Source of the DNA: Promethearchaeota archaeon
GTDB taxonomy: Archaea > Asgardarchaeota > Lokiarchaeia > Sigyniarchaeales > Promethearchaeaceae
Assembly: GCA_016933055.1 (NCBI GenBank)
Contig: JAFGBS010000009.1
Coordinates: 323,590 to 387,589, forward strand
Reading direction: 5' to 3'
DNA length: 64,000 nt
Positions 1-64,000 of the stretch are shown here, one piece after another. The stretch's first letter is position 1, and every line of letters starts with the position of its first letter. The position numbers and the translations under genes are program-made. The notes under the pieces are model-generated. The model did no database searches and was not told the DNA's origin. It saw nothing but the letters and a program-made list of their open reading frames with translations.

Positions 1-376
1 GTTGGATTGGTACTTCCGCTTTAGTATAATCGTAGCTTTGTGCGGTATGCAATACTTTACCATAGTTTGTGATTAATTTTCTAGCTTCAGTTTCTCCTTC
101 CTTTAAAGGATACTTCCAATTTACAATATCAAACGCCGCATCCACCGTAAAACAATTTGGATAACTTGGGTGTGCAATTATGGTAGAGTAATCGGGTTTC
201 CCGTCAGCGGTCATCCCAATTTTCACATATTTTGGATTCGTGTCACCCAATGCTTCAGCAAATTCGACCATATTCTTACCCTTAACCCTATGAATGGATT
301 TATTGAGTTGTTTTCCAATAAATATTTGATATTGCTCGGATTGTTTTTCTTCTTCAGATGTTAATCCCATGTTCAT
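1..376 (-). CDS. MaoC-like/FAS1-type dehydratase, N-terminal part (partial)
   Basis: This gene runs off the left edge of the window. I translated the minus strand from the ATG at 376; a second in-frame ATG lies at 370. The 125 visible residues include a helix-rich start (FIGKQL), a stretch ending in HPSYPNCFT, and GKVLHTAQSYDYTK. That pattern resembles the N-terminal hot-dog domain of MaoC-like dehydratases (PF13452 type), where a GxxLHxxQxxxY-like element is usual. Members hydrate or dehydrate acyl thioesters. The catalytic second half would lie outside the window, so activity cannot be judged. A weak AGGG ribosome-binding match precedes the start. The 219 bases between this start and the aminotransferase end hold nothing I recognise. 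Confidence 0.6.
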   Translation of the reverse strand, partial: MNMGLTSEEEKQSEQYQIFIGKQLNKSIHRVKGKNMVEFAEALGDTNPKYVKIGMTADGKPDYSTIIAHPSYPNCFTVDAAFDIVNWKYPLKEGETEARKLITNYGKVLHTAQSYDYTKAEVPIQ

Positions 377-595
377 TAACCCTATGAAAATTTAGTTAAA
401 ATCAAGTGAAGTTTTTTTTCTTGACTTAAGAACATATATTCACTCTTATTGTGTAAAAATAATAAAACTCAAGTAAGTTTTTAAGTAAAAAGTAAATGCC
501 CAGAAAAGAAATGAGAATATTATGTATATTCCCGCATAGGATCTTCTTCAATTTAAAGATAAATTTAATAAACTGGGTTTTTCAACGATTCAGTA

Positions 596-1975
596 TTAAA
601 AAAGATCTTTAGCCGCATTTTTAATATTTTCCACACACTGAGCAATCTGATCTACGGGGATGGAACTGAATGCGATTCGCAATGCATTTACACCATTTTT
701 TTCATCTACAATGGGAATAAATCCTGTTTGATACCGTCTAAGTAAGTGCTCATTGAATTTGATTGCTGAAACTTTTCTATCTAAATTAAGTAATAGAAAA
801 AATGCGCCTCCGCTGGGATCCATAGTGATTCCAGGAATAGGAACAGAAAGGAGTGTTCTCATTAATTCATATCGTTCTTGAATAATCTTCACAACTTTTT
901 GACGACTTTCTAGTATCTTATCAAATCCTTGCTGAAGCATTTTTAGAACTACGGTTTGAGTGTATGTATTACTATTAGAAATCGTGGATCGGATGGTACC
1001 TTTTACCTTATTTTCAAACTCAATACAATATTGTCTTAATTGTTGAGGATTAGACCAAGAATCATGTAATCCCAATGCTATTGCTCCTATTCTTCCCCCA
1101 TACATAAGCATTTCTTTTGTGGCACCGTCAATTTTTATGGGTATAATTAGCTCATGGAGGTTGGTAAGTTCATAAAAAACAGACGCATTCGCAGCTGAAT
1201 CATCATACACATATCCTTCATAAGCATCATCGCACAATACCACAATTGGTTTTTGAAGATTCTCTACACATTCTACCAGAAAATTTTTCATTTTTTTTAT
1301 GGTTTCTGTGTCAGGAACATATCCTGTGGGATTACTGGGAAAATTTAGAAGAACCACGGCTTTCTGCTGTATAATAAAGGATTGCTCAATTTTTTCTCGT
1401 AATCCATCCAAATTATATTGTTGTTTTCCGTTTAATTCCGCAAATGTCGGATATGTAGTAATTCGTGCACCGCATTGTCTTTCGATAATTGCAATATAAT
1501 TTTCCCAATGTTTGTCTGGGAGAATAATTTTCTCTCCGGGATCAAGAAATAAGCGAACTGCAGTAAAAATACCAAAACTCAATCCTGGAACAATAACTGG
1601 TAAAGAAGTATGACCAGTTAAATCAATAACTCCTGAGGGTAAATTTCTTGCATTTTTTCCCTTAAATATAATCCATTCCATCCATTTTTCTTGCAACTGG
1701 GGGTTTCCTGTAATAGGTGTGTATGGAACTAACTCTTGTGGGTCATTTTGAATAAATTCTCTGATCATGGGAATATAAAATGTAATTATTCGGTCCCTAT
1801 CATTGTCTTCTAATTCCATTTCTGGTCCCAAAATTGCTCCTACAGTTCCATTAATTTTCGCTTCATTTTTAGCTCGACCTGACCAATAAAATACTCCATT
1901 TGGCTGAAAAATATTCTTTCCATATTCTGAAAAAGCCTTCCAAATTGGAGTTCTCTCCAAACACGGGAAATCCAT
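596..1975 (-). CDS. PLP-dependent aminotransferase, class I/II
   Basis: Fold type I aminotransferase of 459 residues, near the usual 400-450. Family hallmarks are the FPSNPTGY stretch, CDDAYEGYVYDD (cofactor-binding Asp and Tyr), and DGATKEMLMYGGRIGA, in which Lys287 is the likely PLP Schiff-base lysine and the following Arg fits the phosphate-binding Arg. The amino donor cannot be told from sequence; aromatic, aspartate and alanine aminotransferases all share these motifs. The ATG at 1975 is preceded by AAGTGAT at a normal distance, which supports this start. The gene diverges from the TIM-barrel gene at 2111 and shares a 135-base intergenic region with it. Confidence 0.85.
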   Translation of the reverse strand: MDFPCLERTPIWKAFSEYGKNIFQPNGVFYWSGRAKNEAKINGTVGAILGPEMELEDNDRDRIITFYIPMIREFIQNDPQELVPYTPITGNPQLQEKWMEWIIFKGKNARNLPSGVIDLTGHTSLPVIVPGLSFGIFTAVRLFLDPGEKIILPDKHWENYIAIIERQCGARITTYPTFAELNGKQQYNLDGLREKIEQSFIIQQKAVVLLNFPSNPTGYVPDTETIKKMKNFLVECVENLQKPIVVLCDDAYEGYVYDDSAANASVFYELTNLHELIIPIKIDGATKEMLMYGGRIGAIALGLHDSWSNPQQLRQYCIEFENKVKGTIRSTISNSNTYTQTVVLKMLQQGFDKILESRQKVVKIIQERYELMRTLLSVPIPGITMDPSGGAFFLLLNLDRKVSAIKFNEHLLRRYQTGFIPIVDEKNGVNALRIAFSSIPVDQIAQCVENIKNAAKDLF

Positions 1976-2110
1976 ATTTTAATCACTTAATTATTGAGTA
2001 CTTTCATTTTTTGGTATATTCCATAAATAATTTCTTTCCTATCCATTTAATAAAAAACCAAACTCCAAAAGCAAAATTCTATACATCTTTCCCTACATGA
2101 TATACTTAGG

Positions 2111-2935
2111 ATGCAAACCATTCGATTAGGAATAAACACAACTTTTGCTCAAAGAAGATGGGAAAGACCAAAACAATGGATGGAAATTATTCATTCTAAC
2201 TTAGAATTGGATATATGCGAATTATCCTTAGATCTAATTGACCCGAATCTTCGTGAACCTACAAAAACTGCATACCTCCAAGAAATATTAGAATTGGGTG
2301 ATGATTATCAAATCGAATTACTCTCTTGTTGTCCAGGGATTAGTAAAAACAATCATGATATGTTACTCCATCCTAACTTCGGTTACCGCATACAAGCTAT
2401 ACAATGGATAGAAAATGCTATCGATATTGCTGCTTATACGAGAGCACGGTATTTTGGTGGATATTTTGGTGGATTAATCGTTCAAGAACACACTGATTCC
2501 ACACTCTTAGATTATGCAGTCTTCTTTCTAATTGATAGTATGACCTATATATCATCAGTTGCTTACGCTGCAGGACTAAACGGAATGTATTTCGAACCTT
2601 TTAGTTTTTTTCCTGAAACGAACAAAACTATTGATTTAAACTTACAGATCTTACAAAAAATCCAAAATTCTTCATCACTTCCAATATATCTTAGTCCATC
2701 CTCCCATCATGCCAAATGGATTCCTAAACTGCAAGAGAAATTTCATATTGCTCATATCAGGCATCCATCCGAAGCTGAACAAGTACACTTGCAATTGAAC
2801 AATTCAAGAGTGTCGAACGAGCCTGTTAATATTGTACTTAATTGGATTCCCTCCATAAATGATACACGAGATATGGTTTTAAATAAACTCGAAAAAATAG
2901 TGGAAGATGTCAAAACAACTCTGAAACTAGAGTAG
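2111..2935 (+). CDS. Xylose isomerase-like TIM-barrel protein
   Basis: 274-residue protein resembling the sugar phosphate isomerase/epimerase (AP endonuclease 2-like) superfamily. It opens with a beta strand (TIRLGIN), then has ELSLDLID, IELLSCCPGISKN, a motif ARYFGGYFGGL in mid-protein and an FEPFSFFPE stretch, the order expected of such barrels with metal-binding acidic residues at strand ends. Metal ligands are not all identifiable by eye and the substrate is unknown. No strong ribosome-binding site precedes the ATG, so the transcript may be leaderless. It is transcribed away from the aminotransferase. Confidence 0.5.
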   Translation: MQTIRLGINTTFAQRRWERPKQWMEIIHSNLELDICELSLDLIDPNLREPTKTAYLQEILELGDDYQIELLSCCPGISKNNHDMLLHPNFGYRIQAIQWIENAIDIAAYTRARYFGGYFGGLIVQEHTDSTLLDYAVFFLIDSMTYISSVAYAAGLNGMYFEPFSFFPETNKTIDLNLQILQKIQNSSSLPIYLSPSSHHAKWIPKLQEKFHIAHIRHPSEAEQVHLQLNNSRVSNEPVNIVLNWIPSINDTRDMVLNKLEKIVEDVKTTLKLE

Positions 2936-3087
2936 GAATTCTCCTTTCATGGTTTAGTGAGTAGATTTTTCTAAACTAGGTCATCTTCGACAATTTTGCA
3001 AATCCAAAAATGGGCAAGATTTAGCTCCGTATAAATGTTGGGGGGATTGTTTATCCAAAAGTTTCTCAAACGGAAAGTTGTTGAAAG

Positions 3088-4362
3088 TTACTTTTTGAGA
3101 TCCTTCTCAGAGCCTATTTTACGCCAGTCTGAGAATATCCACGAAAAGATATTGATAAATAATCCTATCATGGCACTAAGTAAATAAAGGAATCCTATTC
3201 CACCCATTGGACCGGAAACTGGTGCTAATGCATCTGCAATGTAACCTGAAGCAATCATTCCTATGGGAGATGCAATACTCGAGAATACCATTAATAAAGA
3301 TGCAATTCTTCCATATTTCTCTGGAGGAACAACCATCTGGATTGATGTGATGAGTAACACATTCGCTATTGGAATGAAAATTGCCATAAGAACCAATAAA
3401 ACGTAAATCAAATTAAAAAACACATCTGGAAGCAGTTTCGGTAATACCATTAACCCATAACAGACGTATACTACATTTAATCCTACAAATATCCATTTAG
3501 ATTTATGTTTCCATTTTTTTTTTATCGATGTTATTAGGGATCCTACTAGAATACCTAATGGAAAGGATGCTGAAACGAACCCTAATATTTGCTGACTTTT
3601 ACCAAACTCAACAAGAATGTAATTGGGAAATAGAACATCAATAGGTTGGAGTAACATATTGATGATCATGGCTAAGGTCATAAGAGATATTAGACCAGGA
3701 ATCGTCCCCAATATAGAAAATCCCTCTTTCAAATCCATAAAAAATGAGTTTTTTTTGGATTCCTCAGTATGATTTACCTTTGGTATTCTGACAAAGAAGA
3801 GTGGAATCATCGCAAGAATATAGGATATTATATCAATCCATAATGCTTCTCTCACATCCAAAACAAGTAAAATTGATACTCCAACGACGGGTCCGACAAT
3901 TCCTATAAAACTAGAAAGCAAATATCCTATACCATTCATTCTACTGAGTTTCTCTTTAGGAACCATTAAAGGCGTCAATGCACTCACTACTGGTCCATGA
4001 AATGCTTGACATATACCTCGAAAGGCTAATATTACATATATCTGCCATATCTGGACTATTACAGTATAATACAAGATAATTAGCACTAATGTTGCTAACG
4101 CTTGAAGGCTGTCAGTTATTATAATAATGATTTTTTTGTTTAATCTATCGGCGAATACACCTGCAATAGCACCAAATAAAATAGATGGAGCAAAACTCAA
4201 AATGGCCGCGATTGATAAAACCGAATTAGCTCCTCCTGCTAATTGTAAAATAATGATAAATGCAACTATTGCACTTCCAAGATAAGAAAAATTCTGTCCA
4301 ATCCAAAGCAACAAATAATTCTGGAAAGTAGTTTTACTTGCTTGTTGTTCTTCCATTTCCAT
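3088..4362 (-). CDS. MFS transporter (MFS_3-like exporter)
   Basis: 424-residue integral membrane protein with about twelve hydrophobic segments. The loop after segment 2 reads FADRLNKK, matching the major facilitator motif A. The layout resembles the enterobactin-exporter/macrolide-efflux branch of MFS, so export of a small molecule is likely; the substrate is not inferable. The start ATG at 4362 follows GGTG with a five-base spacer. The 152 bases between its stop and the TIM-barrel gene's stop hold no gene I can support. It is divergent or single-gene: the next gene on the same strand ends 62 bases upstream of its start. Confidence 0.85.
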   Translation of the reverse strand: MEMEEQQASKTTFQNYLLLWIGQNFSYLGSAIVAFIIILQLAGGANSVLSIAAILSFAPSILFGAIAGVFADRLNKKIIIIITDSLQALATLVLIILYYTVIVQIWQIYVILAFRGICQAFHGPVVSALTPLMVPKEKLSRMNGIGYLLSSFIGIVGPVVGVSILLVLDVREALWIDIISYILAMIPLFFVRIPKVNHTEESKKNSFFMDLKEGFSILGTIPGLISLMTLAMIINMLLQPIDVLFPNYILVEFGKSQQILGFVSASFPLGILVGSLITSIKKKWKHKSKWIFVGLNVVYVCYGLMVLPKLLPDVFFNLIYVLLVLMAIFIPIANVLLITSIQMVVPPEKYGRIASLLMVFSSIASPIGMIASGYIADALAPVSGPMGGIGFLYLLSAMIGLFINIFSWIFSDWRKIGSEKDLKK

Positions 4363-4424
4363 AAAAACACCATATACAATTGAAAATGGTAAACAGTATT
4401 TAAATAAACTTCAGACCAGTTTTG

Positions 4425-6419
4425 CTACTTTTCTACTTTATCGGAGTCATATAATTCTGAACCCGGAACTAAATAAACATTCCCACAGACGGGACAACTG
4501 TTATGTTTCTCTAACCACCATGCTGAACATAAATAATGGGATAATCTACCGCAAAATTCGCATTTAATATAATCCTCCGAAACAACATCTACCTTTTTAT
4601 GACATATCACGCAAATTTTACTCTTAATATCCCCCTTTTTCTCCAACCGTTTTTCTAATAATGCTTTATAGGAGATCTTTGTATTAGTGTAGACATGTTT
4701 CATTCGTTCAAGGTCCTTGAGTTTTTTATCAATGTATTGCATTTGATTCCGAATTTGTTCATCTGTCAAAGTATCGGGATTTAAAATATTCGGTGAGAGC
4801 ATAAGAGATAGTTTTCTCTCATCCGATCCAAATTCCGAAGAAGGTTCCATGAATCCTTCCTCTTTTTTCATGAGGATCTGGAATTTCTCGACAAGGGTAG
4901 TCAATAATTTAGTAATAATAAATTCAGCACGATGTTTTTCTGCAAAATATGTCTCTTCCCATCTTTGAATGGCATCATAAATGTTCACATTTTCTTTTTG
5001 GTATTTTTGAAACACATGTTGGGCTTTAACATAAATTTTGTCAAATTCCTGTTGAAAATTTTTAATAATTTCGGATATCTGGTTGATCTGAGGGATCTCC
5101 TCTTCGACTAGTTTTAATGTTGTCTTTTGATAAGATGATATTTTATCATTCAAGAGCTGAAGGACAGAATCTAGTTCTTTCTCCACTGTTGCCCGAGTAT
5201 CATGTTCATACACAATATCGGAATAATTTTCAAATTCTTCTTGTTTTCGGAGAATTTCCGCGATTAGATCTTCTACTATCTCCTCAAATTTTGCGGTAAC
5301 ATTTTCATAAGGTTTGAGAAAGGGTTTAAGGGATTTTAACCATGCACCAATAATATTGAGTTTTTTGAGCAAGGGAGAAATCCGTGCATTATATTTTTCT
5401 TCAAGTTTATCAGCAGGTAGATTTAATTTCGACAATTCTGCTTGAATATCATTCTCACATAGTAATGCAATTTTGGATAAGATCTTCATCGGTTCGTCTA
5501 TTATGTCTTCGTATTTAGTATTTTGGAATAATTCAGTAACAATTTCAAAATACGCATTAGATATTAACCGTTTGAGGGCAGCCTTGGAATCTTTTACGAT
5601 TATTTTATGTGGCACTTCCTGAATTATTCCAACTCGAAAATAAACCCATAATAACTCAGAAACAATTTGATTAAATTCTTCCGTGAGATCCTGCTTCTTT
5701 AGTATTTTTAGGATATTGTAGGTAATCTTGGTAACATCAGAAGATTTTTGAAGCTCTTGAAGACTTAATTCAGATTTTTGAATTGTGGGAAAAATATATT
5801 GTACCAACGAGTTTCTGGATGCATTTATTGTATATTTAGTCGCTTTTTCTAGGTTGATGGTATACCATTTTTGTGCAGAAGATCCTAAACTAGAAATAAA
5901 TTCAACCGGTTCATAATAAATAAAACTATCAAGTTCTTCTAACTTAATACTCGAAGGAATTACGTCCTTTCTGTCTTTCAGAACAGATGATTGATGATCT
6001 TTAATAGCAATTGCCGTTTTTTGATATCCTTCCAAGAGTTTTTGCATGATAATTTGAAAATTATAGGAAAGTTGGTTCTTCTTCGTTATTTTTCGTGCAG
6101 ATCGTATTAATGTATTGAAAGCATTGAATTCCAAAAAACGGGTAATTAAATTTTTCGTTAGTATTGCAGAAAGATAACTAGGAGGTTCAGTCTTAACAAC
6201 CTCGCCAATATTACTGAACAAATCAAATTCTTTAGTAAAATTCTCTAGTAAAGAAACTGATATAGATTGTGAATAATCTATTAATTCTTGTACTAATTCG
6301 GGTTGACTTTTTGGATCTAGAGAATTACTTGTCTTTTTCTTGGAGTTAATGAGATTTTCCAATTTAAATTTTAATTGATCAAATGCTTCTTTTAGGGATG
6401 ACGAGTCGGTTAAATCCAT
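4425..6419 (-). CDS. Long helical protein with C-terminal RING/PHD-like zinc finger
   Basis: 664 residues. The first ~600 are almost entirely helical and charged, with coiled-coil-like stretches around 380-480 and 560-600; I recognise no domain there. Residues 603-645 form a binuclear-type zinc-finger pattern: C-x2-C-x13-C-x2-C-x4-H-x2-C-x10-C-x2-C. That C4HC3 order with H-x2-C fits treble-clef RING/PHD-type fingers. In eukaryotes such fingers act in ubiquitin ligases or histone-tail readers, and Asgard archaea are known to carry RING-like proteins. No transmembrane segment is seen. Function is not established; an E3-like or scaffold role is a guess. The start ATG at 6419 has no clear ribosome-binding site. 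Confidence 0.7.
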   Translation of the reverse strand: MDLTDSSSLKEAFDQLKFKLENLINSKKKTSNSLDPKSQPELVQELIDYSQSISVSLLENFTKEFDLFSNIGEVVKTEPPSYLSAILTKNLITRFLEFNAFNTLIRSARKITKKNQLSYNFQIIMQKLLEGYQKTAIAIKDHQSSVLKDRKDVIPSSIKLEELDSFIYYEPVEFISSLGSSAQKWYTINLEKATKYTINASRNSLVQYIFPTIQKSELSLQELQKSSDVTKITYNILKILKKQDLTEEFNQIVSELLWVYFRVGIIQEVPHKIIVKDSKAALKRLISNAYFEIVTELFQNTKYEDIIDEPMKILSKIALLCENDIQAELSKLNLPADKLEEKYNARISPLLKKLNIIGAWLKSLKPFLKPYENVTAKFEEIVEDLIAEILRKQEEFENYSDIVYEHDTRATVEKELDSVLQLLNDKISSYQKTTLKLVEEEIPQINQISEIIKNFQQEFDKIYVKAQHVFQKYQKENVNIYDAIQRWEETYFAEKHRAEFIITKLLTTLVEKFQILMKKEEGFMEPSSEFGSDERKLSLMLSPNILNPDTLTDEQIRNQMQYIDKKLKDLERMKHVYTNTKISYKALLEKRLEKKGDIKSKICVICHKKVDVVSEDYIKCEFCGRLSHYLCSAWWLEKHNSCPVCGNVYLVPGSELYDSDKVEK
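4485..4613 (-). other. C4HC3 zinc-finger coding segment
   Basis: Encodes residues 603-645 of the preceding protein, with eight metal ligands (seven Cys, one His). The last pair is followed by only 19 residues, so the finger is the true C-terminus. Confidence 0.75.
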
Positions 6420-6535
6420 GAAATTATCAGTTCCACAACTATACTCAAAAATAAACTATGATGTGATGAATAAAGACTGAAATTTTAAGATTATTAGTTC
6501 AACTGTTGAAATATATAATTATTTTAGAGATTTAC

Positions 6536-7462
6536 TTAATCAGTACAATAAGGTGAAGATGAAAATTTACATGCACAATCAGGCGATTCCATTTCAATTG
6601 TACAATGTACCGAGATTTTCGTTAAATAGGATTTAATTTTTTGTTTAAGTTCTTCTAATTCTTCCATCTCACAATATTTGGCAACAGCATGCAAACTGAT
6701 AATATTATTAATTCCATCCAAAGACCAAATGTGCAAATCATGGATATTTTCCACACCTTTTATGGATTCTAATTCCTTTATCAATCTCTCAGATTCCTCC
6801 GTTGGATTAGCTAGTAATAATATTTTGAAGATTTCTACAATGTATTTACCGGCTTTATATAATATATATGCTGAAAGTATAAGAGACATGATTGTGTCAA
6901 TGATGGGTAAGTCTACAAATAACAATACTGTACCAGTAATTAGAACGCCTATCCACCCGATCATGTCTTCTAAAAGATGCAAGGAGACAATTTTTTCAGA
7001 CATTATACGATTTTTTTTCTTCAGAACAAGCCATAACATAGAGGAACCATTTACTAGTACTCCAATGATAGCAATAGTGAAAATCCATATTCCCGATACT
7101 TCCGCTGGTTGAAGTAAGCGTAAAAATGCCTCTCTAATGGCAAAAACTGAACCGATAATTAAGGTCATGGAAGAAACCATTGCTCCCAGTAACGTGAAAC
7201 GCTTATATCCGAAAGTATAATGTTGATTGGCTTCCTTTTTACTGATTTTTATCATAACCCATAATACAAGTATGGATAAGGTATCTCCCAAATCATGAAA
7301 TGAGTCTGAAAATAACGCTGCACTATTAGAGATATACGCTCCACCGAATTCCAGAACTGTAAAAAACATATTCAAAATTAATGGAACTAATAATAATTTA
7401 GCAGAATCTACCGGAATATCATGATTTGAATGTCCATGATAGTGGTCATGAACGTGGTCCAT
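6536..7462 (-). CDS. Cation diffusion facilitator (Zn/Co/Cd-type efflux)
   Basis: CDF family, 308 residues from the chosen start. An N-terminal His-rich stretch (HVHDHYHGHSNH) precedes six membrane segments. The metal site pair is seen as a HDLGD motif in one helix and a matching HLLED later; the C-terminal ~80 residues form the cytoplasmic ferredoxin-like dimer domain (DLHIWSL). It should export Zn2+ or a similar divalent metal by proton antiport. I chose the ATG at 7462 because AGGAGG lies five bases before it at 7468-7473; an in-frame ATG at 7537 would add 25 residues without such a site. It follows the activase gene in the same direction. Confidence 0.88.
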   Translation of the reverse strand: MDHVHDHYHGHSNHDIPVDSAKLLLVPLILNMFFTVLEFGGAYISNSAALFSDSFHDLGDTLSILVLWVMIKISKKEANQHYTFGYKRFTLLGAMVSSMTLIIGSVFAIREAFLRLLQPAEVSGIWIFTIAIIGVLVNGSSMLWLVLKKKNRIMSEKIVSLHLLEDMIGWIGVLITGTVLLFVDLPIIDTIMSLILSAYILYKAGKYIVEIFKILLLANPTEESERLIKELESIKGVENIHDLHIWSLDGINNIISLHAVAKYCEMEELEELKQKIKSYLTKISVHCTIEMESPDCACKFSSSPYCTD

Positions 7463-7545
7463 AGGTACCTCCTTATATAACGAAATTAATAGTTTGTTAT
7501 TAGTCCCAATAATGGTTAACAATCTTTTCAATTTCAATTTATAAT

Positions 7546-8496
7546 CTATATAACAAATGTGTCAAACTTAAATCCTTTAAAAAAACTAGCTGCAGATAAT
7601 TTTTCCTTATCATTCATCCAGGAATCTCTCGGATAACTGACTGGATGATCAATTGAGTGTGCTTTTTCGATCCAAAGGGGATTATAAGGGAGTAAATCTA
7701 TTAAAGATATATTAAGACTTTTTAAGAATTGAGCAATTTCTTTCAAATTATCAGATTTAATCGTGATGTGTGGTATTAACGGGATTCTTGGGACTAGCAA
7801 GGGTTTGGATGCGGGTATTTTTAGTTCACTATTATTTTTCGGAAGAGTAACTAGACCCTCTTTCACCAACTGTTTTAAATTTTCAAGAATGGTTACATTA
7901 TCCACACCACAATATTGAATATGTTTGTTTGAATTCATAATTTTTACGTCATAATATATGAATTGAACCTGTTCAAGTATCTTCTTTGTTTGAGAATTTA
8001 ATGGAAATAATCCACAAGTTTCAATTGCAATTCCTATATTAATTTCCCTCAATCTCATGATAAGATTTAGAATAAATTCAGGGAACATCATAGGTTCACC
8101 ACCAGAGAGGGATATACCTCCATTGGAATTTCTATAAAATATCATATTCGATCTAAATCGTTCTACTAGTTCATTTACTGTGTATAGTTTACCTGCAACT
8201 GAAAATACGTCTGCGGGACAATCTATGGTGCAGCATTGGGATAATATACATACAGATCTATTCAATACCATATTAGGATAATTAAATGCATCATTCGGAC
8301 AATGCACGAAACACTGAGGAGTGCAATGAATACAATTTTTCGGTTGATACACTAATTCGGGGTTGACATTTTGTGCCTCAGGATTCTGGCACCATACGCA
8401 CTTTAGAGCGCACCCCTTAAAGAATATCACACTTCGGATCCCTATCCCATCATCGAGTGAATTTTCTTTTATGTCAACAATATAAGGGACTTTCAT
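7546..8496 (-). CDS. Glycyl radical enzyme activating enzyme (radical SAM)
   Basis: 316 residues. Radical SAM cluster motif C29-x3-C33-x2-C36 (KGCALKCVWC) near the N-terminus, followed by a Cys-rich insertion (about residues 56-95) of the two-[4Fe-4S] ferredoxin type that marks activases of non-PFL glycyl radical enzymes, then GGISLSGGEPMMFPEF, the SAM-binding GGE motif. It should cleave SAM to 5'-deoxyadenosyl radical and abstract hydrogen from the Gly of the partner enzyme. The partner ends eight bases upstream, so the two form one operon. AGGAG lies ahead of the ATG. It works in the anoxic cytoplasm. Confidence 0.93.
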   Translation of the reverse strand: MKVPYIVDIKENSLDDGIGIRSVIFFKGCALKCVWCQNPEAQNVNPELVYQPKNCIHCTPQCFVHCPNDAFNYPNMVLNRSVCILSQCCTIDCPADVFSVAGKLYTVNELVERFRSNMIFYRNSNGGISLSGGEPMMFPEFILNLIMRLREINIGIAIETCGLFPLNSQTKKILEQVQFIYYDVKIMNSNKHIQYCGVDNVTILENLKQLVKEGLVTLPKNNSELKIPASKPLLVPRIPLIPHITIKSDNLKEIAQFLKSLNISLIDLLPYNPLWIEKAHSIDHPVSYPRDSWMNDKEKLSAASFFKGFKFDTFVI

Positions 8497-8504
8497 TGTA
8501 ACTC

Positions 8505-11444
8505 CTATCTGAATTGATATCGCTCCAAGATCTCCATTTGCATGGTTTTGTTCAGTGATATGAAATAGGCATTGTATCCACTAACACGAATCATAAGCCA
8601 TCGGTAATTTTCGGGATGCACCATTGCATCACGTAACATCTCTGAAGTAACTACATTAAATTGAATCTGTAACCCTGATAAATCAAAGTAGGATTTACTA
8701 TAATCCGTAAAATGCTGAACCGCAGTTTTATGCGGATCATTTGGTCCGGGTACTAATTTGACATTAAATGCGAGATTATTTGGAGTTTTCAAGTGGTCAA
8801 TAGCAGCGACAGTTTTGATATTTTGGATGAGTTGGTCGGAGGAACCAGCTGAGGGTGTAATGCCTGGAGTAAAAGCTTTCCCACGCAAGCGTCCAGATGG
8901 GAGAGCACCCGACAGTTTACCAAAAGCACTATGATTTGACATAGACCAAAATCCAACCATATATCTCCCCCCTCTGTAATTTTCGTGCTGGTAGTATTCA
9001 TTATAAAGAAAATCAACAAGATCATGAGCTAAACTCATTAGATCGGGATTATCTCCGGATCCAAATTTGGGTAGATTTGAAATGCGTTGAAGAATCACCT
9101 TATCTTCATTATGAGAGAAATTTCTATCTAATATTTTTTTCAATGAGTATAAATCCAAAATTTTATCTTCATACACTAATTTTTTAATTGAATATAAGGA
9201 ATCAATCACATCGGTTAATGCCACTAACGCTACACCTGTGGAGTTATAGTGTGCACCCCCATCAACGACATCAGTTGCGGTTTCCACACAGTCCTCAATC
9301 ATAGTAGAGAGAAAAGGTGTGGGATGATACTTTTGATGCATTATCCCACAATTATTGTTATATTCGACAGTGTGAGCGATCATATTCCCCATCTGCTTTT
9401 TATATCCATGTACGACACTTTTAAATGTAGGGAAATGTTCGTTTGTAAATTCTCCCGTTGTTAATCCGACTTGAGGATGAATTAAAGGATGGTATCCATT
9501 TCCAAACAGCATTTCTAATGGAGCAACAAGGTTTACCATAAGACATCCTGTGTGTCCGAAGTGTTTCCCGACACTAGTTGGTTCAACACACCCAGTAGCT
9601 GCCCAATTGTTTGCATCTTGTTCCGAAAATCCATGTACTTTCTGAACGGTTTCAATCATCAATTTGTCATTATGAATGCTTGGCGTAGACGTGGTATTGA
9701 TGTTTACTTCACATAACCGAGCGAGGTATTCATGAGAATTGAAATCTGGATGATATTTTGCATTTACGTTGGGATCCCGAATTGATAACATTTCGGTAAC
9801 CTTCAAAAATATGTAAGTGAGATCATTTACTGCATTTTTACCATTCACTGTAATCCCTCCAAGAGTGAGTGCTTGATCAGAGGAAGATCCTCCAAAAAGT
9901 TTATTTCCCACATTTGGAACCATTGGTAAATGATCTTGCGCTTTAAGATAAAAAGCTCCAATTAATTCAATAACTTTTCGAATGTATTGGTCTTGTTCAG
10001 ATTCAGAGGATAAGGTTTCCATATCTTTGAGAAAATAGGGATATAAAACTTGATCCAAGCGACCTAATGATAATCCTGCGTTCATATTTTCTTGATGTAG
10101 ACATAGCCATGTAATCCAGATTGCAGTAATTGCTTCCCGAAAATTGCCTGCGGCTTTATTAGGAACTTGCTTAAGAACAGTATAAATTTCTGGCAAATTA
10201 TTAGCATTCGAATCATTTACATTTTTTATTTTTTTTAATTGCGATTCAACCTCTAATTTTAAATTTTCACCATATATTTGCATTCCTGCAAGGCATGCTT
10301 TCATCCCGGTATAATACTGTTTTTTCTTTTCATTTTCAGTAATCAAAATTCTTTCATTAAATTCCTCAATTAAATTATTTAATCCATTATCTAAAATGAC
10401 TGAAAAATTAGGTATGGTATGGCTTATGGCTTGGGTTTTCCATTCGAAGAAAAGGCTGAAGAATTCTTCCATCCGTTGAGATTTCGGATTATTAAAATGT
10501 GAACGAGCCAACTCTCGTATGTTTCTATCCATCCAATAAGGATATACATATTTATTGAGGAGTTCAGCATCTTCTTCACTGATATGATAAGGATTTAACT
10601 CTCGACTCTGCATGGTTGCGAGTTCTGGCCACATTCCTACTCCACCAAACTCTGGAAACAGTAAAACTCCAAGTTTTTTACTGGTAGTGCTTCCAGGAAG
10701 TAGGTCTCCTTCAAAGATTCTTGGAGTTTTATGGGATAAAAGGTATTTTAGCATCAAACCTTGACGCTCGCCAGCTTCCCATTCTGTTCCGTCTAATTTT
10801 CTCTCGAATCCATTTTGCTTGAAAAATTGCGTTATAAGTTTTGCCCGTTCGGTGCAGAAATGGGCATGTGTAGAGAACCACTCATTTTTCATCCTCTCCA
10901 GAATTGGGAAATCACGGAGCTTATATCTACCGAGGTAGGGATCTTTTAGAAACTGAACACCATCAACTTTTCTATCCAGTATCAGGTTTTCTTTCATTTT
11001 TATTTTCTCTTCTTCTTCTGTGATCTTTGTCGGAGGAGGGAAATTTTTGGATAGTTTCTTTTTTGGTTTGGTTGGAAAAATAGTAGAGAGGTAACTGAAT
11101 TTACTAAGATGTGAGAGACTTCCAATATAGTATAACTCTCCCGAAAGTAACATATCTAATGATTGATCTGCAGAAATCGTTGCGGCGTACGCCATAGTTT
11201 TCTTATCTTTATAAACTAAAGTTGTATCTGGATTTGGATGATGTTTAAGCAATTTCATGCGTCCATTATGAAATTTGATATAGATATTTGCATCTTCTAA
11301 TCGAGTTGTTATTCTCATTATAACATTGAACGCATAATCTTCTTCTGGGATGTAAATTTCCTCCCGAAACTTTGAAAATAATCGGAATTTTAAAGCCATT
11401 AACCGCAATCCCAATTTGAAGATAAAAATAGATGCCATAAGCAT
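8505..11444 (-). CDS. Glycyl radical enzyme with N-terminal SCP2-like domain
   Basis: 979 residues, well above the usual ~780-850. Residues ~180-979 are a pyruvate-formate-lyase-like barrel: Cys619 in ATGCVEPTS is the thiyl-radical cysteine, Glu621 two residues on is where eliminating enzymes (glycerol dehydratase, choline lyase) keep their acid/base, and Gly956 in RVSGYNAYF carries the glycyl radical. A dehydratase/lyase is therefore more likely than PFL (which has Cys-Cys) or a fumarate-adding synthase. Residues ~40-125 look like an SCP2-type lipid-binding domain (FHNGRMKL, then MLLSGELYYIGSLSHL). Substrate unknown. The first ATG (11444) lacks a clear ribosome-binding site; Met17 is an alternative. 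Its activase follows directly. Confidence 0.9.
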   Translation of the reverse strand: MLMASIFIFKLGLRLMALKFRLFSKFREEIYIPEEDYAFNVIMRITTRLEDANIYIKFHNGRMKLLKHHPNPDTTLVYKDKKTMAYAATISADQSLDMLLSGELYYIGSLSHLSKFSYLSTIFPTKPKKKLSKNFPPPTKITEEEEKIKMKENLILDRKVDGVQFLKDPYLGRYKLRDFPILERMKNEWFSTHAHFCTERAKLITQFFKQNGFERKLDGTEWEAGERQGLMLKYLLSHKTPRIFEGDLLPGSTTSKKLGVLLFPEFGGVGMWPELATMQSRELNPYHISEEDAELLNKYVYPYWMDRNIRELARSHFNNPKSQRMEEFFSLFFEWKTQAISHTIPNFSVILDNGLNNLIEEFNERILITENEKKKQYYTGMKACLAGMQIYGENLKLEVESQLKKIKNVNDSNANNLPEIYTVLKQVPNKAAGNFREAITAIWITWLCLHQENMNAGLSLGRLDQVLYPYFLKDMETLSSESEQDQYIRKVIELIGAFYLKAQDHLPMVPNVGNKLFGGSSSDQALTLGGITVNGKNAVNDLTYIFLKVTEMLSIRDPNVNAKYHPDFNSHEYLARLCEVNINTTSTPSIHNDKLMIETVQKVHGFSEQDANNWAATGCVEPTSVGKHFGHTGCLMVNLVAPLEMLFGNGYHPLIHPQVGLTTGEFTNEHFPTFKSVVHGYKKQMGNMIAHTVEYNNNCGIMHQKYHPTPFLSTMIEDCVETATDVVDGGAHYNSTGVALVALTDVIDSLYSIKKLVYEDKILDLYSLKKILDRNFSHNEDKVILQRISNLPKFGSGDNPDLMSLAHDLVDFLYNEYYQHENYRGGRYMVGFWSMSNHSAFGKLSGALPSGRLRGKAFTPGITPSAGSSDQLIQNIKTVAAIDHLKTPNNLAFNVKLVPGPNDPHKTAVQHFTDYSKSYFDLSGLQIQFNVVTSEMLRDAMVHPENYRWLMIRVSGYNAYFISLNKTMQMEILERYQFR

Positions 11445-11486
11445 AGGATTGATTTATTTTCTAATTAAAACTTATGCTTAAGAATA

Positions 11487-12122
11487 CTATTGTTGGTCTT
11501 CCAATGATGCATATATCTCTTTCCATGAATGACATACAAACTCAGAATGACCAGAAAATGTAGTCTCCCCTTTAATTGTGTCAAATCCTAATACAGCATA
11601 CTCATATGGTTTAAACAGGTCACCGTCCTTCGGATGAGTAATAATCCCTACCCCAGAGGGAAATTTCGAAACGATTTTCCGTATTACGTCTCGCTTATAA
11701 CTATACAATGATTCATGGGTTTGCTTGAAGTATAGGTGTATCTTATCCATGGGAAATTGGAGATTGGACAATTGTTCGAGTGTTTTTTCCTGTAATTGTT
11801 TGATTCGCTCACTAATGATATGTGTTTCAAAGTGTTTGGACAATTTGGTTAATCCTTCAACAGCACCCTTAAATGCTATTTCGAGATCCAGCATATTGTA
11901 TTGGTTGTAAATCTCATAAAATCGATTTCTACGACTACTTGCAGAAAAGCTAATCGTATTTGTCATAAAACTGGCGATTTTCTCATGATTTTCCTTATTA
12001 CTCAAGTAATTCTTGATGGATTGATCATCCCATCCAATTTCCTTATATGTCTGAAATTTTCTTGGAGTGGGATCTAATATAATGTATTCTAAAGATGGAA
12101 TAACTAGGGCAAAATGTGCCAT
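11487..12122 (-). CDS. HAD-like protein, apparently degenerate
   Basis: 211 residues. The plan suggests a haloacid-dehalogenase fold: a first strand YIILDPTPRKF where motif I (DxDxT/V) should be, a helical cap region, then GAVEGLTKLSKHF leading to HIISER (motif II-like), a Lys at YSYKRDVIRKI, and late acidic residues in PKDGDL. The second Asp of motif I is missing (DPTP), so phosphatase activity may be lost. It lies 14 bases after the ECF S-component gene and is probably co-transcribed, hinting at a role tied to the transported nutrient. The ATG has no strong ribosome-binding site. Assignment is tentative; it may be an unrelated fold. Confidence 0.4.
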   Translation of the reverse strand: MAHFALVIPSLEYIILDPTPRKFQTYKEIGWDDQSIKNYLSNKENHEKIASFMTNTISFSASSRRNRFYEIYNQYNMLDLEIAFKGAVEGLTKLSKHFETHIISERIKQLQEKTLEQLSNLQFPMDKIHLYFKQTHESLYSYKRDVIRKIVSKFPSGVGIITHPKDGDLFKPYEYAVLGFDTIKGETTFSGHSEFVCHSWKEIYASLEDQQ

Positions 12123-12136
12123 ATTGTATATAATGC

Positions 12137-12889
12137 CTATTTTTCCTTAATGGGTACGTCAACAACGTCTTGGGATTGTTTGATTGTAAAAAAGAATCTT
12201 TGTTGATAACGCTCCAAAATCCGAATCGTTTGTTCACCAAAAACGATTAGAAAAATGAAATTAGACAAGGCATGAGCAATATCAAATGGAATACTCTGGA
12301 TATTCGTAGCTATGAATGATGCGAGGGATATAGGCCTGATTAACAACCATGACCATATATTCATAAACCATCCATAAAGAAATGCGAGGAGAAAACCCAT
12401 TAATGCTAATATCCATTTATCGGGTTGTTTATTTCTTGTCTTCCCTAACGCACCTCCTAGTAATCCGAAAAATCCCCAAGCAAATATTTGATAGATTGTC
12501 CAGACACCTTGTCCGAGAAATATATTAGATAAAAACGCAGTATTCCCTCCAATTATGAATCCGATTAATGGACCAAATACATAACCTGCGCAAAGAACTA
12601 AGAAAGAAACGGGTTGGACACTGGGAATTCCAACAAAAGGGATCCTAGCTACTGCAGCGAAGGCACTATATATAGCAATTAGGGCAATTTCTTTCGAAGA
12701 AATATCCGATTCTTCAAATTTAAAATATATTGCAAGGATGAATAACAATAAGTAAATCATCCCAATGAGAATTAATGCTAAACTGGGAATTTCATTAACA
12801 TTGATTTGCTGATTAAAAATAATTGGGATCAGGAATGTTAAAATGCCAATTGTGAGTATAAATATGAATAGAAAATTACTGCGTTTCGT
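12137..12889 (-). CDS. ECF transporter S-component (substrate binding), probable ACG start
   Basis: Integral membrane protein with ~6-7 hydrophobic helices, including IYSAFAAVARIPFVGIPSVQ and FGPLIGFIIGGNTAFLSN, typical of energy-coupling-factor S-components. It captures the substrate and docks on the T/ATPase module encoded immediately upstream. The first canonical start (ATG 12760) would cut off a membrane helix: the frame is open and hydrophobic (FLFIFILTIGILTFLIPII) back to a stop at 12920-12922, with no ATG, GTG or TTG. I place the start at ACG 12889, giving Met-Lys-Arg-Ser-Asn then the helix, nine bases after GGAGG and inside the end of the ATPase gene. A frameshift or base error is the alternative. 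Substrate not determinable. Confidence 0.72.
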   Translation of the reverse strand, partial: TKRSNFLFIFILTIGILTFLIPIIFNQQINVNEIPSLALILIGMIYLLLFILAIYFKFEESDISSKEIALIAIYSAFAAVARIPFVGIPSVQPVSFLVLCAGYVFGPLIGFIIGGNTAFLSNIFLGQGVWTIYQIFAWGFFGLLGGALGKTRNKQPDKWILALMGFLLAFLYGWFMNIWSWLLIRPISLASFIATNIQSIPFDIAHALSNFIFLIVFGEQTIRILERYQQRFFFTIKQSQDVVDVPIKEK

Positions 12890-14561
12890 TTCTAAAAACC
12901 TCCAATAAATTTTCTGCAGTCAATACGAAATCTGGAATTTCTTTAAAATTCTTTACTAAACGATTGATTTGTGGGATGAATGGTTCATAGTTCGGTAGAA
13001 TCTTATGTGGTAGACCATCATCCACTATCCCACCTTCAGATAAAATAATAACTCTATGAGCATATTTGGCTACTGTTTCTATGTCATGGGTCACCAAGAT
13101 TACGGAATTTCCATTGGAGCAATAATTATTTAAAAACCTCATGAAATCGGTTTTTTGTCCAATATCCAATCCATGAGTAGGTTCATCTAACACAAGAAGT
13201 GTTGGTTTTAAAAGCAATACCGTGGCTAATGCTGCTCGTTGTTGCTCCCCAATTGATAAAAATCTACCATATCTAGATGAGTAACGCGTCAAATCAAAAG
13301 TTTTTAGGCAGTTTCGGATCGCAGATTCTCGCGTTCTTTCATCTTTATATCCATAATTTCGCAGAACAAAATCAAATTCGTCGTGAAGATTATCTTGATA
13401 AAATTGAATCGATGGATTTTGGAAGATATACCCGACTTTTCTCGCCATTTCTGCCACTGATTTTGAATTGGCATTTTCTCCATTAAGAAGAATTTTCCCT
13501 TTGACTGGTCTTAGCAATCCATTCATATGCTTAAGTAAAGTGGTCTTTCCACTACCATTTCTCCCCATTATTGCAATAAATTCACCTGGATATATATTCA
13601 GAGAAACCTCTCGTAAAATCCAATCCGAAGATGTTGAATACTTAAACCAAATATCAGATAACTCTAATAGGGGATTTGAATCTGGATTTGGAGGAGTGTA
13701 TGGATTAAATTTAAAATCCTTACGGGGTGTATGGATTTTTAAAATTTCTGTCATGGCACTTATGGCATCATGTAATGTTAATGGTGTAAATGTTTGCCTT
13801 ATTTGTGAAGGAAAATTTTGAAAAAAATGAACAATGGGGGGTGAAAATGACCGAGCTTCTGGAAATTTATATATCACTTCGGTGGGGGAAGAATCCGCTA
13901 TTATTTTTCCCTTTTTCATTAAAACTATACGATCAATATAATCGATTACCCGTTCTAAACGATGTTCTGTAATAATAATGGTTTTCTGATGTTTTTGATT
14001 TAAACTGACTAATAATTCCATTAATTCCTTCGCTGCGTAGGGATCTAATTCTGATGTTGGTTCATCCATCAATAAAATTTCAGGACCCATTACTAAAATA
14101 GAAGCAAGAGCAACTTTTTGTTTTTCACCCCCCGATAATGTAGTAATTTTTCTGGATAAAAGATTAGTAAATCCCAGATCTTCTGCAACTTCCTGAATTC
14201 GTGAGTCCATTTTGTCTTTTGGGAATCCAAGATTTTCCATACCAAATGCAATTTCTGAATCAACACTACTCATAAATAACTGATTTTCTGGATTCTGAAA
14301 CACCGTTCCCACATGTTGGGATAATTTACGAGGGCTAAGTTCAAACGGATTTTCCCCTAAAACTTGAATGTTACCAGTCAAAAGACCGCCATAAAAATGA
14401 GGTATTAATCCATTTACAGCTCTCATTAAGGTGGTTTTTCCACATCCGGATTCTCCTGTAATTAAAATGAAATCCCCTTTACTTACCTGCAATGATATCC
14501 CCTCTAAAGCAGGGGAAGGTGTTTTATTGTACGTAAAGCTCAAATTCTCGATCCGTATCAC
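12876..14561 (-). CDS. ecfA: ECF transporter fused ATPase (EcfA-EcfA')
   Basis: 561 residues containing two complete ABC ATPase domains in one chain. Domain 1: Walker A GESGCGKTT (36-44), signature LSGGEKQ, Walker B LLMDEPTSELD. Domain 2: Walker A GRNGSGKTT (333-341), signature LSIGEQQ (one substitution from LSGGQ), Walker B LLVLDEPTHGLD. Bacteria usually carry two separate subunits; fused forms are known in archaea. It energises vitamin or metal uptake through the T protein. It starts at GTG within a GTGA overlap with the end of ecfT, indicating translational coupling, and GGGAGG lies nine bases before the GTG. Confidence 0.93.
   Translation of the reverse strand: MIRIENLSFTYNKTPSPALEGISLQVSKGDFILITGESGCGKTTLMRAVNGLIPHFYGGLLTGNIQVLGENPFELSPRKLSQHVGTVFQNPENQLFMSSVDSEIAFGMENLGFPKDKMDSRIQEVAEDLGFTNLLSRKITTLSGGEKQKVALASILVMGPEILLMDEPTSELDPYAAKELMELLVSLNQKHQKTIIITEHRLERVIDYIDRIVLMKKGKIIADSSPTEVIYKFPEARSFSPPIVHFFQNFPSQIRQTFTPLTLHDAISAMTEILKIHTPRKDFKFNPYTPPNPDSNPLLELSDIWFKYSTSSDWILREVSLNIYPGEFIAIMGRNGSGKTTLLKHMNGLLRPVKGKILLNGENANSKSVAEMARKVGYIFQNPSIQFYQDNLHDEFDFVLRNYGYKDERTRESAIRNCLKTFDLTRYSSRYGRFLSIGEQQRAALATVLLLKPTLLVLDEPTHGLDIGQKTDFMRFLNNYCSNGNSVILVTHDIETVAKYAHRVIILSEGGIVDDGLPHKILPNYEPFIPQINRLVKNFKEIPDFVLTAENLLEVFRNETQ
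12899..12903 (-). promoter_or_regulatory. Ribosome-binding site GGAGG of the S-component gene
   Basis: GGAGG on the minus strand, inside the last codons of the ATPase gene, nine bases before the proposed ACG start. No ATG, GTG or TTG lies in any suitable place behind it in the S-component frame. Confidence 0.5.
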
Positions 14562-15466
14562 CTTTGATTTCCTCCCATCTGTAATAAGAGAATCTGACTT
14601 ATTCCCACAATAAGAATACCCATTACGAACATAATATCATAAAACTGAATGGTTGGAATTGTTAGCTCAGGTAATATTTGAAAGATTCCGAACCCCGCGA
14701 TTTTCAAACCCACTAATGCTGCAAGCAATCCAAAAATTATAAAGACATTTAGATAATCTGTAAATCTAAATCGTATGCGAGAATAAAAAGTTCGTTTCTT
14801 TTCTCTATTAAAAGCACGTGTTTCTAATGCTTCCGATACCTGAATTGAACGCTCTAAGGAATTTGTGAGTAAAGGAAGTAATAAGACCATTTTTCTTCTG
14901 ATTTTTTGAAAAAATCTGCCTTTTTCTAATTCAAATCCACGTGCTTTTTGCACATCACTGATGATCTCCAAATCCCCTTTTAAAAGGGGAAAAAATCGAA
15001 GGGAAAGTGTGATTAAAAGCACTATTATATATGGTAACCTTAATTTTATTAAAGTTTGCATTAATTGATCGGTATCTATAAGGAGATTAAACAAAATAAA
15101 ACTATAAATAACTATCAAAAGTTGAAAAGATGTTATGAAACTTAAGATCAATGCGTTCCATGTTATAATAAATGATCCCAATACAGGTACCTTCTCATAA
15201 TAAACGATAATATTATTACCTTGCCGATTTAATAGAGTATACAAAATTATCAGAATAAAAACCATGATAAAATAATATCTGAGAGATCTCATCGATTCTT
15301 TAAACTTTTTTGCAATGATAGACAAGATAATGAGGTTAAGGAATAAAATTATGAGATATAAAGGATGATTGAACAGAAAGGAGAAAATAAAATAACTGAT
15401 TAAAATAAAAAACTTAACCAATGCATTCGTCCGGGCGATTTTATTAGGGGATGATGAGTAGGTCAA
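14558..15466 (-). CDS. ecfT: ECF transporter T-component
   Basis: 302-residue membrane protein of the EcfT/CbiQ family. Four to five hydrophobic segments flank a cytoplasmic helical region carrying the two coupling motifs: KARGFE and ETRAF (the Ala-Arg-Gly-type signatures that contact the ATPases). It transmits ATPase motion to the S-component. First gene of the T-A-S operon, overlapping ecfA by four bases. The TTG at 15466 is preceded by a stop codon in frame (TAG) and an AGG-rich leader, so TTG is the start. Confidence 0.88.
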   Translation of the reverse strand: MTYSSSPNKIARTNALVKFFILISYFIFSFLFNHPLYLIILFLNLIILSIIAKKFKESMRSLRYYFIMVFILIILYTLLNRQGNNIIVYYEKVPVLGSFIITWNALILSFITSFQLLIVIYSFILFNLLIDTDQLMQTLIKLRLPYIIVLLITLSLRFFPLLKGDLEIISDVQKARGFELEKGRFFQKIRRKMVLLLPLLTNSLERSIQVSEALETRAFNREKKRTFYSRIRFRFTDYLNVFIIFGLLAALVGLKIAGFGIFQILPELTIPTIQFYDIMFVMGILIVGISQILLLQMGGNQR

Positions 15467-15514
15467 CTTTCCTACCTAATATCTTAGGTACCATCTTAAT
15501 TAAATCAAACTCCT

Positions 15515-16177
15515 TCAGAACTCACTCAGTGGGACTTTTCCATCATAAAACACAGTCTTTCCATCAAAATGAATTTGTGCACAAATAATAGGGATTGTTT
15601 TCTTCCTAGCGAAAGACAATGCCGTTCCAAACTTAGGATCCATCTCAAAATTAGGTGAAAATTTAGCTGCTTTATGGAAAATAAGGAATAAAAGCATCCC
15701 ATTATGCTGGATGATTTCATACACATGTCTAGCACCTCGCTCTGTGGGTGCATCAGGAAAATAGGCTATATTATTTTCCTTAATCAAACTTACCCCCTTT
15801 ACTTCCAAGGGGATTCCATCCATCATAAAATCTATACGACTTTTCCCTATCGGAACTTCGCTTCTAATTTCTTTTACGTATCGAAATTCTTCTATCAAAG
15901 GAAATATAGCTCGAGAAATACGGTTATGAAGTGCACTGTCAATTAATACCCACTCTTCCGTCTTTGATTGAACTGCTTTCACATACCATGGTAATTTTTT
16001 CGTTCCCGGAACCATCAGTAGATTTGCATTTTCTTGTAATAGTTCATTCAATCGACCGGGATCATGGATATGTGCTTGAGTTAAATTTCCATTATACTTA
16101 ATGTTTGCAACGAATCGATTAGGTCGATCAATAAATTGTGCGTTATAGAGGTTTGAAATCCTAAAGAGGGGTATCAT
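15515..16177 (-). CDS. sfsA: SfsA family DNA/RNA nuclease-like protein
   Basis: SfsA (sugar fermentation stimulation protein) family, 220 residues from the chosen start. Key stretches: DRPNRFVANI near the N-terminus (OB-fold part), HDPGRLNELL, the PD-(D/E)xK-like core SRIDFMMDGIPLEVKGVSL with Asp, Glu and Lys, and YFPDAPTERGARHV. The family binds nucleic acid; its cellular role remains uncertain. I prefer ATG 16177 since SfsA proteins begin a few residues before the Arg-Pro-Asn-Arg-Phe motif; a TTG at 16237 would add 20 residues of unlike sequence. It lies between the ECF operon and a divergent UroD gene, with 93 bases between starts. Confidence 0.88.
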   Translation of the reverse strand: MIPLFRISNLYNAQFIDRPNRFVANIKYNGNLTQAHIHDPGRLNELLQENANLLMVPGTKKLPWYVKAVQSKTEEWVLIDSALHNRISRAIFPLIEEFRYVKEIRSEVPIGKSRIDFMMDGIPLEVKGVSLIKENNIAYFPDAPTERGARHVYEIIQHNGMLLFLIFHKAAKFSPNFEMDPKFGTALSFARKKTIPIICAQIHFDGKTVFYDGKVPLSEF

Positions 16178-16270
16178 TACATGTGAGAATTCATATAACT
16201 TTTTGAATGTCGTCTTTTTTTCATTATAAGCTGACAATAGATTATATTTTACCCTGATAATACTATTTTA

Positions 16271-17482
16271 ATGAATTCTCTGGAAAGAGTAAAGGCAGCG
16301 CTTCATTTCTCAGGTCCTGATAAAGTTCCTTTGTTTTCTCAGAATTTAAAAACCGATGTATTGCCCTTGGCTATGCTTCCATCAAAGAATTGGCATCCAG
16401 GACATATACCTGAAGAAGAAGGCCTTTTTCCTCATCCCTTTGATGATTTTGTGGTAAATTTGGGTTTATATAAGTGGAAAAAACCCGATTGGGCAAAAAA
16501 AAACCCTAAATACAAAAAAAATAACTGGTTGAAATATCCTCGTGAAGAAATCGATGAATGGGGCTGCATATGGAATCGCTCGGGAGGAAATCAGACTATG
16601 GGACATCCAGGCCGAGCATCCATGCCCAGTTGGGGGGATTTAGATAAATACTTAGAATCTCATACTCCTGATCCCACAGATCGGACTAGATATTCCCTTT
16701 TTCTCAAATTAGGGAAAATAATAAGCCTTTTAGGATTTAAAAAGTATCGTGTTTGTGTTTTAGGTCACGTAGGTCCATCTCAAACTGCAAGTATGATAAG
16801 AGGTTTTAGCCCTTACCTCGTTGACCATGCCAAACATCCAAACGAATTAAAACGCTTGCTAGCTCATCTTACAGAGTTTTATGTGGAATGCATTAAAAAT
16901 TGGATAAAATTTAGTGCAAAACCTCATGGATTCTTGCTTGTAGACGATCTGGGAGAGCAGTCAGGGCCCTTTTTCAGTCCCCGAACTTTCAAAAACTTTT
17001 ACGAACCTGTCTACCGTACCATATTTCAAACTGCCCATGACTATGGATGTGAAACGCATCTGCATTGCTGTGGTAAAGTAGATAAACTTTTACCATCGTT
17101 GATTGAGTGGGGTTTAGATGCTATAGAGTTCGATAGTCCCCGTATGTCGGGATATACAGATCTCAAGCCGTATGTTGGGAAGATTATGTTTTGGGCATGT
17201 GCGAATATTCAATCCATATATGTCAATGGGACTCCCGATGAAGTCAGGAAGGAGGTTTGGCATATGATGCGGAATCTTGGCACTAAAGAAGGAGGATTCG
17301 GGCTCTATCCATATCCCCAACCCTATCATATTCACGTTCCTAAGAAGAACCAAAAAGCATTATATGAGGGTTTAAAGGAATTTGGTGACTATACCAAAAT
17401 TCCCCCTTATTGGTGGGACTATCCAACTCCTGATGAGTGGGATAGGTATACAGTACCAGCACTTCCTCCTCTGAGTCCATAA
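16271..17482 (+). CDS. UroD-type corrinoid methyltransferase-like protein
   Basis: 403 residues of the uroporphyrinogen decarboxylase superfamily. It opens ERVKAALHFSGPDKVPLF, typical of the MtaA/MtbA/UroD-like branch, and carries a His-x-Cys zinc motif in ETHLHCCGKVDKL followed by GLDAIEFDSP. In that branch zinc activates a thiol or other methyl acceptor and the donor is a methyl-corrinoid protein. True haem-pathway UroD residues are not obvious. No corrinoid protein gene is in the window, so donor and acceptor remain unknown. It stands alone on the plus strand, with 179 bases of noncoding, A-rich sequence after it. Confidence 0.78.
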   Translation: MNSLERVKAALHFSGPDKVPLFSQNLKTDVLPLAMLPSKNWHPGHIPEEEGLFPHPFDDFVVNLGLYKWKKPDWAKKNPKYKKNNWLKYPREEIDEWGCIWNRSGGNQTMGHPGRASMPSWGDLDKYLESHTPDPTDRTRYSLFLKLGKIISLLGFKKYRVCVLGHVGPSQTASMIRGFSPYLVDHAKHPNELKRLLAHLTEFYVECIKNWIKFSAKPHGFLLVDDLGEQSGPFFSPRTFKNFYEPVYRTIFQTAHDYGCETHLHCCGKVDKLLPSLIEWGLDAIEFDSPRMSGYTDLKPYVGKIMFWACANIQSIYVNGTPDEVRKEVWHMMRNLGTKEGGFGLYPYPQPYHIHVPKKNQKALYEGLKEFGDYTKIPPYWWDYPTPDEWDRYTVPALPPLSP

Positions 17483-17661
17483 TGAAATTGAAATTTGGGA
17501 TTTTTCATTGCGATTATTTGAAAATAATAGTAACATGCATAAATGGATTTTTTGGATATCATTCATAGCCAAGAAGATAATCTAAAGATTAAAAACAAAG
17601 AACATCGCTTTTTACGAACAAGAAAGAAAATTGATTAGAAATTGAAAGAAGAATAAATAAA

Positions 17662-18909
17662 TTATGCATGATCTGCGAGAGATTTTGCTAATATTTCTCC
17701 AATATCCAAAACAGGATCCCCATCATTAAACATGAATCCTTCTTCACATGCGGGACATGCTGAAACGATGTACTCTGCTCCTGTTTCTTTTAATTGGGCC
17801 ACTCTTTGCTTTCCTATGGCATCAGATATTTCAGGATGATGCACATGACTAACTCCGCCTCTGCCACAACACTGGGTGATATCCCCATGTAAATATACTT
17901 CACGAAAATCCAGATCGGGAATCAGAGAAAATATGAACCGTGCATTTTCTATGTCGATTGTACCCATTTTTCCTCTGCTAGAAATACAGGGATCATGATA
18001 GGTGATTGAAAGGGGGACGGACTTTTCAGGTTTGATTTTCCCTTCTTCCAAAAGTTTACGATAAAATTCTACAGAAGTATATACCTTATAATTATGCTTG
18101 CATCCTAGAGTTTTGTAAGTATTACGGATTGAGTTAGTACATGCAGGGCAATCGGTAACTATGATTTTCGCTCCGGCTTTATTAAATAATGCTATATTTT
18201 TCTCTGCGAAATATTTTGCAGAATTTAGGAGGCCTAATGTATGTAAAGGTCCTCCACAGCAAGTTCTTTCATCTGCATACATACAAAAGCGAATACCTGC
18301 CTTTTGGAGGATTTTAATATTCGCTTTTACTGCTGCAGGCTTTTTCTCCGCCATTACACAACCTGTGTAGTAGAACACTTCTGGATTTTCCATATTTACA
18401 TTCAAATCTTCAATCTGAGTGAATGTATCTTGTTCAAATGCTGTTTGTTTCTCCATCACCCTGGCATCAAACTCTTTGACTCCGGGGATATAAATTTCTC
18501 TGTTAATTAAATCCGCTCGGACTTGGGTTAGTAAATCTCCCGTAGAGATGTCCATTGGGCACCAATTTCTACATCCGTCGCAGTTTGTGCACATATATGC
18601 GACTTCTGCCGTATGCAAGTCGGTCATGTCTAAATTTTTCCTCTCCATATGGTAAGAAATACGAGATTTTGTGGCTGGTGCATACATTTCCTTGTGCGTT
18701 ACCCGAAGGGATGGACACTCAAACCTACACATATTGGGACACAAAGCACATTTGAGTAATTCTTTCATATCTACATGAGTTTCCTTCACATAATAGAAAT
18801 CTTTTTCGTGTCGAAATCCTTGAATAGTTTTTTTAATATCCTTAAAAGAACCCGAAAAAAATACTTTCACTATCCATTTATATTTCTTAATTTTAGCTAA
18901 TAATCCCAA
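17662..18909 (-). CDS. Two-CCG-domain Fe-S protein (HdrD/GlcF-like)
   Basis: 415 residues. N-terminal ferredoxin-like cluster ligands in CALCPNMCRFECP and CTNCDGCRNWCP, then two cysteine-rich CCG domains: one ending TCCGGPLH, the other TQCCGRGG, each preceded by a TGC/DPC element. This is the layout of heterodisulfide reductase HdrD, glycolate oxidase GlcF and lactate-utilisation proteins. It passes electrons between an FAD enzyme and an unidentified acceptor. The FAD oxidase gene ends 12 bases upstream, so the two probably make a complex. The start is TTG 18909 behind GGAGAG. Cytoplasmic or peripheral; no membrane helix is seen apart from a weak hydrophobic stretch at the N-terminus. Confidence 0.85.
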   Translation of the reverse strand: MGLLAKIKKYKWIVKVFFSGSFKDIKKTIQGFRHEKDFYYVKETHVDMKELLKCALCPNMCRFECPSLRVTHKEMYAPATKSRISYHMERKNLDMTDLHTAEVAYMCTNCDGCRNWCPMDISTGDLLTQVRADLINREIYIPGVKEFDARVMEKQTAFEQDTFTQIEDLNVNMENPEVFYYTGCVMAEKKPAAVKANIKILQKAGIRFCMYADERTCCGGPLHTLGLLNSAKYFAEKNIALFNKAGAKIIVTDCPACTNSIRNTYKTLGCKHNYKVYTSVEFYRKLLEEGKIKPEKSVPLSITYHDPCISSRGKMGTIDIENARFIFSLIPDLDFREVYLHGDITQCCGRGGVSHVHHPEISDAIGKQRVAQLKETGAEYIVSACPACEEGFMFNDGDPVLDIGEILAKSLADHA

Positions 18910-18921
18910 AATGCAACTCTC

Positions 18922-20382
18922 CTATTCTCGTTCCGGTTCATCATATAATTTTCCAGGATTCATTATGTTGTTAGGATCTATGACATGTTTGATTTTCTTC
19001 ATTAAATCTAATACTGGACCATGTTCGTCTCGCATCCAACGTGCTCTATTTATACCAATACCATGATGATGGGATATCGATCCTCCTGAATTCAGTGTAG
19101 CTATCATAGCTGCATCCCATGCACTATTGTAGAATTCCTCTGGGCTTTTTCCTTCAGGAACAATTCCACTAAATGTAAAGTAAAAACACACACCATTGGG
19201 ATAAAAATGAGAAGCATGACCCGATGCAAGTAATAAACCATCGAGTTTTTTCAATTCATTGATAACGGAGTGATATAAATGAACCGCATCGTCCCACATG
19301 CATGAAATCTCAATTGTGTCTGCAATTTGCCCCTTTGGCATATAAACGGAGGTTTCTTTGACATTAAATCGGGTTTCAAACCAATGATCCACTGGATTTT
19401 TTCCACAATCTGTTCCATTGCATTCCAAGCATGTTTTTCGAATCTCTGAGATTTCAAGCTCAACCAAAGATGAAATGGGTGCCTCGCAGACAAAAATTAC
19501 CATCAGCCTATTTTTTGCTTGTGGTTCATTATAGAAATGCCGTTCAGTTTCCTGTTTATCGTAAATGCGAACAACAGCAGGATAAATTTGCTTTTGTAAA
19601 ATTAACTGAGTAGCCTTTAAACTGTCTTCTATAGCATCAAACGCAAAGGATACACCTTGTTGCTTTTCAGGTAGTGGCCACATTATCATAGTTGCTTGAG
19701 TGACTATACCTAGTGTGCCCTCGGAACTTAAAAATAAACGTTCAATTTGCGGTCCGTTGGATGCACGAGGGTATAATTTTGTATCTATAATTTCTCCATT
19801 AGGGAGAACCACTCGCATACTTAAAACAATATCTTCAATTTTACCGTATTTAGTCGAGAATTGACCTGCTGCTCGATGAGCAATCCAACCTCCTACAGTA
19901 GAAGTATGGAAACTTTGCGGTACATGACCGATAAGAAATCCCTTCTGTTCTAATTGTCTTTCTAGCCATTTACCATTAGCACCAGTTTGTACGGTAACTG
20001 TTAAGTTTTGTTTGTTAACTTCAATTATGTCAGTCATTCTTTTCATATCGAGCATGATCCCCCCGTATACGGGGATGGCTGCGCCTACAACACCTGATCC
20101 CTCTCCATAAGGAACCACAGGTATTTTTTTTCGATTTGCACATATTAATATCCGGGATATTTCTTCCTCATTTTCTGGCCAGACAATAACATGGGGTAAT
20201 CCGGGGACCTTATTTTCCATGATCCAGCGATTTGTAATTAATTGATAGTCTTTTGAATACGCAACAAGATCAGCTTCTTCAGTAGAAACCCAATCGGGTC
20301 CGACAATTTCTGATAATTCAGTAACTAAAGCGTTCAAATCATCAATTTTAACCCGTTTTTTATACACAACATCAAACTTCAT
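18922..20382 (-). CDS. FAD-binding oxidase, alkyl-DHAP-synthase-like
   Basis: 486 residues of the VAO/PCMH flavoprotein family (FAD_binding_4 plus C-terminal oxidase domain). The PP-loop VPYGEGSGVVGA, TSTVGGWIAHRAAGQFSTKYG, SSEGTLGIVTQATM and the C-terminal GGSISHHHGIG read closer to alkyldihydroxyacetonephosphate synthase (AGPS) than to plain glycolate oxidase: AGPS has the same STVGGW, SEGTLG and SHHHG elements. AGPS makes ether lipids with no net redox change, yet this gene sits 12 bases before a CCG Fe-S protein, which suggests a dehydrogenase of a 2-hydroxy acid or similar. Both readings are open. ATG 20382 follows GTGGT. Confidence 0.82.
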   Translation of the reverse strand: MKFDVVYKKRVKIDDLNALVTELSEIVGPDWVSTEEADLVAYSKDYQLITNRWIMENKVPGLPHVIVWPENEEEISRILICANRKKIPVVPYGEGSGVVGAAIPVYGGIMLDMKRMTDIIEVNKQNLTVTVQTGANGKWLERQLEQKGFLIGHVPQSFHTSTVGGWIAHRAAGQFSTKYGKIEDIVLSMRVVLPNGEIIDTKLYPRASNGPQIERLFLSSEGTLGIVTQATMIMWPLPEKQQGVSFAFDAIEDSLKATQLILQKQIYPAVVRIYDKQETERHFYNEPQAKNRLMVIFVCEAPISSLVELEISEIRKTCLECNGTDCGKNPVDHWFETRFNVKETSVYMPKGQIADTIEISCMWDDAVHLYHSVINELKKLDGLLLASGHASHFYPNGVCFYFTFSGIVPEGKSPEEFYNSAWDAAMIATLNSGGSISHHHGIGINRARWMRDEHGPVLDLMKKIKHVIDPNNIMNPGKLYDEPERE

Positions 20383-20514
20383 AGTTGTACCACATTATAA
20401 ATAGATAATCTCACTTGAAAAAGCCAGACGATAAACTTAAACCTATTGGTATCATAATCATCAGAAAAAAGAATTCACAAAGAATAAAATAGCTCTTAAA
20501 ACAAATATTGAGTT

Positions 20515-20874
20515 ATGACTTATCTTGAAGATATTCCCGCATTAATTTATACGATGTTATACACTCATAATAAGGACGGTAGACTCCGTAAAGCTACGGA
20601 ACACAAAAAACTCAGTATTTTATTTGATTTTCCGGACTTTCCTCCCGCAGCTTTATTAAAGATACAAAATGGTAATTATGAAGTCTTAAGTGTAGAAAAT
20701 CCCGAGGGTATCTCGGCGGATGCAATCATAAAAGGGAATTTTGAAGATATTGTCGAGTTATCTGGAGGCTTTGGAAGGGGGATCAGTCTTCTCTTAACGG
20801 GAAAAGTGAAAATAAAAGGGCTTCTAAAAGCGATAACGTTGCTTAAAATCTTGGGGGAAAAGGAGGTGTTGTGA
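20515..20874 (+). CDS. SCP2-like sterol/lipid-binding protein
   Basis: 119 residues with the SCP2 layout: LLKIQNGNYEVL, ISADAIIKGNFEDIVELSGG, LLTGKVKIKGLLKAITLL. SCP2 proteins hold acyl-CoA or other hydrophobic ligands in a tunnel. It directly precedes, and is probably translated with, the UroD-like gene: the stop at 20874 is followed at once by the TTG start. The same kind of domain is fused to the glycyl radical enzyme at 8505-11444. Ligand unknown. The ATG has no visible ribosome-binding site, so a leaderless start is plausible. Confidence 0.75.
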   Translation: MTYLEDIPALIYTMLYTHNKDGRLRKATEHKKLSILFDFPDFPPAALLKIQNGNYEVLSVENPEGISADAIIKGNFEDIVELSGGFGRGISLLLTGKVKIKGLLKAITLLKILGEKEVL

Positions 20875-21996
20875 TTGAGGGAAATTATGACAAGTTATGA
20901 ACGTTCTATTGCTGCAATTGAACATAAATCCGTTGATCGGTTTCCTATTATATCCCTAGGTGTCGATTATGCTTTTTACAATGAATTTATGGAGGAAATT
21001 GGTTTCACACCAGAAGAAGTAAAGCAATATGCAACTGATGGGATATTAACTGGACCTCCTTGGTCACATGGTGTGAATGTAAAATTAGGTGTGGATATCG
21101 ATTGGACTTCTATGAGAGCCAGACAACATTATGATCATGAGACCCATCAAATTCTAGATACATTTGGAGGAATTGATAAAGTTGTGGTGAATGATAGTGG
21201 TATTCCCCATTTGTGGTATGTTAAACCATTCCTTACGTCCAAGGAAAAAATTAAAGACTGGTGGAATTTGGGGAGACCGAAACCTTACACGAACGCTATG
21301 ATCAAACCTTTAGTAAAAATTATGCAGACGCTTATAGATAAATACCAAATGTTAAGTATGATTGGCTTACCAGGTCCATGGGAAAACTTGCATATGTCAA
21401 TTGGAATGGCACAAGTTGCGAAATTTTGTCGAAAAGATCAACGATTTCTCGAGGAGATTTTGGAAAAAAATTTTGAAGTTCAAGGAGATGGTTTGGAGCG
21501 TATAATGAAATTAGGAAATCCTCCCGTTGTCATGTGTGGCGATGACTATGGATTCAATCAAGGTCTCCAAATGCCTATTAAATATTGGAGACAATTTATC
21601 AAGCCCATCTTAAAAAGGTATGTAGAAATCGTACATAGTTATGGATCTAAATTTCTATTACACTCTTGTGGTAGCATAGGAGATATTTTTTCCGACTTAA
21701 TAGAAATCGGAGTGGAGGGTGTGGAATCTCTGCAACCAACGATAAATGATCTTGTGACGCTCAAACACAAATACGGGGATAAAATCGCATTATTAGGAAC
21801 GATAGATGATACTAATCTCTTGGTGAGGGGGACAACCGAGCATGTTTGGAGTGAAGTAACGAATTCAGTTAAGTTATTGGGAAAGGAAAGTGGGTATTTG
21901 CCGGGTGCAACAAATACGCTCCTTAATGCGAAAGTTAGTAATGTGAAGACTATGATTGAAGCAATTCAAAGTATGAATCCTCAATATGTAATTTAA
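20875..21996 (+). CDS. UroD-type methyltransferase-like protein (second copy)
   Basis: 373 residues, UroD superfamily, MtaA-like branch. It starts YERSIAAIEHKSVDRFPI; the zinc-type motif is LLHSCGSIGDIF (His-x-Cys) followed by GVEGVESLQPT. A third Cys as in MtaA is not evident at the C-terminal end (LLGTIDDTNLL). It is only distantly like the copy at 16271. TTG 20875 lies six bases after AGGTG at 20864-20868, the same spacing as in the ATT-start genes; ATG 20887 after GAGGG is the alternative and would remove four residues. Coupled to the SCP2-like gene. Its stop overlaps the converging zinc-ribbon gene by four bases. Confidence 0.78.
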   Translation: MREIMTSYERSIAAIEHKSVDRFPIISLGVDYAFYNEFMEEIGFTPEEVKQYATDGILTGPPWSHGVNVKLGVDIDWTSMRARQHYDHETHQILDTFGGIDKVVVNDSGIPHLWYVKPFLTSKEKIKDWWNLGRPKPYTNAMIKPLVKIMQTLIDKYQMLSMIGLPGPWENLHMSIGMAQVAKFCRKDQRFLEEILEKNFEVQGDGLERIMKLGNPPVVMCGDDYGFNQGLQMPIKYWRQFIKPILKRYVEIVHSYGSKFLLHSCGSIGDIFSDLIEIGVEGVESLQPTINDLVTLKHKYGDKIALLGTIDDTNLLVRGTTEHVWSEVTNSVKLLGKESGYLPGATNTLLNAKVSNVKTMIEAIQSMNPQYVI

Positions 21997-22658
21997 TAAC
22001 GGTATCTCCATTCTTGTCGGCATTTCTTACAATAATATTTTTTCGCGAATGACCCCCTACCGGGATCGGGCATTTCTTGACACTCCATTTTCCCACATTT
22101 CGGGCATTGAATTATTCCATTTTCGGGGTAATCAATTTCTACAACTTGTCTTTGCAAGCTTCTAGGATCGGCTGCATTAAAACTTGCAAGATTGGGGGTA
22201 GGTTCCTCCTCAAATTCAGGTGGTTTTTGGACTAATTCTTTGTATAGTTGAGCTTCGGATGAGACTGATTGAGGATCTACTTCAGATGGTGAGAATAAAC
22301 TGGAGGGTTTAATTAAACCAATATCTTGTTTTTTAGATGTTGAAATAGAAGGGGTGATATTTCTTCCTTGGGATTTTGTAAACGGTTCCAATTTTGCCAT
22401 GGATAATTCATCAAGTTTCTCTACAATGATATTTAATTTTGCAGTTATTGCAGTAAACATAGATTGATAATCGGGTATGGGTGCGCATTCTTCTGGAATT
22501 TGTTTTAGTATCTCTTCCATTTCAAATAATTCATTTTTAAGTTTTGTATTCTCCTCTTGTAATGAGAGGATTTGTTGTTTCAATAGCTCTTTTAAATCAT
22601 TTAGCTTGGCGATCTGTTCATCTTTCGCTTTAATTAAATTTTCCATACCTTTGTCCAA
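21993..22658 (-). CDS. Coiled-coil protein with C-terminal zinc ribbon
   Basis: 221 residues. Residues 1-50 form a clear heptad coiled coil (KDEQIAKLNDLKELLKQQIL). The middle is low-complexity and Pro/Ser-rich. The C-terminus is a zinc ribbon: C185-x2-C188 ... C210-x2-C213, with an extra Cys193. No family recognised. Such coiled-coil/ribbon proteins are often nucleic-acid- or protein-binding adaptors. The start is TTG 22658 or ATG 22646 (four residues on). It converges on the UroD gene with a four-base overlap. 175 bases of noncoding sequence separate it from the next gene on this strand. Confidence 0.6.
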   Translation of the reverse strand: MDKGMENLIKAKDEQIAKLNDLKELLKQQILSLQEENTKLKNELFEMEEILKQIPEECAPIPDYQSMFTAITAKLNIIVEKLDELSMAKLEPFTKSQGRNITPSISTSKKQDIGLIKPSSLFSPSEVDPQSVSSEAQLYKELVQKPPEFEEEPTPNLASFNAADPRSLQRQVVEIDYPENGIIQCPKCGKMECQEMPDPGRGSFAKKYYCKKCRQEWRYRY

Positions 22659-22833
22659 TCCAATTTCACAAGATCATGAATATTATTGATAAAACATAAG
22701 TCCGATAGTGCTAAATAAATTTGTTTAAATTATACCATAATCACTAAAACCATCACAAACTAGATTATCCGCTATATTTCTCTTAATTTGTTCAATTTTA
22801 ATGTAATAGAAAGACAAAAATTAAAAAAAAATC

Positions 22834-24615
22834 TCAGTTATTATTGGTAAACACTTTTCTCTCTTTTAACATCGCCTTGAATATTTTTTCATAATAAATT
22901 TGATTTTTAACTTGAGGTTTATTGATATCCAATGTGACATTGTATAGATAAGCATTTTTTTGGTCATATACTATTGAAGCTCTTACAATATTTCCATCTA
23001 ACTCAAATTCTGCATCAATTGCTCTCCGTGTCAATTCTTCCGTCTCCTCCGTTTCTGCACTTATCATTTCTATTGAATCTAACCATTCATTGAAATTATC
23101 CATATTCAATTTTTCGTCAAAATTTAAAAATACCGATAGTGTATCATCTAATCGTTTTGTCATCCATTGGAGGGTCCTCAAAATCAGAAAAACGAGTCCA
23201 ACCCATAAAATAAGATTTATGCCAAACCATAAAATGACACCCCAAGGACCAGATGGAAGAGATAATCCAAATAACCTTGGAAAAGTTTCTTCAGTAGAAA
23301 AACTATATTCCCCCACAATTAATGCTAGGATCTCAAAAGCTAATGAGCCTGACATAATCACTTCCAATATCTGCATTTTATTTTCTTGACGTTCCGCTGA
23401 TTTGAACATACGACGTTGAATCTGAGCAGTATCTTTTATACCCCGAAAAATCTGTTGAAGGCGTTTTTCTTGGATTACAGATATTTGATTTTGAAGGTTA
23501 GTTACTTCATTTTCTAACCCTTTTATGAGATCAGCAATATCATCAGCGCGTTCCCAATTTGATTGTAAAGTCTCTCTAATTTCCAAAATATCAGAAAATT
23601 GAGATAGATCTTCATTGAAATGTTTCTTGTGTACATTATATTCATCAAATGCATCCTTGATAGAATTTTTTATAAAAGAACTCAATTCAGACATTAACAC
23701 ACATTCTGCTGTAACAGCTGCCAATGTCTCTTGTGCTTTTCCAACTGCACGCGGGTCTGTGTGGAAGTTATTCGTCATCTCTTTTACTTCCTTAATCTCA
23801 TCACTCACACTAAAAAAGAGATTGAAATAATTAGAAATAAACACGCTAACTGAGCGTGCAAAAGCAAATTGCACTAAAATCGGTTCATAATACGATAAAT
23901 CTTTACTTATTAATATAGCTCCTGCGGTTCCGATGAAAACCTTATCTCCGTTTTTTAAATCCTTTGCTTTTTCAATATAATCCAAAATTTGACGCAGTTC
24001 TGATTCCTTTTCTCTCTTATCTAAGTATTCCTCAGCGGTTAAATTCGGTTCCATCGACTCTCCTAAAATCATGAAATATTTTTGGCGATAAAGTGCTCTT
24101 CCATAATAATTAAGATTCAGTAGTTCACGTTGATGTTCAGATAATAAATCATGTAATAGTTTTGATGAATCAAATGCAATATCGGTACTTAAGCGAGGAA
24201 TATAATCTAAATACAGTATATCACTCCTTCCTTGTGCTTCTATTACATCTATCCCACAAATTACTCTACCATATTGGCTGATCGATATTCCTATTTGTTC
24301 TTTTTGGATAATACCTTGCTCTTCCGGATACATTATTTCTGTCACAAAATTAGAATACTCTGAAAGGGAGAATGACAATAATTCAACTTGTGTTTCTATA
24401 GATGAAGTTTCAACAACAGTAGAATTTGGGAGTTTATCGCGATCGGCAGTAATATACGTTTTTTTAATGTCATTAAAAGCATTTAGTTTTGTATTAAATG
24501 CAAACATTTCATTACGATGAAATGGAATATATTCTGAAACTAACAGCTTCAAGTTTCTTATTCCGAGAATTTCGGTAAGGCTATTATCTCGTATATTGTG
24601 TATTTTCTGATTCAT
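22834..24615 (-). CDS. Unknown membrane protein with coiled coil and two TM helices
   Basis: 593 residues from the preferred start. Residues ~1-330 are soluble and unrecognised, ~340-410 is a coiled coil, and two membrane helices lie near 420-440 and 458-485 (WGVILWFGINLILWVGLVFL), with a ~108-residue soluble C-terminus. The N- and C-termini are therefore on the same side. No catalytic motif recognised; the helix-loop-helix end is loosely reminiscent of CorA-like channels but lacks their GMN motif. I prefer ATG 24615 because GGAGGT lies ten bases upstream and the upstream stop is two bases before it; ATG 24633 would add six residues. Forms a two-gene operon with the next entry. Confidence 0.6.
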   Translation of the reverse strand: MNQKIHNIRDNSLTEILGIRNLKLLVSEYIPFHRNEMFAFNTKLNAFNDIKKTYITADRDKLPNSTVVETSSIETQVELLSFSLSEYSNFVTEIMYPEEQGIIQKEQIGISISQYGRVICGIDVIEAQGRSDILYLDYIPRLSTDIAFDSSKLLHDLLSEHQRELLNLNYYGRALYRQKYFMILGESMEPNLTAEEYLDKREKESELRQILDYIEKAKDLKNGDKVFIGTAGAILISKDLSYYEPILVQFAFARSVSVFISNYFNLFFSVSDEIKEVKEMTNNFHTDPRAVGKAQETLAAVTAECVLMSELSSFIKNSIKDAFDEYNVHKKHFNEDLSQFSDILEIRETLQSNWERADDIADLIKGLENEVTNLQNQISVIQEKRLQQIFRGIKDTAQIQRRMFKSAERQENKMQILEVIMSGSLAFEILALIVGEYSFSTEETFPRLFGLSLPSGPWGVILWFGINLILWVGLVFLILRTLQWMTKRLDDTLSVFLNFDEKLNMDNFNEWLDSIEMISAETEETEELTRRAIDAEFELDGNIVRASIVYDQKNAYLYNVTLDINKPQVKNQIYYEKIFKAMLKERKVFTNNN

Positions 24616-24617
24616 AC

Positions 24618-25304
24618 CTATTGTAACCTCCATTCTTCTGGTTCTTTATCATCATTCCTCTCTTTAGCACGTAGGAATATTTTGATGGTTTTTTTATCAT
24701 CGATTTGAAGATATCCGTATTTTTCATCTCGCCTTGCATAGTTAATATAAAAAGGAAATTTTGGAAAATAAGGTTTAGAGGAATAAGATATATCTTCGAT
24801 CGTTGTAATATCAGAATCAGTCCGTGAATTGCATGATTTGCACATCAGATAAATATTATCTTGGGGGTTTTTCTCGTATCGAACACTCAACAACTCATTG
24901 CATTGATTACACCGAATAATTTTATCCATCTTTCTCATGTATTCTTCGGGAATTCCAATTTTAAAGCCCTTTTTAGTCACTCGGTAGGCAGAAATCATTT
25001 TGGAGCTTTGAGAAATCAATTTTAAACATTCCACAAGATCTAATTGTCTGAGATCAACAATATCGTCTTCGGCTTCTTGGCTAATATTAAAAAACATTCG
25101 CCCATTGACCGTATCGACACTCAATGGTGCATAATCATAACCCGTAAATACTTGATCGATAATTCCTTGAAAAATAAAAGTTCGCAATGCCAATTCCTTT
25201 AACCAGACATCTGGATCCTCTAAATTTCTCCCTATATTCGAAAATTGGGAAATCAAGTAAAGTAGTTTTTTCTGGTCATCAGTTAATTCTAATGGAGACA
25301 TCAT
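24618..25304 (-). CDS. Unknown zinc-ribbon protein with winged-helix-like N-terminus
   Basis: 228 residues. Residues 7-120 are helical with a winged-helix feel (LTDDQKKLLYLISQF; RVTKKGFKIG). A zinc ribbon follows: C132-x2-C135 and C155-x2-C158. The remainder is charged. No family recognised. Its stop lies two bases before the preferred start of the membrane protein gene, so the two products are likely to work together. ATG 25304 and 25301 are adjacent; AGG lies upstream. Confidence 0.55.
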   Translation of the reverse strand: MMSPLELTDDQKKLLYLISQFSNIGRNLEDPDVWLKELALRTFIFQGIIDQVFTGYDYAPLSVDTVNGRMFFNISQEAEDDIVDLRQLDLVECLKLISQSSKMISAYRVTKKGFKIGIPEEYMRKMDKIIRCNQCNELLSVRYEKNPQDNIYLMCKSCNSRTDSDITTIEDISYSSKPYFPKFPFYINYARRDEKYGYLQIDDKKTIKIFLRAKERNDDKEPEEWRLQ

Positions 25305-25378
25305 TTACTTGAACCTATTTGTCATAATTGTATTGATGATGGTGTAAAAAAAGATTTGTAAAAAAATAAATCTTGAAT

Positions 25379-26917
25379 CTATTTCACAATACGTACGGCA
25401 TTAACTGCCTTATTCCATCGTATTAATTTCTCCTTTCGTTTTTCGGGATCCATTTTTGGGATAAACTCGGTATAATCTAATTTCAAGGATTTTAATTCCG
25501 TTAGATCTTTCCAAAAACCTACACCGAGACCGGCAAAAAAAGCAGCACCAGTTGCTGTCATATCCGCTTCTGGTGCTCTTTTCACTACAAAGTTTGCAAA
25601 ATCTGCCATTGCTTGAAGTTCGATATCAGATTTACTTACTCCGCCATCTACTTTGATGCTTTTTATTTTTGTATTTGTGTCTTGTTCAATTCCCTTGATG
25701 ATATCATACACGCGCAAGGCTAGCCCTTCCAAAACAGCCCTGGCTACATGACGTCTATGTGTAGTAAGGGAAAGTCCAAAAATTGCTGCCCGACAGGAAA
25801 AATCGAAAATAGGGAACTGAATGCCTGTGGGAGCAGGTACGAATACCACACCTTCTGTATCTTCCGTTTCTGAGGCGAATTCATTTAATACTTTTGGTGT
25901 ATCTGACAATCCAATTCCCTCTCCTAACCAATCAATCAATGTTCCTGCTGTTGCCACTTGTCCTTCTAGCAAATAGGTGGCTTTTCCGTCAATAAACCAT
26001 GCAATGAGAGGATATAATCCCCGTTTGGAAATTTTTGGATTCTCACCTACTGTGACATCCACAAAAATACCCGATCCTTGAGATACTTTAACATCACCTG
26101 GTTCAAAACATTGTTGACCGAACAATGCACACTGTTGATCACCACCTGCAGCATGAATGGGGATCTCTATACCAAATAATGACTTATGGGTCATTCCAAA
26201 CAAGGAATTGGTTTCTAATACTTGGGGAAATCCCTCAATGGGCAAATTAAACATATTACAATATATCTTATTCCATTCCATATCGAATGGATTAAAAAGT
26301 CCCGTGCTTGCGGCATTAGTGTAATCGGTAACATGTGACTTTTTCCCAGTTAGGTTATAAATAAACCATGTGTCCAATGTTCCAAAAATTATTTCCCTCT
26401 TTTTTAACCGATCTCGTAAATCTGGTTGGTTGTCGAGTAACCATTTTAGTCTCACTGTCGCCTGCGCTGGATCAAATTTGAACATAGAGGTGGTTTTCAT
26501 CATAACACTACTACTGATTGCCCCGATAATTTTAGTAATTCCTTTGAGAAACCGCCATTTACCCTTTTCATTCATTTTCTCTGCTGTTTCAACAGAGCGA
26601 ATATCTGCCCAGCTTATAAAATTAGTTACTGGTTTTCCTGTTTCTTTCTCCCATAAACAAAAAGAACCTCGTTGATTGCTGATCCCAATCGCAGCAATAT
26701 CTTCAGCTAAAAATCCTTTATTCAGAACACTTTTTACCACACTCAATAAAGCATTCCATAATTCTTGGGGGTTATCCTCAATTGCGCCCTCTTCAGGATG
26801 TAGAGGATTTGTTTTTTGATATTCTCGGGCTACGATATTCGCATGTTTATCAAATAAAATTGCTCGTATACCAGTAGAACCCGAATCGATACTAAGTATA
26901 TATTTTTTTTCACTCAT
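25379..26917 (-). CDS. glpK: Glycerol kinase / FGGY carbohydrate kinase
   Basis: 512 residues, FGGY family. It starts YILSIDSGSTGIRAILFD (phosphate-1 motif), has EDNPQELW, GISNQRG, an ATP/sugar region AGGDQQCALFGQ, and KVDGGVSKSD plus ATGAAFFAG in the second domain. Glycerol kinase is the best reading (sn-glycerol-3-phosphate from glycerol and ATP), though a short insertion near residues 120-160 (FLKGITKIIGAISSS) is not typical and other polyols cannot be excluded. It could serve archaeal lipid backbone synthesis. ATG 26917 follows GGTG by eight bases. No glycerol-3-phosphate dehydrogenase is adjacent. Confidence 0.82.
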   Translation of the reverse strand: MSEKKYILSIDSGSTGIRAILFDKHANIVAREYQKTNPLHPEEGAIEDNPQELWNALLSVVKSVLNKGFLAEDIAAIGISNQRGSFCLWEKETGKPVTNFISWADIRSVETAEKMNEKGKWRFLKGITKIIGAISSSVMMKTTSMFKFDPAQATVRLKWLLDNQPDLRDRLKKREIIFGTLDTWFIYNLTGKKSHVTDYTNAASTGLFNPFDMEWNKIYCNMFNLPIEGFPQVLETNSLFGMTHKSLFGIEIPIHAAGGDQQCALFGQQCFEPGDVKVSQGSGIFVDVTVGENPKISKRGLYPLIAWFIDGKATYLLEGQVATAGTLIDWLGEGIGLSDTPKVLNEFASETEDTEGVVFVPAPTGIQFPIFDFSCRAAIFGLSLTTHRRHVARAVLEGLALRVYDIIKGIEQDTNTKIKSIKVDGGVSKSDIELQAMADFANFVVKRAPEADMTATGAAFFAGLGVGFWKDLTELKSLKLDYTEFIPKMDPEKRKEKLIRWNKAVNAVRIVK

Positions 26918-27035
26918 TAGAATTACACCATAACATGCTCATCTATACACTAACTATGATGGAATTCTCTATTTAACAGTTCTTATACCCGAAAAAAAAG
27001 AAACAGAAATATTTGCTAATATCTCCATTATATAA

Positions 27036-27371
27036 TTAACTTTCAAGTTCCAATAAGTTTCTTATAAATTTCTTTCTTAATCCATCAATTCCGAACAACT
27101 CTTTGAAGTAGTATTTATTTTCGTTGGGTAGGTAAATTACTGGAGTGTATACAGTACAACCCTCTATATCACAAAATGTCTGGATGAACATCTCATTATG
27201 TAACAATTTGTCCACGACTTGCTGGTCCTCTACTGACCATTCCTCAAATCTAATGTCCTCTTCCTTTAACCAACTTTTCAAATCTGAGCATTTACTACAA
27301 TTTTCTTTCGTAATTACTTTAAATTCTTTCATGATTGCTTTGAATTTAAAAAACATCTTAAGTATTCTCAT
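27036..27371 (-). CDS. Glutaredoxin-like thioredoxin-fold protein
   Basis: 111 residues from the first ATG; Met14 (27332) gives MKEFKVITKENCSKC, the usual glutaredoxin beginning, and is the likelier start. The redox motif is C-S-K-C followed by a helix (LKSWLKEED). After a longer insertion come TPVIYLP, with the cis-Pro expected of a thioredoxin fold, and a C-terminal helix. Two further Cys (FCDIEGC) lie in the insertion and might bind metal or form a second disulfide. Partner unknown; another glutaredoxin-like gene is transcribed divergently 156 bases away. Confidence 0.65.
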   Translation of the reverse strand: MRILKMFFKFKAIMKEFKVITKENCSKCSDLKSWLKEEDIRFEEWSVEDQQVVDKLLHNEMFIQTFCDIEGCTVYTPVIYLPNENKYYFKELFGIDGLRKKFIRNLLELES

Positions 27372-27527
27372 TTACTGAACAAATTTTTTTCTCAATTTTT
27401 TCCTTTGAAAATTTTGTATATCTTCAAGCTAACTTATTACAAATTAATAAAATATATTCTGATTGTCACAGAATTTTTTTTTTGATTGGGTGAATGTTTA
27501 TATTTAATTTGAAATGAGTAAAGAATT

Positions 27528-27836
27528 ATGACTGAAACTATACAACGCATTAACTATACTTTTGAGGGTAATAAGGATATTGGGAAAGATGTCACCGTAT
27601 ATGCTCTTTCAACATGCGGTTTCTGCCGTCGAGCTCTTCAATTCTTACGAGATGCTGACTGTAAATTCAAATTTGTCTATGTGGATAAACTCCCATACGA
27701 AACCAAACAACAATTAAAAGAAGAACTACAAGATAGATATGAAAAACGAGTAGTATTTCCTTATTTAGTTATAGATGACTCAGATGTACTTGCTGGTTTC
27801 GTAGAAGAAGATTGGAAAAACACCTTAGGACTTTAA
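27528..27836 (+). CDS. Glutaredoxin-family protein
   Basis: 102 residues. Beta strand VTVYALS, active site C-G-F-C, helix RRALQFLRDAD, then VVFPYLVIDD with the cis-Pro, and GFVEEDW. It matches glutaredoxin-like proteins of archaea that act as thioredoxins. It is followed 30 bases later by the ferredoxin:thioredoxin reductase catalytic subunit on the same strand, so it is the probable electron acceptor of that enzyme and distributes reducing power from ferredoxin to target disulfides. Confidence 0.85.
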   Translation: MTETIQRINYTFEGNKDIGKDVTVYALSTCGFCRRALQFLRDADCKFKFVYVDKLPYETKQQLKEELQDRYEKRVVFPYLVIDDSDVLAGFVEEDWKNTLGL

Positions 27837-27866
27837 TTTATCTATTACTATGATATATTGATCATT

Positions 27867-28208
27867 ATGCCAAATAGGAAAACACTGAAGGATACAGAAA
27901 AATTTGTATTTATGGTAGCGGAAAAACAGGATTGGGAACTACATCCAGATAAAGAATTCTTAAAAATGCTATGTGAGGGATTAACCGAGAACTGGAATCG
28001 ATATGGTTACTATTCATGTCCATGTAGGGACGGATCTGGAAGTAAAATAACCGATAATGATATCATCTGCCCATGTGATTATTGCGAACCAGACCAACAA
28101 GAATATGGACACTGTTATTGTGGATTATATTTAACAAAGGAATTTGCAGCCACAGGAAAAATACCCAAATACATACCCGAACGTAGACCAGAAGAAAAAA
28201 TCCAATAA
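27867..28208 (+). CDS. ftrB: Ferredoxin:thioredoxin reductase catalytic subunit
   Basis: 113 residues from ATG 27867 (a TTG nine bases earlier is possible). It has the full cysteine pattern of FTR catalytic chains: SCPCR, CPCDYC and HCYC, which hold a [4Fe-4S] cluster beside a redox disulfide and pass ferredoxin electrons one at a time to a thioredoxin disulfide. No variable alpha subunit is present, as usual for archaeal FTR-like enzymes. Position directly after a glutaredoxin gene supports a ferredoxin-to-glutaredoxin pathway. Converges on the DNA methylase gene with seven bases between stops. Confidence 0.9.
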   Translation: MPNRKTLKDTEKFVFMVAEKQDWELHPDKEFLKMLCEGLTENWNRYGYYSCPCRDGSGSKITDNDIICPCDYCEPDQQEYGHCYCGLYLTKEFAATGKIPKYIPERRPEEKIQ

Positions 28209-28215
28209 GCTATAA

Positions 28216-30069
28216 TTATATTAAATTGCAAATTCGTTCATTTTTTTTTATCCCTTTCAAAATTTGGATAAATCTATGATTCCAAAGTGTAGATAAATAA
28301 GTACTTATTTGCTCATGAAAGGAATTATTCGCTATATCAGTACGATGGATATTAAGGGATGGAGTCTCCGTTAATATTTGCTGAATATGAGAATCTAGCA
28401 TTACACTAAAATTGTATATTCCTTCCCAATTTACCTGGATTGATTGGATCCATTCATTATACTCAGATATCGATAAATATAGTAAAACCATAACCCCATT
28501 CAGCAACGTATACAACTTTTGGTACAAATCAGAATTAGTGGACTGGAATCCCATGTAAGAAAGAGAATTTGATAGAAAGTGAAACAATCGATATGTTGTT
28601 TCATCATTTTTAGGGACGCAGTAATAAGGAACTTGCTTTAAATAGATGAAATCTAACCGAGTAGACCGGATTGCACCTGCGTAGACAATTTTATATAAAT
28701 ACCATGCGAAAAGTTTGGAATTAAGATAACATAATAGATAAACCCTAAGAAATTCATTAGTTAATGGCTTTTTTAACTCTTTAAGGAAAATGTTTACTAC
28801 TGTATCAAAACATACATATTTACCTGATGGGGGTCTTCTGCTAAAAACTAGTTTATAATGGGGAACTGGCTTTTTTACATGAGCATTTGCAAGCTGTCCT
28901 AGTATTTCCCCCAAAAATGTTGTTTTTCCGTCTAATATACTTCTGCAGATTCCTTTCCTAATAGGTTTTATATGAAATTGCCCAATTAGTTTTCCCTCGA
29001 TACAGAAAAGGAAATTATTTTGGTAACGATTTATGGTTTTAGCTTGGTTTTGAATGTTCAGGCCCCTATATGCTTTAATACAACTTTCTAGAGTTTTTTT
29101 ATGTATTTGCAAGTCTTGATATAACAAATATTCTTGATGAGTCAAACTCAAGATCAATGAATTTTTTTTAATTTTTTCCGTTTTCTCAATAGATATTCGA
29201 CTTCCTTCGTTAGTCTCAGTAATATAATGCGTTCTAGATGCATCTTTTCCTGTAACAAGTAAAATTTGCTCCAATTTTACCTTATTAAACGCTTTACTAA
29301 TATCTTGGATAAATATTAAATCTCTAAGAATACATATTTTCAAGGAATTCCACCGTCTACTGTATGCGAGAGATTTAGGGAGAATAAAACCCATTTTTCC
29401 TTTTTTTTTTAGAAGAGCTTTGCATAATAGGAAAAAATACGCAGCAGAATTTTGAATAATTGATGGATATAGCTTTCTCATACGTTTTAGGTGTGCCGTT
29501 TCTATGAATGCATTGTAGGGAGGATTACATAATATTACGTCATATTTTTTGTCCGGGTCATATATATCGAAGAAATTTGCATATTGGATGGTTTGTAATA
29601 AATTATGGCATTCATTTTTGATTACAGATAAAGAAAAGGGATTTTTTTTATGAAGAGGATTTAAAGACCAATATACAAGTCGTAATCTGCAGAGTTCTAC
29701 TGTCTTATTATTTATATCAAAACCATAAAGGCAATTATGCACAATCTTTTTTCGAATTTTCACTTCCTCATTATCCGAAATTATTTTTCCAGCAAGAATC
29801 ACAGATAAAACGTAATTTGCTGCTGCTATCAGAAACTCTCCGAGACCGCATGCAGGATCTAATATCTTAATATTGAGTAAATCTTCTACTTTTTTATCAT
29901 TGAAACAATTTTCAGTTAATTTCACGGCAATATCAGGGGGTGTAAAAAAAGAACCAAGATTCTTATTCAAAAATTGTGGATAAATCTGAGAGAAAAGTTT
30001 TGCATTTCTCTCTTCTTCTGTCCATTTCGGGTTTGTATATATTTCGTAAAGTATCTGATCAATTTCCAT
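28216..30069 (-). CDS. Stand-alone DNA adenine-N6 methyltransferase (Eco57I/TaqI-like)
   Basis: 617 residues. SAM motif I DPACGLGEF (71-79), motif IV NPPY (182-185) and flanking motif GSFFTPPDIA mark an N6-adenine methylase of the type I/IIG branch. The C-terminal ~300 residues (CIKAYRGLNIQ onward, and RRPPSGKYVCFD) look like a TaqI-C-type target-recognition part. There is no N-terminal nuclease domain, and no restriction gene nearby, so it may be an orphan methylase or the remnant of a type IIG system. Its start overlaps the end of the ABC exporter gene by 11 bases. Confidence 0.85.
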   Translation of the reverse strand: MEIDQILYEIYTNPKWTEEERNAKLFSQIYPQFLNKNLGSFFTPPDIAVKLTENCFNDKKVEDLLNIKILDPACGLGEFLIAAANYVLSVILAGKIISDNEEVKIRKKIVHNCLYGFDINNKTVELCRLRLVYWSLNPLHKKNPFSLSVIKNECHNLLQTIQYANFFDIYDPDKKYDVILCNPPYNAFIETAHLKRMRKLYPSIIQNSAAYFFLLCKALLKKKGKMGFILPKSLAYSRRWNSLKICILRDLIFIQDISKAFNKVKLEQILLVTGKDASRTHYITETNEGSRISIEKTEKIKKNSLILSLTHQEYLLYQDLQIHKKTLESCIKAYRGLNIQNQAKTINRYQNNFLFCIEGKLIGQFHIKPIRKGICRSILDGKTTFLGEILGQLANAHVKKPVPHYKLVFSRRPPSGKYVCFDTVVNIFLKELKKPLTNEFLRVYLLCYLNSKLFAWYLYKIVYAGAIRSTRLDFIYLKQVPYYCVPKNDETTYRLFHFLSNSLSYMGFQSTNSDLYQKLYTLLNGVMVLLYLSISEYNEWIQSIQVNWEGIYNFSVMLDSHIQQILTETPSLNIHRTDIANNSFHEQISTYLSTLWNHRFIQILKGIKKNERICNLI

Positions 30070-31852
30070 TTAAATCATCGGGGATATAACCGCTTGATTG
30101 TGCATTATAGAGTTTTCGATATATTCCATTGGGTAGTTGCATTAGTTCTTCGTGCGTACCACGTTCAGCAATACCCTTTTTCGTCATTACTAAAATCTCA
30201 TGTGCATTCTTTATTGTGCTTAAGCGATGCGCAACTGCAATTGTCGTCCGTCCTTTTGAAAGATCATCAAAAGATTTCTGAATTTCTATTTCAGTATGTG
30301 AATCTAAGGATGAGGTTGCTTCGTCTAGAATTAAAATTGGAGGATTTTTTAAGAACACTTGGGCTATTGCAAGTCGTTGCTTTTGACCCCCCGAGAGTTT
30401 AATTCCCCTCTCTCCCACTATAGTATCATAGCCCTCAGGTAATGTCATAATAAAATCGTGCAGTTTTGCACTTTTAGCAGCCCTGATAATTTCCTCATCT
30501 GTCGCTCCTGGTTTTCCAAATTCAATATTTTCACGGATGGTTCCATAAAATATGAAAACGTCTTGATACACAATTCCAATATTTTTACGCAGCGATTCTA
30601 ATTTTAAATCTTTAATATTTATATCGTCAATAAAGATTATTCCATTTCCTTCTTTGACGTCATAAAATCTCGGAATGAGATGTACCAGGGTTGTCTTTCC
30701 CACTCCGCTTGTTCCAACGATACCTATTTTCATTCCTGGTTCTATCTCGATATTAAAATCATTTAAAATCCAACTATCCTCACCCTCTTCGTTATATCGG
30801 AAAGAAACATTTGAAAATTCAATTTTTCCTTTTGGATACGTTAAATCAACTGCATCCTCTTTTTCAAGCATATCTGATTTAGTTTCCATTAAATCATGGA
30901 ACCTTTTAAATCCTGCATATCCAGATTGGAAGATCTGGGTGAATTGGATTAATCTACGAATAGGTGTAATGAAGTATGCAACATAAAGAAGATAAGCAAC
31001 TAACTCACCGTATAAAATAGTACCATTATACACGAATAATGCACCAGTAAATATTGCGGCTAAACTCAGTAAATCCATTAAGAAGTTATTACCTGCGCTG
31101 AATTCCCCTAAGTGCTTATAAGATTTACGATATGATTCAACATATTCCATATTCTTTTCCAGAAACTTATCAATTTCATAAGATTCATTAGTGTAACTTT
31201 TTGTGCTTCGAATCCCAGAAATGCTGGATTCAATCCTTGCGTTTATCTTCGCATGACTCTCTCTTACACCTCGGAAGGTGGTAACTAATTTTGTTCGTTT
31301 AGCTAATGAAAAAATAATCAGAAGGAATACAATAATAAAAATAATTCCTGTAATCAATGGGTTTATCGTCATCAATATAATGAATGATCCAATTATCATA
31401 ATCATGGATATGAACAAGTCCTCGGGTCCATGGTGTGCCATTTCAGAAACTTCTCTTAGATCCCCAACAATCCTTGACATTAATTGCCCAGTGCGCATAT
31501 TATCAAAGTACGAGAAAGGCATTTGCTGGATATGGATAAAAAGATCTTTTCTCATATCTCCTTCCATGTAAGTTCCTAAAAGATGCCCATAATAGGACAT
31601 GATATAGGATGCTATCATCTTTATAATATATAGAAAAAATAAAACACAAGAGAAAATGATGATCATCTGGATGTTTCGATTAGGTATCCAATTGTCTATA
31701 TACCAGCGTGAAGAAATAGGGAAAATTAAATCAAGAGCAGCTGTTAAGGTTGCACAGATCATATCTAAAATAAATAGACCTTTGAATGGTTTATAATATC
31801 GAACAAATCTACGAAAAATTTGCATTTTGTGTGAAGGAATATCACATAACAT
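30059..31852 (-). CDS. ABC exporter, fused TM and ATPase (MsbA/LmrA type)
   Basis: 597 residues: a six-helix type I exporter membrane domain (about 20-310) followed by an ABC ATPase with Walker A GTSGVGKTT, Q-loop, signature LSGGQKQRLAIAQ, Walker B ILILDEATSSLD and H-loop VAHRLST. Works as a homodimer or heterodimer, exporting lipid, peptide or drug; cargo not inferable. Start ATG 31852 (or Met10 at 31825, whose following IFRRFVRY resembles typical starts). Lies six bases after the endonuclease V gene and overlaps the methylase gene, so all three may share a transcript without a functional link. Confidence 0.92.
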   Translation of the reverse strand: MLCDIPSHKMQIFRRFVRYYKPFKGLFILDMICATLTAALDLIFPISSRWYIDNWIPNRNIQMIIIFSCVLFFLYIIKMIASYIMSYYGHLLGTYMEGDMRKDLFIHIQQMPFSYFDNMRTGQLMSRIVGDLREVSEMAHHGPEDLFISMIMIIGSFIILMTINPLITGIIFIIVFLLIIFSLAKRTKLVTTFRGVRESHAKINARIESSISGIRSTKSYTNESYEIDKFLEKNMEYVESYRKSYKHLGEFSAGNNFLMDLLSLAAIFTGALFVYNGTILYGELVAYLLYVAYFITPIRRLIQFTQIFQSGYAGFKRFHDLMETKSDMLEKEDAVDLTYPKGKIEFSNVSFRYNEEGEDSWILNDFNIEIEPGMKIGIVGTSGVGKTTLVHLIPRFYDVKEGNGIIFIDDINIKDLKLESLRKNIGIVYQDVFIFYGTIRENIEFGKPGATDEEIIRAAKSAKLHDFIMTLPEGYDTIVGERGIKLSGGQKQRLAIAQVFLKNPPILILDEATSSLDSHTEIEIQKSFDDLSKGRTTIAVAHRLSTIKNAHEILVMTKKGIAERGTHEELMQLPNGIYRKLYNAQSSGYIPDDLNGN

Positions 31853-31858
31853 TTAGAG

Positions 31859-32599
31859 TTATTTTTTGATAATTTCATTAAATAGATCATATTTTTGTGT
31901 CTGTAAATAATCATGTGCTCTGCCCAGACTTTCCGGTTGCTTATGAGTTTTCGCTGTTGTAAGCGTAAGTTTTACCGCTGTATCCAATTTTATCCTATAC
32001 CCAACACTTACGAAAACGGGAGAGGATTTATCTTTTAGTACAATTACATACCCTATCGTCTCCTCCTCGTCGATTATGGGGATTGTTTTTCCTACTTTTC
32101 GTTCAATTTTTTTCCAATCGTGTACATTAATAAGAGGCTTTTTTGCGACTCCTATGGAAGGTATGTTCATAGCGACTCCGATGGCAGTAGCTGCTCCAAA
32201 ACGATGCGGATGAGCTCGACCATGCCCATCAAAAAATAGTACATCAGGTTGTGGTGATAATTTTTCAAGAGCTTTTGAAGCAATCAGAATTTCTCGAAAA
32301 GCTAACAATCCCGAAATGTATGGAAATTCGACCTTTCCTGTAGAAAATTCATGAGAAACCTCTTGTTGTTCTTTAACATCCCATAAAACTGCACATGCAA
32401 ACCCATATTCATTTATATCATCTTCTAAATAGACTAAATCCACCCCCGCAACTAAATTGATGTCTCCCAATTCAATTCCTGGTGCATTCTCCTTAGAAAC
32501 GAATTTTGCCCATTTTTTTTGTATCCCAATAGCTTGTTCTAGGGAATTTGGATATTGAAGTAATTCATTGCGATTATAATTTTCCTTCATAAAATCCAT
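31859..32599 (-). CDS. nfi: Endonuclease V (deoxyinosine repair)
   Basis: 246 residues. Catalytic-site motifs are AGVDLVYLED (first Asp), FPYISGLLAFRE (wedge and Glu) and LFFDGHGRAHPHRFG (second Asp, DNA-binding loop). Endonuclease V cuts the second phosphodiester 3' of hypoxanthine in DNA. Residues 1-30 form an N-terminal helix with LEQAIGIQKKWA as in homologues. ATG 32599 immediately follows the methyltransferase stop TAG and is preceded by AGAGGA, showing translational coupling. Confidence 0.92.
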   Translation of the reverse strand: MDFMKENYNRNELLQYPNSLEQAIGIQKKWAKFVSKENAPGIELGDINLVAGVDLVYLEDDINEYGFACAVLWDVKEQQEVSHEFSTGKVEFPYISGLLAFREILIASKALEKLSPQPDVLFFDGHGRAHPHRFGAATAIGVAMNIPSIGVAKKPLINVHDWKKIERKVGKTIPIIDEEETIGYVIVLKDKSSPVFVSVGYRIKLDTAVKLTLTTAKTHKQPESLGRAHDYLQTQKYDLFNEIIKK

Positions 32600-33415
32600 C
32601 TATTCCTCTTTTTTAAAAGCCTTTAGGGAGAACATCAATGGAACCTTATACGGGAATTCTGGTGGAAAATAGTAATACCCGTCCTCATGCTTAAACAACA
32701 TGGGGTGAGATTTATACTCAGAATATGGGTATTCATGAAATTTCTCTATAGTGAGACCTACATTAACCAAATTATTGATAATTGAAGAGATGGGATGTCT
32801 CCATTCATATGCTGTTTTATTTTTCATGGGAGTATCGGATGCATAGGTGTACCCATCCTCATAATGTTCAACTTGACCTTCTGTGAAATAATTATATGCG
32901 ATTCTCAAATGATCTTTGAATTTTTCATCAAACAATTGACCAAAGGGATGCCCGTCAATGATATAGAAAAATCCTCCCGGTTTTAGGAAGTGATTAATTA
33001 TCTTGGCCCAGTTCTCTAGATCGGGTAACCACGCAAGAACTCCATATGAAGTGAATACTATATCAAATTGACCAGTTAAGTGTTCCGTAAGAGAATAAAT
33101 ATTGGATTCTATAAAATTTGCTGGGATCGCTAATTCTTTACTCAATGATCTCGCTAATTCGACTGCTTTATCGGAAAAATCTACACCCGTCACAATAGCT
33201 CCCATATTCGCCAAACTAAGGGAATCCATTCCAAAATGGCATTGTAGATGCAACATTAATTTTCCCGAAACATCCCCCAGTTCCTTCTGTTCTAAACGTA
33301 AAAGAGAATTTCTTGTTTTTTTAAATTTCTCTAATCCGTAAAATTTGGATTTGGAATGTATTTCAACGCGTTCATTCCAATTTTTTCGATTGGTATCAAA
33401 GTATTCATCATTCAT
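32600..33415 (-). CDS. SAM-dependent methyltransferase (class I)
   Basis: 271 residues. SAM site MLHLQCHFGMDSLSLA (motif I variant HLQCHFG, common in a branch of Methyltransf_11 proteins), GVDFSDKAVELAR (motif II), then FDIVFTSYGVLAWLPD. Substrate unknown. The stop TAG abuts the endonuclease V start codon, giving an operon with it. The ATG at 33415 is followed two codons later by no other candidate, and upstream bases give only weak ribosome-binding complementarity. Confidence 0.85.
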   Translation of the reverse strand: MNDEYFDTNRKNWNERVEIHSKSKFYGLEKFKKTRNSLLRLEQKELGDVSGKLMLHLQCHFGMDSLSLANMGAIVTGVDFSDKAVELARSLSKELAIPANFIESNIYSLTEHLTGQFDIVFTSYGVLAWLPDLENWAKIINHFLKPGGFFYIIDGHPFGQLFDEKFKDHLRIAYNYFTEGQVEHYEDGYTYASDTPMKNKTAYEWRHPISSIINNLVNVGLTIEKFHEYPYSEYKSHPMLFKHEDGYYYFPPEFPYKVPLMFSLKAFKKEE

Positions 33416-33451
33416 TTTATGAATGTTCGGAATCTTTGTATTATAATTTTT

Positions 33452-34981
33452 TCAGAATTCTAGAAAATCATATAATAATTTATTCAATAAACGGTAAAAT
33501 TTGATCGCGCCTGTATTTTTGAAGAATTTAAACCAAGGTAATATTGGATAGCAGTCTAATGTTGTATCATCATTCAATTTTCGTAGCAGAAAAAGAAATG
33601 AAAGATACTTAAATGGGTTTATTGAATTGCGTTCCAAAATCAAGAATTTAATTATATGGCGTAAATAATTTTTATTGATAAAAATGATTGTGCTAAGAAA
33701 CCCCCATTGAGATGAAAGGGAATTATATAATGATTCTTTTTTCATATCAGAGATTCCTAAATCTTGTGCTGTATAGTACTGAATGTGCTGCAATATAGAT
33801 TGATTAAACTTAATTCGTAAAGCTTCTACGATTATCTTACGTTCATTAGTAAATACTATGGCAAGTTGATCGTTTGGACCAATACTCTCCTTGAAACATT
33901 GAATTATATTTGAGGGTAAGGACCAATAGGATAATTTTCTCGGATTTAAGAGAAATCCACATATTCTGGTGAACAGTCGAACATACCCATTGTAGATAAT
34001 AGGACGGGGAATAACATCCCATAGTTCTTCATTTTTTTTAACAAAATAAAGAAATCTCTGAAGTAAATATTCCAATCGCTTATCAGAAAGTGGAAAATCA
34101 GACTCACACAGATCAGAAATAAAATCGTAGCACCAATCTATGTCAACAAAATAACCCACTTTCGCCCTATGTCTCTTAGTATATTCTCTTTTAAATTCTC
34201 TCATGAAATGGATCCACCGATAATGATCTTTAATGGTAGTTCGACCAAATTCATAAGGTTTTGAGATTAGAATAGAGGAAGTATTTTTCTTGAGAAAAGT
34301 AACATACCAATCCTCATCGAAAAATGTAATTGGTATTGTTTCATTTTTGAATTCGCACTGAAATTTCGCGAAATATTCCTTATAATTAACGAATTTCTCA
34401 GTAAAATAACTTATAGTTGAAATTAAACGAATTTGGGGATAAGAAACGATGAAGTTTTTTACGCATCCCTCCAGTAATAATTCAAACAATTGTATTAACT
34501 TTAATTCTTCTTTCTCGGAGTTTTGAATAATTTGAGAAAGATTTCGTAGATAATCAGCATCAATTATCTTCATTCGACCCAATTGGGCAGCATACTTATT
34601 TTGAATGAAGGTACAAACTGATTGGAATACATTCTTCTTTTCACCTTCTAAATTGAAATTTTCAGGAATTACATCCAATATGACATCTTGAATCGTCGTT
34701 TGTTTTATGGTTAAATTTACTAAAAGAGATTCCATTATCAGTCTTCTATTATAATCATATACAATTATTAGGAAATCATCCCTCTCATCTATGAACGCTA
34801 AATATTTTGTTAGAAGTTTGTAAGCATGGTATAAATTGATATATTTATTTAAAAAAGGGATTTGTATATCTTCTAATTTCTGTAAACTCATAAATGATCG
34901 ATTTGTATCTCCCACCAATGAGGACTGTTCGAAATTGGAGATTGTTTTATAAAAAATTGCTAGGTCTTCAAGATATTTCAT
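33452..34981 (-). CDS. Unknown helical protein, partner of the DUF362 protein
   Basis: 509 residues, largely helical, rich in Phe/Tyr/Lys, without signal peptide or obvious membrane segment. No motif recognised. The ATG lies in an ATGA overlap with the end of the DUF362 gene and is preceded by GGAGATGAAAGG, so synthesis of the two is coupled and their products probably interact. The only conspicuous local pattern is a Trp/Tyr-rich region near 240-300 (DHYRWIHFMREF). Function not inferred. Confidence 0.6.
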   Translation of the reverse strand: MKYLEDLAIFYKTISNFEQSSLVGDTNRSFMSLQKLEDIQIPFLNKYINLYHAYKLLTKYLAFIDERDDFLIIVYDYNRRLIMESLLVNLTIKQTTIQDVILDVIPENFNLEGEKKNVFQSVCTFIQNKYAAQLGRMKIIDADYLRNLSQIIQNSEKEELKLIQLFELLLEGCVKNFIVSYPQIRLISTISYFTEKFVNYKEYFAKFQCEFKNETIPITFFDEDWYVTFLKKNTSSILISKPYEFGRTTIKDHYRWIHFMREFKREYTKRHRAKVGYFVDIDWCYDFISDLCESDFPLSDKRLEYLLQRFLYFVKKNEELWDVIPRPIIYNGYVRLFTRICGFLLNPRKLSYWSLPSNIIQCFKESIGPNDQLAIVFTNERKIIVEALRIKFNQSILQHIQYYTAQDLGISDMKKESLYNSLSSQWGFLSTIIFINKNYLRHIIKFLILERNSINPFKYLSFLFLLRKLNDDTTLDCYPILPWFKFFKNTGAIKFYRLLNKLLYDFLEF

Positions 34982-36702
34982 CCTTTCATCTCCTGTTGAT
35001 TAACTGAATCTTCTATCACATCTGTAAAGTTATTTGAACCAATTTTTATGTAATCCTCTAAAAAGACCTTCCTCATTGTTAATCCGGGCGTCCATCTTCT
35101 TTTAAAAAATTTCACTAATGCGTTCAAATAAGCGAAACCATCAGGTGGACATCCAGAAATTTCTAATATGTTTGGATTTAACTTAGTAAGTGGGTTTTTC
35201 TCTCGTTTTTTCTCTCGTTTTTGAATTCGATTTTGTAGAGTGTGTTGTAATTGCATTCGATAGGTCCCAAATCGTTTCATTCGATTAATTTTTTGCGTTA
35301 ATCGCTTTTTCGCTCGTTCTCTCTTTTTACCTTCAGGAATTTCATGAATTATAAAATCGTAATGTTTTTGCAATTCAACTTCTTGTTTTTGGATTCTAAT
35401 TTTTAATCTAGCTCGCTCTAAATCAATATCTCGTTCAGATCGAATTTTGCTCTTAACAATTATTTTTCTAAATCGGCGATCTTTTGTAGATTCGATAGCA
35501 CAATCCCCAAAGATGATGCAATATTCATTACTCGGTTCAATAGGATTCTTTCCAAGTAACACCGAATATTGGGGTAAGGTTTCTTGGTCCTTTATCATAC
35601 AAGTCTTCAATAATAACAACATTTCCGTTGCAGCCTTCTTGCACCCGGAACACATTACTCCTTTACAAATTTCTGTTTTATTAGGCCAAATTTCAGTAAT
35701 GTTGATGAAAGTTTCATGTCCGCTAACTTTCGGAATGATTTTATCCTTTTTATAAGATTTTTTGCTCCAAAACCTTTTTTTCTCCTCTTCTTCTTGCTCC
35801 TTTTCCTTTCCACTGAGTAAAAACGAAACATCCCTCTCTTGGATGTGATTTTCATTATCTTCATATAAGCTTATTTCAAATCTTGATTTTTGCTCGTCAC
35901 TCAATAGACTATAATCAAAATTCTTAATGTATTCCACCAAAGGACTATCGTTAGGATCTAATCCAATTAAACGGAATGCCACATAATCTCCTATTATTGA
36001 ATTATCAGAAATCATCGACATATGAGAATAGAGAATGCTGCTATCTTTGTATAGAAGCGGTCCAGCTCTTGATAAACACACAGAAAAATCATATATAACT
36101 AAGTCAGGGGGATGAATCAAGTGGGATTCCAGGATAATTTGATTATATTTTTTGAGATATAAGTCATTCTCACAAAAATGTGGATCATTATATTCTTGAG
36201 GAAGAGTTTTTACCTGATTTCCAATAAGATATTTTGAACTTTCGATTGCCATGCTTAATAAATTAAACATTGATATCTTGGGGTTGACTATAGAAATAAA
36301 CAATTCTGCCTTTTCTATCATCTTAGGGTATTCAATAACGTAATTTGACATTTCATACTCTGATTTTTCTTGATTTCCATCTAACGGTATGAATTGTACA
36401 AGTGGAAATTGTGAGGATATATATGTATTAAACCCTAAAGAATCCCAGACCTTTTTAGGAGAAATTGTGCTAAGAGACCCTCCAACTACAGATATTTGTT
36501 TTACCCCGAATTCAAAAAGTGTTTTAATAACGTAATACAAAAACTCAGGATTAATAGTGACGGGATAAGTTTGTGGAAAAGAAAGATCTATCTGTATTAA
36601 CACCGAAGAACATTCTTTTATTCGAATTTTATAAGGTTCGAATAGCATTTGTACCGATAGTTGAAGATTAGAGATATTGGAAATGAGGATTTTAGATTTC
36701 AC
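34978..36702 (-). CDS. DUF362-like protein with large basic insertion
   Basis: 574 residues. The N-terminal ~280 residues follow DUF362: VVGGSLST, an MIEKAELFISIVNPKIS stretch, SKYLIGNQVK and LVIYDFSVCLSRAGP. DUF362 proteins are found with Fe-S or redox enzymes but have no settled activity. A Cys-containing segment (CKGVMCSGCKKA) around 340 is followed by a strongly Lys/Arg-rich helix-like stretch (~410-500), then LEISGCPPDGFAYLNALV, conserved at the C-terminus in relatives. The insertion is odd and may bind nucleic acid or membranes. The GTG at 36702 is the first start; no good ribosome-binding site. Confidence 0.65.
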   Translation of the reverse strand: MKSKILISNISNLQLSVQMLFEPYKIRIKECSSVLIQIDLSFPQTYPVTINPEFLYYVIKTLFEFGVKQISVVGGSLSTISPKKVWDSLGFNTYISSQFPLVQFIPLDGNQEKSEYEMSNYVIEYPKMIEKAELFISIVNPKISMFNLLSMAIESSKYLIGNQVKTLPQEYNDPHFCENDLYLKKYNQIILESHLIHPPDLVIYDFSVCLSRAGPLLYKDSSILYSHMSMISDNSIIGDYVAFRLIGLDPNDSPLVEYIKNFDYSLLSDEQKSRFEISLYEDNENHIQERDVSFLLSGKEKEQEEEEKKRFWSKKSYKKDKIIPKVSGHETFINITEIWPNKTEICKGVMCSGCKKAATEMLLLLKTCMIKDQETLPQYSVLLGKNPIEPSNEYCIIFGDCAIESTKDRRFRKIIVKSKIRSERDIDLERARLKIRIQKQEVELQKHYDFIIHEIPEGKKRERAKKRLTQKINRMKRFGTYRMQLQHTLQNRIQKREKKREKNPLTKLNPNILEISGCPPDGFAYLNALVKFFKRRWTPGLTMRKVFLEDYIKIGSNNFTDVIEDSVNQQEMKG

Positions 36703-36789
36703 TTTTTATTATCCCACTGGTATGAAAGACTCACTTGTTAAATATAATGTGTCTTCATTGCATCGTTAGTGTCTTTGTGTTTCTTTCAT

Positions 36790-38013
36790 CTATTTCATAT
36801 GGGATTGTTTTTCATGAGAGCCATAAGCTTTATTTCGAGATGCTAACTGTCCTAATATTTTTTCTAACTCTGGAGCGATCTGTCCTACTGGTTCACTACT
36901 ATACGGGGTACCAGGTAACGGCATGAACGTATGGGTGTGAATTCGTATTTTTTTCGAAGATTTAAGAATATCCCTGAAAAATTGAAGAGTTAGGGTTATA
37001 TCTTCTTCTGTTTCTCCGGGAAGTCCAAAAATAAAATCTAAATCAACTCCGTATCCATAACCTAGTATCAATTCTATAGCATCTAATGCTTGTTGAAACG
37101 TATGTGCCCGATTACAACTTTTCAGTAATTTATCTGATGCGCTTTGAACTCCAATAGTGAAGAATTTATTGCTTATAAAGGGATGAACTGCTTCCATCAT
37201 CTCCGTAGTGACATATTCTGGTCTAATTTCCGAAGGGAAAGTGCCAAAATAAATTTCATCTAAGTTCGGGATAGCCTTAATATCATGAAGCAATTTTTTT
37301 ACAATTACTGGATTAGTACTCTTGCCTTTAGGAGAACCATATGCAAATGCATTGGGAGTAGTAAACCACACCCGGTCATAACGAATCTCCACAGCTCGTT
37401 TTATCCAACGAACAATATTTTCAGGAGCAACATGTCGCATGGTCGTATACAAATGTCCTGTTTGACAAAATTTACATCGGAAAGGACATCCCCTGCTTAT
37501 TTCGATAGGACAAAATACTCGGTATTTTTCTGAATAAGGGGGATATTTATTCAGATCTACAGATTCATTAACAACATATATTTTTGCAACAGACGAAATG
37601 CTGCTTTTTATATCAGCGAGAAATTTAGGAAAACTGATTTCTGATTCTCCTAATATTACAAAATCAGCTCCCATATGTATAACATCTTCTGGATGACCAG
37701 TAGCATGCCATCCACCAACTACAATTAACAAGTTTTTGCATAATTTCCGTAGTTTCGGTACGTTGTGTTCCATAAAATTTTGAAAATCCGTTCTCTGCGC
37801 CGTCATCAATGATACTGGTATAATCACGTAAGGGCGCTTTCGAATTTGGTAATGCAATAAATTTGAGGGTACTAGTCTGAAAAGATTTTTTCTGATAATC
37901 ACAATATCATAAAGATTCTGGATTTCTGAATTATATTCAATCACACTCAACAATTTTGCATAGGAATACACATTTGGTTTCGAAACGCAAAAGAACAGTA
38001 AAGGTTTTAGCAT
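36790..38013 (-). CDS. B12-binding-like radical SAM protein
   Basis: 407 residues. An N-terminal Rossmann-type cobalamin-binding-like domain (LIVVGGWHATGHPEDV; GADFVILGES) precedes a radical SAM barrel with C176-x3-C180-x2-C183 (RGCPFRCKFC). Downstream FIFGLPGETEED is typical of the same superfamily. It resembles the B12-binding/radical SAM family exemplified by Methanocaldococcus MJ0865 (TIGR04013-like); its reaction is unknown, with methyl transfer to an unreactive carbon a common theme. The canonical DxHxxG cobalamin motif is not evident, so B12 binding is uncertain. Confidence 0.8.
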   Translation of the reverse strand: MLKPLLFFCVSKPNVYSYAKLLSVIEYNSEIQNLYDIVIIRKNLFRLVPSNLLHYQIRKRPYVIIPVSLMTAQRTDFQNFMEHNVPKLRKLCKNLLIVVGGWHATGHPEDVIHMGADFVILGESEISFPKFLADIKSSISSVAKIYVVNESVDLNKYPPYSEKYRVFCPIEISRGCPFRCKFCQTGHLYTTMRHVAPENIVRWIKRAVEIRYDRVWFTTPNAFAYGSPKGKSTNPVIVKKLLHDIKAIPNLDEIYFGTFPSEIRPEYVTTEMMEAVHPFISNKFFTIGVQSASDKLLKSCNRAHTFQQALDAIELILGYGYGVDLDFIFGLPGETEEDITLTLQFFRDILKSSKKIRIHTHTFMPLPGTPYSSEPVGQIAPELEKILGQLASRNKAYGSHEKQSHMK

Positions 38014-38213
38014 CCACTCACATCATGACGAAATTCAAACTGCAATTCGAATTTTTGAAATATATAAAGAATTGAAAAAGAAAAAGTAAATGATTTCAGA
38101 CTGTTACTTCAACCTAGTATAACATCATTACCAACATATAACCTACGAAAACAACTTCGGATATAACGTCAAATGCAACAAAAACTCTTACGTAAAATAC
38201 GTAGGTAGAATTC

Positions 38214-38236
38214 AAGAAAAAATAAAAAAGAAAAAG
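38214..38236 (-). terminator. T-rich terminator of the thermosome gene
   Basis: On the minus strand the first bases after the thermosome stop are nearly all pyrimidine (long T stretches broken by C and A). Archaeal RNA polymerase stops on such T tracts. A second, similar tract lies near 38073-38090. The 238-base gap up to the radical SAM gene holds nothing else I recognise. Confidence 0.5.
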
Positions 38237-38251
38237 TAATAACTTTCGTAT

Positions 38252-39871
38252 CTAGTACATGCCGCCACCAGGAGGCATTCCAGGAGGTCCACCAGAATTT
38301 GCACCGGCAGATATAATATCGTCGATTCTTAATATCATCTGAGCGGCTTCACTTGCAGATTTGATGGCTTGCTTCTTTACCACGATTGGTTCAATAACTC
38401 CTGCTGAAAGAAGATCATCGACAACTCCCAATTCTGGATCAATACCCGAGTTTACATGAGAGGCATGCGAGGCTCTTAGCTGCATCAGCATATCAATCTG
38501 ATCAAACCCTGCATTTTCAGCAAGCGTTTTGGGAATAATGTCCAAGGAATCAGCAAATACTTTTACAGCTAATTGCTCTCTCCCGCTTAGGGACTCTGCA
38601 TACTCTCGTAACTGTTTCGCAACTTCTGCCTCGGGGGCTCCACCGCCTCCAATGACCGCAGGTTGTTCAATTATGTCTTTAACCACGCATAAGGCATCAT
38701 GTATCGCACGATCTGCTTCTTCTACGACCAGCTCAGTCCCTCCTCGGATTAGAATGCTAAGTGCACGAGGATCTTTACAGTCTTCGACAAAAACCCAATC
38801 TTCCTTCATTACTTTCCGTTCCTCGAACAGTCCTGCTTTTCCTAGCTTGGTTTTGTCTAATCCTTCGAAGGATGTGAAAATCGTACCTCCGGTAGCTTTT
38901 GAGAGTTTTTCTAAATCGGATTTCTTTACTCGACGCACTGCCGATATTCCTTTTTTTGCTAAAAAGTGTTGTACTAAATCATCGATTCCTTTTTGGCAAA
39001 TCACGACATTTGCACCGGTTGCAACGATCTTATCTACCATGTCTTTGAGCATTTGCTCTTCTTGATCTAAGAAAGACTGGATCTGGTCTGGTGATGTAAT
39101 CGAAAGCTTAGCATCGAATTCGGTTTTTTTGATCTCTAAAGCTTCTTGCAAAAGAAGTATCTTAGCATTCTCAACGCGTTTTTTCATGCTTGGATTTACA
39201 ACTTCTTTATCCAAGATAATACCCGATATGAGTTGGGTGTCTTCTACTGACTCTCCTTCTTTCTTTTGAATCTGGATTTTATCAAGGTCCACAAAAAGGG
39301 TACCATCTTTTTCTTCTACGACACTAAGTGCGGCTTTTACAGCGATGTCAGCAATACGGTGTTTACTATCGTTAACTACTTTACTGGACATGCTGGTGAT
39401 GGCTGCTTGTCTCAAAATGTTTTGATCTTTAGGATCGACTTTCGTCCCGATAGCGTCTAAAATTTCCAAAGCTTTTTCTGCAGCTTTTTGGAACCCTTCT
39501 GTAATGATTGTGGGATGAATTTTCTGTTCTAGCAGTTTTCCTGCACGTTTAAGTAATTCACCGGCTAACACGACTGCGCTTGTTGTGCCATCTCCCACTT
39601 CGTCGTCCTGCGTCTTTGCTACTTCTACGATCATTTTTGCTGCGGGATGCTGAACATCTATCTCTTTTAAGATGGTAGCTCCATCATTTGTTATAGTGAC
39701 ATCTCCAAATTGGTCCACGAGCATTTTATCCATACCTCGTGGTCCTAAACTAGTCCGCACGGCTTCTGCTATAACTTTTGCAGCTGCAATGTTGTTTTGC
39801 TGAGCATTTTTTCCTTGTTGGCGCTCTGAACCTTCTTTTAACAATAATACTGGTTGTCCTGATAAACTAAT
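38252..39871 (-). CDS. thsA: Thermosome subunit (group II chaperonin), probable ATT start
   Basis: Group II chaperonin subunit, 539 residues from the proposed start, forming the double-ring ATP-driven folding machine of the archaeal cytosol. Seen: [40 protein letters not shown] (ATP site), [15 protein letters not shown] and a C-terminal Gly/Pro/Met tail. A GTG at 39880 is the first canonical start but forms part of the AGGTGAT ribosome-binding site. ATT at 39871 lies six bases after AGGTG and gives [16 protein letters not shown], the standard chaperonin beginning. If the transcript is instead leaderless, GTG would be used. A TATA-like element lies close upstream. Confidence 0.9.
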
Positions 39872-39875
39872 TTTT

Positions 39876-39882
39876 ATCACCT
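39876..39882 (-). promoter_or_regulatory. Ribosome-binding site AGGTGAT of thermosome gene
   Basis: AGGTGAT is fully complementary to the usual archaeal 16S 3' end. Six bases separate AGGTG from ATT 39871. The only nearby canonical codon, GTG 39880, lies inside this site. Confidence 0.55.
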
Positions 39883-39896
39883 ATTTATATTTTAAG

Positions 39897-39904
39897 TATT
39901 TAAA
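39897..39904 (-). promoter_or_regulatory. TATA-box-like element of thermosome promoter
   Basis: Minus-strand TTTAAATA, about 26-33 bases before the proposed start. If this is the TATA box, transcription would begin very near the start codon and the ribosome-binding site might be absent from the message. This keeps the choice between GTG and ATT open. Confidence 0.35.
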
Positions 39905-40157
39905 TGAAGTCTAAGTCACCGTATCTATGATAGTTTAAAATTTTTTTGATCATTCTCATCTAGGTCTGATTCTGATGGGCAGTAATTCCCATGAATAATG
40001 GTGAAGGTATTTTCAATACTCTCCTACAATGCTCCCCTATAAGAAGAATATAAGTATCTAACTTTATTTTTGGCGTTGGTAATTTAATAATTTCATAACA
40101 AGTAATTTTAATTATTCTAATGGTCAAGTATATTCATCAAATTTAGGAATGAAAGAT

Positions 40158-41261
40158 ATGGTAAAACGACTACCATTACACACTACACATGTCGAATTAG
40201 GAGCGAAAATGATAGAATTCGCTGGGTATATAATGCCTGTACATTATGAAACAGGCGTTATTGCAGAACATATGAATGTTCGGGAAAATATAGGTTTATT
40301 TGACATATCTCACATGGGAGAAGTATTAGTAGAAGGCCCAGATGCTAAACCTTATCTTCAGAAAATGTTTACTAATGATTTAAGCCTTCTCTATGATGGA
40401 AAATCCCAGTATGGATGTTTGTGTTATGAAAATGGTACCACTGTAGAGGACAGTTTTTATTATCAGCATTCTGAGACGAAATATCGCCTTATCATTAATG
40501 CTGCAAACCGCGAAAAGGATTTAAATTGGTTGAGTAAACATGCTGAGAAATTCAATGTCAGAATAAAAGACATGTCTAATCTAAGGGGAAGGTATGCCCT
40601 CCAAGGACCTAAATCATTCGAAACCCTAGAACCTTTATTATCTGATAGCATCAAAAACCTTCAGCGATTTCATTTTAAAGAAACCCAACTACTTGGCGTT
40701 GAAGTATTCATAGCTCAAACGGGATACACAGGTGAATTTGGATATGAAATCTCTTTTGAAGTTGCTGATGCTCAAAAAGTATGGAATTCAATATTGGAAT
40801 CTGGAAAAATCTATAATATACTCCCCATCGGATTGGGAGCACGTGATACCTTGCGATTAGAAGCCTGTTATTCCCTATATGGGCATGAATTGACTGATAA
40901 AATCACTCCAGTAGAGGCGGGAATTGGATTCTGTGTGAAACCAAAAGAAGGAATTGACTTTATTGGTAAAAAGGTTTTACTTGACCAAAAAGAGAATGGT
41001 ACGGATAAAAAAATCGTTGGATTTGAAATAATCGGAAAAGGAATCGGTCGAGAGGAGTATAAAGTATATTCGATGGATGGTGAGGAGATTGGTTATATTA
41101 CCAGTGGAACATTTTCTCCTTTGTTAAAGAAAGCGATCGGTTTAGTATTATTAAAGATTGAATATACATCAATAGGTACCGAATTTAATATCGATATTCG
41201 GGGTAAACCCACTAAAGCTATAGTGGCACCTACACCCTTTTATGACGTTCATAAAAAATAA
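40158..41261 (+). CDS. gcvT: Glycine cleavage system T protein
   Basis: Aminomethyltransferase, 367 residues. MVKRLPLHTTHVELGAK, the FDISHMGE loop, GLGARDTLRLEA and SGTFSPLLKKAIGL are family hallmarks. It moves the methylene group from lipoylated H protein to the pterin C1 carrier (tetrahydrofolate or tetrahydromethanopterin) and frees ammonia. I use ATG 40158, as homologues start MVKRTPL; ATG 40149 would add three residues. First gene of a four-gene plus-strand operon (T, H, PA, PB). The 277 bases before it, shared with the thermosome promoter, hold A/T-rich promoter-like sequence and no recognised riboswitch. Confidence 0.95.
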   Translation: MVKRLPLHTTHVELGAKMIEFAGYIMPVHYETGVIAEHMNVRENIGLFDISHMGEVLVEGPDAKPYLQKMFTNDLSLLYDGKSQYGCLCYENGTTVEDSFYYQHSETKYRLIINAANREKDLNWLSKHAEKFNVRIKDMSNLRGRYALQGPKSFETLEPLLSDSIKNLQRFHFKETQLLGVEVFIAQTGYTGEFGYEISFEVADAQKVWNSILESGKIYNILPIGLGARDTLRLEACYSLYGHELTDKITPVEAGIGFCVKPKEGIDFIGKKVLLDQKENGTDKKIVGFEIIGKGIGREEYKVYSMDGEEIGYITSGTFSPLLKKAIGLVLLKIEYTSIGTEFNIDIRGKPTKAIVAPTPFYDVHKK

Positions 41262-41274
41262 GGAGCAAAACAAA

Positions 41275-41670
41275 ATGAACTTTCCAAACAATTTGAAATA
41301 TTCTAAAACACATGAATGGATATTGAAACAAGATGACAATATCGCCTTGGTAGGGATTACAGATTATGCCCAACACGAACTTGGAGATATTGTATTTGTA
41401 GAATTCGAACCTGCGGGGGAGAATAAAAGTAAAGGAGATACTATCTGTAATTTAGAATCTGTTAAAGCTGTTGCATCTGTATACATGCCAGTTTCGGGGA
41501 AAATCAAGGAAATTAATCCAAAACTATTGGAAGATGAAGATTTTGCGCTTGTTAATAATTCTCCCTATGAGAATGGATGGTTAATACAAATTGTAATGAG
41601 TAATTCAGATGAACTCTCTGAACTTATGGATTCAACTACTTACCAACAATTTGTCGAGGAAGCAAAATAA
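41275..41670 (+). CDS. gcvH: Glycine cleavage system H protein
   Basis: 131 residues from ATG 41275, which follows AGGAG at 41261-41265; an in-frame ATG at 41242 inside gcvT is less likely. HEWI near the N-terminus and the lipoyl loop ESVKAVASVYMP carry the lipoyl-lysine (Lys64). It shuttles the aminomethyl group between P, T and L proteins. No lipoate ligase/synthase or L protein is in this window. Confidence 0.95.
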   Translation: MNFPNNLKYSKTHEWILKQDDNIALVGITDYAQHELGDIVFVEFEPAGENKSKGDTICNLESVKAVASVYMPVSGKIKEINPKLLEDEDFALVNNSPYENGWLIQIVMSNSDELSELMDSTTYQQFVEEAK

Positions 41671-41672
41671 TA

Positions 41673-43064
41673 ATGGATTTTTCTCCCCTTTCCAAGCAAG
41701 ATATTCTAGAAATGCTGAAAACTATCGGTGTTGATTCTATAGAAGATCTGTTTAGAGATATACCTAAATCTATTCGTAATCCCTTACTGGGAATCGGCAA
41801 TGGGAATTCGGAATTAGAAACACGCTTAATTCTGGAAGATCTTGCTTCCAAAAATACGGTATATACATCATATTTTAGAGGAGCAGGGATGTATAATCAC
41901 TACATTCCCCCTGTGGTTAACCAGATTATTAATCGCAATGAATTTTATACGGCATATACACCCTACCAGCCTGAAGTCTCTCAAGGGTATCTGCAGGCTA
42001 TTTTTGAATACCAGACTGCTATTTGTAACCTAACTGGAATGTATGCGACAAATGCATCCGTATATGATGGAGCAAATGCACTCGTAGAAGCCGCTATTAT
42101 GTCAAAAAATATCACTAGAAGAAATTCGTTTCTTATTATTGGTGAATTAAATCCGGAATATTATCGCGTATTTAAGACATATGGATTTTCTTGCGAGTTT
42201 CAAATTCTATCGACAAATCTTGAGAATTATAAAGAAATGCTACAACTAGGTGAGTACGCTGCTGTTGTGATTCAAAATCCGACTTTTTTTGGAAATCTTC
42301 AAGATCTTGAGAACATTTGTAAAACTGTTAAAGAAATTTCTCCTAAAACTCTCATAATTGAGGTCATTATCGAATCAACTAGCTTAGGACTTCTCAAAAA
42401 ACCCGCTAGTTTTGGTGTAGACATCGTATGTGGAGAAGGACAACCTTTAGGCATACCAATGTCATTCGGAGGACCTTCCTTAGGTTTTCTAGCTACGACT
42501 AAGCAGCATTACAGAAAATTGTCTGGAAGGATTGTGGGAGAAACTACTGAAATAGATGGTAAAAAAAAAGGATATTTACTGACGTTACAAGCGAGGGAAC
42601 AGCATATACGTAGAGAAAAAGCACTCTCCAATATCTGTTCTAATCAGGCATTATGTGGATTAGCAATAATTGTGTATTTGACCGCAATGGGTTACAAAGG
42701 TTTACGTAAAGTTGCTGAATTGAACGTAAAGAATGCGTATTATTTAAAGTCGCAACTCAAAGATTTGCCGGGCATTGAAGTCTTAAATGGAAATACTCCT
42801 ACCTTTAATGAATTTTTAATCAGTGTTCCTACCGGATTTAATGAACACTTGGAAAAAATCTGTATACAAAACCATCTTCTCCCTCCGTATCTACTTGAAA
42901 AAGATACCTTAGAGATAACAAGAGAGATGTCAATGTACGATTTCAAAAATGAGCGGGATTATTTACTTACATGTGTTACAGAAATGAATAGGGCTGAACA
43001 TATTCAAGAATTCATACAAATATTCAAACAAGCCATGCAATTAAACGGAGGAAGTCCAAAGTGA
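41673..43064 (+). CDS. gcvPA: Glycine dehydrogenase subunit 1 (P protein alpha)
   Basis: 463 residues. Split-type glycine decarboxylase N-terminal half: FRGAGMYNHYIPPVV, YTPYQPEVSQGYLQAI, and GEGQPLGIPMSFGGPSLGFL are conserved. It pairs with subunit 2 to decarboxylate glycine on PLP and load the H protein. The stop overlaps the GTG of gcvPB by three bases, so the pair is coupled. GAGGA lies before the ATG. Confidence 0.95.
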   Translation: MDFSPLSKQDILEMLKTIGVDSIEDLFRDIPKSIRNPLLGIGNGNSELETRLILEDLASKNTVYTSYFRGAGMYNHYIPPVVNQIINRNEFYTAYTPYQPEVSQGYLQAIFEYQTAICNLTGMYATNASVYDGANALVEAAIMSKNITRRNSFLIIGELNPEYYRVFKTYGFSCEFQILSTNLENYKEMLQLGEYAAVVIQNPTFFGNLQDLENICKTVKEISPKTLIIEVIIESTSLGLLKKPASFGVDIVCGEGQPLGIPMSFGGPSLGFLATTKQHYRKLSGRIVGETTEIDGKKKGYLLTLQAREQHIRREKALSNICSNQALCGLAIIVYLTAMGYKGLRKVAELNVKNAYYLKSQLKDLPGIEVLNGNTPTFNEFLISVPTGFNEHLEKICIQNHLLPPYLLEKDTLEITREMSMYDFKNERDYLLTCVTEMNRAEHIQEFIQIFKQAMQLNGGSPK

Positions 43065-44521
43065 AAACTATTTTTGAAAAAAGCATAGATTGTCCCTTAA
43101 CACACCATAGGATTTCAGATTCCCCTCTTATCGCCAAAAAAATCAATGAAATTATCCCAGACATCTACTTGGAGACAGATCATGGTTACGGGTGTGATGA
43201 AGAGCACATACTACCTGAGGTCTCTGAAGTAGAATTAGTGAGACATTATGTTAAACTTTCAACTCGCAATTTTGGAGTTGATACGGGTTTTTACCCATTA
43301 GGCTCATGCACAATGAAATACAATCCAAAAATCAATGAGTACACAGCATCTTTGCCTGGTTTTTTAACCCATCCCTATCAATCTTCCAATCAAATTCAAG
43401 GTTCATTAGAATTATTGTATGATTTGGAACAAAAATTATGTAAAATAACTGGTATGGATGCATTTACTCTTCAACCCTCAGCTGGCGCCCATGGAGAATT
43501 TACAGGCATTTCAATAATGAAAAAATATTTTCATGAGAAAGGAGAAACCAAAAAATTCATCATTGTTCCAGATTCTGCACATGGAACTAATCCAGCAACT
43601 GCGGCAATGTGTCAATATGGAGTAATTACGATAACCTCTAATAAGCATGGAGAAGTTTCACTAGAGGAATTAGAAGCAGCAATGCAACAAAGGGATGTAG
43701 CGGGAATCATGTTGACAAATCCTAACACTTTGGGATTATTTGACAGAAATATCCTTAAAATTACAGAAATCGTACATAGATATGGGGGTTTGGCATATTA
43801 TGATGGGGCAAATATGAATGCAATGATGGGAAAATGTAAACCCGGAGAGATGGGATTTGATATTATTCATCTCAATTTGCACAAAACCTTTTCTACTCCC
43901 CATGGAGGAGGTGGACCTGGTTCAGGACCCGTAGGAGTTAAAAAATTTTTAACTGAGTACTTACCAAATCCTCGGATTGTATATAATGATAAAAAATACA
44001 CTCTTTCAGAGGTCGCAACTAAATCCATTGGAAAAGTTAAGGCGTTTTATGGTAATTTTGGGATTCTCGTAAGGGCGTACACCTACATTTTAATGATGGG
44101 GGAGGATGGATTAATCCGCGCTTCAGAGAATGCAGTTCTTAACGCTAATTATCTTCGCTCATTGCTAAGTACTGAATATAAGGTACCTTTTGACCGAATC
44201 TGCCAACATGAATTTGTTATGAGTGATGAAACCCTAAAAAATGAATGTACAACGTTAGATCTGGCTAAACGATTACTTGATTATGGATTCCATGCACCGA
44301 CGATTTATTTTCCTCTCATCGTTTCAGGTGCTATTATGATAGAACCGACCGAAACTGAAACCAAGGAAACTTTAGATACATTCGCCCAAACTCTCAAGAA
44401 AATTAAGACTGAATCCATCCGAGAGCCTGAACTTTTGAAGAAGGCCCCCATAAGTACAGTAGTTGGAAGGCTTGATGAAGTTAAAGCTGCACGCCAGCCA
44501 AAACTAAAATTTGAGAATTAG
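43061..44521 (+). CDS. gcvPB: Glycine dehydrogenase subunit 2 (P protein beta)
   Basis: 486 residues. PLP lysine is Lys275 in NLHKTFSTPHGGGGPG; other signatures include FYPLGSCTMKYNPKIN and LQPSAGAHGEFTG. It starts at GTG 43061, nine bases after GGAGG. With gcvPA it forms the decarboxylase. The C-terminal APTIYFPLIVSGAIMIEPT is as in homologues. Confidence 0.95.
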   Translation: MKTIFEKSIDCPLTHHRISDSPLIAKKINEIIPDIYLETDHGYGCDEEHILPEVSEVELVRHYVKLSTRNFGVDTGFYPLGSCTMKYNPKINEYTASLPGFLTHPYQSSNQIQGSLELLYDLEQKLCKITGMDAFTLQPSAGAHGEFTGISIMKKYFHEKGETKKFIIVPDSAHGTNPATAAMCQYGVITITSNKHGEVSLEELEAAMQQRDVAGIMLTNPNTLGLFDRNILKITEIVHRYGGLAYYDGANMNAMMGKCKPGEMGFDIIHLNLHKTFSTPHGGGGPGSGPVGVKKFLTEYLPNPRIVYNDKKYTLSEVATKSIGKVKAFYGNFGILVRAYTYILMMGEDGLIRASENAVLNANYLRSLLSTEYKVPFDRICQHEFVMSDETLKNECTTLDLAKRLLDYGFHAPTIYFPLIVSGAIMIEPTETETKETLDTFAQTLKKIKTESIREPELLKKAPISTVVGRLDEVKAARQPKLKFEN

Positions 44522-44529
44522 TAACTATA

Positions 44530-44550
44530 TTTTTTTTTATTTTTTCTCTT
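44530..44550 (+). terminator. T-rich terminator of the gcv operon
   Basis: Nine bases after the gcvPB stop there is a run of nine T, then AT and a T/C stretch, as expected for an archaeal intrinsic stop. It overlaps the converging NusA-like gene's end by two bases. Confidence 0.5.
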
Positions 44551-45070
44551 AACTAAACGATACTTTTGTAATGCCGCGTATCATTAAAGAACATGCTTTT
44601 TCCAAGGATTCTAATGGGATTCGGTGAGATCCAATATTTCCTCGTTCACGAATAGCTCCTTCAGGATCGCTTATGTTTATTCTATATTCTGACTCCATTG
44701 TGGGCAAGTAGATTTGATTTACACCTAACAGAATTTCGGGGGAAATGAGTTCTTGAATCATTTCTTTCACCGAACTTTTTTCGATGATAACGATGTTTGG
44801 AATTAGATATAAATCTTGAATTTTTAGGAGTAATTCAGGGCTAAACTTTATTGTATCCCCGATTCCTACCACTAAAAATACGATATCTCCCACATCGATC
44901 GCGTTATAAAACGAAGCGGTTTTCAGTTCGGGAAAGTCTCCTTCTTCGAAATCCAGTAAATCTTTTGCGAGGTCCATATCGAATTGTGTAACATATCCTT
45001 GATCATAGCGTTCTTGACAGCTATAACAAAGTGTATCCAGACAAGTTTTACAAACAGGTAATTTTTTCAA
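44549..45070 (-). CDS. NusA-like KH-domain protein (archaeal)
   Basis: 173 residues. It opens with a Cys pair pattern PVCKTCLDTLCYSC, then a linker (VTQFDMDLAKDLLDF), then NAIDVGDIVFLVVGIGDTI and ISPEILLGVNQIYLPT, as in the archaeal 'transcription elongation factor NusA-like' proteins (Cys N-terminus plus a KH-type domain). The RNA-binding GxxG loop of KH domains is not evident here, so RNA binding may be altered. The start is TTG 45070, behind GGAGG with an 11-base spacer. It is followed on the other side by eL38, consistent with an information-processing role. Confidence 0.55.
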   Translation of the reverse strand: MKKLPVCKTCLDTLCYSCQERYDQGYVTQFDMDLAKDLLDFEEGDFPELKTASFYNAIDVGDIVFLVVGIGDTIKFSPELLLKIQDLYLIPNIVIIEKSSVKEMIQELISPEILLGVNQIYLPTMESEYRINISDPEGAIRERGNIGSHRIPLESLEKACSLMIRGITKVSFS

Positions 45071-45148
45071 GTTCTTTATTTCCTCCTATAGCCAACATCA
45101 TATTGCCAATGCTAAAGAAGGAGTTGGAACTAGATGATTTTTCGATGT

Positions 45149-45343
45149 TTAAAGTTCAATAATATCGATATTCAATCTTTTAGTTAACATATCTGCTTTT
45201 TCTGGTGTAGTTTTAAAAATATATAGGGTGGTTGGTGTCCTTAATTTTAATTTAACTACATCTCCACTACGTTTAACTCTGCAACTTTGAGCTCGCTTGG
45301 ATATATCTAAAAATTCTTCTTCTTTAGTAATTTCAGTCGGCAT
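45149..45343 (-). CDS. rpl38e: Ribosomal protein eL38
   Basis: 64 residues matching eL38: EEFLDISKRAQSCRVKR, VVKLKLRTPTTLYIFKT, then a lysine-terminated helix with EKADMLTKRLN. A large-subunit protein shared by eukaryotes and only part of the archaea, so it supports an Asgard/TACK origin. ATG 45343 has no ribosome-binding site and may be leaderless. Upstream lies eL40 in the opposite direction. Confidence 0.85.
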   Translation of the reverse strand: MPTEITKEEEFLDISKRAQSCRVKRSGDVVKLKLRTPTTLYIFKTTPEKADMLTKRLNIDIIEL

Positions 45344-45454
45344 TTGGTTTGTGAATATACCATTTTTAAAAAATTTTTTCTAGTTCCTTTGAAAGAAATG
45401 GTATCATGCGCAAATTTTTTTAGTTAAGTTAAATAGACCAGCATACGAACTAAT

Positions 45455-45462
45455 AAGGTGAT
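45455..45462 (+). promoter_or_regulatory. Ribosome-binding site AAGGTGAT of eL40
   Basis: Strong Shine-Dalgarno match. AAGGTG ends six bases before ATT 45467. The in-frame GTG 45458 is part of the site itself. Confidence 0.6.
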
Positions 45463-45466
45463 TATC

Positions 45467-45628
45467 ATTCCAATCGCAGATCCTCAGAAACGTAAAATTG
45501 CTGCCCATTACTTATTGTACAAGACCATATGTCGTAGATGCGGAGCTTTAAATCCGTATAATGCCAAGAAATGTCGACGTTGTCGTGGAAAAGATCTCAG
45601 ACAGAAAAAACGCGAAGTAGGGAAATAA
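45467..45628 (+). CDS. rpl40e: Ribosomal protein eL40, probable ATT start
   Basis: A short gene of 53 residues found by direct translation. It reads [22 protein letters not shown] and then C-x2-C ... C-x2-C ([13 protein letters not shown]), the zinc ribbon of eL40, followed by a basic tail. Archaeal eL40 proteins begin MP(L/I)xDP, which is what an ATT start gives. GTG 45458 would add three residues and would need to serve as its own ribosome-binding site. The stop at 45626-45628 lies one base from the purE stop on the other strand. Confidence 0.88.
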
Positions 45629-45629
45629 T

Positions 45630-46034
45630 CTACTTATTTTGTATTAATTTTAAGACCCTAATCGCCATGTAGGCTGCATTTTTAGCATTATCAATACCCA
45701 CACATGCAACCGGGATTCCTGAAGGCATCTGTGCAATAGATAATAAAGCATCAAGTCCTCCTAATTTAGCACTTACAGGTACCCCAATTACTAATTTTTC
45801 CGTTTTTGATGCAACCACACCCGGTAAGGCGGCACTCAGACCGGCAATACAAATGAACACTTTTGCGGTGGTATCGTTAACATATTTGGTTAACTTATCG
45901 GGGTCTCGGTGAGCAGAAATGATTTGAAGATCATAAGCGATGTTGTGCTCTTCTAAGATTTGGATAGCTTTGCTGTACACATTTTCATCAGATTCACTAC
46001 CAGCAATTACTGCAACGTCAATTTTTGAAGGCAT
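45630..46034 (-). CDS. purE: N5-carboxyaminoimidazole ribonucleotide mutase
   Basis: 134 residues. [12 protein letters not shown] (start motif), [10 protein letters not shown] (active-site His-Arg), and [12 protein letters not shown] with [18 protein letters not shown] are PurE signatures. Catalyses the carboxylate shift to CAIR in purine synthesis. Class I or II cannot be decided by eye. PurK is not in the window. ATG 46034 has no ribosome-binding site. Confidence 0.93.
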
Positions 46035-46071
46035 ATTATGGATTTCTTAAACACAAATAAGAAGCTTATGC

Positions 46072-46875
46072 TTACGATCGATGAGCAACTAACGAAAATT
46101 TTTCACCTAATGACCATAAGGTTTTGAAATAGGTCATAGCATACCGAACTAGGTTAACTTCAGTAATCCAAAACACCATATTTTCCTCGCGGACGTTCAA
46201 TTTAAAGAAAGAGGAGAGAAACACAAGAAGATCACTATCATCGACAATAATGCCATCAAACATAACCCGTGAATTAGTTTGAATCTTGGAAATTGTCAGC
46301 ATTTTTCTCCAAATTTTTTTAGTATCTGTACTTGGATTAAAATCTCTAGGAATACTAACTTGGATTTCCACTTTTCGTGTATTAGCTTCCAATAAATGGT
46401 CAAAAAACTCTTCAATAAAACCTTCATCTGGTTTATTGAAGAAAATTTGTATTTTATTCTTAGCTCCATTCAATAGATTGGCGATTTTTAAGCTTATATC
46501 TCCTTTGAGCATAAATATCGGAGTCGTATCTATTTCCTTTTCATTTCCGTATCGAGGTTCTAATTTATCAATAAGAGCAGATTCTATCCGTTTATATTTC
46601 TCCTCGAGTTGTTTCTTAGCAATCTTTGCCACAGACTTCGGTCGTTCGGCTTGATACATCATTGGGCGACCTTGGTGAACTTTGACCCATCCTTGACTCT
46701 CTAAATTCAATAAAATGTCATAAATTCGGCTATAGGGTATATTAGTTTTATCTGAAATTTCCTTTGCGCTAGAAATTCCATTGATAGTTAATGCTACAAA
46801 TGCTTTTGTTTCATAATCAGTCAATCCGAACTCTTTTAACGCCGCATATACCTCATGGTCGATCTTTGATAACGT
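46072..46875 (-). CDS. TrmB-family transcriptional regulator, probable ACG start
   Basis: 267 residues from the proposed start. N-terminal winged helix (ALKEFGLTDYETKAFVAL; EISDKTNIPYSRIYDILLNLESQGWV) of the TrmB type, followed by a linker and a C-terminal effector region (ISLKIANLLNGAKNKIQIFF) resembling the PLD-like TrmB_C part. Regulates sugar or metabolic genes in archaea; the ligand is unknown. The first canonical start, TTG 46824, would delete the ALKEFGL helix start. The frame is open upstream to a TGA at 46882-46884 with no ATG, GTG or TTG. ACG 46875 follows GGTG by seven bases. Confidence 0.82.
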   Translation of the reverse strand, partial: TLSKIDHEVYAALKEFGLTDYETKAFVALTINGISSAKEISDKTNIPYSRIYDILLNLESQGWVKVHQGRPMMYQAERPKSVAKIAKKQLEEKYKRIESALIDKLEPRYGNEKEIDTTPIFMLKGDISLKIANLLNGAKNKIQIFFNKPDEGFIEEFFDHLLEANTRKVEIQVSIPRDFNPSTDTKKIWRKMLTISKIQTNSRVMFDGIIVDDSDLLVFLSSFFKLNVREENMVFWITEVNLVRYAMTYFKTLWSLGEKFSLVAHRS

Positions 46876-46881
46876 TCTAGT

Positions 46882-46889
46882 TCACCCCT
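46882..46889 (-). promoter_or_regulatory. Ribosome-binding site AGGGGTGA of TrmB gene
   Basis: GGTG of this element lies seven bases before ACG 46875. The TGA at its end is an in-frame stop, so the start must be downstream. Confidence 0.5.
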
Positions 46890-47069
46890 TAACCTTGTAT
46901 TAGCCAACGTATTATACCCATTAAATGTTTATTATTTTACACATTTCTCTAGAGGCTTAGTTAAGGAAAAAAGAATTACTGGATAAGCCACATGACTTCT
47001 TAAAAATACGCACAACTTTTTAATAATGGTAAAATATCAATAAATCATCAATTTTAAAGGAAAAAAAAG

Positions 47070-47273
47070 ATGCCAAGTTGTGATGATTTTAGCGTTGGGG
47101 AAATTTGGACGTGTCTGGATTGTGGTTTAGAGATTAAGATTTTAAAAACCTGTACGGCTTGTGAAGAAGGTTCTGATTCTTGTGGTTGTACCGACAAGGA
47201 TAGTGATCATGAGCATGCACCACATGGGTGCGAATTTACATGCTGCAATAAGCCGTTAGTATTGAAAAAATAA
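47070..47273 (+). CDS. Small desulforedoxin-like metal protein
   Basis: 67 residues. VGEIWTCLDCGLEI and CEFTCCNKPLVL match the CxxC...CC layout of the desulforedoxin/desulfoferrodoxin N-terminal domain, which binds one iron or zinc. An insertion carries extra Cys and His (CTACEEGSDSCGCTD; HEHAPHGC), so a second site is possible. Probably a small redox or metal-handling protein. GGA precedes the ATG. Confidence 0.6.
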   Translation: MPSCDDFSVGEIWTCLDCGLEIKILKTCTACEEGSDSCGCTDKDSDHEHAPHGCEFTCCNKPLVLKK

Positions 47274-47274
47274 G

Positions 47275-47303
47275 TTTTTTACCTATTTTTTCATTTCTTT
47301 TTT
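47275..47303 (+). terminator. T-rich tract between the desulforedoxin-like and aldolase genes
   Basis: Three T runs separated by AC and CA groups directly after the stop. It may end the small transcript, but it lies immediately before the next ATG, so it could as well be an unstructured leader. Confidence 0.3.
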
Positions 47304-47304
47304 T

Positions 47305-48246
47305 ATGCAGAAACTGAAAGGCATATTTGGACCAATTCCTATTTTCCTCACGAAAGATGGTTCTATAGATTTTGATACTAATCTAAAAATCAGTAAGCAG
47401 CTCTTATTAACCGATATTGATGGACTCTTTATTTTAGGAACGACTGGGGAATTCCCGTATTTTTCTATGGAAGAAAAAAAACGGTATATAGATATGTTTT
47501 GTGAAAATTTCTCTCAATTCAAACCAATAGTATGCTGTGTGTCCCATTGGTCCCAAAAGAAGGCGATCGAACTTACCGAATACGCATTAAAAAATGGATT
47601 CAAATATATTTCAGCCCTCCTTCCGCAATATTTTCCCGTCTCGGAAATAAATATTCTTGAATATTATCGATCGATAAGAAAGAAAATTGATGATTACGAT
47701 TCTTCAGTAGCTTTTATTTTCTACCATATTCCTGTAATCCAGTCTGCAGTTAGTGTAAAACCGGGAGTCATCATACAACTTGCTAATGAAGGTGTGATTC
47801 AAGGAGTAAAAAATTCAACTCCTGATCTAGACCATTCAAGAAAAATTATTGAAAATACTGGAAAGGAATTCTCATTTCTATGCGGAACAGAAACCCTCCT
47901 CTTGGAGGGATTTAGAGATGGGGCTATTAACACTCAATTCGATGGAGGAATATTTTCTGGAGCAAATGCATTGCCCTTAACCTACAAAAAGTTGTTTGAA
48001 GCAACCAAAATTGCAGATAGGGATAATTTTGCTCGATTGTGGCCATTAGTAGATGAATTCATTGCAATATTTGATCATGGGTTAACCTATTTACCTCAAA
48101 TTACTAAATATGCAATGAAAAAAGCAGGATACGTCGTTTCAAATGAAATTAACAAACCTCTTGGAGTAATTGACAAGAAGATAAAAAAACAAATTAGTGA
48201 AGTCATCCATAAGATTCAAATCTATTGGGGAACGAACCAGATTTAA
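47305..48246 (+). CDS. DHDPS/NAL-family aldolase or lyase
   Basis: 313 residues, TIM-barrel class I aldolase family. LFILGTTGEFPYF is the carboxylate-binding GTTGE motif, FYHIPV holds the catalytic Tyr, and QGVKNSTPDLD holds the Schiff-base lysine (Lys169). Members include dihydrodipicolinate synthase, N-acetylneuraminate lyase and 2-keto-3-deoxygluconate aldolase; which one cannot be told. No lysine-pathway neighbour supports DapA. No ribosome-binding site before the ATG. Converges on the next gene with a four-base overlap. Confidence 0.85.
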   Translation: MQKLKGIFGPIPIFLTKDGSIDFDTNLKISKQLLLTDIDGLFILGTTGEFPYFSMEEKKRYIDMFCENFSQFKPIVCCVSHWSQKKAIELTEYALKNGFKYISALLPQYFPVSEINILEYYRSIRKKIDDYDSSVAFIFYHIPVIQSAVSVKPGVIIQLANEGVIQGVKNSTPDLDHSRKIIENTGKEFSFLCGTETLLLEGFRDGAINTQFDGGIFSGANALPLTYKKLFEATKIADRDNFARLWPLVDEFIAIFDHGLTYLPQITKYAMKKAGYVVSNEINKPLGVIDKKIKKQISEVIHKIQIYWGTNQI

Positions 48247-48986
48247 GCAAGTGGTTTTGGCGTTAAGTCTTCATCCCCTAATTCGATCATCAATGAAAGC
48301 ACTGTAAACTGCATCGTCAGCATTTCTTTACATTCAATCTCTAATTCCATAAATTCTTCAGTAGTGGTATTGATTCCATATTTTACGGCTAAATCACGTA
48401 GTATAGCAGAGAGTTGGGTGAGTAAGAAATCTTGTTTGGATAAATCTAATTTCTGATTCTTTATCCATCTGTCAATCTCATTTTTAAGATAAATCTCAGT
48501 GCTGGTCATGGGGCTATAAACAACTTCAATTTCAGCAAGCTTTCCACGATCCAATAAATATTCCTTTGATTTTAATACGGGTTCAACCAATAAACAGAGA
48601 TTAAGAATTTTCGGTCCAGGTGCTAGGGTATCAAAACTAATCCCAAAAATGTTCAAAATTTCATCTTTTCGCTCTATTTTAGAATAATCTAAATATAACT
48701 CAAGAAGATTCACAAAAGTGGTTTTTACTAATACATCAGGTATATTATCTACAAGATCGCAGATTTCATAAGAAATTGTAATTATTTCAAAGATTCGCTT
48801 CTGAAATTCGGCATCCCGTAAATAAGTACTGAAGTAATTCAAGTATTTGCGGGTTTCCTCTATAATGAATGGGATTTTAAAGGACGGATATACATTAAGA
48901 AGGGATAAAAAATCCTCAGAATCAACGGGATTCCCCAATAAATACACAATTTCTTCAATTGTGTTTTTTGATAAGTTCTCCGTCAT
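48243..48986 (-). CDS. Unknown all-helical protein
   Basis: 247 residues, acidic and helical throughout, no Cys cluster, no membrane helix. Not recognised. ATG 48986 preferred over TTG 48995. It may be transcribed with the upstream ferredoxin-type gene, whose stop lies 46 bases before the start. Confidence 0.5.
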   Translation of the reverse strand: MTENLSKNTIEEIVYLLGNPVDSEDFLSLLNVYPSFKIPFIIEETRKYLNYFSTYLRDAEFQKRIFEIITISYEICDLVDNIPDVLVKTTFVNLLELYLDYSKIERKDEILNIFGISFDTLAPGPKILNLCLLVEPVLKSKEYLLDRGKLAEIEVVYSPMTSTEIYLKNEIDRWIKNQKLDLSKQDFLLTQLSAILRDLAVKYGINTTTEEFMELEIECKEMLTMQFTVLSLMIELGDEDLTPKPLA

Positions 48987-49032
48987 TACCTTCAAATCCT
49001 ATTTGTGTATTATATTATATTTATTTTTCGAA

Positions 49033-50160
49033 CTAGTGATTAAGTTTTAATCCTAGCAATATTCTCAAAGCTAACCCAAATATTTTGCGTTTTGGCATTT
49101 TTTTTGATAGAATCCTTAAATATAAACCCGTTGTAGTTTTTGGTGGGATATCCAATTCTGACTTGAATGTTAACCGTATGGCACTTTTTGGACATGTTGA
49201 AACACACAATCCGCATCCAATACATCGATCCCAATCTATAACCGCTTTATGATTAATAATCATTATAGCATCCATATTGCAGCGATTAATACAAACTTCA
49301 CACCCAATACATAGATCAGTATCCACTTCTGAATAGTAATTAGATTCAAAATATTGGGCGGGATTTCTTAAATGCTTAGCTTCGCTTAAAACTCCACAAC
49401 AACAACCACAACATAGGCAAAGGAATGCGGGTTTTTGACTGTTCGAAGGTTGCAGTACTAAACCCACTTTTTCAGCCTTTTCCAAAATTTCTAGTGCTTC
49501 ATCTTTCGTCAAATGTCTTTTGTTACCATGCCAAGTTGCAGGTTTGCCGTCATATGCAAATGTTAAACACCATTCACGTAAATCAGTTTTCTTACAAGGA
49601 CGTTCAAGTAGATCACATGATTGCCTACAGATACAATTTCCCACCAAAATATCTGTTGTTTGATTAATAATATCTCTGATGTTATCATATGTAGTTACTG
49701 GGGAGGCATGAGTGAATGATTTTTCCACAGGTATCGTCCGTAATTGAAGTTCGGTATCTTTGCGGAAGAATTCATCTCGAAAACCCGCTTGCATATATTC
49801 TAACATTAAATTAGAAAGTTCCAGATCCACATTATCAACTTTATATTCATATAATCCCACAACAAGCATGTCTGCTCGATATTTCGTATTTCTCTTATTT
49901 TCTGTTCTTGTAATCGTTCTTTTTTCTACCATCCCATCTAGTATGTATTTTAGGTGAGTTTTTGAGTAACCGAGGTGTTTTACTCTTCTATAAATTTGCT
50001 TTAGGGATTGAGGTATGATAGTAAGGTGAAGTAAGATTTGCGCCTCTCGTTCAGTAAAGAAATATTGTAAAAGCCGTATTTCTACACCAGTTTCAGTCGC
50101 GGGAAATCCTATTGGTAAATTATCCAAATGTTTTTGTAGTTTCTGGTAAACTGAAGCCAT
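49033..50160 (-). CDS. HTH-ferredoxin fusion, likely redox-sensing regulator
   Basis: 375 residues. Residues ~20-95 look like a winged helix (FTEREAQILLHLTI; LGYSKTHLKYILDGMVEKRTI). The middle has Cys-rich CICRQSCDLLERPCKK and LCLCCGCCCGVL. The C-terminus holds a two-cluster ferredoxin: CIGCEVCINRC and CIGCGLCVSTCPKSA. This layout (DNA-binding head, ferredoxin tail) suggests a gene regulator that senses redox or iron-sulfur state, as seen in anaerobes; it may instead be an electron carrier. ATG 50160 without ribosome-binding site. The 260-base gap upstream holds nothing I recognise. Confidence 0.72.
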   Translation of the reverse strand: MASVYQKLQKHLDNLPIGFPATETGVEIRLLQYFFTEREAQILLHLTIIPQSLKQIYRRVKHLGYSKTHLKYILDGMVEKRTITRTENKRNTKYRADMLVVGLYEYKVDNVDLELSNLMLEYMQAGFRDEFFRKDTELQLRTIPVEKSFTHASPVTTYDNIRDIINQTTDILVGNCICRQSCDLLERPCKKTDLREWCLTFAYDGKPATWHGNKRHLTKDEALEILEKAEKVGLVLQPSNSQKPAFLCLCCGCCCGVLSEAKHLRNPAQYFESNYYSEVDTDLCIGCEVCINRCNMDAIMIINHKAVIDWDRCIGCGLCVSTCPKSAIRLTFKSELDIPPKTTTGLYLRILSKKMPKRKIFGLALRILLGLKLNH

Positions 50161-50420
50161 CGAATCTAATTACGTTACAAACTAATTAAATGAATGCTTA
50201 AGAACTCTTTAAATAATTAAGATCCTATTGGCAAAAAACGAGGATCAGCAAAATATTGTAGAGTTAATTGTAATTTGGAAAATGTTCCACCCAACTTATG
50301 ACATGAAGATAATTAGATTTGTAGCATGAAACAAATAGTGTGCAACAAAATTATTTAGCATTCCAATAAATCTAGGATAATAGAGTCTTTATTTTAATTT
50401 ATTAGAAAGGAATTGAAAAA

Positions 50421-50810
50421 ATGCCAACATTTCTGGAATTTTGGATAATTGATCGTAATGGTATTACTCTTTACCATCAAAAACGAAATAAAAATGTCGA
50501 AAGCATAAATAAGAATCTTTTCAGTGGATTTGTTTCGGCATTTCATGATATTATTAATGTGAGTTCTCAAGAGAATGTCGAATCCATTAAGTTCAAGAAT
50601 TCCAAATTAATTATGATTCCTACTAATGTCTATGAGCGATTACTCTTTATCGCTCGTACGGATCAAAAAGAAAAAGACAAGAATGTTCGTAAGGAGCTAA
50701 ATAAACTATCAAAAATCTTTCTTAATGAATTCAACGAGGAATTGAAGAAATGGGTGGGTGATATGGATACATTTGAAACTTTTGGAAAATATCTTATACC
50801 TTATTGGTAA
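50421..50810 (+). CDS. Longin-like domain protein
   Basis: 129 residues: FLEFWIIDRNGITLYHQK (strand-turn-strand), FSGFVSAFHDII (helix after the fold's central sheet), KFKNSKLIMI, and a long C-terminal helix followed by VGDMDTFETF. The order fits the longin/roadblock superfamily that Asgard archaea have in many copies, related to eukaryotic vesicle-tethering and small-GTPase-regulating proteins. Partner unknown. AAAGGAATTG precedes the ATG. The protein lacks a membrane helix. Confidence 0.6.
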   Translation: MPTFLEFWIIDRNGITLYHQKRNKNVESINKNLFSGFVSAFHDIINVSSQENVESIKFKNSKLIMIPTNVYERLLFIARTDQKEKDKNVRKELNKLSKIFLNEFNEELKKWVGDMDTFETFGKYLIPYW

Positions 50811-50888
50811 TTGAGCAAAATGTTTTCTACTTATTTTTATTAGAGGAATGTTTAGAAAGATTATAATTCTTTAATATTTGGTATATAA

Positions 50889-51689
50889 ATGCCAACCATT
50901 AAGATTGGATGTGCTGGGTGGGTTTATGAAGATTGGATTGGACCTTTTTATCCAGATTACGTATCCAAAGAGAGATTTTTAACATATTATGCAAAACACT
51001 TTGACATTGTAGAGATCAACTCTTCACATTACAATATTCCCAAAGAGAAAACCATTAAAAAATGGAGAGAATCCGTACCACATGATTTTCGTTTCTGTAT
51101 CAAATTCTGGAATCAAATCACTCACATCAGCGATCATCGGATAGGTATTCAAAATCTCCATATTTTCTTGAATGCATTTCAACCCCTAATCGAAAAAATT
51201 GCATATTATCTGATTCAATTTCCGCCAAGTTTCCGTTATGATAGGGATAATTTCATTTACATTCATGAAATTCTTGACAAAATTGACCCAGATATCAAAG
51301 TTTCTGTTGAATTAAGGCATAATACTTGGTTTGATTTGCCTAATATGAAATCGTTATTAAATGGGAAAAACCAAATTCTTGGAACAATTTATCTCAATGA
51401 TATAATCCCGTATTATCCCGAATGGCAAAAGAATTACTACATCCGGGTTATTGGAGATCGAAATCTAAAAAAATTCGATAGAGTGCAGAGAACAATTCCA
51501 GAAATATGGAATGACTTAACTTCGTTTATCAAACAAAACCGAGAAAACACCAAAATAGATGATATATTCGTTATTTTCAATAATCACTATTCGGGTTTTT
51601 CTCCAGCCGATTCGAATATGCTTAAGAGTTTCTTGGATTTACCAATAAAAGATTTTAAGAAAAAGGGAACTATTACCGATTTTTTTTAA
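50889..51689 (+). CDS. DUF72 (YecE-like) protein
   Basis: 266 residues. IGCAGWVYEDWIGPFYP, YYAKHFDIVEINSSHYNIP, RFCIKFWNQITH, SVELRHNTWF and a late FVIFNNHYSGF follow DUF72, a TIM-barrel-like family of unknown activity. Overlaps the converging DUF711 gene by four bases. ATG 50889 without ribosome-binding site. Confidence 0.88.
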   Translation: MPTIKIGCAGWVYEDWIGPFYPDYVSKERFLTYYAKHFDIVEINSSHYNIPKEKTIKKWRESVPHDFRFCIKFWNQITHISDHRIGIQNLHIFLNAFQPLIEKIAYYLIQFPPSFRYDRDNFIYIHEILDKIDPDIKVSVELRHNTWFDLPNMKSLLNGKNQILGTIYLNDIIPYYPEWQKNYYIRVIGDRNLKKFDRVQRTIPEIWNDLTSFIKQNRENTKIDDIFVIFNNHYSGFSPADSNMLKSFLDLPIKDFKKKGTITDFF

Positions 51690-52942
51690 AGATATAGACT
51701 AGAATTATGTTTTATTAAATCATATAGACTCGAATCATTAATAGGATCTGAAATATCACAGATTTTACTATTTGTGAAATACTCAAAGTCGAATTCCGTA
51801 TAATCCTTACTCTTTTTATTAGAAATTGGCATCAACCGACAAGTTAAAGGTTTGTTTAAACGTGTCGATAACATGGCGACATCCATCATTAACAAACTTA
51901 ATGCTCCCTCTGAAACATTCCCGGGAAGTGGTATGGTGTCTAAACCTAAGCCACACACTGTTGAATTCAATAAAAGTTGCGTTAAGTCGAATTTCCCTTC
52001 AGAATGTCGTTTTGCTATTATATAATCTTCTAATAATGGTTGCATGAACCCACTAAAGCCTATCTTAGGTCTTTTCACTTTTTCAATCGCAGATGTAATT
52101 AACCCGATAACAAATATAGTTCCCAAATCACCGAAATGAGATAATTTTATATTTTCGAGTGCAGTTCCAATACTCTTTTCTACAATAGGATAAGGGGAGG
52201 GACTAAAATCCATACCACCGTACTTTATCCCATGTTTAATACAAAACGGCTTTAAAATGCTGAAAGTCTCATCATATATTGCAGTAAATCGTTGAACTAT
52301 GCTATCTTGTAACCATTTTAAGTCATACTGATGCTTGGAAAATTCCTGGGTGATTTTAGCCATCTCATCTGCTGCTTCTAAAGCAATCGTAATTTTTGGA
52401 TTCACTCCTTGATGATATGCTGACGGGAAAAATGGTGTGTTTGGTGGAACATTGAATGTCGCTGCGAATTGTAAATTCTTAAAAGCGTTTATGTCTGATA
52501 GTTTTTTAATTACCCAGGCGCATTTTTTTATTGCTTCGAGAGAAATTCCATTTCGAATGGAAGAAACTTGTATGCTAGAGAACATAACAGAATGATCCTT
52601 GAAATACTGAGGAAAATTTTCAATTATTCTTAATTGGGTGGGAGTTAATGGGTGGGTTTGATCGCATAATCCAGGAATAAACGAATAATAATCCACTAAG
52701 TTTTCTTTTACTAAAGTATCAATATATTCGAGTTTAACTGGTATTTGCGAAAAAAAATCCCCATCAAATTCACTTTTATGCGTAAAAGGAAGCGAACAAA
52801 AACGCACCGTTTGAACATTAATTGATTTTTCTTCCAATTGTTTGCGTAAAATTGAAACAAACTCGAGATTGGTTCTTAAATGCTCTAAAGATCCTGATTT
52901 TCCATCTAAGGGAAATCCCAACGTAATTGCTCGTATTTTCAT
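51686..52942 (-). CDS. DUF711 (UPF0210) family protein
   Basis: 418 residues. IRAITLGFP, RFCSLPF, TPFFPSAYHQG, GMDFSPSPYP and GLDTIPLPGNVS are the conserved stretches of DUF711/UPF0210, a pyruvate-formate-lyase-like fold family with no fixed function. It is followed by, and transcribed after, the MBL-fold gene four bases upstream. GGATATGAGATA precedes the ATG. Confidence 0.85.
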   Translation of the reverse strand: MKIRAITLGFPLDGKSGSLEHLRTNLEFVSILRKQLEEKSINVQTVRFCSLPFTHKSEFDGDFFSQIPVKLEYIDTLVKENLVDYYSFIPGLCDQTHPLTPTQLRIIENFPQYFKDHSVMFSSIQVSSIRNGISLEAIKKCAWVIKKLSDINAFKNLQFAATFNVPPNTPFFPSAYHQGVNPKITIALEAADEMAKITQEFSKHQYDLKWLQDSIVQRFTAIYDETFSILKPFCIKHGIKYGGMDFSPSPYPIVEKSIGTALENIKLSHFGDLGTIFVIGLITSAIEKVKRPKIGFSGFMQPLLEDYIIAKRHSEGKFDLTQLLLNSTVCGLGLDTIPLPGNVSEGALSLLMMDVAMLSTRLNKPLTCRLMPISNKKSKDYTEFDFEYFTNSKICDISDPINDSSLYDLIKHNSSLYL

Positions 52943-52946
52943 TATC

Positions 52947-53642
52947 TCATATCCTATAATTTTGGATTATCTGATTTCGAATGTATTTTTCTACTTTTGT
53001 GGCTGGTTGATAGATCCCAAAATGCCCTTCACATAAGATATCAGCCTTCTTCGATAATAGAAGTTTCATAGAACTTATCCAATCATGGATATTGGAGTTA
53101 AATTCTTGCATAAACGGCCCATGAATATCCTGTCCAAAAAGGACTTTTTTGCCCTCATCTTGTATGAGTACGGCAATGGAACCTGGTGTATGACCGGGTG
53201 TATGAATAAAGTTGAACATTGTACCACCAATCACCATATTTTCTTCGATTTTTTTTACTGCTACATCAACTTTTACTGGTTTATACGTAATACCATACCA
53301 ACTTGCTGCCGTTATTTTTTCGGTACCAGGACGACCTTCAATGACTTCCCGTTCCCAATCATGAGCGTAAATTCGTAGTTCAGGAAAATTTTTCTTAAAA
53401 TCCGCTGCAGATCCCGTGTGGTCGACATGTGCATGGGTAAGTACTAAACCGACCAACTGGTTAGGATCCAATCCTGTTTCCTCAATATTCCTTATCAATA
53501 CTTCATATGAATCTATCCCACAATCTATCAGAACTATTGAATCATCTTTACATTTGATGAGAAAAACCCCAGCATCTCCAGAATTACTAATATTTTCTCC
53601 ACCAATCTGGTATACATTAGTTGTTACTTGAGTATATGGCAT
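52947..53642 (-). CDS. Metallo-beta-lactamase-fold hydrolase
   Basis: 231 residues. LTHAHVDHTG is the metal-binding HxHxDH motif; IHTPGHTPGSIAVLI supplies the third His, FGQDIHGP the bridging Asp, and CEGHFGIYQP the last His. Typically thiolesterase (glyoxalase II-like) or related hydrolase; substrate unknown. Starts 65 bases from the divergent PHP gene. ATG 53642 follows GAGTG. Confidence 0.88.
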   Translation of the reverse strand: MPYTQVTTNVYQIGGENISNSGDAGVFLIKCKDDSIVLIDCGIDSYEVLIRNIEETGLDPNQLVGLVLTHAHVDHTGSAADFKKNFPELRIYAHDWEREVIEGRPGTEKITAASWYGITYKPVKVDVAVKKIEENMVIGGTMFNFIHTPGHTPGSIAVLIQDEGKKVLFGQDIHGPFMQEFNSNIHDWISSMKLLLSKKADILCEGHFGIYQPATKVEKYIRNQIIQNYRI

Positions 53643-53707
53643 TCTTCACTCTTTGAATATGTATTATCGAAATATTATATTGATTTGGTTAATTGAAAGC
53701 TATAGAG

Positions 53708-54541
53708 ATGTTTGATTATCATATTCACACTAAGTATTGTAATCACGCTGTTGGAACGATGGAAGAATATGTACAAGCTGCCATTGATAAAAACCTAAGC
53801 GAGATGGGTTTTGCTTGTCATATGCCATTTGAATTAATGCCCTCGGAAGTACCTCGAGAGGAATATGCCATGTCCTTACATACTTTGAATTCCACATATT
53901 TTCCAGAAATTGAGCGTTTGCAGCAAAAATATAAGCATCAAATCACAATCAAAACAGGTTTAGAGATAGATTATTGTCAATGGATTCAGCAACCTATCGA
54001 CGAGTTCATTGATAAATATTCACACCGGTTGGATTACATATTGGGTAGTGTTCATATTCTCAAGTCGAATGATATCGTGTGGGGTATAGACGATCATCGG
54101 TTTTCCCATATTTTTAATGAAATCGGAGTGGATGTGGTATATCAACAATATATCAATGCATTGGAAAATCTGGTTAAATCGGGTAAATATACTATTTTAG
54201 CTCATCTGGATTTACCAAAGAAGTATGGATTTCACCCTACTAATAGAACATGGTATCTAAATCGCATCGAACTTTTGTTGGATTTAATAAATGATAACCA
54301 TATGGGAATTGAATGTTCTACAGGGGGTTTGCGAAAACATATTGGTGAGATATATCCCGAAGAACAAATCATAAAAATTGCGATACAAAAAGGAATCCCA
54401 TTAATCACCTCTTCAGATGCTCACAATCCCAATGAAGTTGCGTATAATTTCCCAGAATTGTATTCCTACTTAAAAAGATTGGGACTTACTCATCTAACTT
54501 CCTATAATGCAAAGAAAAAAAGCTTAATAGAAATCAGCTGA
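53708..54541 (+). CDS. PHP-domain histidinol-phosphatase-like protein
   Basis: 277 residues from ATG 53708 (a TTG at 53693 adds five). FDYHIHTKYC is the first metal motif, FACHMPFEL, GLEIDYCQW, GSVHILKSND and ITSSDAHNPNEV the others, in the HisJ order. It would remove phosphate from histidinol phosphate or a similar substrate. No his-operon neighbour is present, so the role is inferred from family only. Confidence 0.82.
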   Translation: MFDYHIHTKYCNHAVGTMEEYVQAAIDKNLSEMGFACHMPFELMPSEVPREEYAMSLHTLNSTYFPEIERLQQKYKHQITIKTGLEIDYCQWIQQPIDEFIDKYSHRLDYILGSVHILKSNDIVWGIDDHRFSHIFNEIGVDVVYQQYINALENLVKSGKYTILAHLDLPKKYGFHPTNRTWYLNRIELLLDLINDNHMGIECSTGGLRKHIGEIYPEEQIIKIAIQKGIPLITSSDAHNPNEVAYNFPELYSYLKRLGLTHLTSYNAKKKSLIEIS

Positions 54542-54547
54542 TATTTG

Positions 54548-55276
54548 ATGAAAAATCCAAAAACTGAACAAGCAGTACGATTTCTGCAGAACATGCAAAG
54601 GTACCTAAAAAAAAGCGATCAAAAGACTTTACTTGGAGAAATGCAAGAGAAAGCAAAAAAAAATAATGAGGGAGTAGATCCATTTAGAGTCCTTATTGGC
54701 ACAGTACTATCTATTAGAAATAGGGATGAGAGCACCGTTATAGCCACTTCTAATTTATTTGATAAAAAGAGATTAAATACACCCCAGAAAATAGAAGATA
54801 CACCCATTTCGGAGATCGAAGACTTAATTCGGAAATCGGGTATGTATAAGACAAAAGCACAACGCATTAAAGAAATCAGCCGAATTTTGATTGACAATTT
54901 TGATGGACAAGTACCTGACACCATGGAGCAATTACTTTTGCTTCCTGGAGTGGGTCCTAAGGTAGCCAATTGTGTTCTGGTCTACGCATTTAAAAAACCT
55001 GCAATTCCAGTAGATACACATGTTCATCGGATATCTAATCGAACTGGGTTAGTAACTACAAAAAACCCGGAAGACACCGAAGAAATTTTGAAGAAGATTT
55101 ATCCCAAGGATTATTGGTTAGAAGTCAATGATATATTTGTCAAATTTGGAAAATCTGTTTGTAAACCGATTGGTCCCAAGTGTAATGAGTGTCCGATCAC
55201 ACAAGAATGTCCTAAAATAATCATTAAAAAATCATCGAAAAAGAGTAAGGGATCCTCCCCTATTTTGAAAAAATAG
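54548..55276 (+). CDS. nth: Endonuclease III (DNA glycosylase)
   Basis: 242 residues. Helix-hairpin-helix LLPGVGPKVANC with the catalytic Lys, VDTHVHRISNRTG with the catalytic Asp, and a [4Fe-4S] cluster C-x6-C-x2-C-x5-C near the end. Excises oxidised pyrimidines. ATG 54548, one codon after a TTG; the PHP stop lies six bases before. A basic tail (KKSSKKSK) follows the cluster. Confidence 0.92.
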   Translation: MKNPKTEQAVRFLQNMQRYLKKSDQKTLLGEMQEKAKKNNEGVDPFRVLIGTVLSIRNRDESTVIATSNLFDKKRLNTPQKIEDTPISEIEDLIRKSGMYKTKAQRIKEISRILIDNFDGQVPDTMEQLLLLPGVGPKVANCVLVYAFKKPAIPVDTHVHRISNRTGLVTTKNPEDTEEILKKIYPKDYWLEVNDIFVKFGKSVCKPIGPKCNECPITQECPKIIIKKSSKKSKGSSPILKK

Positions 55277-55390
55277 TGTAAATTCATTTAGGAGATAGTC
55301 CACTAGCTTAAACATCAGTTAAAACGAAAACTGAAAAAAATACTTTAGTGAACAGCTAACGTGCTATTCGACTACTCGGAGTTCTAGGTC

Positions 55391-57424
55391 ATGTCTGAAA
55401 AACACAATAGTGAACTCATTAACATTGATCCTCTAGAAAGTTCCGATGAAGAAATTTCTGAAGAAGAGGAGATAGTCCTACCTAGCGCTATCGATATTCA
55501 AGTGGACTCATTAGATACAAGTCGTAAACAGTTTTTCAATCAAATTCTTGGGATGATCCAATCTTTAAGTGAACAGAAAGACATCATTTCAAAGATCTTG
55601 GATGAGGGTTGTTCTATACTGAATGCAAGTTCTGCAGCTCTGGTGATTTGGGAGGACAAATTAGGTTTCTTTAATTCCATATCGGGTTTTCCAGAAGAGA
55701 TGAATATCCGAGGTCACTTAATCAATACTAATGAGGGATTAAGCGGGAGGATCTATTCCGAACAAAAAACAATTTGGATTCGCAATTATAGTAAGTCAAT
55801 TTATTGTTATAAGTTATTTAAAAAACTGAATTTTAACTACGCAATAGGAACACCAATTGTTATCCGTGGGGAATTAATCGGAAATGTCAATTTTTATTAT
55901 AAATCCATGCCTGAAGCGGATAATGAATTATTAAAAAGATTTATCGAGGATTTAAGTCAACAGTTAAGTATTGTTATCATAAACTCAAGAATTTACCAAG
56001 AACTCCAAGAAAATGCAAAAAAACTAGAAAATGTAATAAAATACCGGGATGTAATTTTAGATCACTCTCCAAATATCATCATTGATTTAGATAATAATGG
56101 GAAAATTCAATATTGGAACAAAACTGCTACCGATATCCTGGGATATTCCCCCCATGAAATGGCGGACTGTAATTTACCGTTAGCAGATCACGCAAATTCA
56201 GAACAATTTTTAAAATATTTCATTGATGCTCGTAAAGGCATTGAATATGAGAAAGCACCCATTGATTTTAAGAGAAGTAATAATGATGTTGTTACTTTAA
56301 ATTTAAAAATAGTCCCTTTAATTACATCCACCCAACGAAAAAAGGGAGAAGAAGCTAAATCTATATTAATTTTCGCTATGGATGTTTCTCGGAAGCATAT
56401 TTTGGAGCAAAAAATTAAACAAACTGAATTAGAGCTTCATGAACAAAAGCAAGAATTAGAGAAAACCCAAGAAAAACTAAAGGGTATTAGTAGAGATCTC
56501 AAAAATAAGGAAAAGCTAGCACGTATTGGAAGAATATACGGAAATCTTGCGAACCAAATTAATAATCCCTTGATGATTATTAGTAATTGGGTGCAAGTAT
56601 TAATGGATTCTCATGAAGACGCCCCCTCCCCAAAAAGTCAGGAGACATACGCTTACCTTATGGAAATACCCTCCGAAATTGAACGAATAGCTGAAATCGT
56701 TCGAAACCTCCGAGTGTATTCTGAAATAGCTACACAAAAAATTGAAGATCGGGATTCAAAGGTATCGCACGGAGTAGGGGAAGATACAATTCCCCGATCA
56801 AATGATGTTACCGTAATCAATCCGTTGTATGATGCAGTTAAGGACATTAAAAGATGCATTAAAGGAGAACGCATCAAAATCGATGTGGTCTCCAATTTTA
56901 AAAAGAATCCTCCTGTGATAAAGGGAAGATATCGTCATCTCAAAACTTGCTTTTACCATATTCTTGAAAATGCAGTAATCTCTCTTCGATTTAAAGATCT
57001 ATATACAAAACTCGGACTTATAGAGAAAAAATGGGATCGGAAAATCAAGGTTACTATAGGGGAAAAAATTATCAATGGCATCCCATATGTTCGGATAGAA
57101 ATACATGATAGTGGTATTGGTATTGATCGGGATGAAATTCGAAATATTAAGAAAGCTTTTCACTCCAATTGGCCCAGTATCGATGATATACAAGAACTCG
57201 CTGAATCTGTCGGGAAAAAATTAAACGCTAAAGATTTAGAAATTATTCGAGATTTTTGTGAAGAGGGATTTAAACAAAAACTCAAAGATAAAAAATATTG
57301 TGTAGGAATGGGACTTACAATTGCCTCCCTTATCGTAAAATCCCATGAGGATAGTAGTATACACGCTAAACTAACTCCACAAGATGGAGTTTCCTTTATA
57401 ATGGATTTCAAGCAAGTATCATGA
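55391..57424 (+). CDS. GAF-PAS histidine-kinase-like protein lacking the phospho-His
   Basis: 677 residues. A GAF domain (~60-205), PAS domain (~215-335, IIIDLDNNGKIQYWNKTA), a coiled coil, a HisKA-like helix and an HATPase domain. The HATPase has an N-box ENAVIS, DSGIGID (G1) and GMGLTIASL (G2). At the H-box, usually HEINNPL, this protein reads LANQINNPLMII: Asn388 replaces the His. No membrane helix. So it may be a pseudokinase, or work by another site or partner. The response-regulator gene follows 76 bases later. Seven bases upstream of the ATG is AGG, a weak site. Confidence 0.85.
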   Translation: MSEKHNSELINIDPLESSDEEISEEEEIVLPSAIDIQVDSLDTSRKQFFNQILGMIQSLSEQKDIISKILDEGCSILNASSAALVIWEDKLGFFNSISGFPEEMNIRGHLINTNEGLSGRIYSEQKTIWIRNYSKSIYCYKLFKKLNFNYAIGTPIVIRGELIGNVNFYYKSMPEADNELLKRFIEDLSQQLSIVIINSRIYQELQENAKKLENVIKYRDVILDHSPNIIIDLDNNGKIQYWNKTATDILGYSPHEMADCNLPLADHANSEQFLKYFIDARKGIEYEKAPIDFKRSNNDVVTLNLKIVPLITSTQRKKGEEAKSILIFAMDVSRKHILEQKIKQTELELHEQKQELEKTQEKLKGISRDLKNKEKLARIGRIYGNLANQINNPLMIISNWVQVLMDSHEDAPSPKSQETYAYLMEIPSEIERIAEIVRNLRVYSEIATQKIEDRDSKVSHGVGEDTIPRSNDVTVINPLYDAVKDIKRCIKGERIKIDVVSNFKKNPPVIKGRYRHLKTCFYHILENAVISLRFKDLYTKLGLIEKKWDRKIKVTIGEKIINGIPYVRIEIHDSGIGIDRDEIRNIKKAFHSNWPSIDDIQELAESVGKKLNAKDLEIIRDFCEEGFKQKLKDKKYCVGMGLTIASLIVKSHEDSSIHAKLTPQDGVSFIMDFKQVS

Positions 57425-57489
57425 GGATTATTAACAATTTAAGATAAGATTAAAAAATAAAACCACGAAAAACTCACAACAAATAACAT

Positions 57490-57494
57490 AGGTG
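57490..57494 (+). promoter_or_regulatory. Ribosome-binding site AGGTG of the response regulator
   Basis: AGGTG ends six bases before ATT 57501. A TAA immediately before that ATT (57498-57500) blocks any start further upstream. Confidence 0.6.
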
Positions 57495-57500
57495 TTATAA

Positions 57501-58169
57501 ATTACCGATAAAAAAGCAAGAATATTGGTTATTGATGATGAAAAAGCCATCAGAGTAACATTGAAAAGAATTCTTGAACTGGCAGATTTTACGGTCGAAA
57601 CTGCGAGGGATTTCCAAAGTGTTAAATCCATATTAAACGCTGAGAATCCTAATTTTGACCTACTTTTGGTAGACTTAGTTCTACCTAAAACTAATGGAAT
57701 CGATATTGTAAAACACTTTAGCGAAAAATATGATTTCGACATACCTGTTATATTTTTAACAGGTGAACCGAACTTAGATTCCGCAATTAATGCACTGCGT
57801 TTAGGAGCTTATGATTATATTGAGAAACCAATTAAAAAAGCACAATTACTAGAAGTCATCGAATATGCGTTACAACGCAAAAAAAGTGAGGATAATATCC
57901 AAGATAAGCGTATGGCACAAAAAATGGAACAGAAGCTAAAGGGATTAGAAAAAAATTTACAATCAAGTATCATAACCAACTTTACAATGAAAGTCGATGC
58001 GCTACGAGAAAAAATTGATTATTTGAGACAGGGCAAAGCGGGAAACCTCCCCGTTGAGATTTCTAATGAAATTGCGAATTTAGATAAATTAGTTAATGAC
58101 CTAGAACTCGAGATTAAAAAAAGTAATCACCTTGGAAAATTTATGCGAGAACTAACAAAAAAAAAATAG
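57501..58169 (+). CDS. Response regulator receiver with coiled-coil tail, ATT start
   Basis: 222 residues. Receiver domain: ARILVIDDEKA, LLLVDLVLP (phospho-Asp), IFLTGE, and YIEKPIKK (conserved Lys). A ~95-residue helical tail follows, with no DNA-binding domain. The first canonical start, TTG 57525, would remove TDKKARI, the first strand of the receiver. ATT 57501 directly follows an in-frame stop and lies six bases after AGGTG, so it is almost the only possible start. Likely partner of the GAF-PAS kinase-like protein; a signalling output by protein contact is inferred. Confidence 0.85.
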   Translation: MTDKKARILVIDDEKAIRVTLKRILELADFTVETARDFQSVKSILNAENPNFDLLLVDLVLPKTNGIDIVKHFSEKYDFDIPVIFLTGEPNLDSAINALRLGAYDYIEKPIKKAQLLEVIEYALQRKKSEDNIQDKRMAQKMEQKLKGLEKNLQSSIITNFTMKVDALREKIDYLRQGKAGNLPVEISNEIANLDKLVNDLELEIKKSNHLGKFMRELTKKK

Positions 58170-58354
58170 TCTAATCTACATTTGTTGAACCTAATCGCTT
58201 TTTTTTCATACGACCGTTGTATAAAGGGGTAACTATACTGTACGCAGTGCGTTTGGTCAGCAATTTTGATGATAGCATGTAAAAATCGAAATTTGGATGG
58301 ATTCTTGGGGAGAAGGGAGAAGACCGCACAGTACAAAGGAGAATAAAGGGGAAA

Positions 58355-58378
58355 TTTTACCGATTAGCTTCGGTAAAA
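58355..58378. repeat. Perfect inverted repeat upstream of the roadblock gene
   Basis: TTTTACCGA and TCGGTAAAA are nine-base arms around a six-base loop, 90 bases before the roadblock start. It could form an RNA hairpin or be a palindromic operator. The surrounding 298-base gap (58170-58467) otherwise shows only a T run at 58198-58207 and no gene. Confidence 0.6.
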
Positions 58379-58467
58379 AAAGATTACTATACAATTTTTT
58401 GACATAGAAGAAATATTCAAATAGTGAATCAACCGATATTTTATTAGATCAATCGAGTGGGCACATT

Positions 58468-58827
58468 ATGAGTGATGCAATAATAAATGAAATCGCGCAA
58501 TCCTTAAAGAAAATCAAAGGTATTCATGGTTCAGCAATAATTGAAAAATATGGTGAAATCACTGGATTTGCATTACCGGGTTGGGTAGATCCGGAGGGTG
58601 TAAGTGCTATGGTTGCTTTGATATTGAAGGCTAGTGAACGTGCAACTAAGGAATTAGATCAAGGAGAACTTCTTACTGCAACCTTAGAAAATGAAAAAGG
58701 AAAACTTGTTTTTACTCCTATTGGAGATAAAGTAATCGTCATAATTACTACAAAAGAAGCCCAATTGGGATTGATTACTCTCAAACTTGAAGCAGCTCGG
58801 AAAAAGCTGAAAGAAGGGACTATTTAA
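58468..58827 (+). CDS. Roadblock/LC7 domain protein
   Basis: 119 residues. Helix (INEIAQSLKKIKGI), strands GSAIIEKYGEITGFALPG, helix VSAMVALILKASERA, then ELLTATLENEKGKLVFTPI and VIVIITT: the roadblock/LC7 fold. Such proteins dimerise and act as GTPase-regulating scaffolds; Asgard genomes carry many. The closing helix after LGLI fits the family. It is isolated between two T-rich stretches and probably forms its own transcript. Confidence 0.85.
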   Translation: MSDAIINEIAQSLKKIKGIHGSAIIEKYGEITGFALPGWVDPEGVSAMVALILKASERATKELDQGELLTATLENEKGKLVFTPIGDKVIVIITTKEAQLGLITLKLEAARKKLKEGTI

Positions 58828-58846
58828 TTTCTCTTTTTACTTTTTT
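58828..58846 (+). terminator. T-rich terminator of the roadblock gene
   Basis: The stop is followed at once by TTT, C, T, C and longer T runs, typical of archaeal termination. On the opposite strand a run of seven T lies at 58942-58948, fitting an end for the Mre11-Rad50 transcript. Confidence 0.45.
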
Positions 58847-58966
58847 GCGCACCTTAAGCTGAAATCTATTCTTTTTCCCCTTGAGAGCGGATCTTAAAAA
58901 AAGAATAAGCTTTTGAGTTCTTTCTTTAATAAAGTGAGTATAAAAAAAGAGAGTTGAATCCAATAA

Positions 58967-61900
58967 TTAATGAAGAATAATAGAATTTCCCGTATCATCA
59001 CGACCAATCTTAATCCGATTTGAAAATTGCTCAGCCACATCCTCCAAATGCGTAATTAAGATGATATTCTTAAAGCGAGATTTCATAGAGAGGATCTTGT
59101 CTACGAATCGTTGTCGGGACATTTCATCATCCAAGGTTCCCAAATCCCCCTCATCAATAAATAAGGTATCTGATTTTCGAAATATTGCTCCAGCGGTATC
59201 GGGAATTTCCGATATCCGTTCCATGATTGCAAATCGAATCGCTGCATTGATTTGAGTCTTTTCACCACCTGAATAGGTTCCAGCTTCCCGACTCAATTCT
59301 CCATCAAAAACATGGATATTGAATCCTACGCGATGATTCTCTTCAATGGGGACAAATTCAATTTGATTCAATCGGCCTCTTGTCAAATCACTGAGGATTT
59401 CTGATGCACGAATAGAGATTGCAGGCAGTATTTTCTCCAGAGCGAATTTTGGAATTCCATCCAAATGGAAGATTTCCTTATGTAAAATGGTATAGACTTC
59501 AATTTCTCTTTTAAATTTGTTCAGTTCTTTGATCATGTTCCGAATATCGCTTTTTTTCTCTTCTTTTTCCATGATATCTTGTTCTAAATGTTGAATATCC
59601 GACTTGATGCGTTCAATGGCGATATCCATTTCCTTTAGCTCTTCTTTTGATAATTCGTAATAGGAACACAGCTCTTGGTACGATTTATATTTAGGTTCAA
59701 GTTCGTGAAACTTGTTTTCTGTCTTTTTTTTCTCTTCTTCAATATTCTTGATGTTATGCACGGTTTCATTTATTAGCAGAGAATAATCTTTTAACTGAGA
59801 TAATCGACTAAGCAATTTTTCTTCTTCTTGTTGTTGCTTTTCGATGGATTTTAGAGTACGTGTGACTTCTGCTAAATGCGATTGGAAGTCCTCTTCCAAC
59901 TTCTGCTTACGCATGGAATCTTGTATCGTAGCAAGATCTGTTTGCAGTGGTTTAAGTATTCCATCAAGTTTGTCCTCTAAGACTTGTATTTCGACTTCCA
60001 TGGTGGCGACCTGTTCGATAAGCTCATTGGCAATAAATATATCTTTGGTGATTAGTTTTTGCTTCGGTTTCACATTATTCAGCTCGTTAACTGTAGACGA
60101 TTTGGTATTTTCAAATTGTACTAAACGAGGTTGATCTGAATATTCCTTTGCCATGGGGATTTCGATGTTTTGGAGGCGTGATAGGCGTTCTGTTAAAGCT
60201 CCAATTGTCTGTAATACATCAAATGCTTGTTCTTTACTCATATCCACTGCAAGCTTTTCAATCCTGGCTTTGAAGTTCTTAATTTTGGCTGCAATTTCTT
60301 TTATTTGCTCTTGATTCTGGTGCTTTACCATTGAAATTTTATCAACAATCGCTCTTTTCTCCGTTTCACAAAGTTGTTTTTGAGACAATTTCTCCTGTAA
60401 TTCGTTTCGAACTTTCTGATGCATGTCTTTCTCTTTGGATAAATCTTTGAACTTCTCCAACTGGTTTTGAATAACTTCATAATTTTTCTGGTTTTTCTGG
60501 TAATCAGTTAGATTTTGCTTGGTTTTCATTAATTGCGACGCAAATTCTTGTACTTTGTTTTTAGTGATTTCATACTGAGTCAGTATGGAAGAATCCTTTT
60601 CGATTTCTTTTTCTAATTCGGTCATCTTCTGTTGGTGCTTATTGCGTTCTTTTTTAGATTCCTGCAGTACTGCTTTTTTTGTTTTAAGCTTGGTTACCAG
60701 TTCGGGGATTTTCTCGATATCTTCTTGTTGTGCCCCGATTTTCCCCTCAAGATTATCATGGACTGAATTCAGATCTTTTATGATCTTTCTCATATCCATG
60801 GTCGTGAATATCTTGAGTTTGAATAATTTGGCCAGTCGTTCTTGTCTTTCAGCGGAAGAGAGCGATGAGAATATTTGCAGCTCTTGCTGGCGAATAAAAA
60901 ATGAGGAGATAAAACTCTCATAATCATACCCGATAATCTCTTCCAGTCTTTTCTCTTGCTCGGGGATTTTTAACCCTTGATAAGGTTCCTGTCCATTGAT
61001 AAAAATCCGTAATTTTGGAGAATTTTGACTTCTTCGTATCCTCAAGAGGTTCTTCCCAATCTGAAACTCTACATCCACATATCCATTTTCATATAAGATC
61101 TCATCATTCGTCAATCCAGCTTCCTTTCTCATACTTCTTTTAAAAAGAGCAAATGTAATAGCATCTAATAAGGAAGATTTTCCCGTACCCGTTGGACCCG
61201 TTATAACGTACAAATCCTCCTCAAATTCGATTCTGTTTGGGCCTTTCCTATATTTGTTGAAATTTTGGAGGGAAATGGATTTTATGGAGAGAGTTCCTTT
61301 TTCAGTAATATCACTGGTTTTTAATTGAGATTCTATCAATTCAGTGCCTTTTTTGAACACATCATCGTAATATTCATTTTGTCTGTATTTCTGTTTCATA
61401 AAATCCTCAAATAAACTCAAGGGGGAGAGATTAATACTCCTTAGATGCTGAAGTTCTTCTTCAGCTTTTACTACATAAATAATATCCGTATAGAACGAGC
61501 CGGTAAAATGCTGTTCGATTGCCCGTTTATCCAAATGAATTTGTTTTCCTTTAATGCAAGTTATGGTGACATGACAGAGTGCATGTTTTATCGTTTCTTT
61601 TTTGGGTAATCTCTCAAAAATATATTGAGTTAAATTTAGTGTATTAGGAGGGACTTCAATCTCAGTTTTAAGGATTGGGCGGCATTTCAACTCGTGGTAT
61701 TTCAATGTATCCGTTTCAGGTTCATAGACACAATAATATTTTTTTGAATCCTTTTCTCCCATATCGATTCGCTCGGTAGAACCTAATACGACAATACGGT
61801 CATCGTTCCACATGGTTTGTTTAAGATGCACATGTCCGAATATAACTAAATCAAAAAAGTGTTTTTGAACCATCTGCTGATTAAACTCAAATTCTCCATA

Positions 61901-62530
61901 GATATGTGCAGGATTCATCGTTTCCCGGATTTTGCTTCCTTTCAGGTAATAGTGCCCGATTAGAATCCGTTTATCACACTCTTTAAGATCCTCTTCACAT
62001 ATTTGTGTAATATACCTTTGAACAATTGTTTGTGCGATGGATTGGGTATCCATACCTTCAGGAATGTCAAACCCGACCTTTTTCGCTAACGAAACTAATA
62101 CATCATAATGCATAAACGGTAAAAGTGCCAATCCTATGGAACAATTGTTAGATTGAATGATTTTAGAAGCAAATTGCATGTGTACCTCGACATTAGAATA
62201 GCTGGAAAGCTCCTCTAAATCTACTCCACGTTGCGGATGACGGGCAGCATCATGATTTCCTCCGATAATAATCACAGGGATCTTCGCTTTATATAAAGGG
62301 TCAAAAATACGATTTCTCACAATTTTGCGAATTGTGGGGGAGATTATCTTTCGATCGTATACATCTCCTAGAAAAATGACATAATCTGCGTTATTTTGTA
62401 TCGCATCCTTGACAATTATCTCACAATTATCAATTACATCCAGATTTCGTTCCGAGATATTCAATTCGTAATTTGATAAATAGGAATATTTCTTCCCGAA
62501 ATGGGTATCTCCTATAAAATATAATTTCAT
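58967..62530 (-). CDS. Single-chain Mre11-Rad50 fusion (no zinc hook)
   Basis: 1187 residues from ATG 62530. Residues ~1-300 are the Mre11 phosphodiesterase: FIGDTHFGKK, FLGDVYDRK, IGGNHDAARH, IGHYYL, FGHVHLK. After a linker (~300-415) comes a Rad50 ATPase: SISLQNFNKYR, Walker A GPTGTGKSS (445-453), coiled coil, then TYSGGEKTQINAA signature and LFIDEGDLGTLDD Walker B with ITHLED. The coiled coil is only ~400 residues in all and has no CxxC zinc hook; single Cys occur in QLCETEK and QELCSY. Normally two genes. HerA follows the same transcript 15 bases upstream. TTG 62542 would add four residues. Confidence 0.93.
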   Translation of the reverse strand: MKLYFIGDTHFGKKYSYLSNYELNISERNLDVIDNCEIIVKDAIQNNADYVIFLGDVYDRKIISPTIRKIVRNRIFDPLYKAKIPVIIIGGNHDAARHPQRGVDLEELSSYSNVEVHMQFASKIIQSNNCSIGLALLPFMHYDVLVSLAKKVGFDIPEGMDTQSIAQTIVQRYITQICEEDLKECDKRILIGHYYLKGSKIRETMNPAHIYGEFEFNQQMVQKHFFDLVIFGHVHLKQTMWNDDRIVVLGSTERIDMGEKDSKKYYCVYEPETDTLKYHELKCRPILKTEIEVPPNTLNLTQYIFERLPKKETIKHALCHVTITCIKGKQIHLDKRAIEQHFTGSFYTDIIYVVKAEEELQHLRSINLSPLSLFEDFMKQKYRQNEYYDDVFKKGTELIESQLKTSDITEKGTLSIKSISLQNFNKYRKGPNRIEFEEDLYVITGPTGTGKSSLLDAITFALFKRSMRKEAGLTNDEILYENGYVDVEFQIGKNLLRIRRSQNSPKLRIFINGQEPYQGLKIPEQEKRLEEIIGYDYESFISSFFIRQQELQIFSSLSSAERQERLAKLFKLKIFTTMDMRKIIKDLNSVHDNLEGKIGAQQEDIEKIPELVTKLKTKKAVLQESKKERNKHQQKMTELEKEIEKDSSILTQYEITKNKVQEFASQLMKTKQNLTDYQKNQKNYEVIQNQLEKFKDLSKEKDMHQKVRNELQEKLSQKQLCETEKRAIVDKISMVKHQNQEQIKEIAAKIKNFKARIEKLAVDMSKEQAFDVLQTIGALTERLSRLQNIEIPMAKEYSDQPRLVQFENTKSSTVNELNNVKPKQKLITKDIFIANELIEQVATMEVEIQVLEDKLDGILKPLQTDLATIQDSMRKQKLEEDFQSHLAEVTRTLKSIEKQQQEEEKLLSRLSQLKDYSLLINETVHNIKNIEEEKKKTENKFHELEPKYKSYQELCSYYELSKEELKEMDIAIERIKSDIQHLEQDIMEKEEKKSDIRNMIKELNKFKREIEVYTILHKEIFHLDGIPKFALEKILPAISIRASEILSDLTRGRLNQIEFVPIEENHRVGFNIHVFDGELSREAGTYSGGEKTQINAAIRFAIMERISEIPDTAGAIFRKSDTLFIDEGDLGTLDDEMSRQRFVDKILSMKSRFKNIILITHLEDVAEQFSNRIKIGRDDTGNSIILH

Positions 62531-62545
62531 TTTACCTTTCAATCC

Positions 62546-63994
62546 TTATTTGAATAACGCTTTCGCATCTCCTTTCATAATATCATTTTTTACTTCCGCT
62601 TGGGTCTTAATCATCTTAAGTGCTTTCTTAAGATCATCTTCTTTATGATAATCCATTATCCGAATGATAGTAGGAACCGTAATTGCATCTCCATAGATCA
62701 AGCATTCTCGTTTCAACAAACCCGAAATGATTTTACGATATTCGGTCGGATTCCGAAGTGTTCCTACGGTTTTATCGATATCTCTACTGTCAATCAAATG
62801 CATAATAAATCTCGTGGCAACTTGGGACATTACTTCTTCATCAATTTGAGAAGGACGTTGGTCCACAAAAGCAAGCGTTAATTGGAATTTTCGCATTTCT
62901 CTAGCGATTCGGTCAAATATGGTGTATCGGATAACACCGGGATGTAGAAATTTGTGAGCTTCTTCCAATACGACTACTAAAGGAGGAAGATCTTCATTTT
63001 CCTCTCGTAGCGAATACATCTGATATAATCGGCGAGTAATAGCGTTTGCTATGAAATAATAGAGAAATTTATCTACACCGTAAGTACCGAAATCAATGAC
63101 AACGGATTTTCCCTTCTGGATTTGTTCAAACATATTCTGAATGCTATCAGGCGTATTGGGAATTTTTGGAACTAGAAAAGAATATTTATGGAAGCGGCTA
63201 ATGCGATTCCGTAATGCGATTAAAGATGATCGAAATATATTTGGTTCTTCTTCTCCATTGTTGTTGATATAATTCAATAAATCTTGACTTTGTTTTGGAT
63301 CACTTCGCATTTTTGTTTCAAGAATATGAAGTGCGTTGATAGATGGTTCTCCCAAAGTCTGGCTGCTTGCGATAATATCGCCGCTGGTAATATTTTCCCG
63401 ATAAAATTTAAACGGCTCGGCATCATCTATGACTTTTTCTTTCTGATTTACATCACCGAGTCGATATATTTGAATCTCATCGTGGAAGTAATGTTTAAGC
63501 CCTTTAGAACGATCTTCTCCGCGGGATACTAACCCATACTCTCCTTGCATATCAAAAATTAGTAATCTCGATACTTTTTGCTTTAAAATGAACAAACAGA
63601 GCAATTTATTCAGTATTGATTTTCCTATCCCCGTTCTACCGAACACTCCAAATGGTTTTTTCACTAAAGTTCCAAAATCAATCGGAATTTTGTAATTAAA
63701 ACCACGAAGCGTGCCAATAGAATCCGAAGTGGGGGTTTCTCCGAAAATAATTTTAATTTCCTCTTCGGTTATTGATCGACATTTCGCAAATACAGGAGGA
63801 ATAGTATCAAATTCTCGCAATTCTTCATTAGTGGTATCGATGGGAATAATTTTCAAACAGTCTAAGTTGGCAAGACCATAAAATTCTTTCCCACGCACAC
63901 CCTCTACTTGACTCGCTGGAATCAAGTTAGTTAAGGAAGTGTTAGCAAATTTCATAACAACATCATTAGGTGGATAAAATAAACGATTGACCAT
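62546..63994 (-). CDS. herA: HerA-type DNA translocase/helicase
   Basis: 482 residues from ATG 63994, close to the window edge; an earlier start outside cannot be excluded. Walker A GRTGIGKS (119-126), Walker B VVVLEEAHKF, and the ending VATRFIMHLIDSRDID fit HerA hexameric ATPases. In archaea HerA works with NurA and Mre11-Rad50 to resect DNA ends. Here the Mre11-Rad50 fusion follows directly. NurA is not visible in the window. Confidence 0.92.
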   Translation of the reverse strand: MVNRLFYPPNDVVMKFANTSLTNLIPASQVEGVRGKEFYGLANLDCLKIIPIDTTNEELREFDTIPPVFAKCRSITEEEIKIIFGETPTSDSIGTLRGFNYKIPIDFGTLVKKPFGVFGRTGIGKSILNKLLCLFILKQKVSRLLIFDMQGEYGLVSRGEDRSKGLKHYFHDEIQIYRLGDVNQKEKVIDDAEPFKFYRENITSGDIIASSQTLGEPSINALHILETKMRSDPKQSQDLLNYINNNGEEEPNIFRSSLIALRNRISRFHKYSFLVPKIPNTPDSIQNMFEQIQKGKSVVIDFGTYGVDKFLYYFIANAITRRLYQMYSLREENEDLPPLVVVLEEAHKFLHPGVIRYTIFDRIAREMRKFQLTLAFVDQRPSQIDEEVMSQVATRFIMHLIDSRDIDKTVGTLRNPTEYRKIISGLLKRECLIYGDAITVPTIIRIMDYHKEDDLKKALKMIKTQAEVKNDIMKGDAKALFK

Positions 63995-64000
63995 GCTATA

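What the first reader, a model, noticed from the sequence alone, without database searches (positions are those of the whole stretch)
57485..57530. Response regulator begins at ATT: the clearest of five apparent non-canonical starts
Direct: TAA (57498-57500) is followed at once by ATT (57501). Reading from ATT gives a complete receiver domain (TDKKARILVIDDE). The next canonical codon, TTG 57525, would remove its first strand. AGGTG ends six bases before ATT. Four other genes in the window show the same behaviour with ATT or ACG and a Shine-Dalgarno match 6-9 bases away. AUU is known to be a weak, regulated start in bacteria (infC), and eIF1 proofreads starts in archaea. Inference: this lineage may use near-cognate starts for selected genes, perhaps to tune expression.
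Basis: partly seen in the sequence, partly recalled or inferred. Interest (0 to 1): 0.85.

Follow-up and report, generated by a model that had tools for sequence, protein, structure and literature searches.

The report
Asgard genes starting at near-cognate codons
In this Asgard archaeon and its relatives some genes begin at codons such as AUU, AUA, AUC, ACG or CUG instead of AUG/GUG/UUG, and one of them encodes aIF1, the factor thought to reject such starts, so these archaea may regulate start-codon accuracy as bacteria and eukaryotes do.

Summary
The response regulator at 57501 has an in-frame TAA directly before ATT and no ATG/GTG/TTG until 57525. AGGTG lies at the usual Shine-Dalgarno (SD) distance. 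Homologues in the same family start with ATG at the same place: ATT ACC GAT AAA AAA here, ATG ACA GAT AAA AAG in G005.

Two more window genes start at ACG (TrmB regulator 46875; ECF transporter subunit 12889), aligned with ATG/TTG in relatives. A thermosome gene probably starts at ATT (39871).

It is a lineage trait, not sequencing error. A pyruvate:ferredoxin oxidoreductase subunit starts at CTG in two species, with TTG at the same codon in a third. A membrane-protein gene starts at ATT in two species, and a gene of unknown family at ATA in two species.

The most important case lies outside the window. The gene for aIF1, the initiation-fidelity factor, has no canonical start in this genome or its congener (ATA). 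In 16 genomes of two genera of another family it starts at an invariant ATT, often right after double stops. That parallels AUU-started infC in bacteria and eIF1 autoregulation in eukaryotes.

Genomic evidence only; autoregulation is inferred. Prevalence in other archaea was not measured.

The parts
57490..57494 (+). Shine-Dalgarno-like AGGTG of the response regulator
   Evidence: matches AGGAGGTGATC in the register used by ATG genes of this genome
57498..57500 (+). in-frame TAA stop immediately upstream
   Evidence: sequence
57501..57503 (+). ATT, inferred start codon of the response regulator
   Evidence: aligned with ATG of G005 (ATG ACA GAT AAA AAG vs ATT ACC GAT AAA AAA) and within two codons of ATG in G004/G007
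57501..58169 (+). response regulator, receiver domain plus C-terminal tail (222 aa)
   Evidence: PF00072 E 4.7e-25
55391..57424 (+). partner histidine kinase (GAF-PAS-HisKA-HATPase), ATG start, 76 nt upstream
   Evidence: Pfam
46873..46875 (-). ACG, inferred start of a TrmB-family regulator, after GGGGTGA + 6 nt
   Evidence: exactly aligned with ATG (G003, G005) and TTG (G004, G006), seven codons before Glu-Val-Tyr
46072..46875 (-). TrmB-family regulator
   Evidence: PF01978 E 4.7e-20
12887..12889 (-). ACG, inferred start of an ECF transporter S component, after GGAGG + 9 nt
   Evidence: G001 (about 70% identity) has GGAGGTTTTGAGACA ATG AAG CGG AGT AAT against GGAGGTTTTTAGAA ACG AAA CGC AGT AAT here
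12137..12889 (-). ECF transporter S component
   Evidence: PF07155 E 1.2e-11
39869..39871 (-). ATT, probable start of a thermosome subunit (AGGTGA + TAAAA + ATT); an in-frame GTG lies inside the SD
   Evidence: relatives start with ATG one codon away, and G008 has AGGTGAAAAATATG; PF00118

Best explanation
The response regulator is translated from AUU at 57501. It is one of a set of genes, at least about 1% in this Asgard genus, whose start codon is a near-cognate (AUU, AUA, AUC, ACG, CUG), usually placed by an SD sequence. Shown: no canonical codon at the homologous start, SD in register in most cases, alignment with ATG/TTG/GTG of relatives, conservation between species for several genes, and absence of any canonical start in the aIF1 gene. 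Inferred: the ordinary initiator Met-tRNA, held by SD pairing and aIF2, pairs imperfectly with these codons, so they are weak starts; aIF1 normally rejects them; and because the aIF1 gene itself starts at AUU/AUA, aIF1 level and start stringency could be linked by negative feedback, which would also adjust the other near-cognate genes.
For: Homologous start positions: response regulator ATT/ATG; TrmB ACG/ATG/TTG; ECF S component ACG/ATG with conserved GGAGG; methyltransferase ATC at C17:715865, no canonical codon for 60 codons, AGGAGG, ATG in G001; thermosome. Conserved near-cognates: POR gamma CTG in G000 and G001 with identical AAGGATGAATAAAAA leader, TTG at the same codon in G002, ATG in most of the rest, next canonical codon 23 codons in and inside the POR domain; membrane protein ATT after GGTGA + 6 nt in G000 and G001, and in G008 of another family, ATG in the others; gene at C17:179949 ATA in both species, G001 with no canonical codon near the start. 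aIF1: no canonical start in G000, G001, G010, G016; ATT AAA GAC GAC invariant in 16 genomes of two genera with one to three in-frame stops just upstream, although nearby third positions vary. SD-register test P 6.5e-5.
Against: No protein or RNA data. The window's own three cases are private to this genome, so base-call errors there are excluded only indirectly, by conserved cases in other genes and intact frames. The SD test is modest and depends on its settings. I found no near-cognate start in 283 genes of other f1 genera and f4 in the flanks I hold that was backed by coding evidence, but the difference from g1 is not significant at that sample size. The aIF1 start in g1 has a weak, oddly spaced SD. 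The initiator tRNA was not found in the part of the genome read.
Confidence: 0.87

Rival explanations
1. Base-calling or assembly errors turned ATG into ATT/ACG/ATC.
For: The three window cases are each found only in this genome.
Against: CTG, ATT and ATA starts recur in independently assembled genomes of related species, and ATT starts aIF1 in 16 genomes. Error rates high enough to hit several start codons among about 50 genes would break many frames, yet the window's frames are intact.
Confidence: 0.05
2. The genes start at the next canonical codon and the upstream part is untranslated.
For: For the response regulator TTG 57525 is only 8 codons away and keeps most of the receiver.
Against: The upstream residues align with the start of homologues. 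TTG 57525 has no SD-like sequence before it. For other genes the next canonical codon is 17-94 codons in and would remove conserved domain parts; for aIF1 it would remove half of the zinc knuckle (G000) or 40-47 residues (G010, G016, G001).
Confidence: 0.05
3. The near-cognate starts are decaying genes or start-codon losses on the way to pseudogenes.
For: ATG is the start in most relatives, so this genome's state looks derived for several genes.
Against: SDs are kept, frames are open over the full length, near-cognates are conserved between species, and affected genes include core functions (POR gamma, aIF1, probably a thermosome subunit).
Confidence: 0.03

Closest known systems
AUU start of bacterial infC (IF3) and its autocontrol (Butler et al. 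1987, as cited in PMC9845219)
   Same: A start-codon fidelity factor whose own gene starts at AUU; the AUU of IF3 is needed for autocontrol.
   Different: IF3 and aIF1 are unrelated proteins; here the host is an archaeon with eukaryote-type initiation factors, and autocontrol is not demonstrated. The trait also covers other genes and several other near-cognate codons.
Autoregulation of eukaryotic eIF1 through a poor-context AUG (Ivanov et al. 2010, as cited in PMC6237735 and PMC9082881)
   Same: aIF1 and eIF1 are homologues (SUI1 family), and a weak start on the factor's own gene is the sensor.
   Different: In eukaryotes the weakness is AUG context during scanning; here it is the codon itself, AUU or AUA.
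GUG/UUG starts and SD-led initiation in archaea (review PMC7531240)
   Same: SD-placed initiation at codons other than AUG.
   Different: The passages of the review that I searched list only AUG, GUG and UUG and note that SDs are not prevalent in a Lokiarchaeote; here AUU, AUA, AUC, ACG and CUG are used, mostly after an SD.
IF3-repressed GTC start of Streptomyces sigR (PMC5472188)
   Same: A regulator gene with a non-canonical start that makes its translation sensitive to a fidelity factor.
   Different: Bacterial, a single gene, a different codon and factor.

Membership tests
Near-cognate (infC-like) start codons | no ATG/GTG/TTG in frame at the homologous start | tested here: met
   response regulator, TrmB, ECF S component, methyltransferase, POR gamma, membrane protein, aIF1
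Near-cognate (infC-like) start codons | SD at the spacing used by ATG genes | tested here: met
   in register for most cases; weak for aIF1 in g1
Near-cognate (infC-like) start codons | near-cognate kept in related species | tested here: met
   met for POR gamma, membrane protein, C17:179949 gene and aIF1; not met for the response regulator, TrmB and ECF S component, where relatives use ATG/TTG
Near-cognate (infC-like) start codons | protein begins there in the cell | not testable with these tools
   needs N-terminal peptides or initiation profiling
Autoregulated initiation-fidelity factor (infC / eIF1 type) | gene encodes the start-fidelity factor | tested here: met
   PF01253 SUI1 over the cut-off, with a zinc-knuckle CX2C-LP-X3CVC motif like that described in PMC6237735
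Autoregulated initiation-fidelity factor (infC / eIF1 type) | its own start is weak and conserved as such | tested here: met
   ATT in 16 genomes of two genera, ATA in two species of g1; no ATG start among the f1/f4 genomes read
Autoregulated initiation-fidelity factor (infC / eIF1 type) | the factor represses its own translation and an AUG start abolishes this | not testable with these tools
   no expression data
Two-component response regulator | receiver domain, next to a histidine kinase gene | tested here: met
   PF00072 and adjacent HisKA/HATPase gene
Asgard archaea | gelsolin-domain protein | tested here: met
   PF00626 in this genome and all 7 relatives searched, in 0 of 14 control genomes

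The most novel reading that the evidence does not exclude
In this order of Asgard archaea the aIF1 gene is held at a near-cognate start (AUU in one family, AUA in another), so that aIF1 limits its own synthesis and sets the stringency of start-codon choice for a regulon of near-cognate-started genes. This would be the archaeal counterpart of infC and eIF1 autocontrol.
Probability: 0.5. Interest if true: 0.88.

Novelty: new variant of a known kind. Interest (0 to 1): 0.76.

Why it matters
Standard gene callers accept only ATG/GTG/TTG, so aIF1 and other genes of Asgard archaea are probably mis-started or missed. If the aIF1 start is regulatory, control of start-codon accuracy through the fidelity factor's own weak start would exist in all three domains, with the archaeal case in the lineage closest to eukaryotes. 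A long-standing question, how archaea control start selection, becomes testable with one codon change.

Tried and rejected
Two genome-scale SD scans with loose criteria showed no clear enrichment, probably because random in-frame codons near unresolved starts swamp the signal; restricting to genes without canonical codons and to a core SD gave a clear result, but those settings were chosen after seeing the earlier scans. An all-ORF comparison was useless because antisense shadow frames also align; it was replaced by called genes. The first guess that the C2 gene with ATT is FtsY was wrong: no Pfam match. I rejected the idea that the factor is missing: aIF1 is present. tRNA scans of the fetched contigs did not find an initiator Met-tRNA gene, so a changed initiator tRNA cannot be judged. 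The genome-contig scan returned only bacterial receiver proteins among the loci kept.

Full report
THE SITE. At 57498-57503 the window reads TAA ATT, followed by ACC GAT AAA AAA GCA AGA ATA TTG GTT ATT GAT GAT GAA. The open frame ends at 58169 and is a receiver domain (PF00072). It lies 76 nt after a histidine kinase gene, so the pair is an ordinary two-component system. The first in-frame ATG/GTG/TTG is TTG 57525, and no SD-like sequence precedes it. AGGTG ends six bases before ATT, in the register in which ATG genes of this genome carry their SD. Homologues decide the matter. G005 starts ATG ACA GAT AAA AAG (Met-Thr-Asp-Lys-Lys) against ATT ACC GAT AAA AAA here, with an insertion after that in G005. 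G004 and G007 start MSKARILIIDDE and MSKAKILVIDDE, within two codons of the ATT.

OTHER WINDOW GENES. The TrmB regulator has GGGGTGA ACTAGA ACG, and ACG lies seven codons before Glu-Val-Tyr, exactly where G003/G005 have ATG and G004/G006 have TTG. The ECF S component has GGAGG TTTTTAGAA ACG AAA CGC AGT AAT, where the congener G001 has GGAGG TTTTGAGACA ATG AAG CGG AGT AAT. The thermosome gene reads AGGTGATAAAAATT; relatives start with ATG one codon away, G008 as AGGTGAAAAATATG, so ATT is probable, although a GTG inside the SD cannot be excluded. I did not find a fifth case.

THE GENOME. The window is part of a 3.76 Mb genome. Gelsolin-domain proteins in it and in all relatives searched, and in none of 14 control genomes, mark it as an Asgard archaeon (that gelsolin marks Asgards among archaea is my own knowledge). 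I read 1.15 Mb of it (contigs C17 and C2) and 0.78 Mb of its congener G001. A coding-potential screen for genes whose coding signal extends well upstream of the first canonical codon, plus alignments, gave further cases: ATC at C17:715865 (methyltransferase, no canonical codon for 60 codons, AGGAGG; ATG in G001), CTG at C17:640337 (aldehyde dehydrogenase, GAGGTGA), ATT and ATA in two C2 genes (GGTGA + 6 nt), and in G001 ATA (GH94 protein, no canonical codon for 94 codons) and CTG. About 8 of 908 genes in this genome are clear, a lower bound because the screen needs a distant canonical codon. Among about 130 alignable ortholog pairs two show it. By comparison, one study reconstructed 2 CUG and 1 AUU among switches from 61,358 ancestral AUG starts (PMC5622118); annotation habits lower that number, so the contrast is indicative.

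STATISTICS. Of 24 genes with a core SD and no canonical codon within 8 codons, 12 have a near-cognate in the SD register against 3.7 expected (P 6.5e-5). Requiring coding evidence leaves 7 of 13 in frame against 2 of 13 in each other frame. Laxer settings gave P 0.014, and cruder scans were negative. The homologous-start evidence is stronger than this test.

CONSERVATION. POR gamma has CTG in both species behind an identical AAGGATGAATAAAAA leader, although only 126 of 267 shared residues keep the same codon. G002 has TTG at that codon and most others ATG. A membrane protein has GGTGA + 6 nt + ATT in both species, and G008, of another family, has GGTGA AGAAAA ATT; the others use ATG. A gene at C17:179949 has GAGGGG TTYACM ATA in both, and G001 has no canonical codon near that start. 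Conserved near-cognates in separately assembled genomes are very unlikely to be read errors.

aIF1. While checking whether the fidelity factor is present (it is), I found that its gene lacks a canonical start in this genome (L299) and in G001 (L301): TGA AAA AAC ATA CCA AAA GAC, where ATA matches TTG CCA AAA GAT in G005. G010 and G016, of family f4, also lack one: ATT AAA GAC GAC. A pattern that allowed any Ile codon and either Lys or Asp codon matched 16 of 79 genomes of the order, in two genera; all 16 read ATT AAA GAC GAC GA, while two nearby third positions took all four bases (tallied). Several have TGA TAA, one TGA TAA TAG, just upstream, leaving only one or two codons before ATT. The next canonical codon is 40 codons in for G010 and G016, 47 for G001 and 11 for G000, and would delete all or half of the zinc knuckle. 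Family f3 genomes use ATG. Of the eight f1/f4 genomes read, none starts aIF1 with ATG. Genomes without a pattern match may simply differ in sequence, so 16 is a minimum.

MECHANISM. SD pairing places the codon in the P site and Met-tRNAi pairs with it imperfectly; aIF1 is known to destabilise initiation at non-canonical codons in Sulfolobus (PMC6237735). Near-cognate genes would then be weak and sensitive to aIF1 level. In bacteria AUU is required for IF3 autocontrol (Butler 1987, cited in PMC9845219), and in eukaryotes a poor-context AUG serves eIF1 autocontrol (PMC6237735, PMC9082881). An AUU/AUA start on aIF1 fits the same loop. This last step is inferred; a search of the paper library for aIF1 with autoregulation in archaea returned three papers, and the passages I read report no such control in archaea.

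LIMITS. No expression data; the initiator tRNA was not seen; prevalence in other archaea was not measured. In sampled flanks of other f1 genera and f4 (283 genes) I saw no near-cognate start backed by coding evidence, not significantly fewer than in g1, and one in 12 genes of G008.

Noticed in passing
L299 (G000:C6, about 28144); L301, L293, L294; 16 genomes: The aIF1 gene has no ATG/GTG/TTG start: ATA in genus g1, invariant ATT in 16 genomes of g7 and g11. It lies outside the window and is the strongest case.
   Followed up: yes
L274 (G008, family f2): A TrmB paralogue also has no canonical codon before its conserved region (AGA GGA ACG ATC ATA TCG AAA ATT GAC), so G008 shows two near-cognate candidates.
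   Followed up: partly
L164:7552 (G001): Gene with a full GGAGG in register but AAA at the start position and first canonical codon 22 codons in; not explained by near-cognate initiation.
   Followed up: no
L121:7504-7594(-): tRNA with anticodon TCA called tRNA-Sec by ARAGORN, suggesting selenocysteine use in this Asgard genome.
   Followed up: no
L153:14772-14847: tRNA-like gene with a four-base anticodon call (cgta), probably an intron-bearing archaeal tRNA misread by the program.
   Followed up: no
window 39869-39880 (-) and C17:653283 (-): Two genes (thermosome, ABC ATPase) share TAGGTGATAAAAATTAGT, where the GTG inside the SD would be called as the start by standard gene callers.
   Followed up: partly
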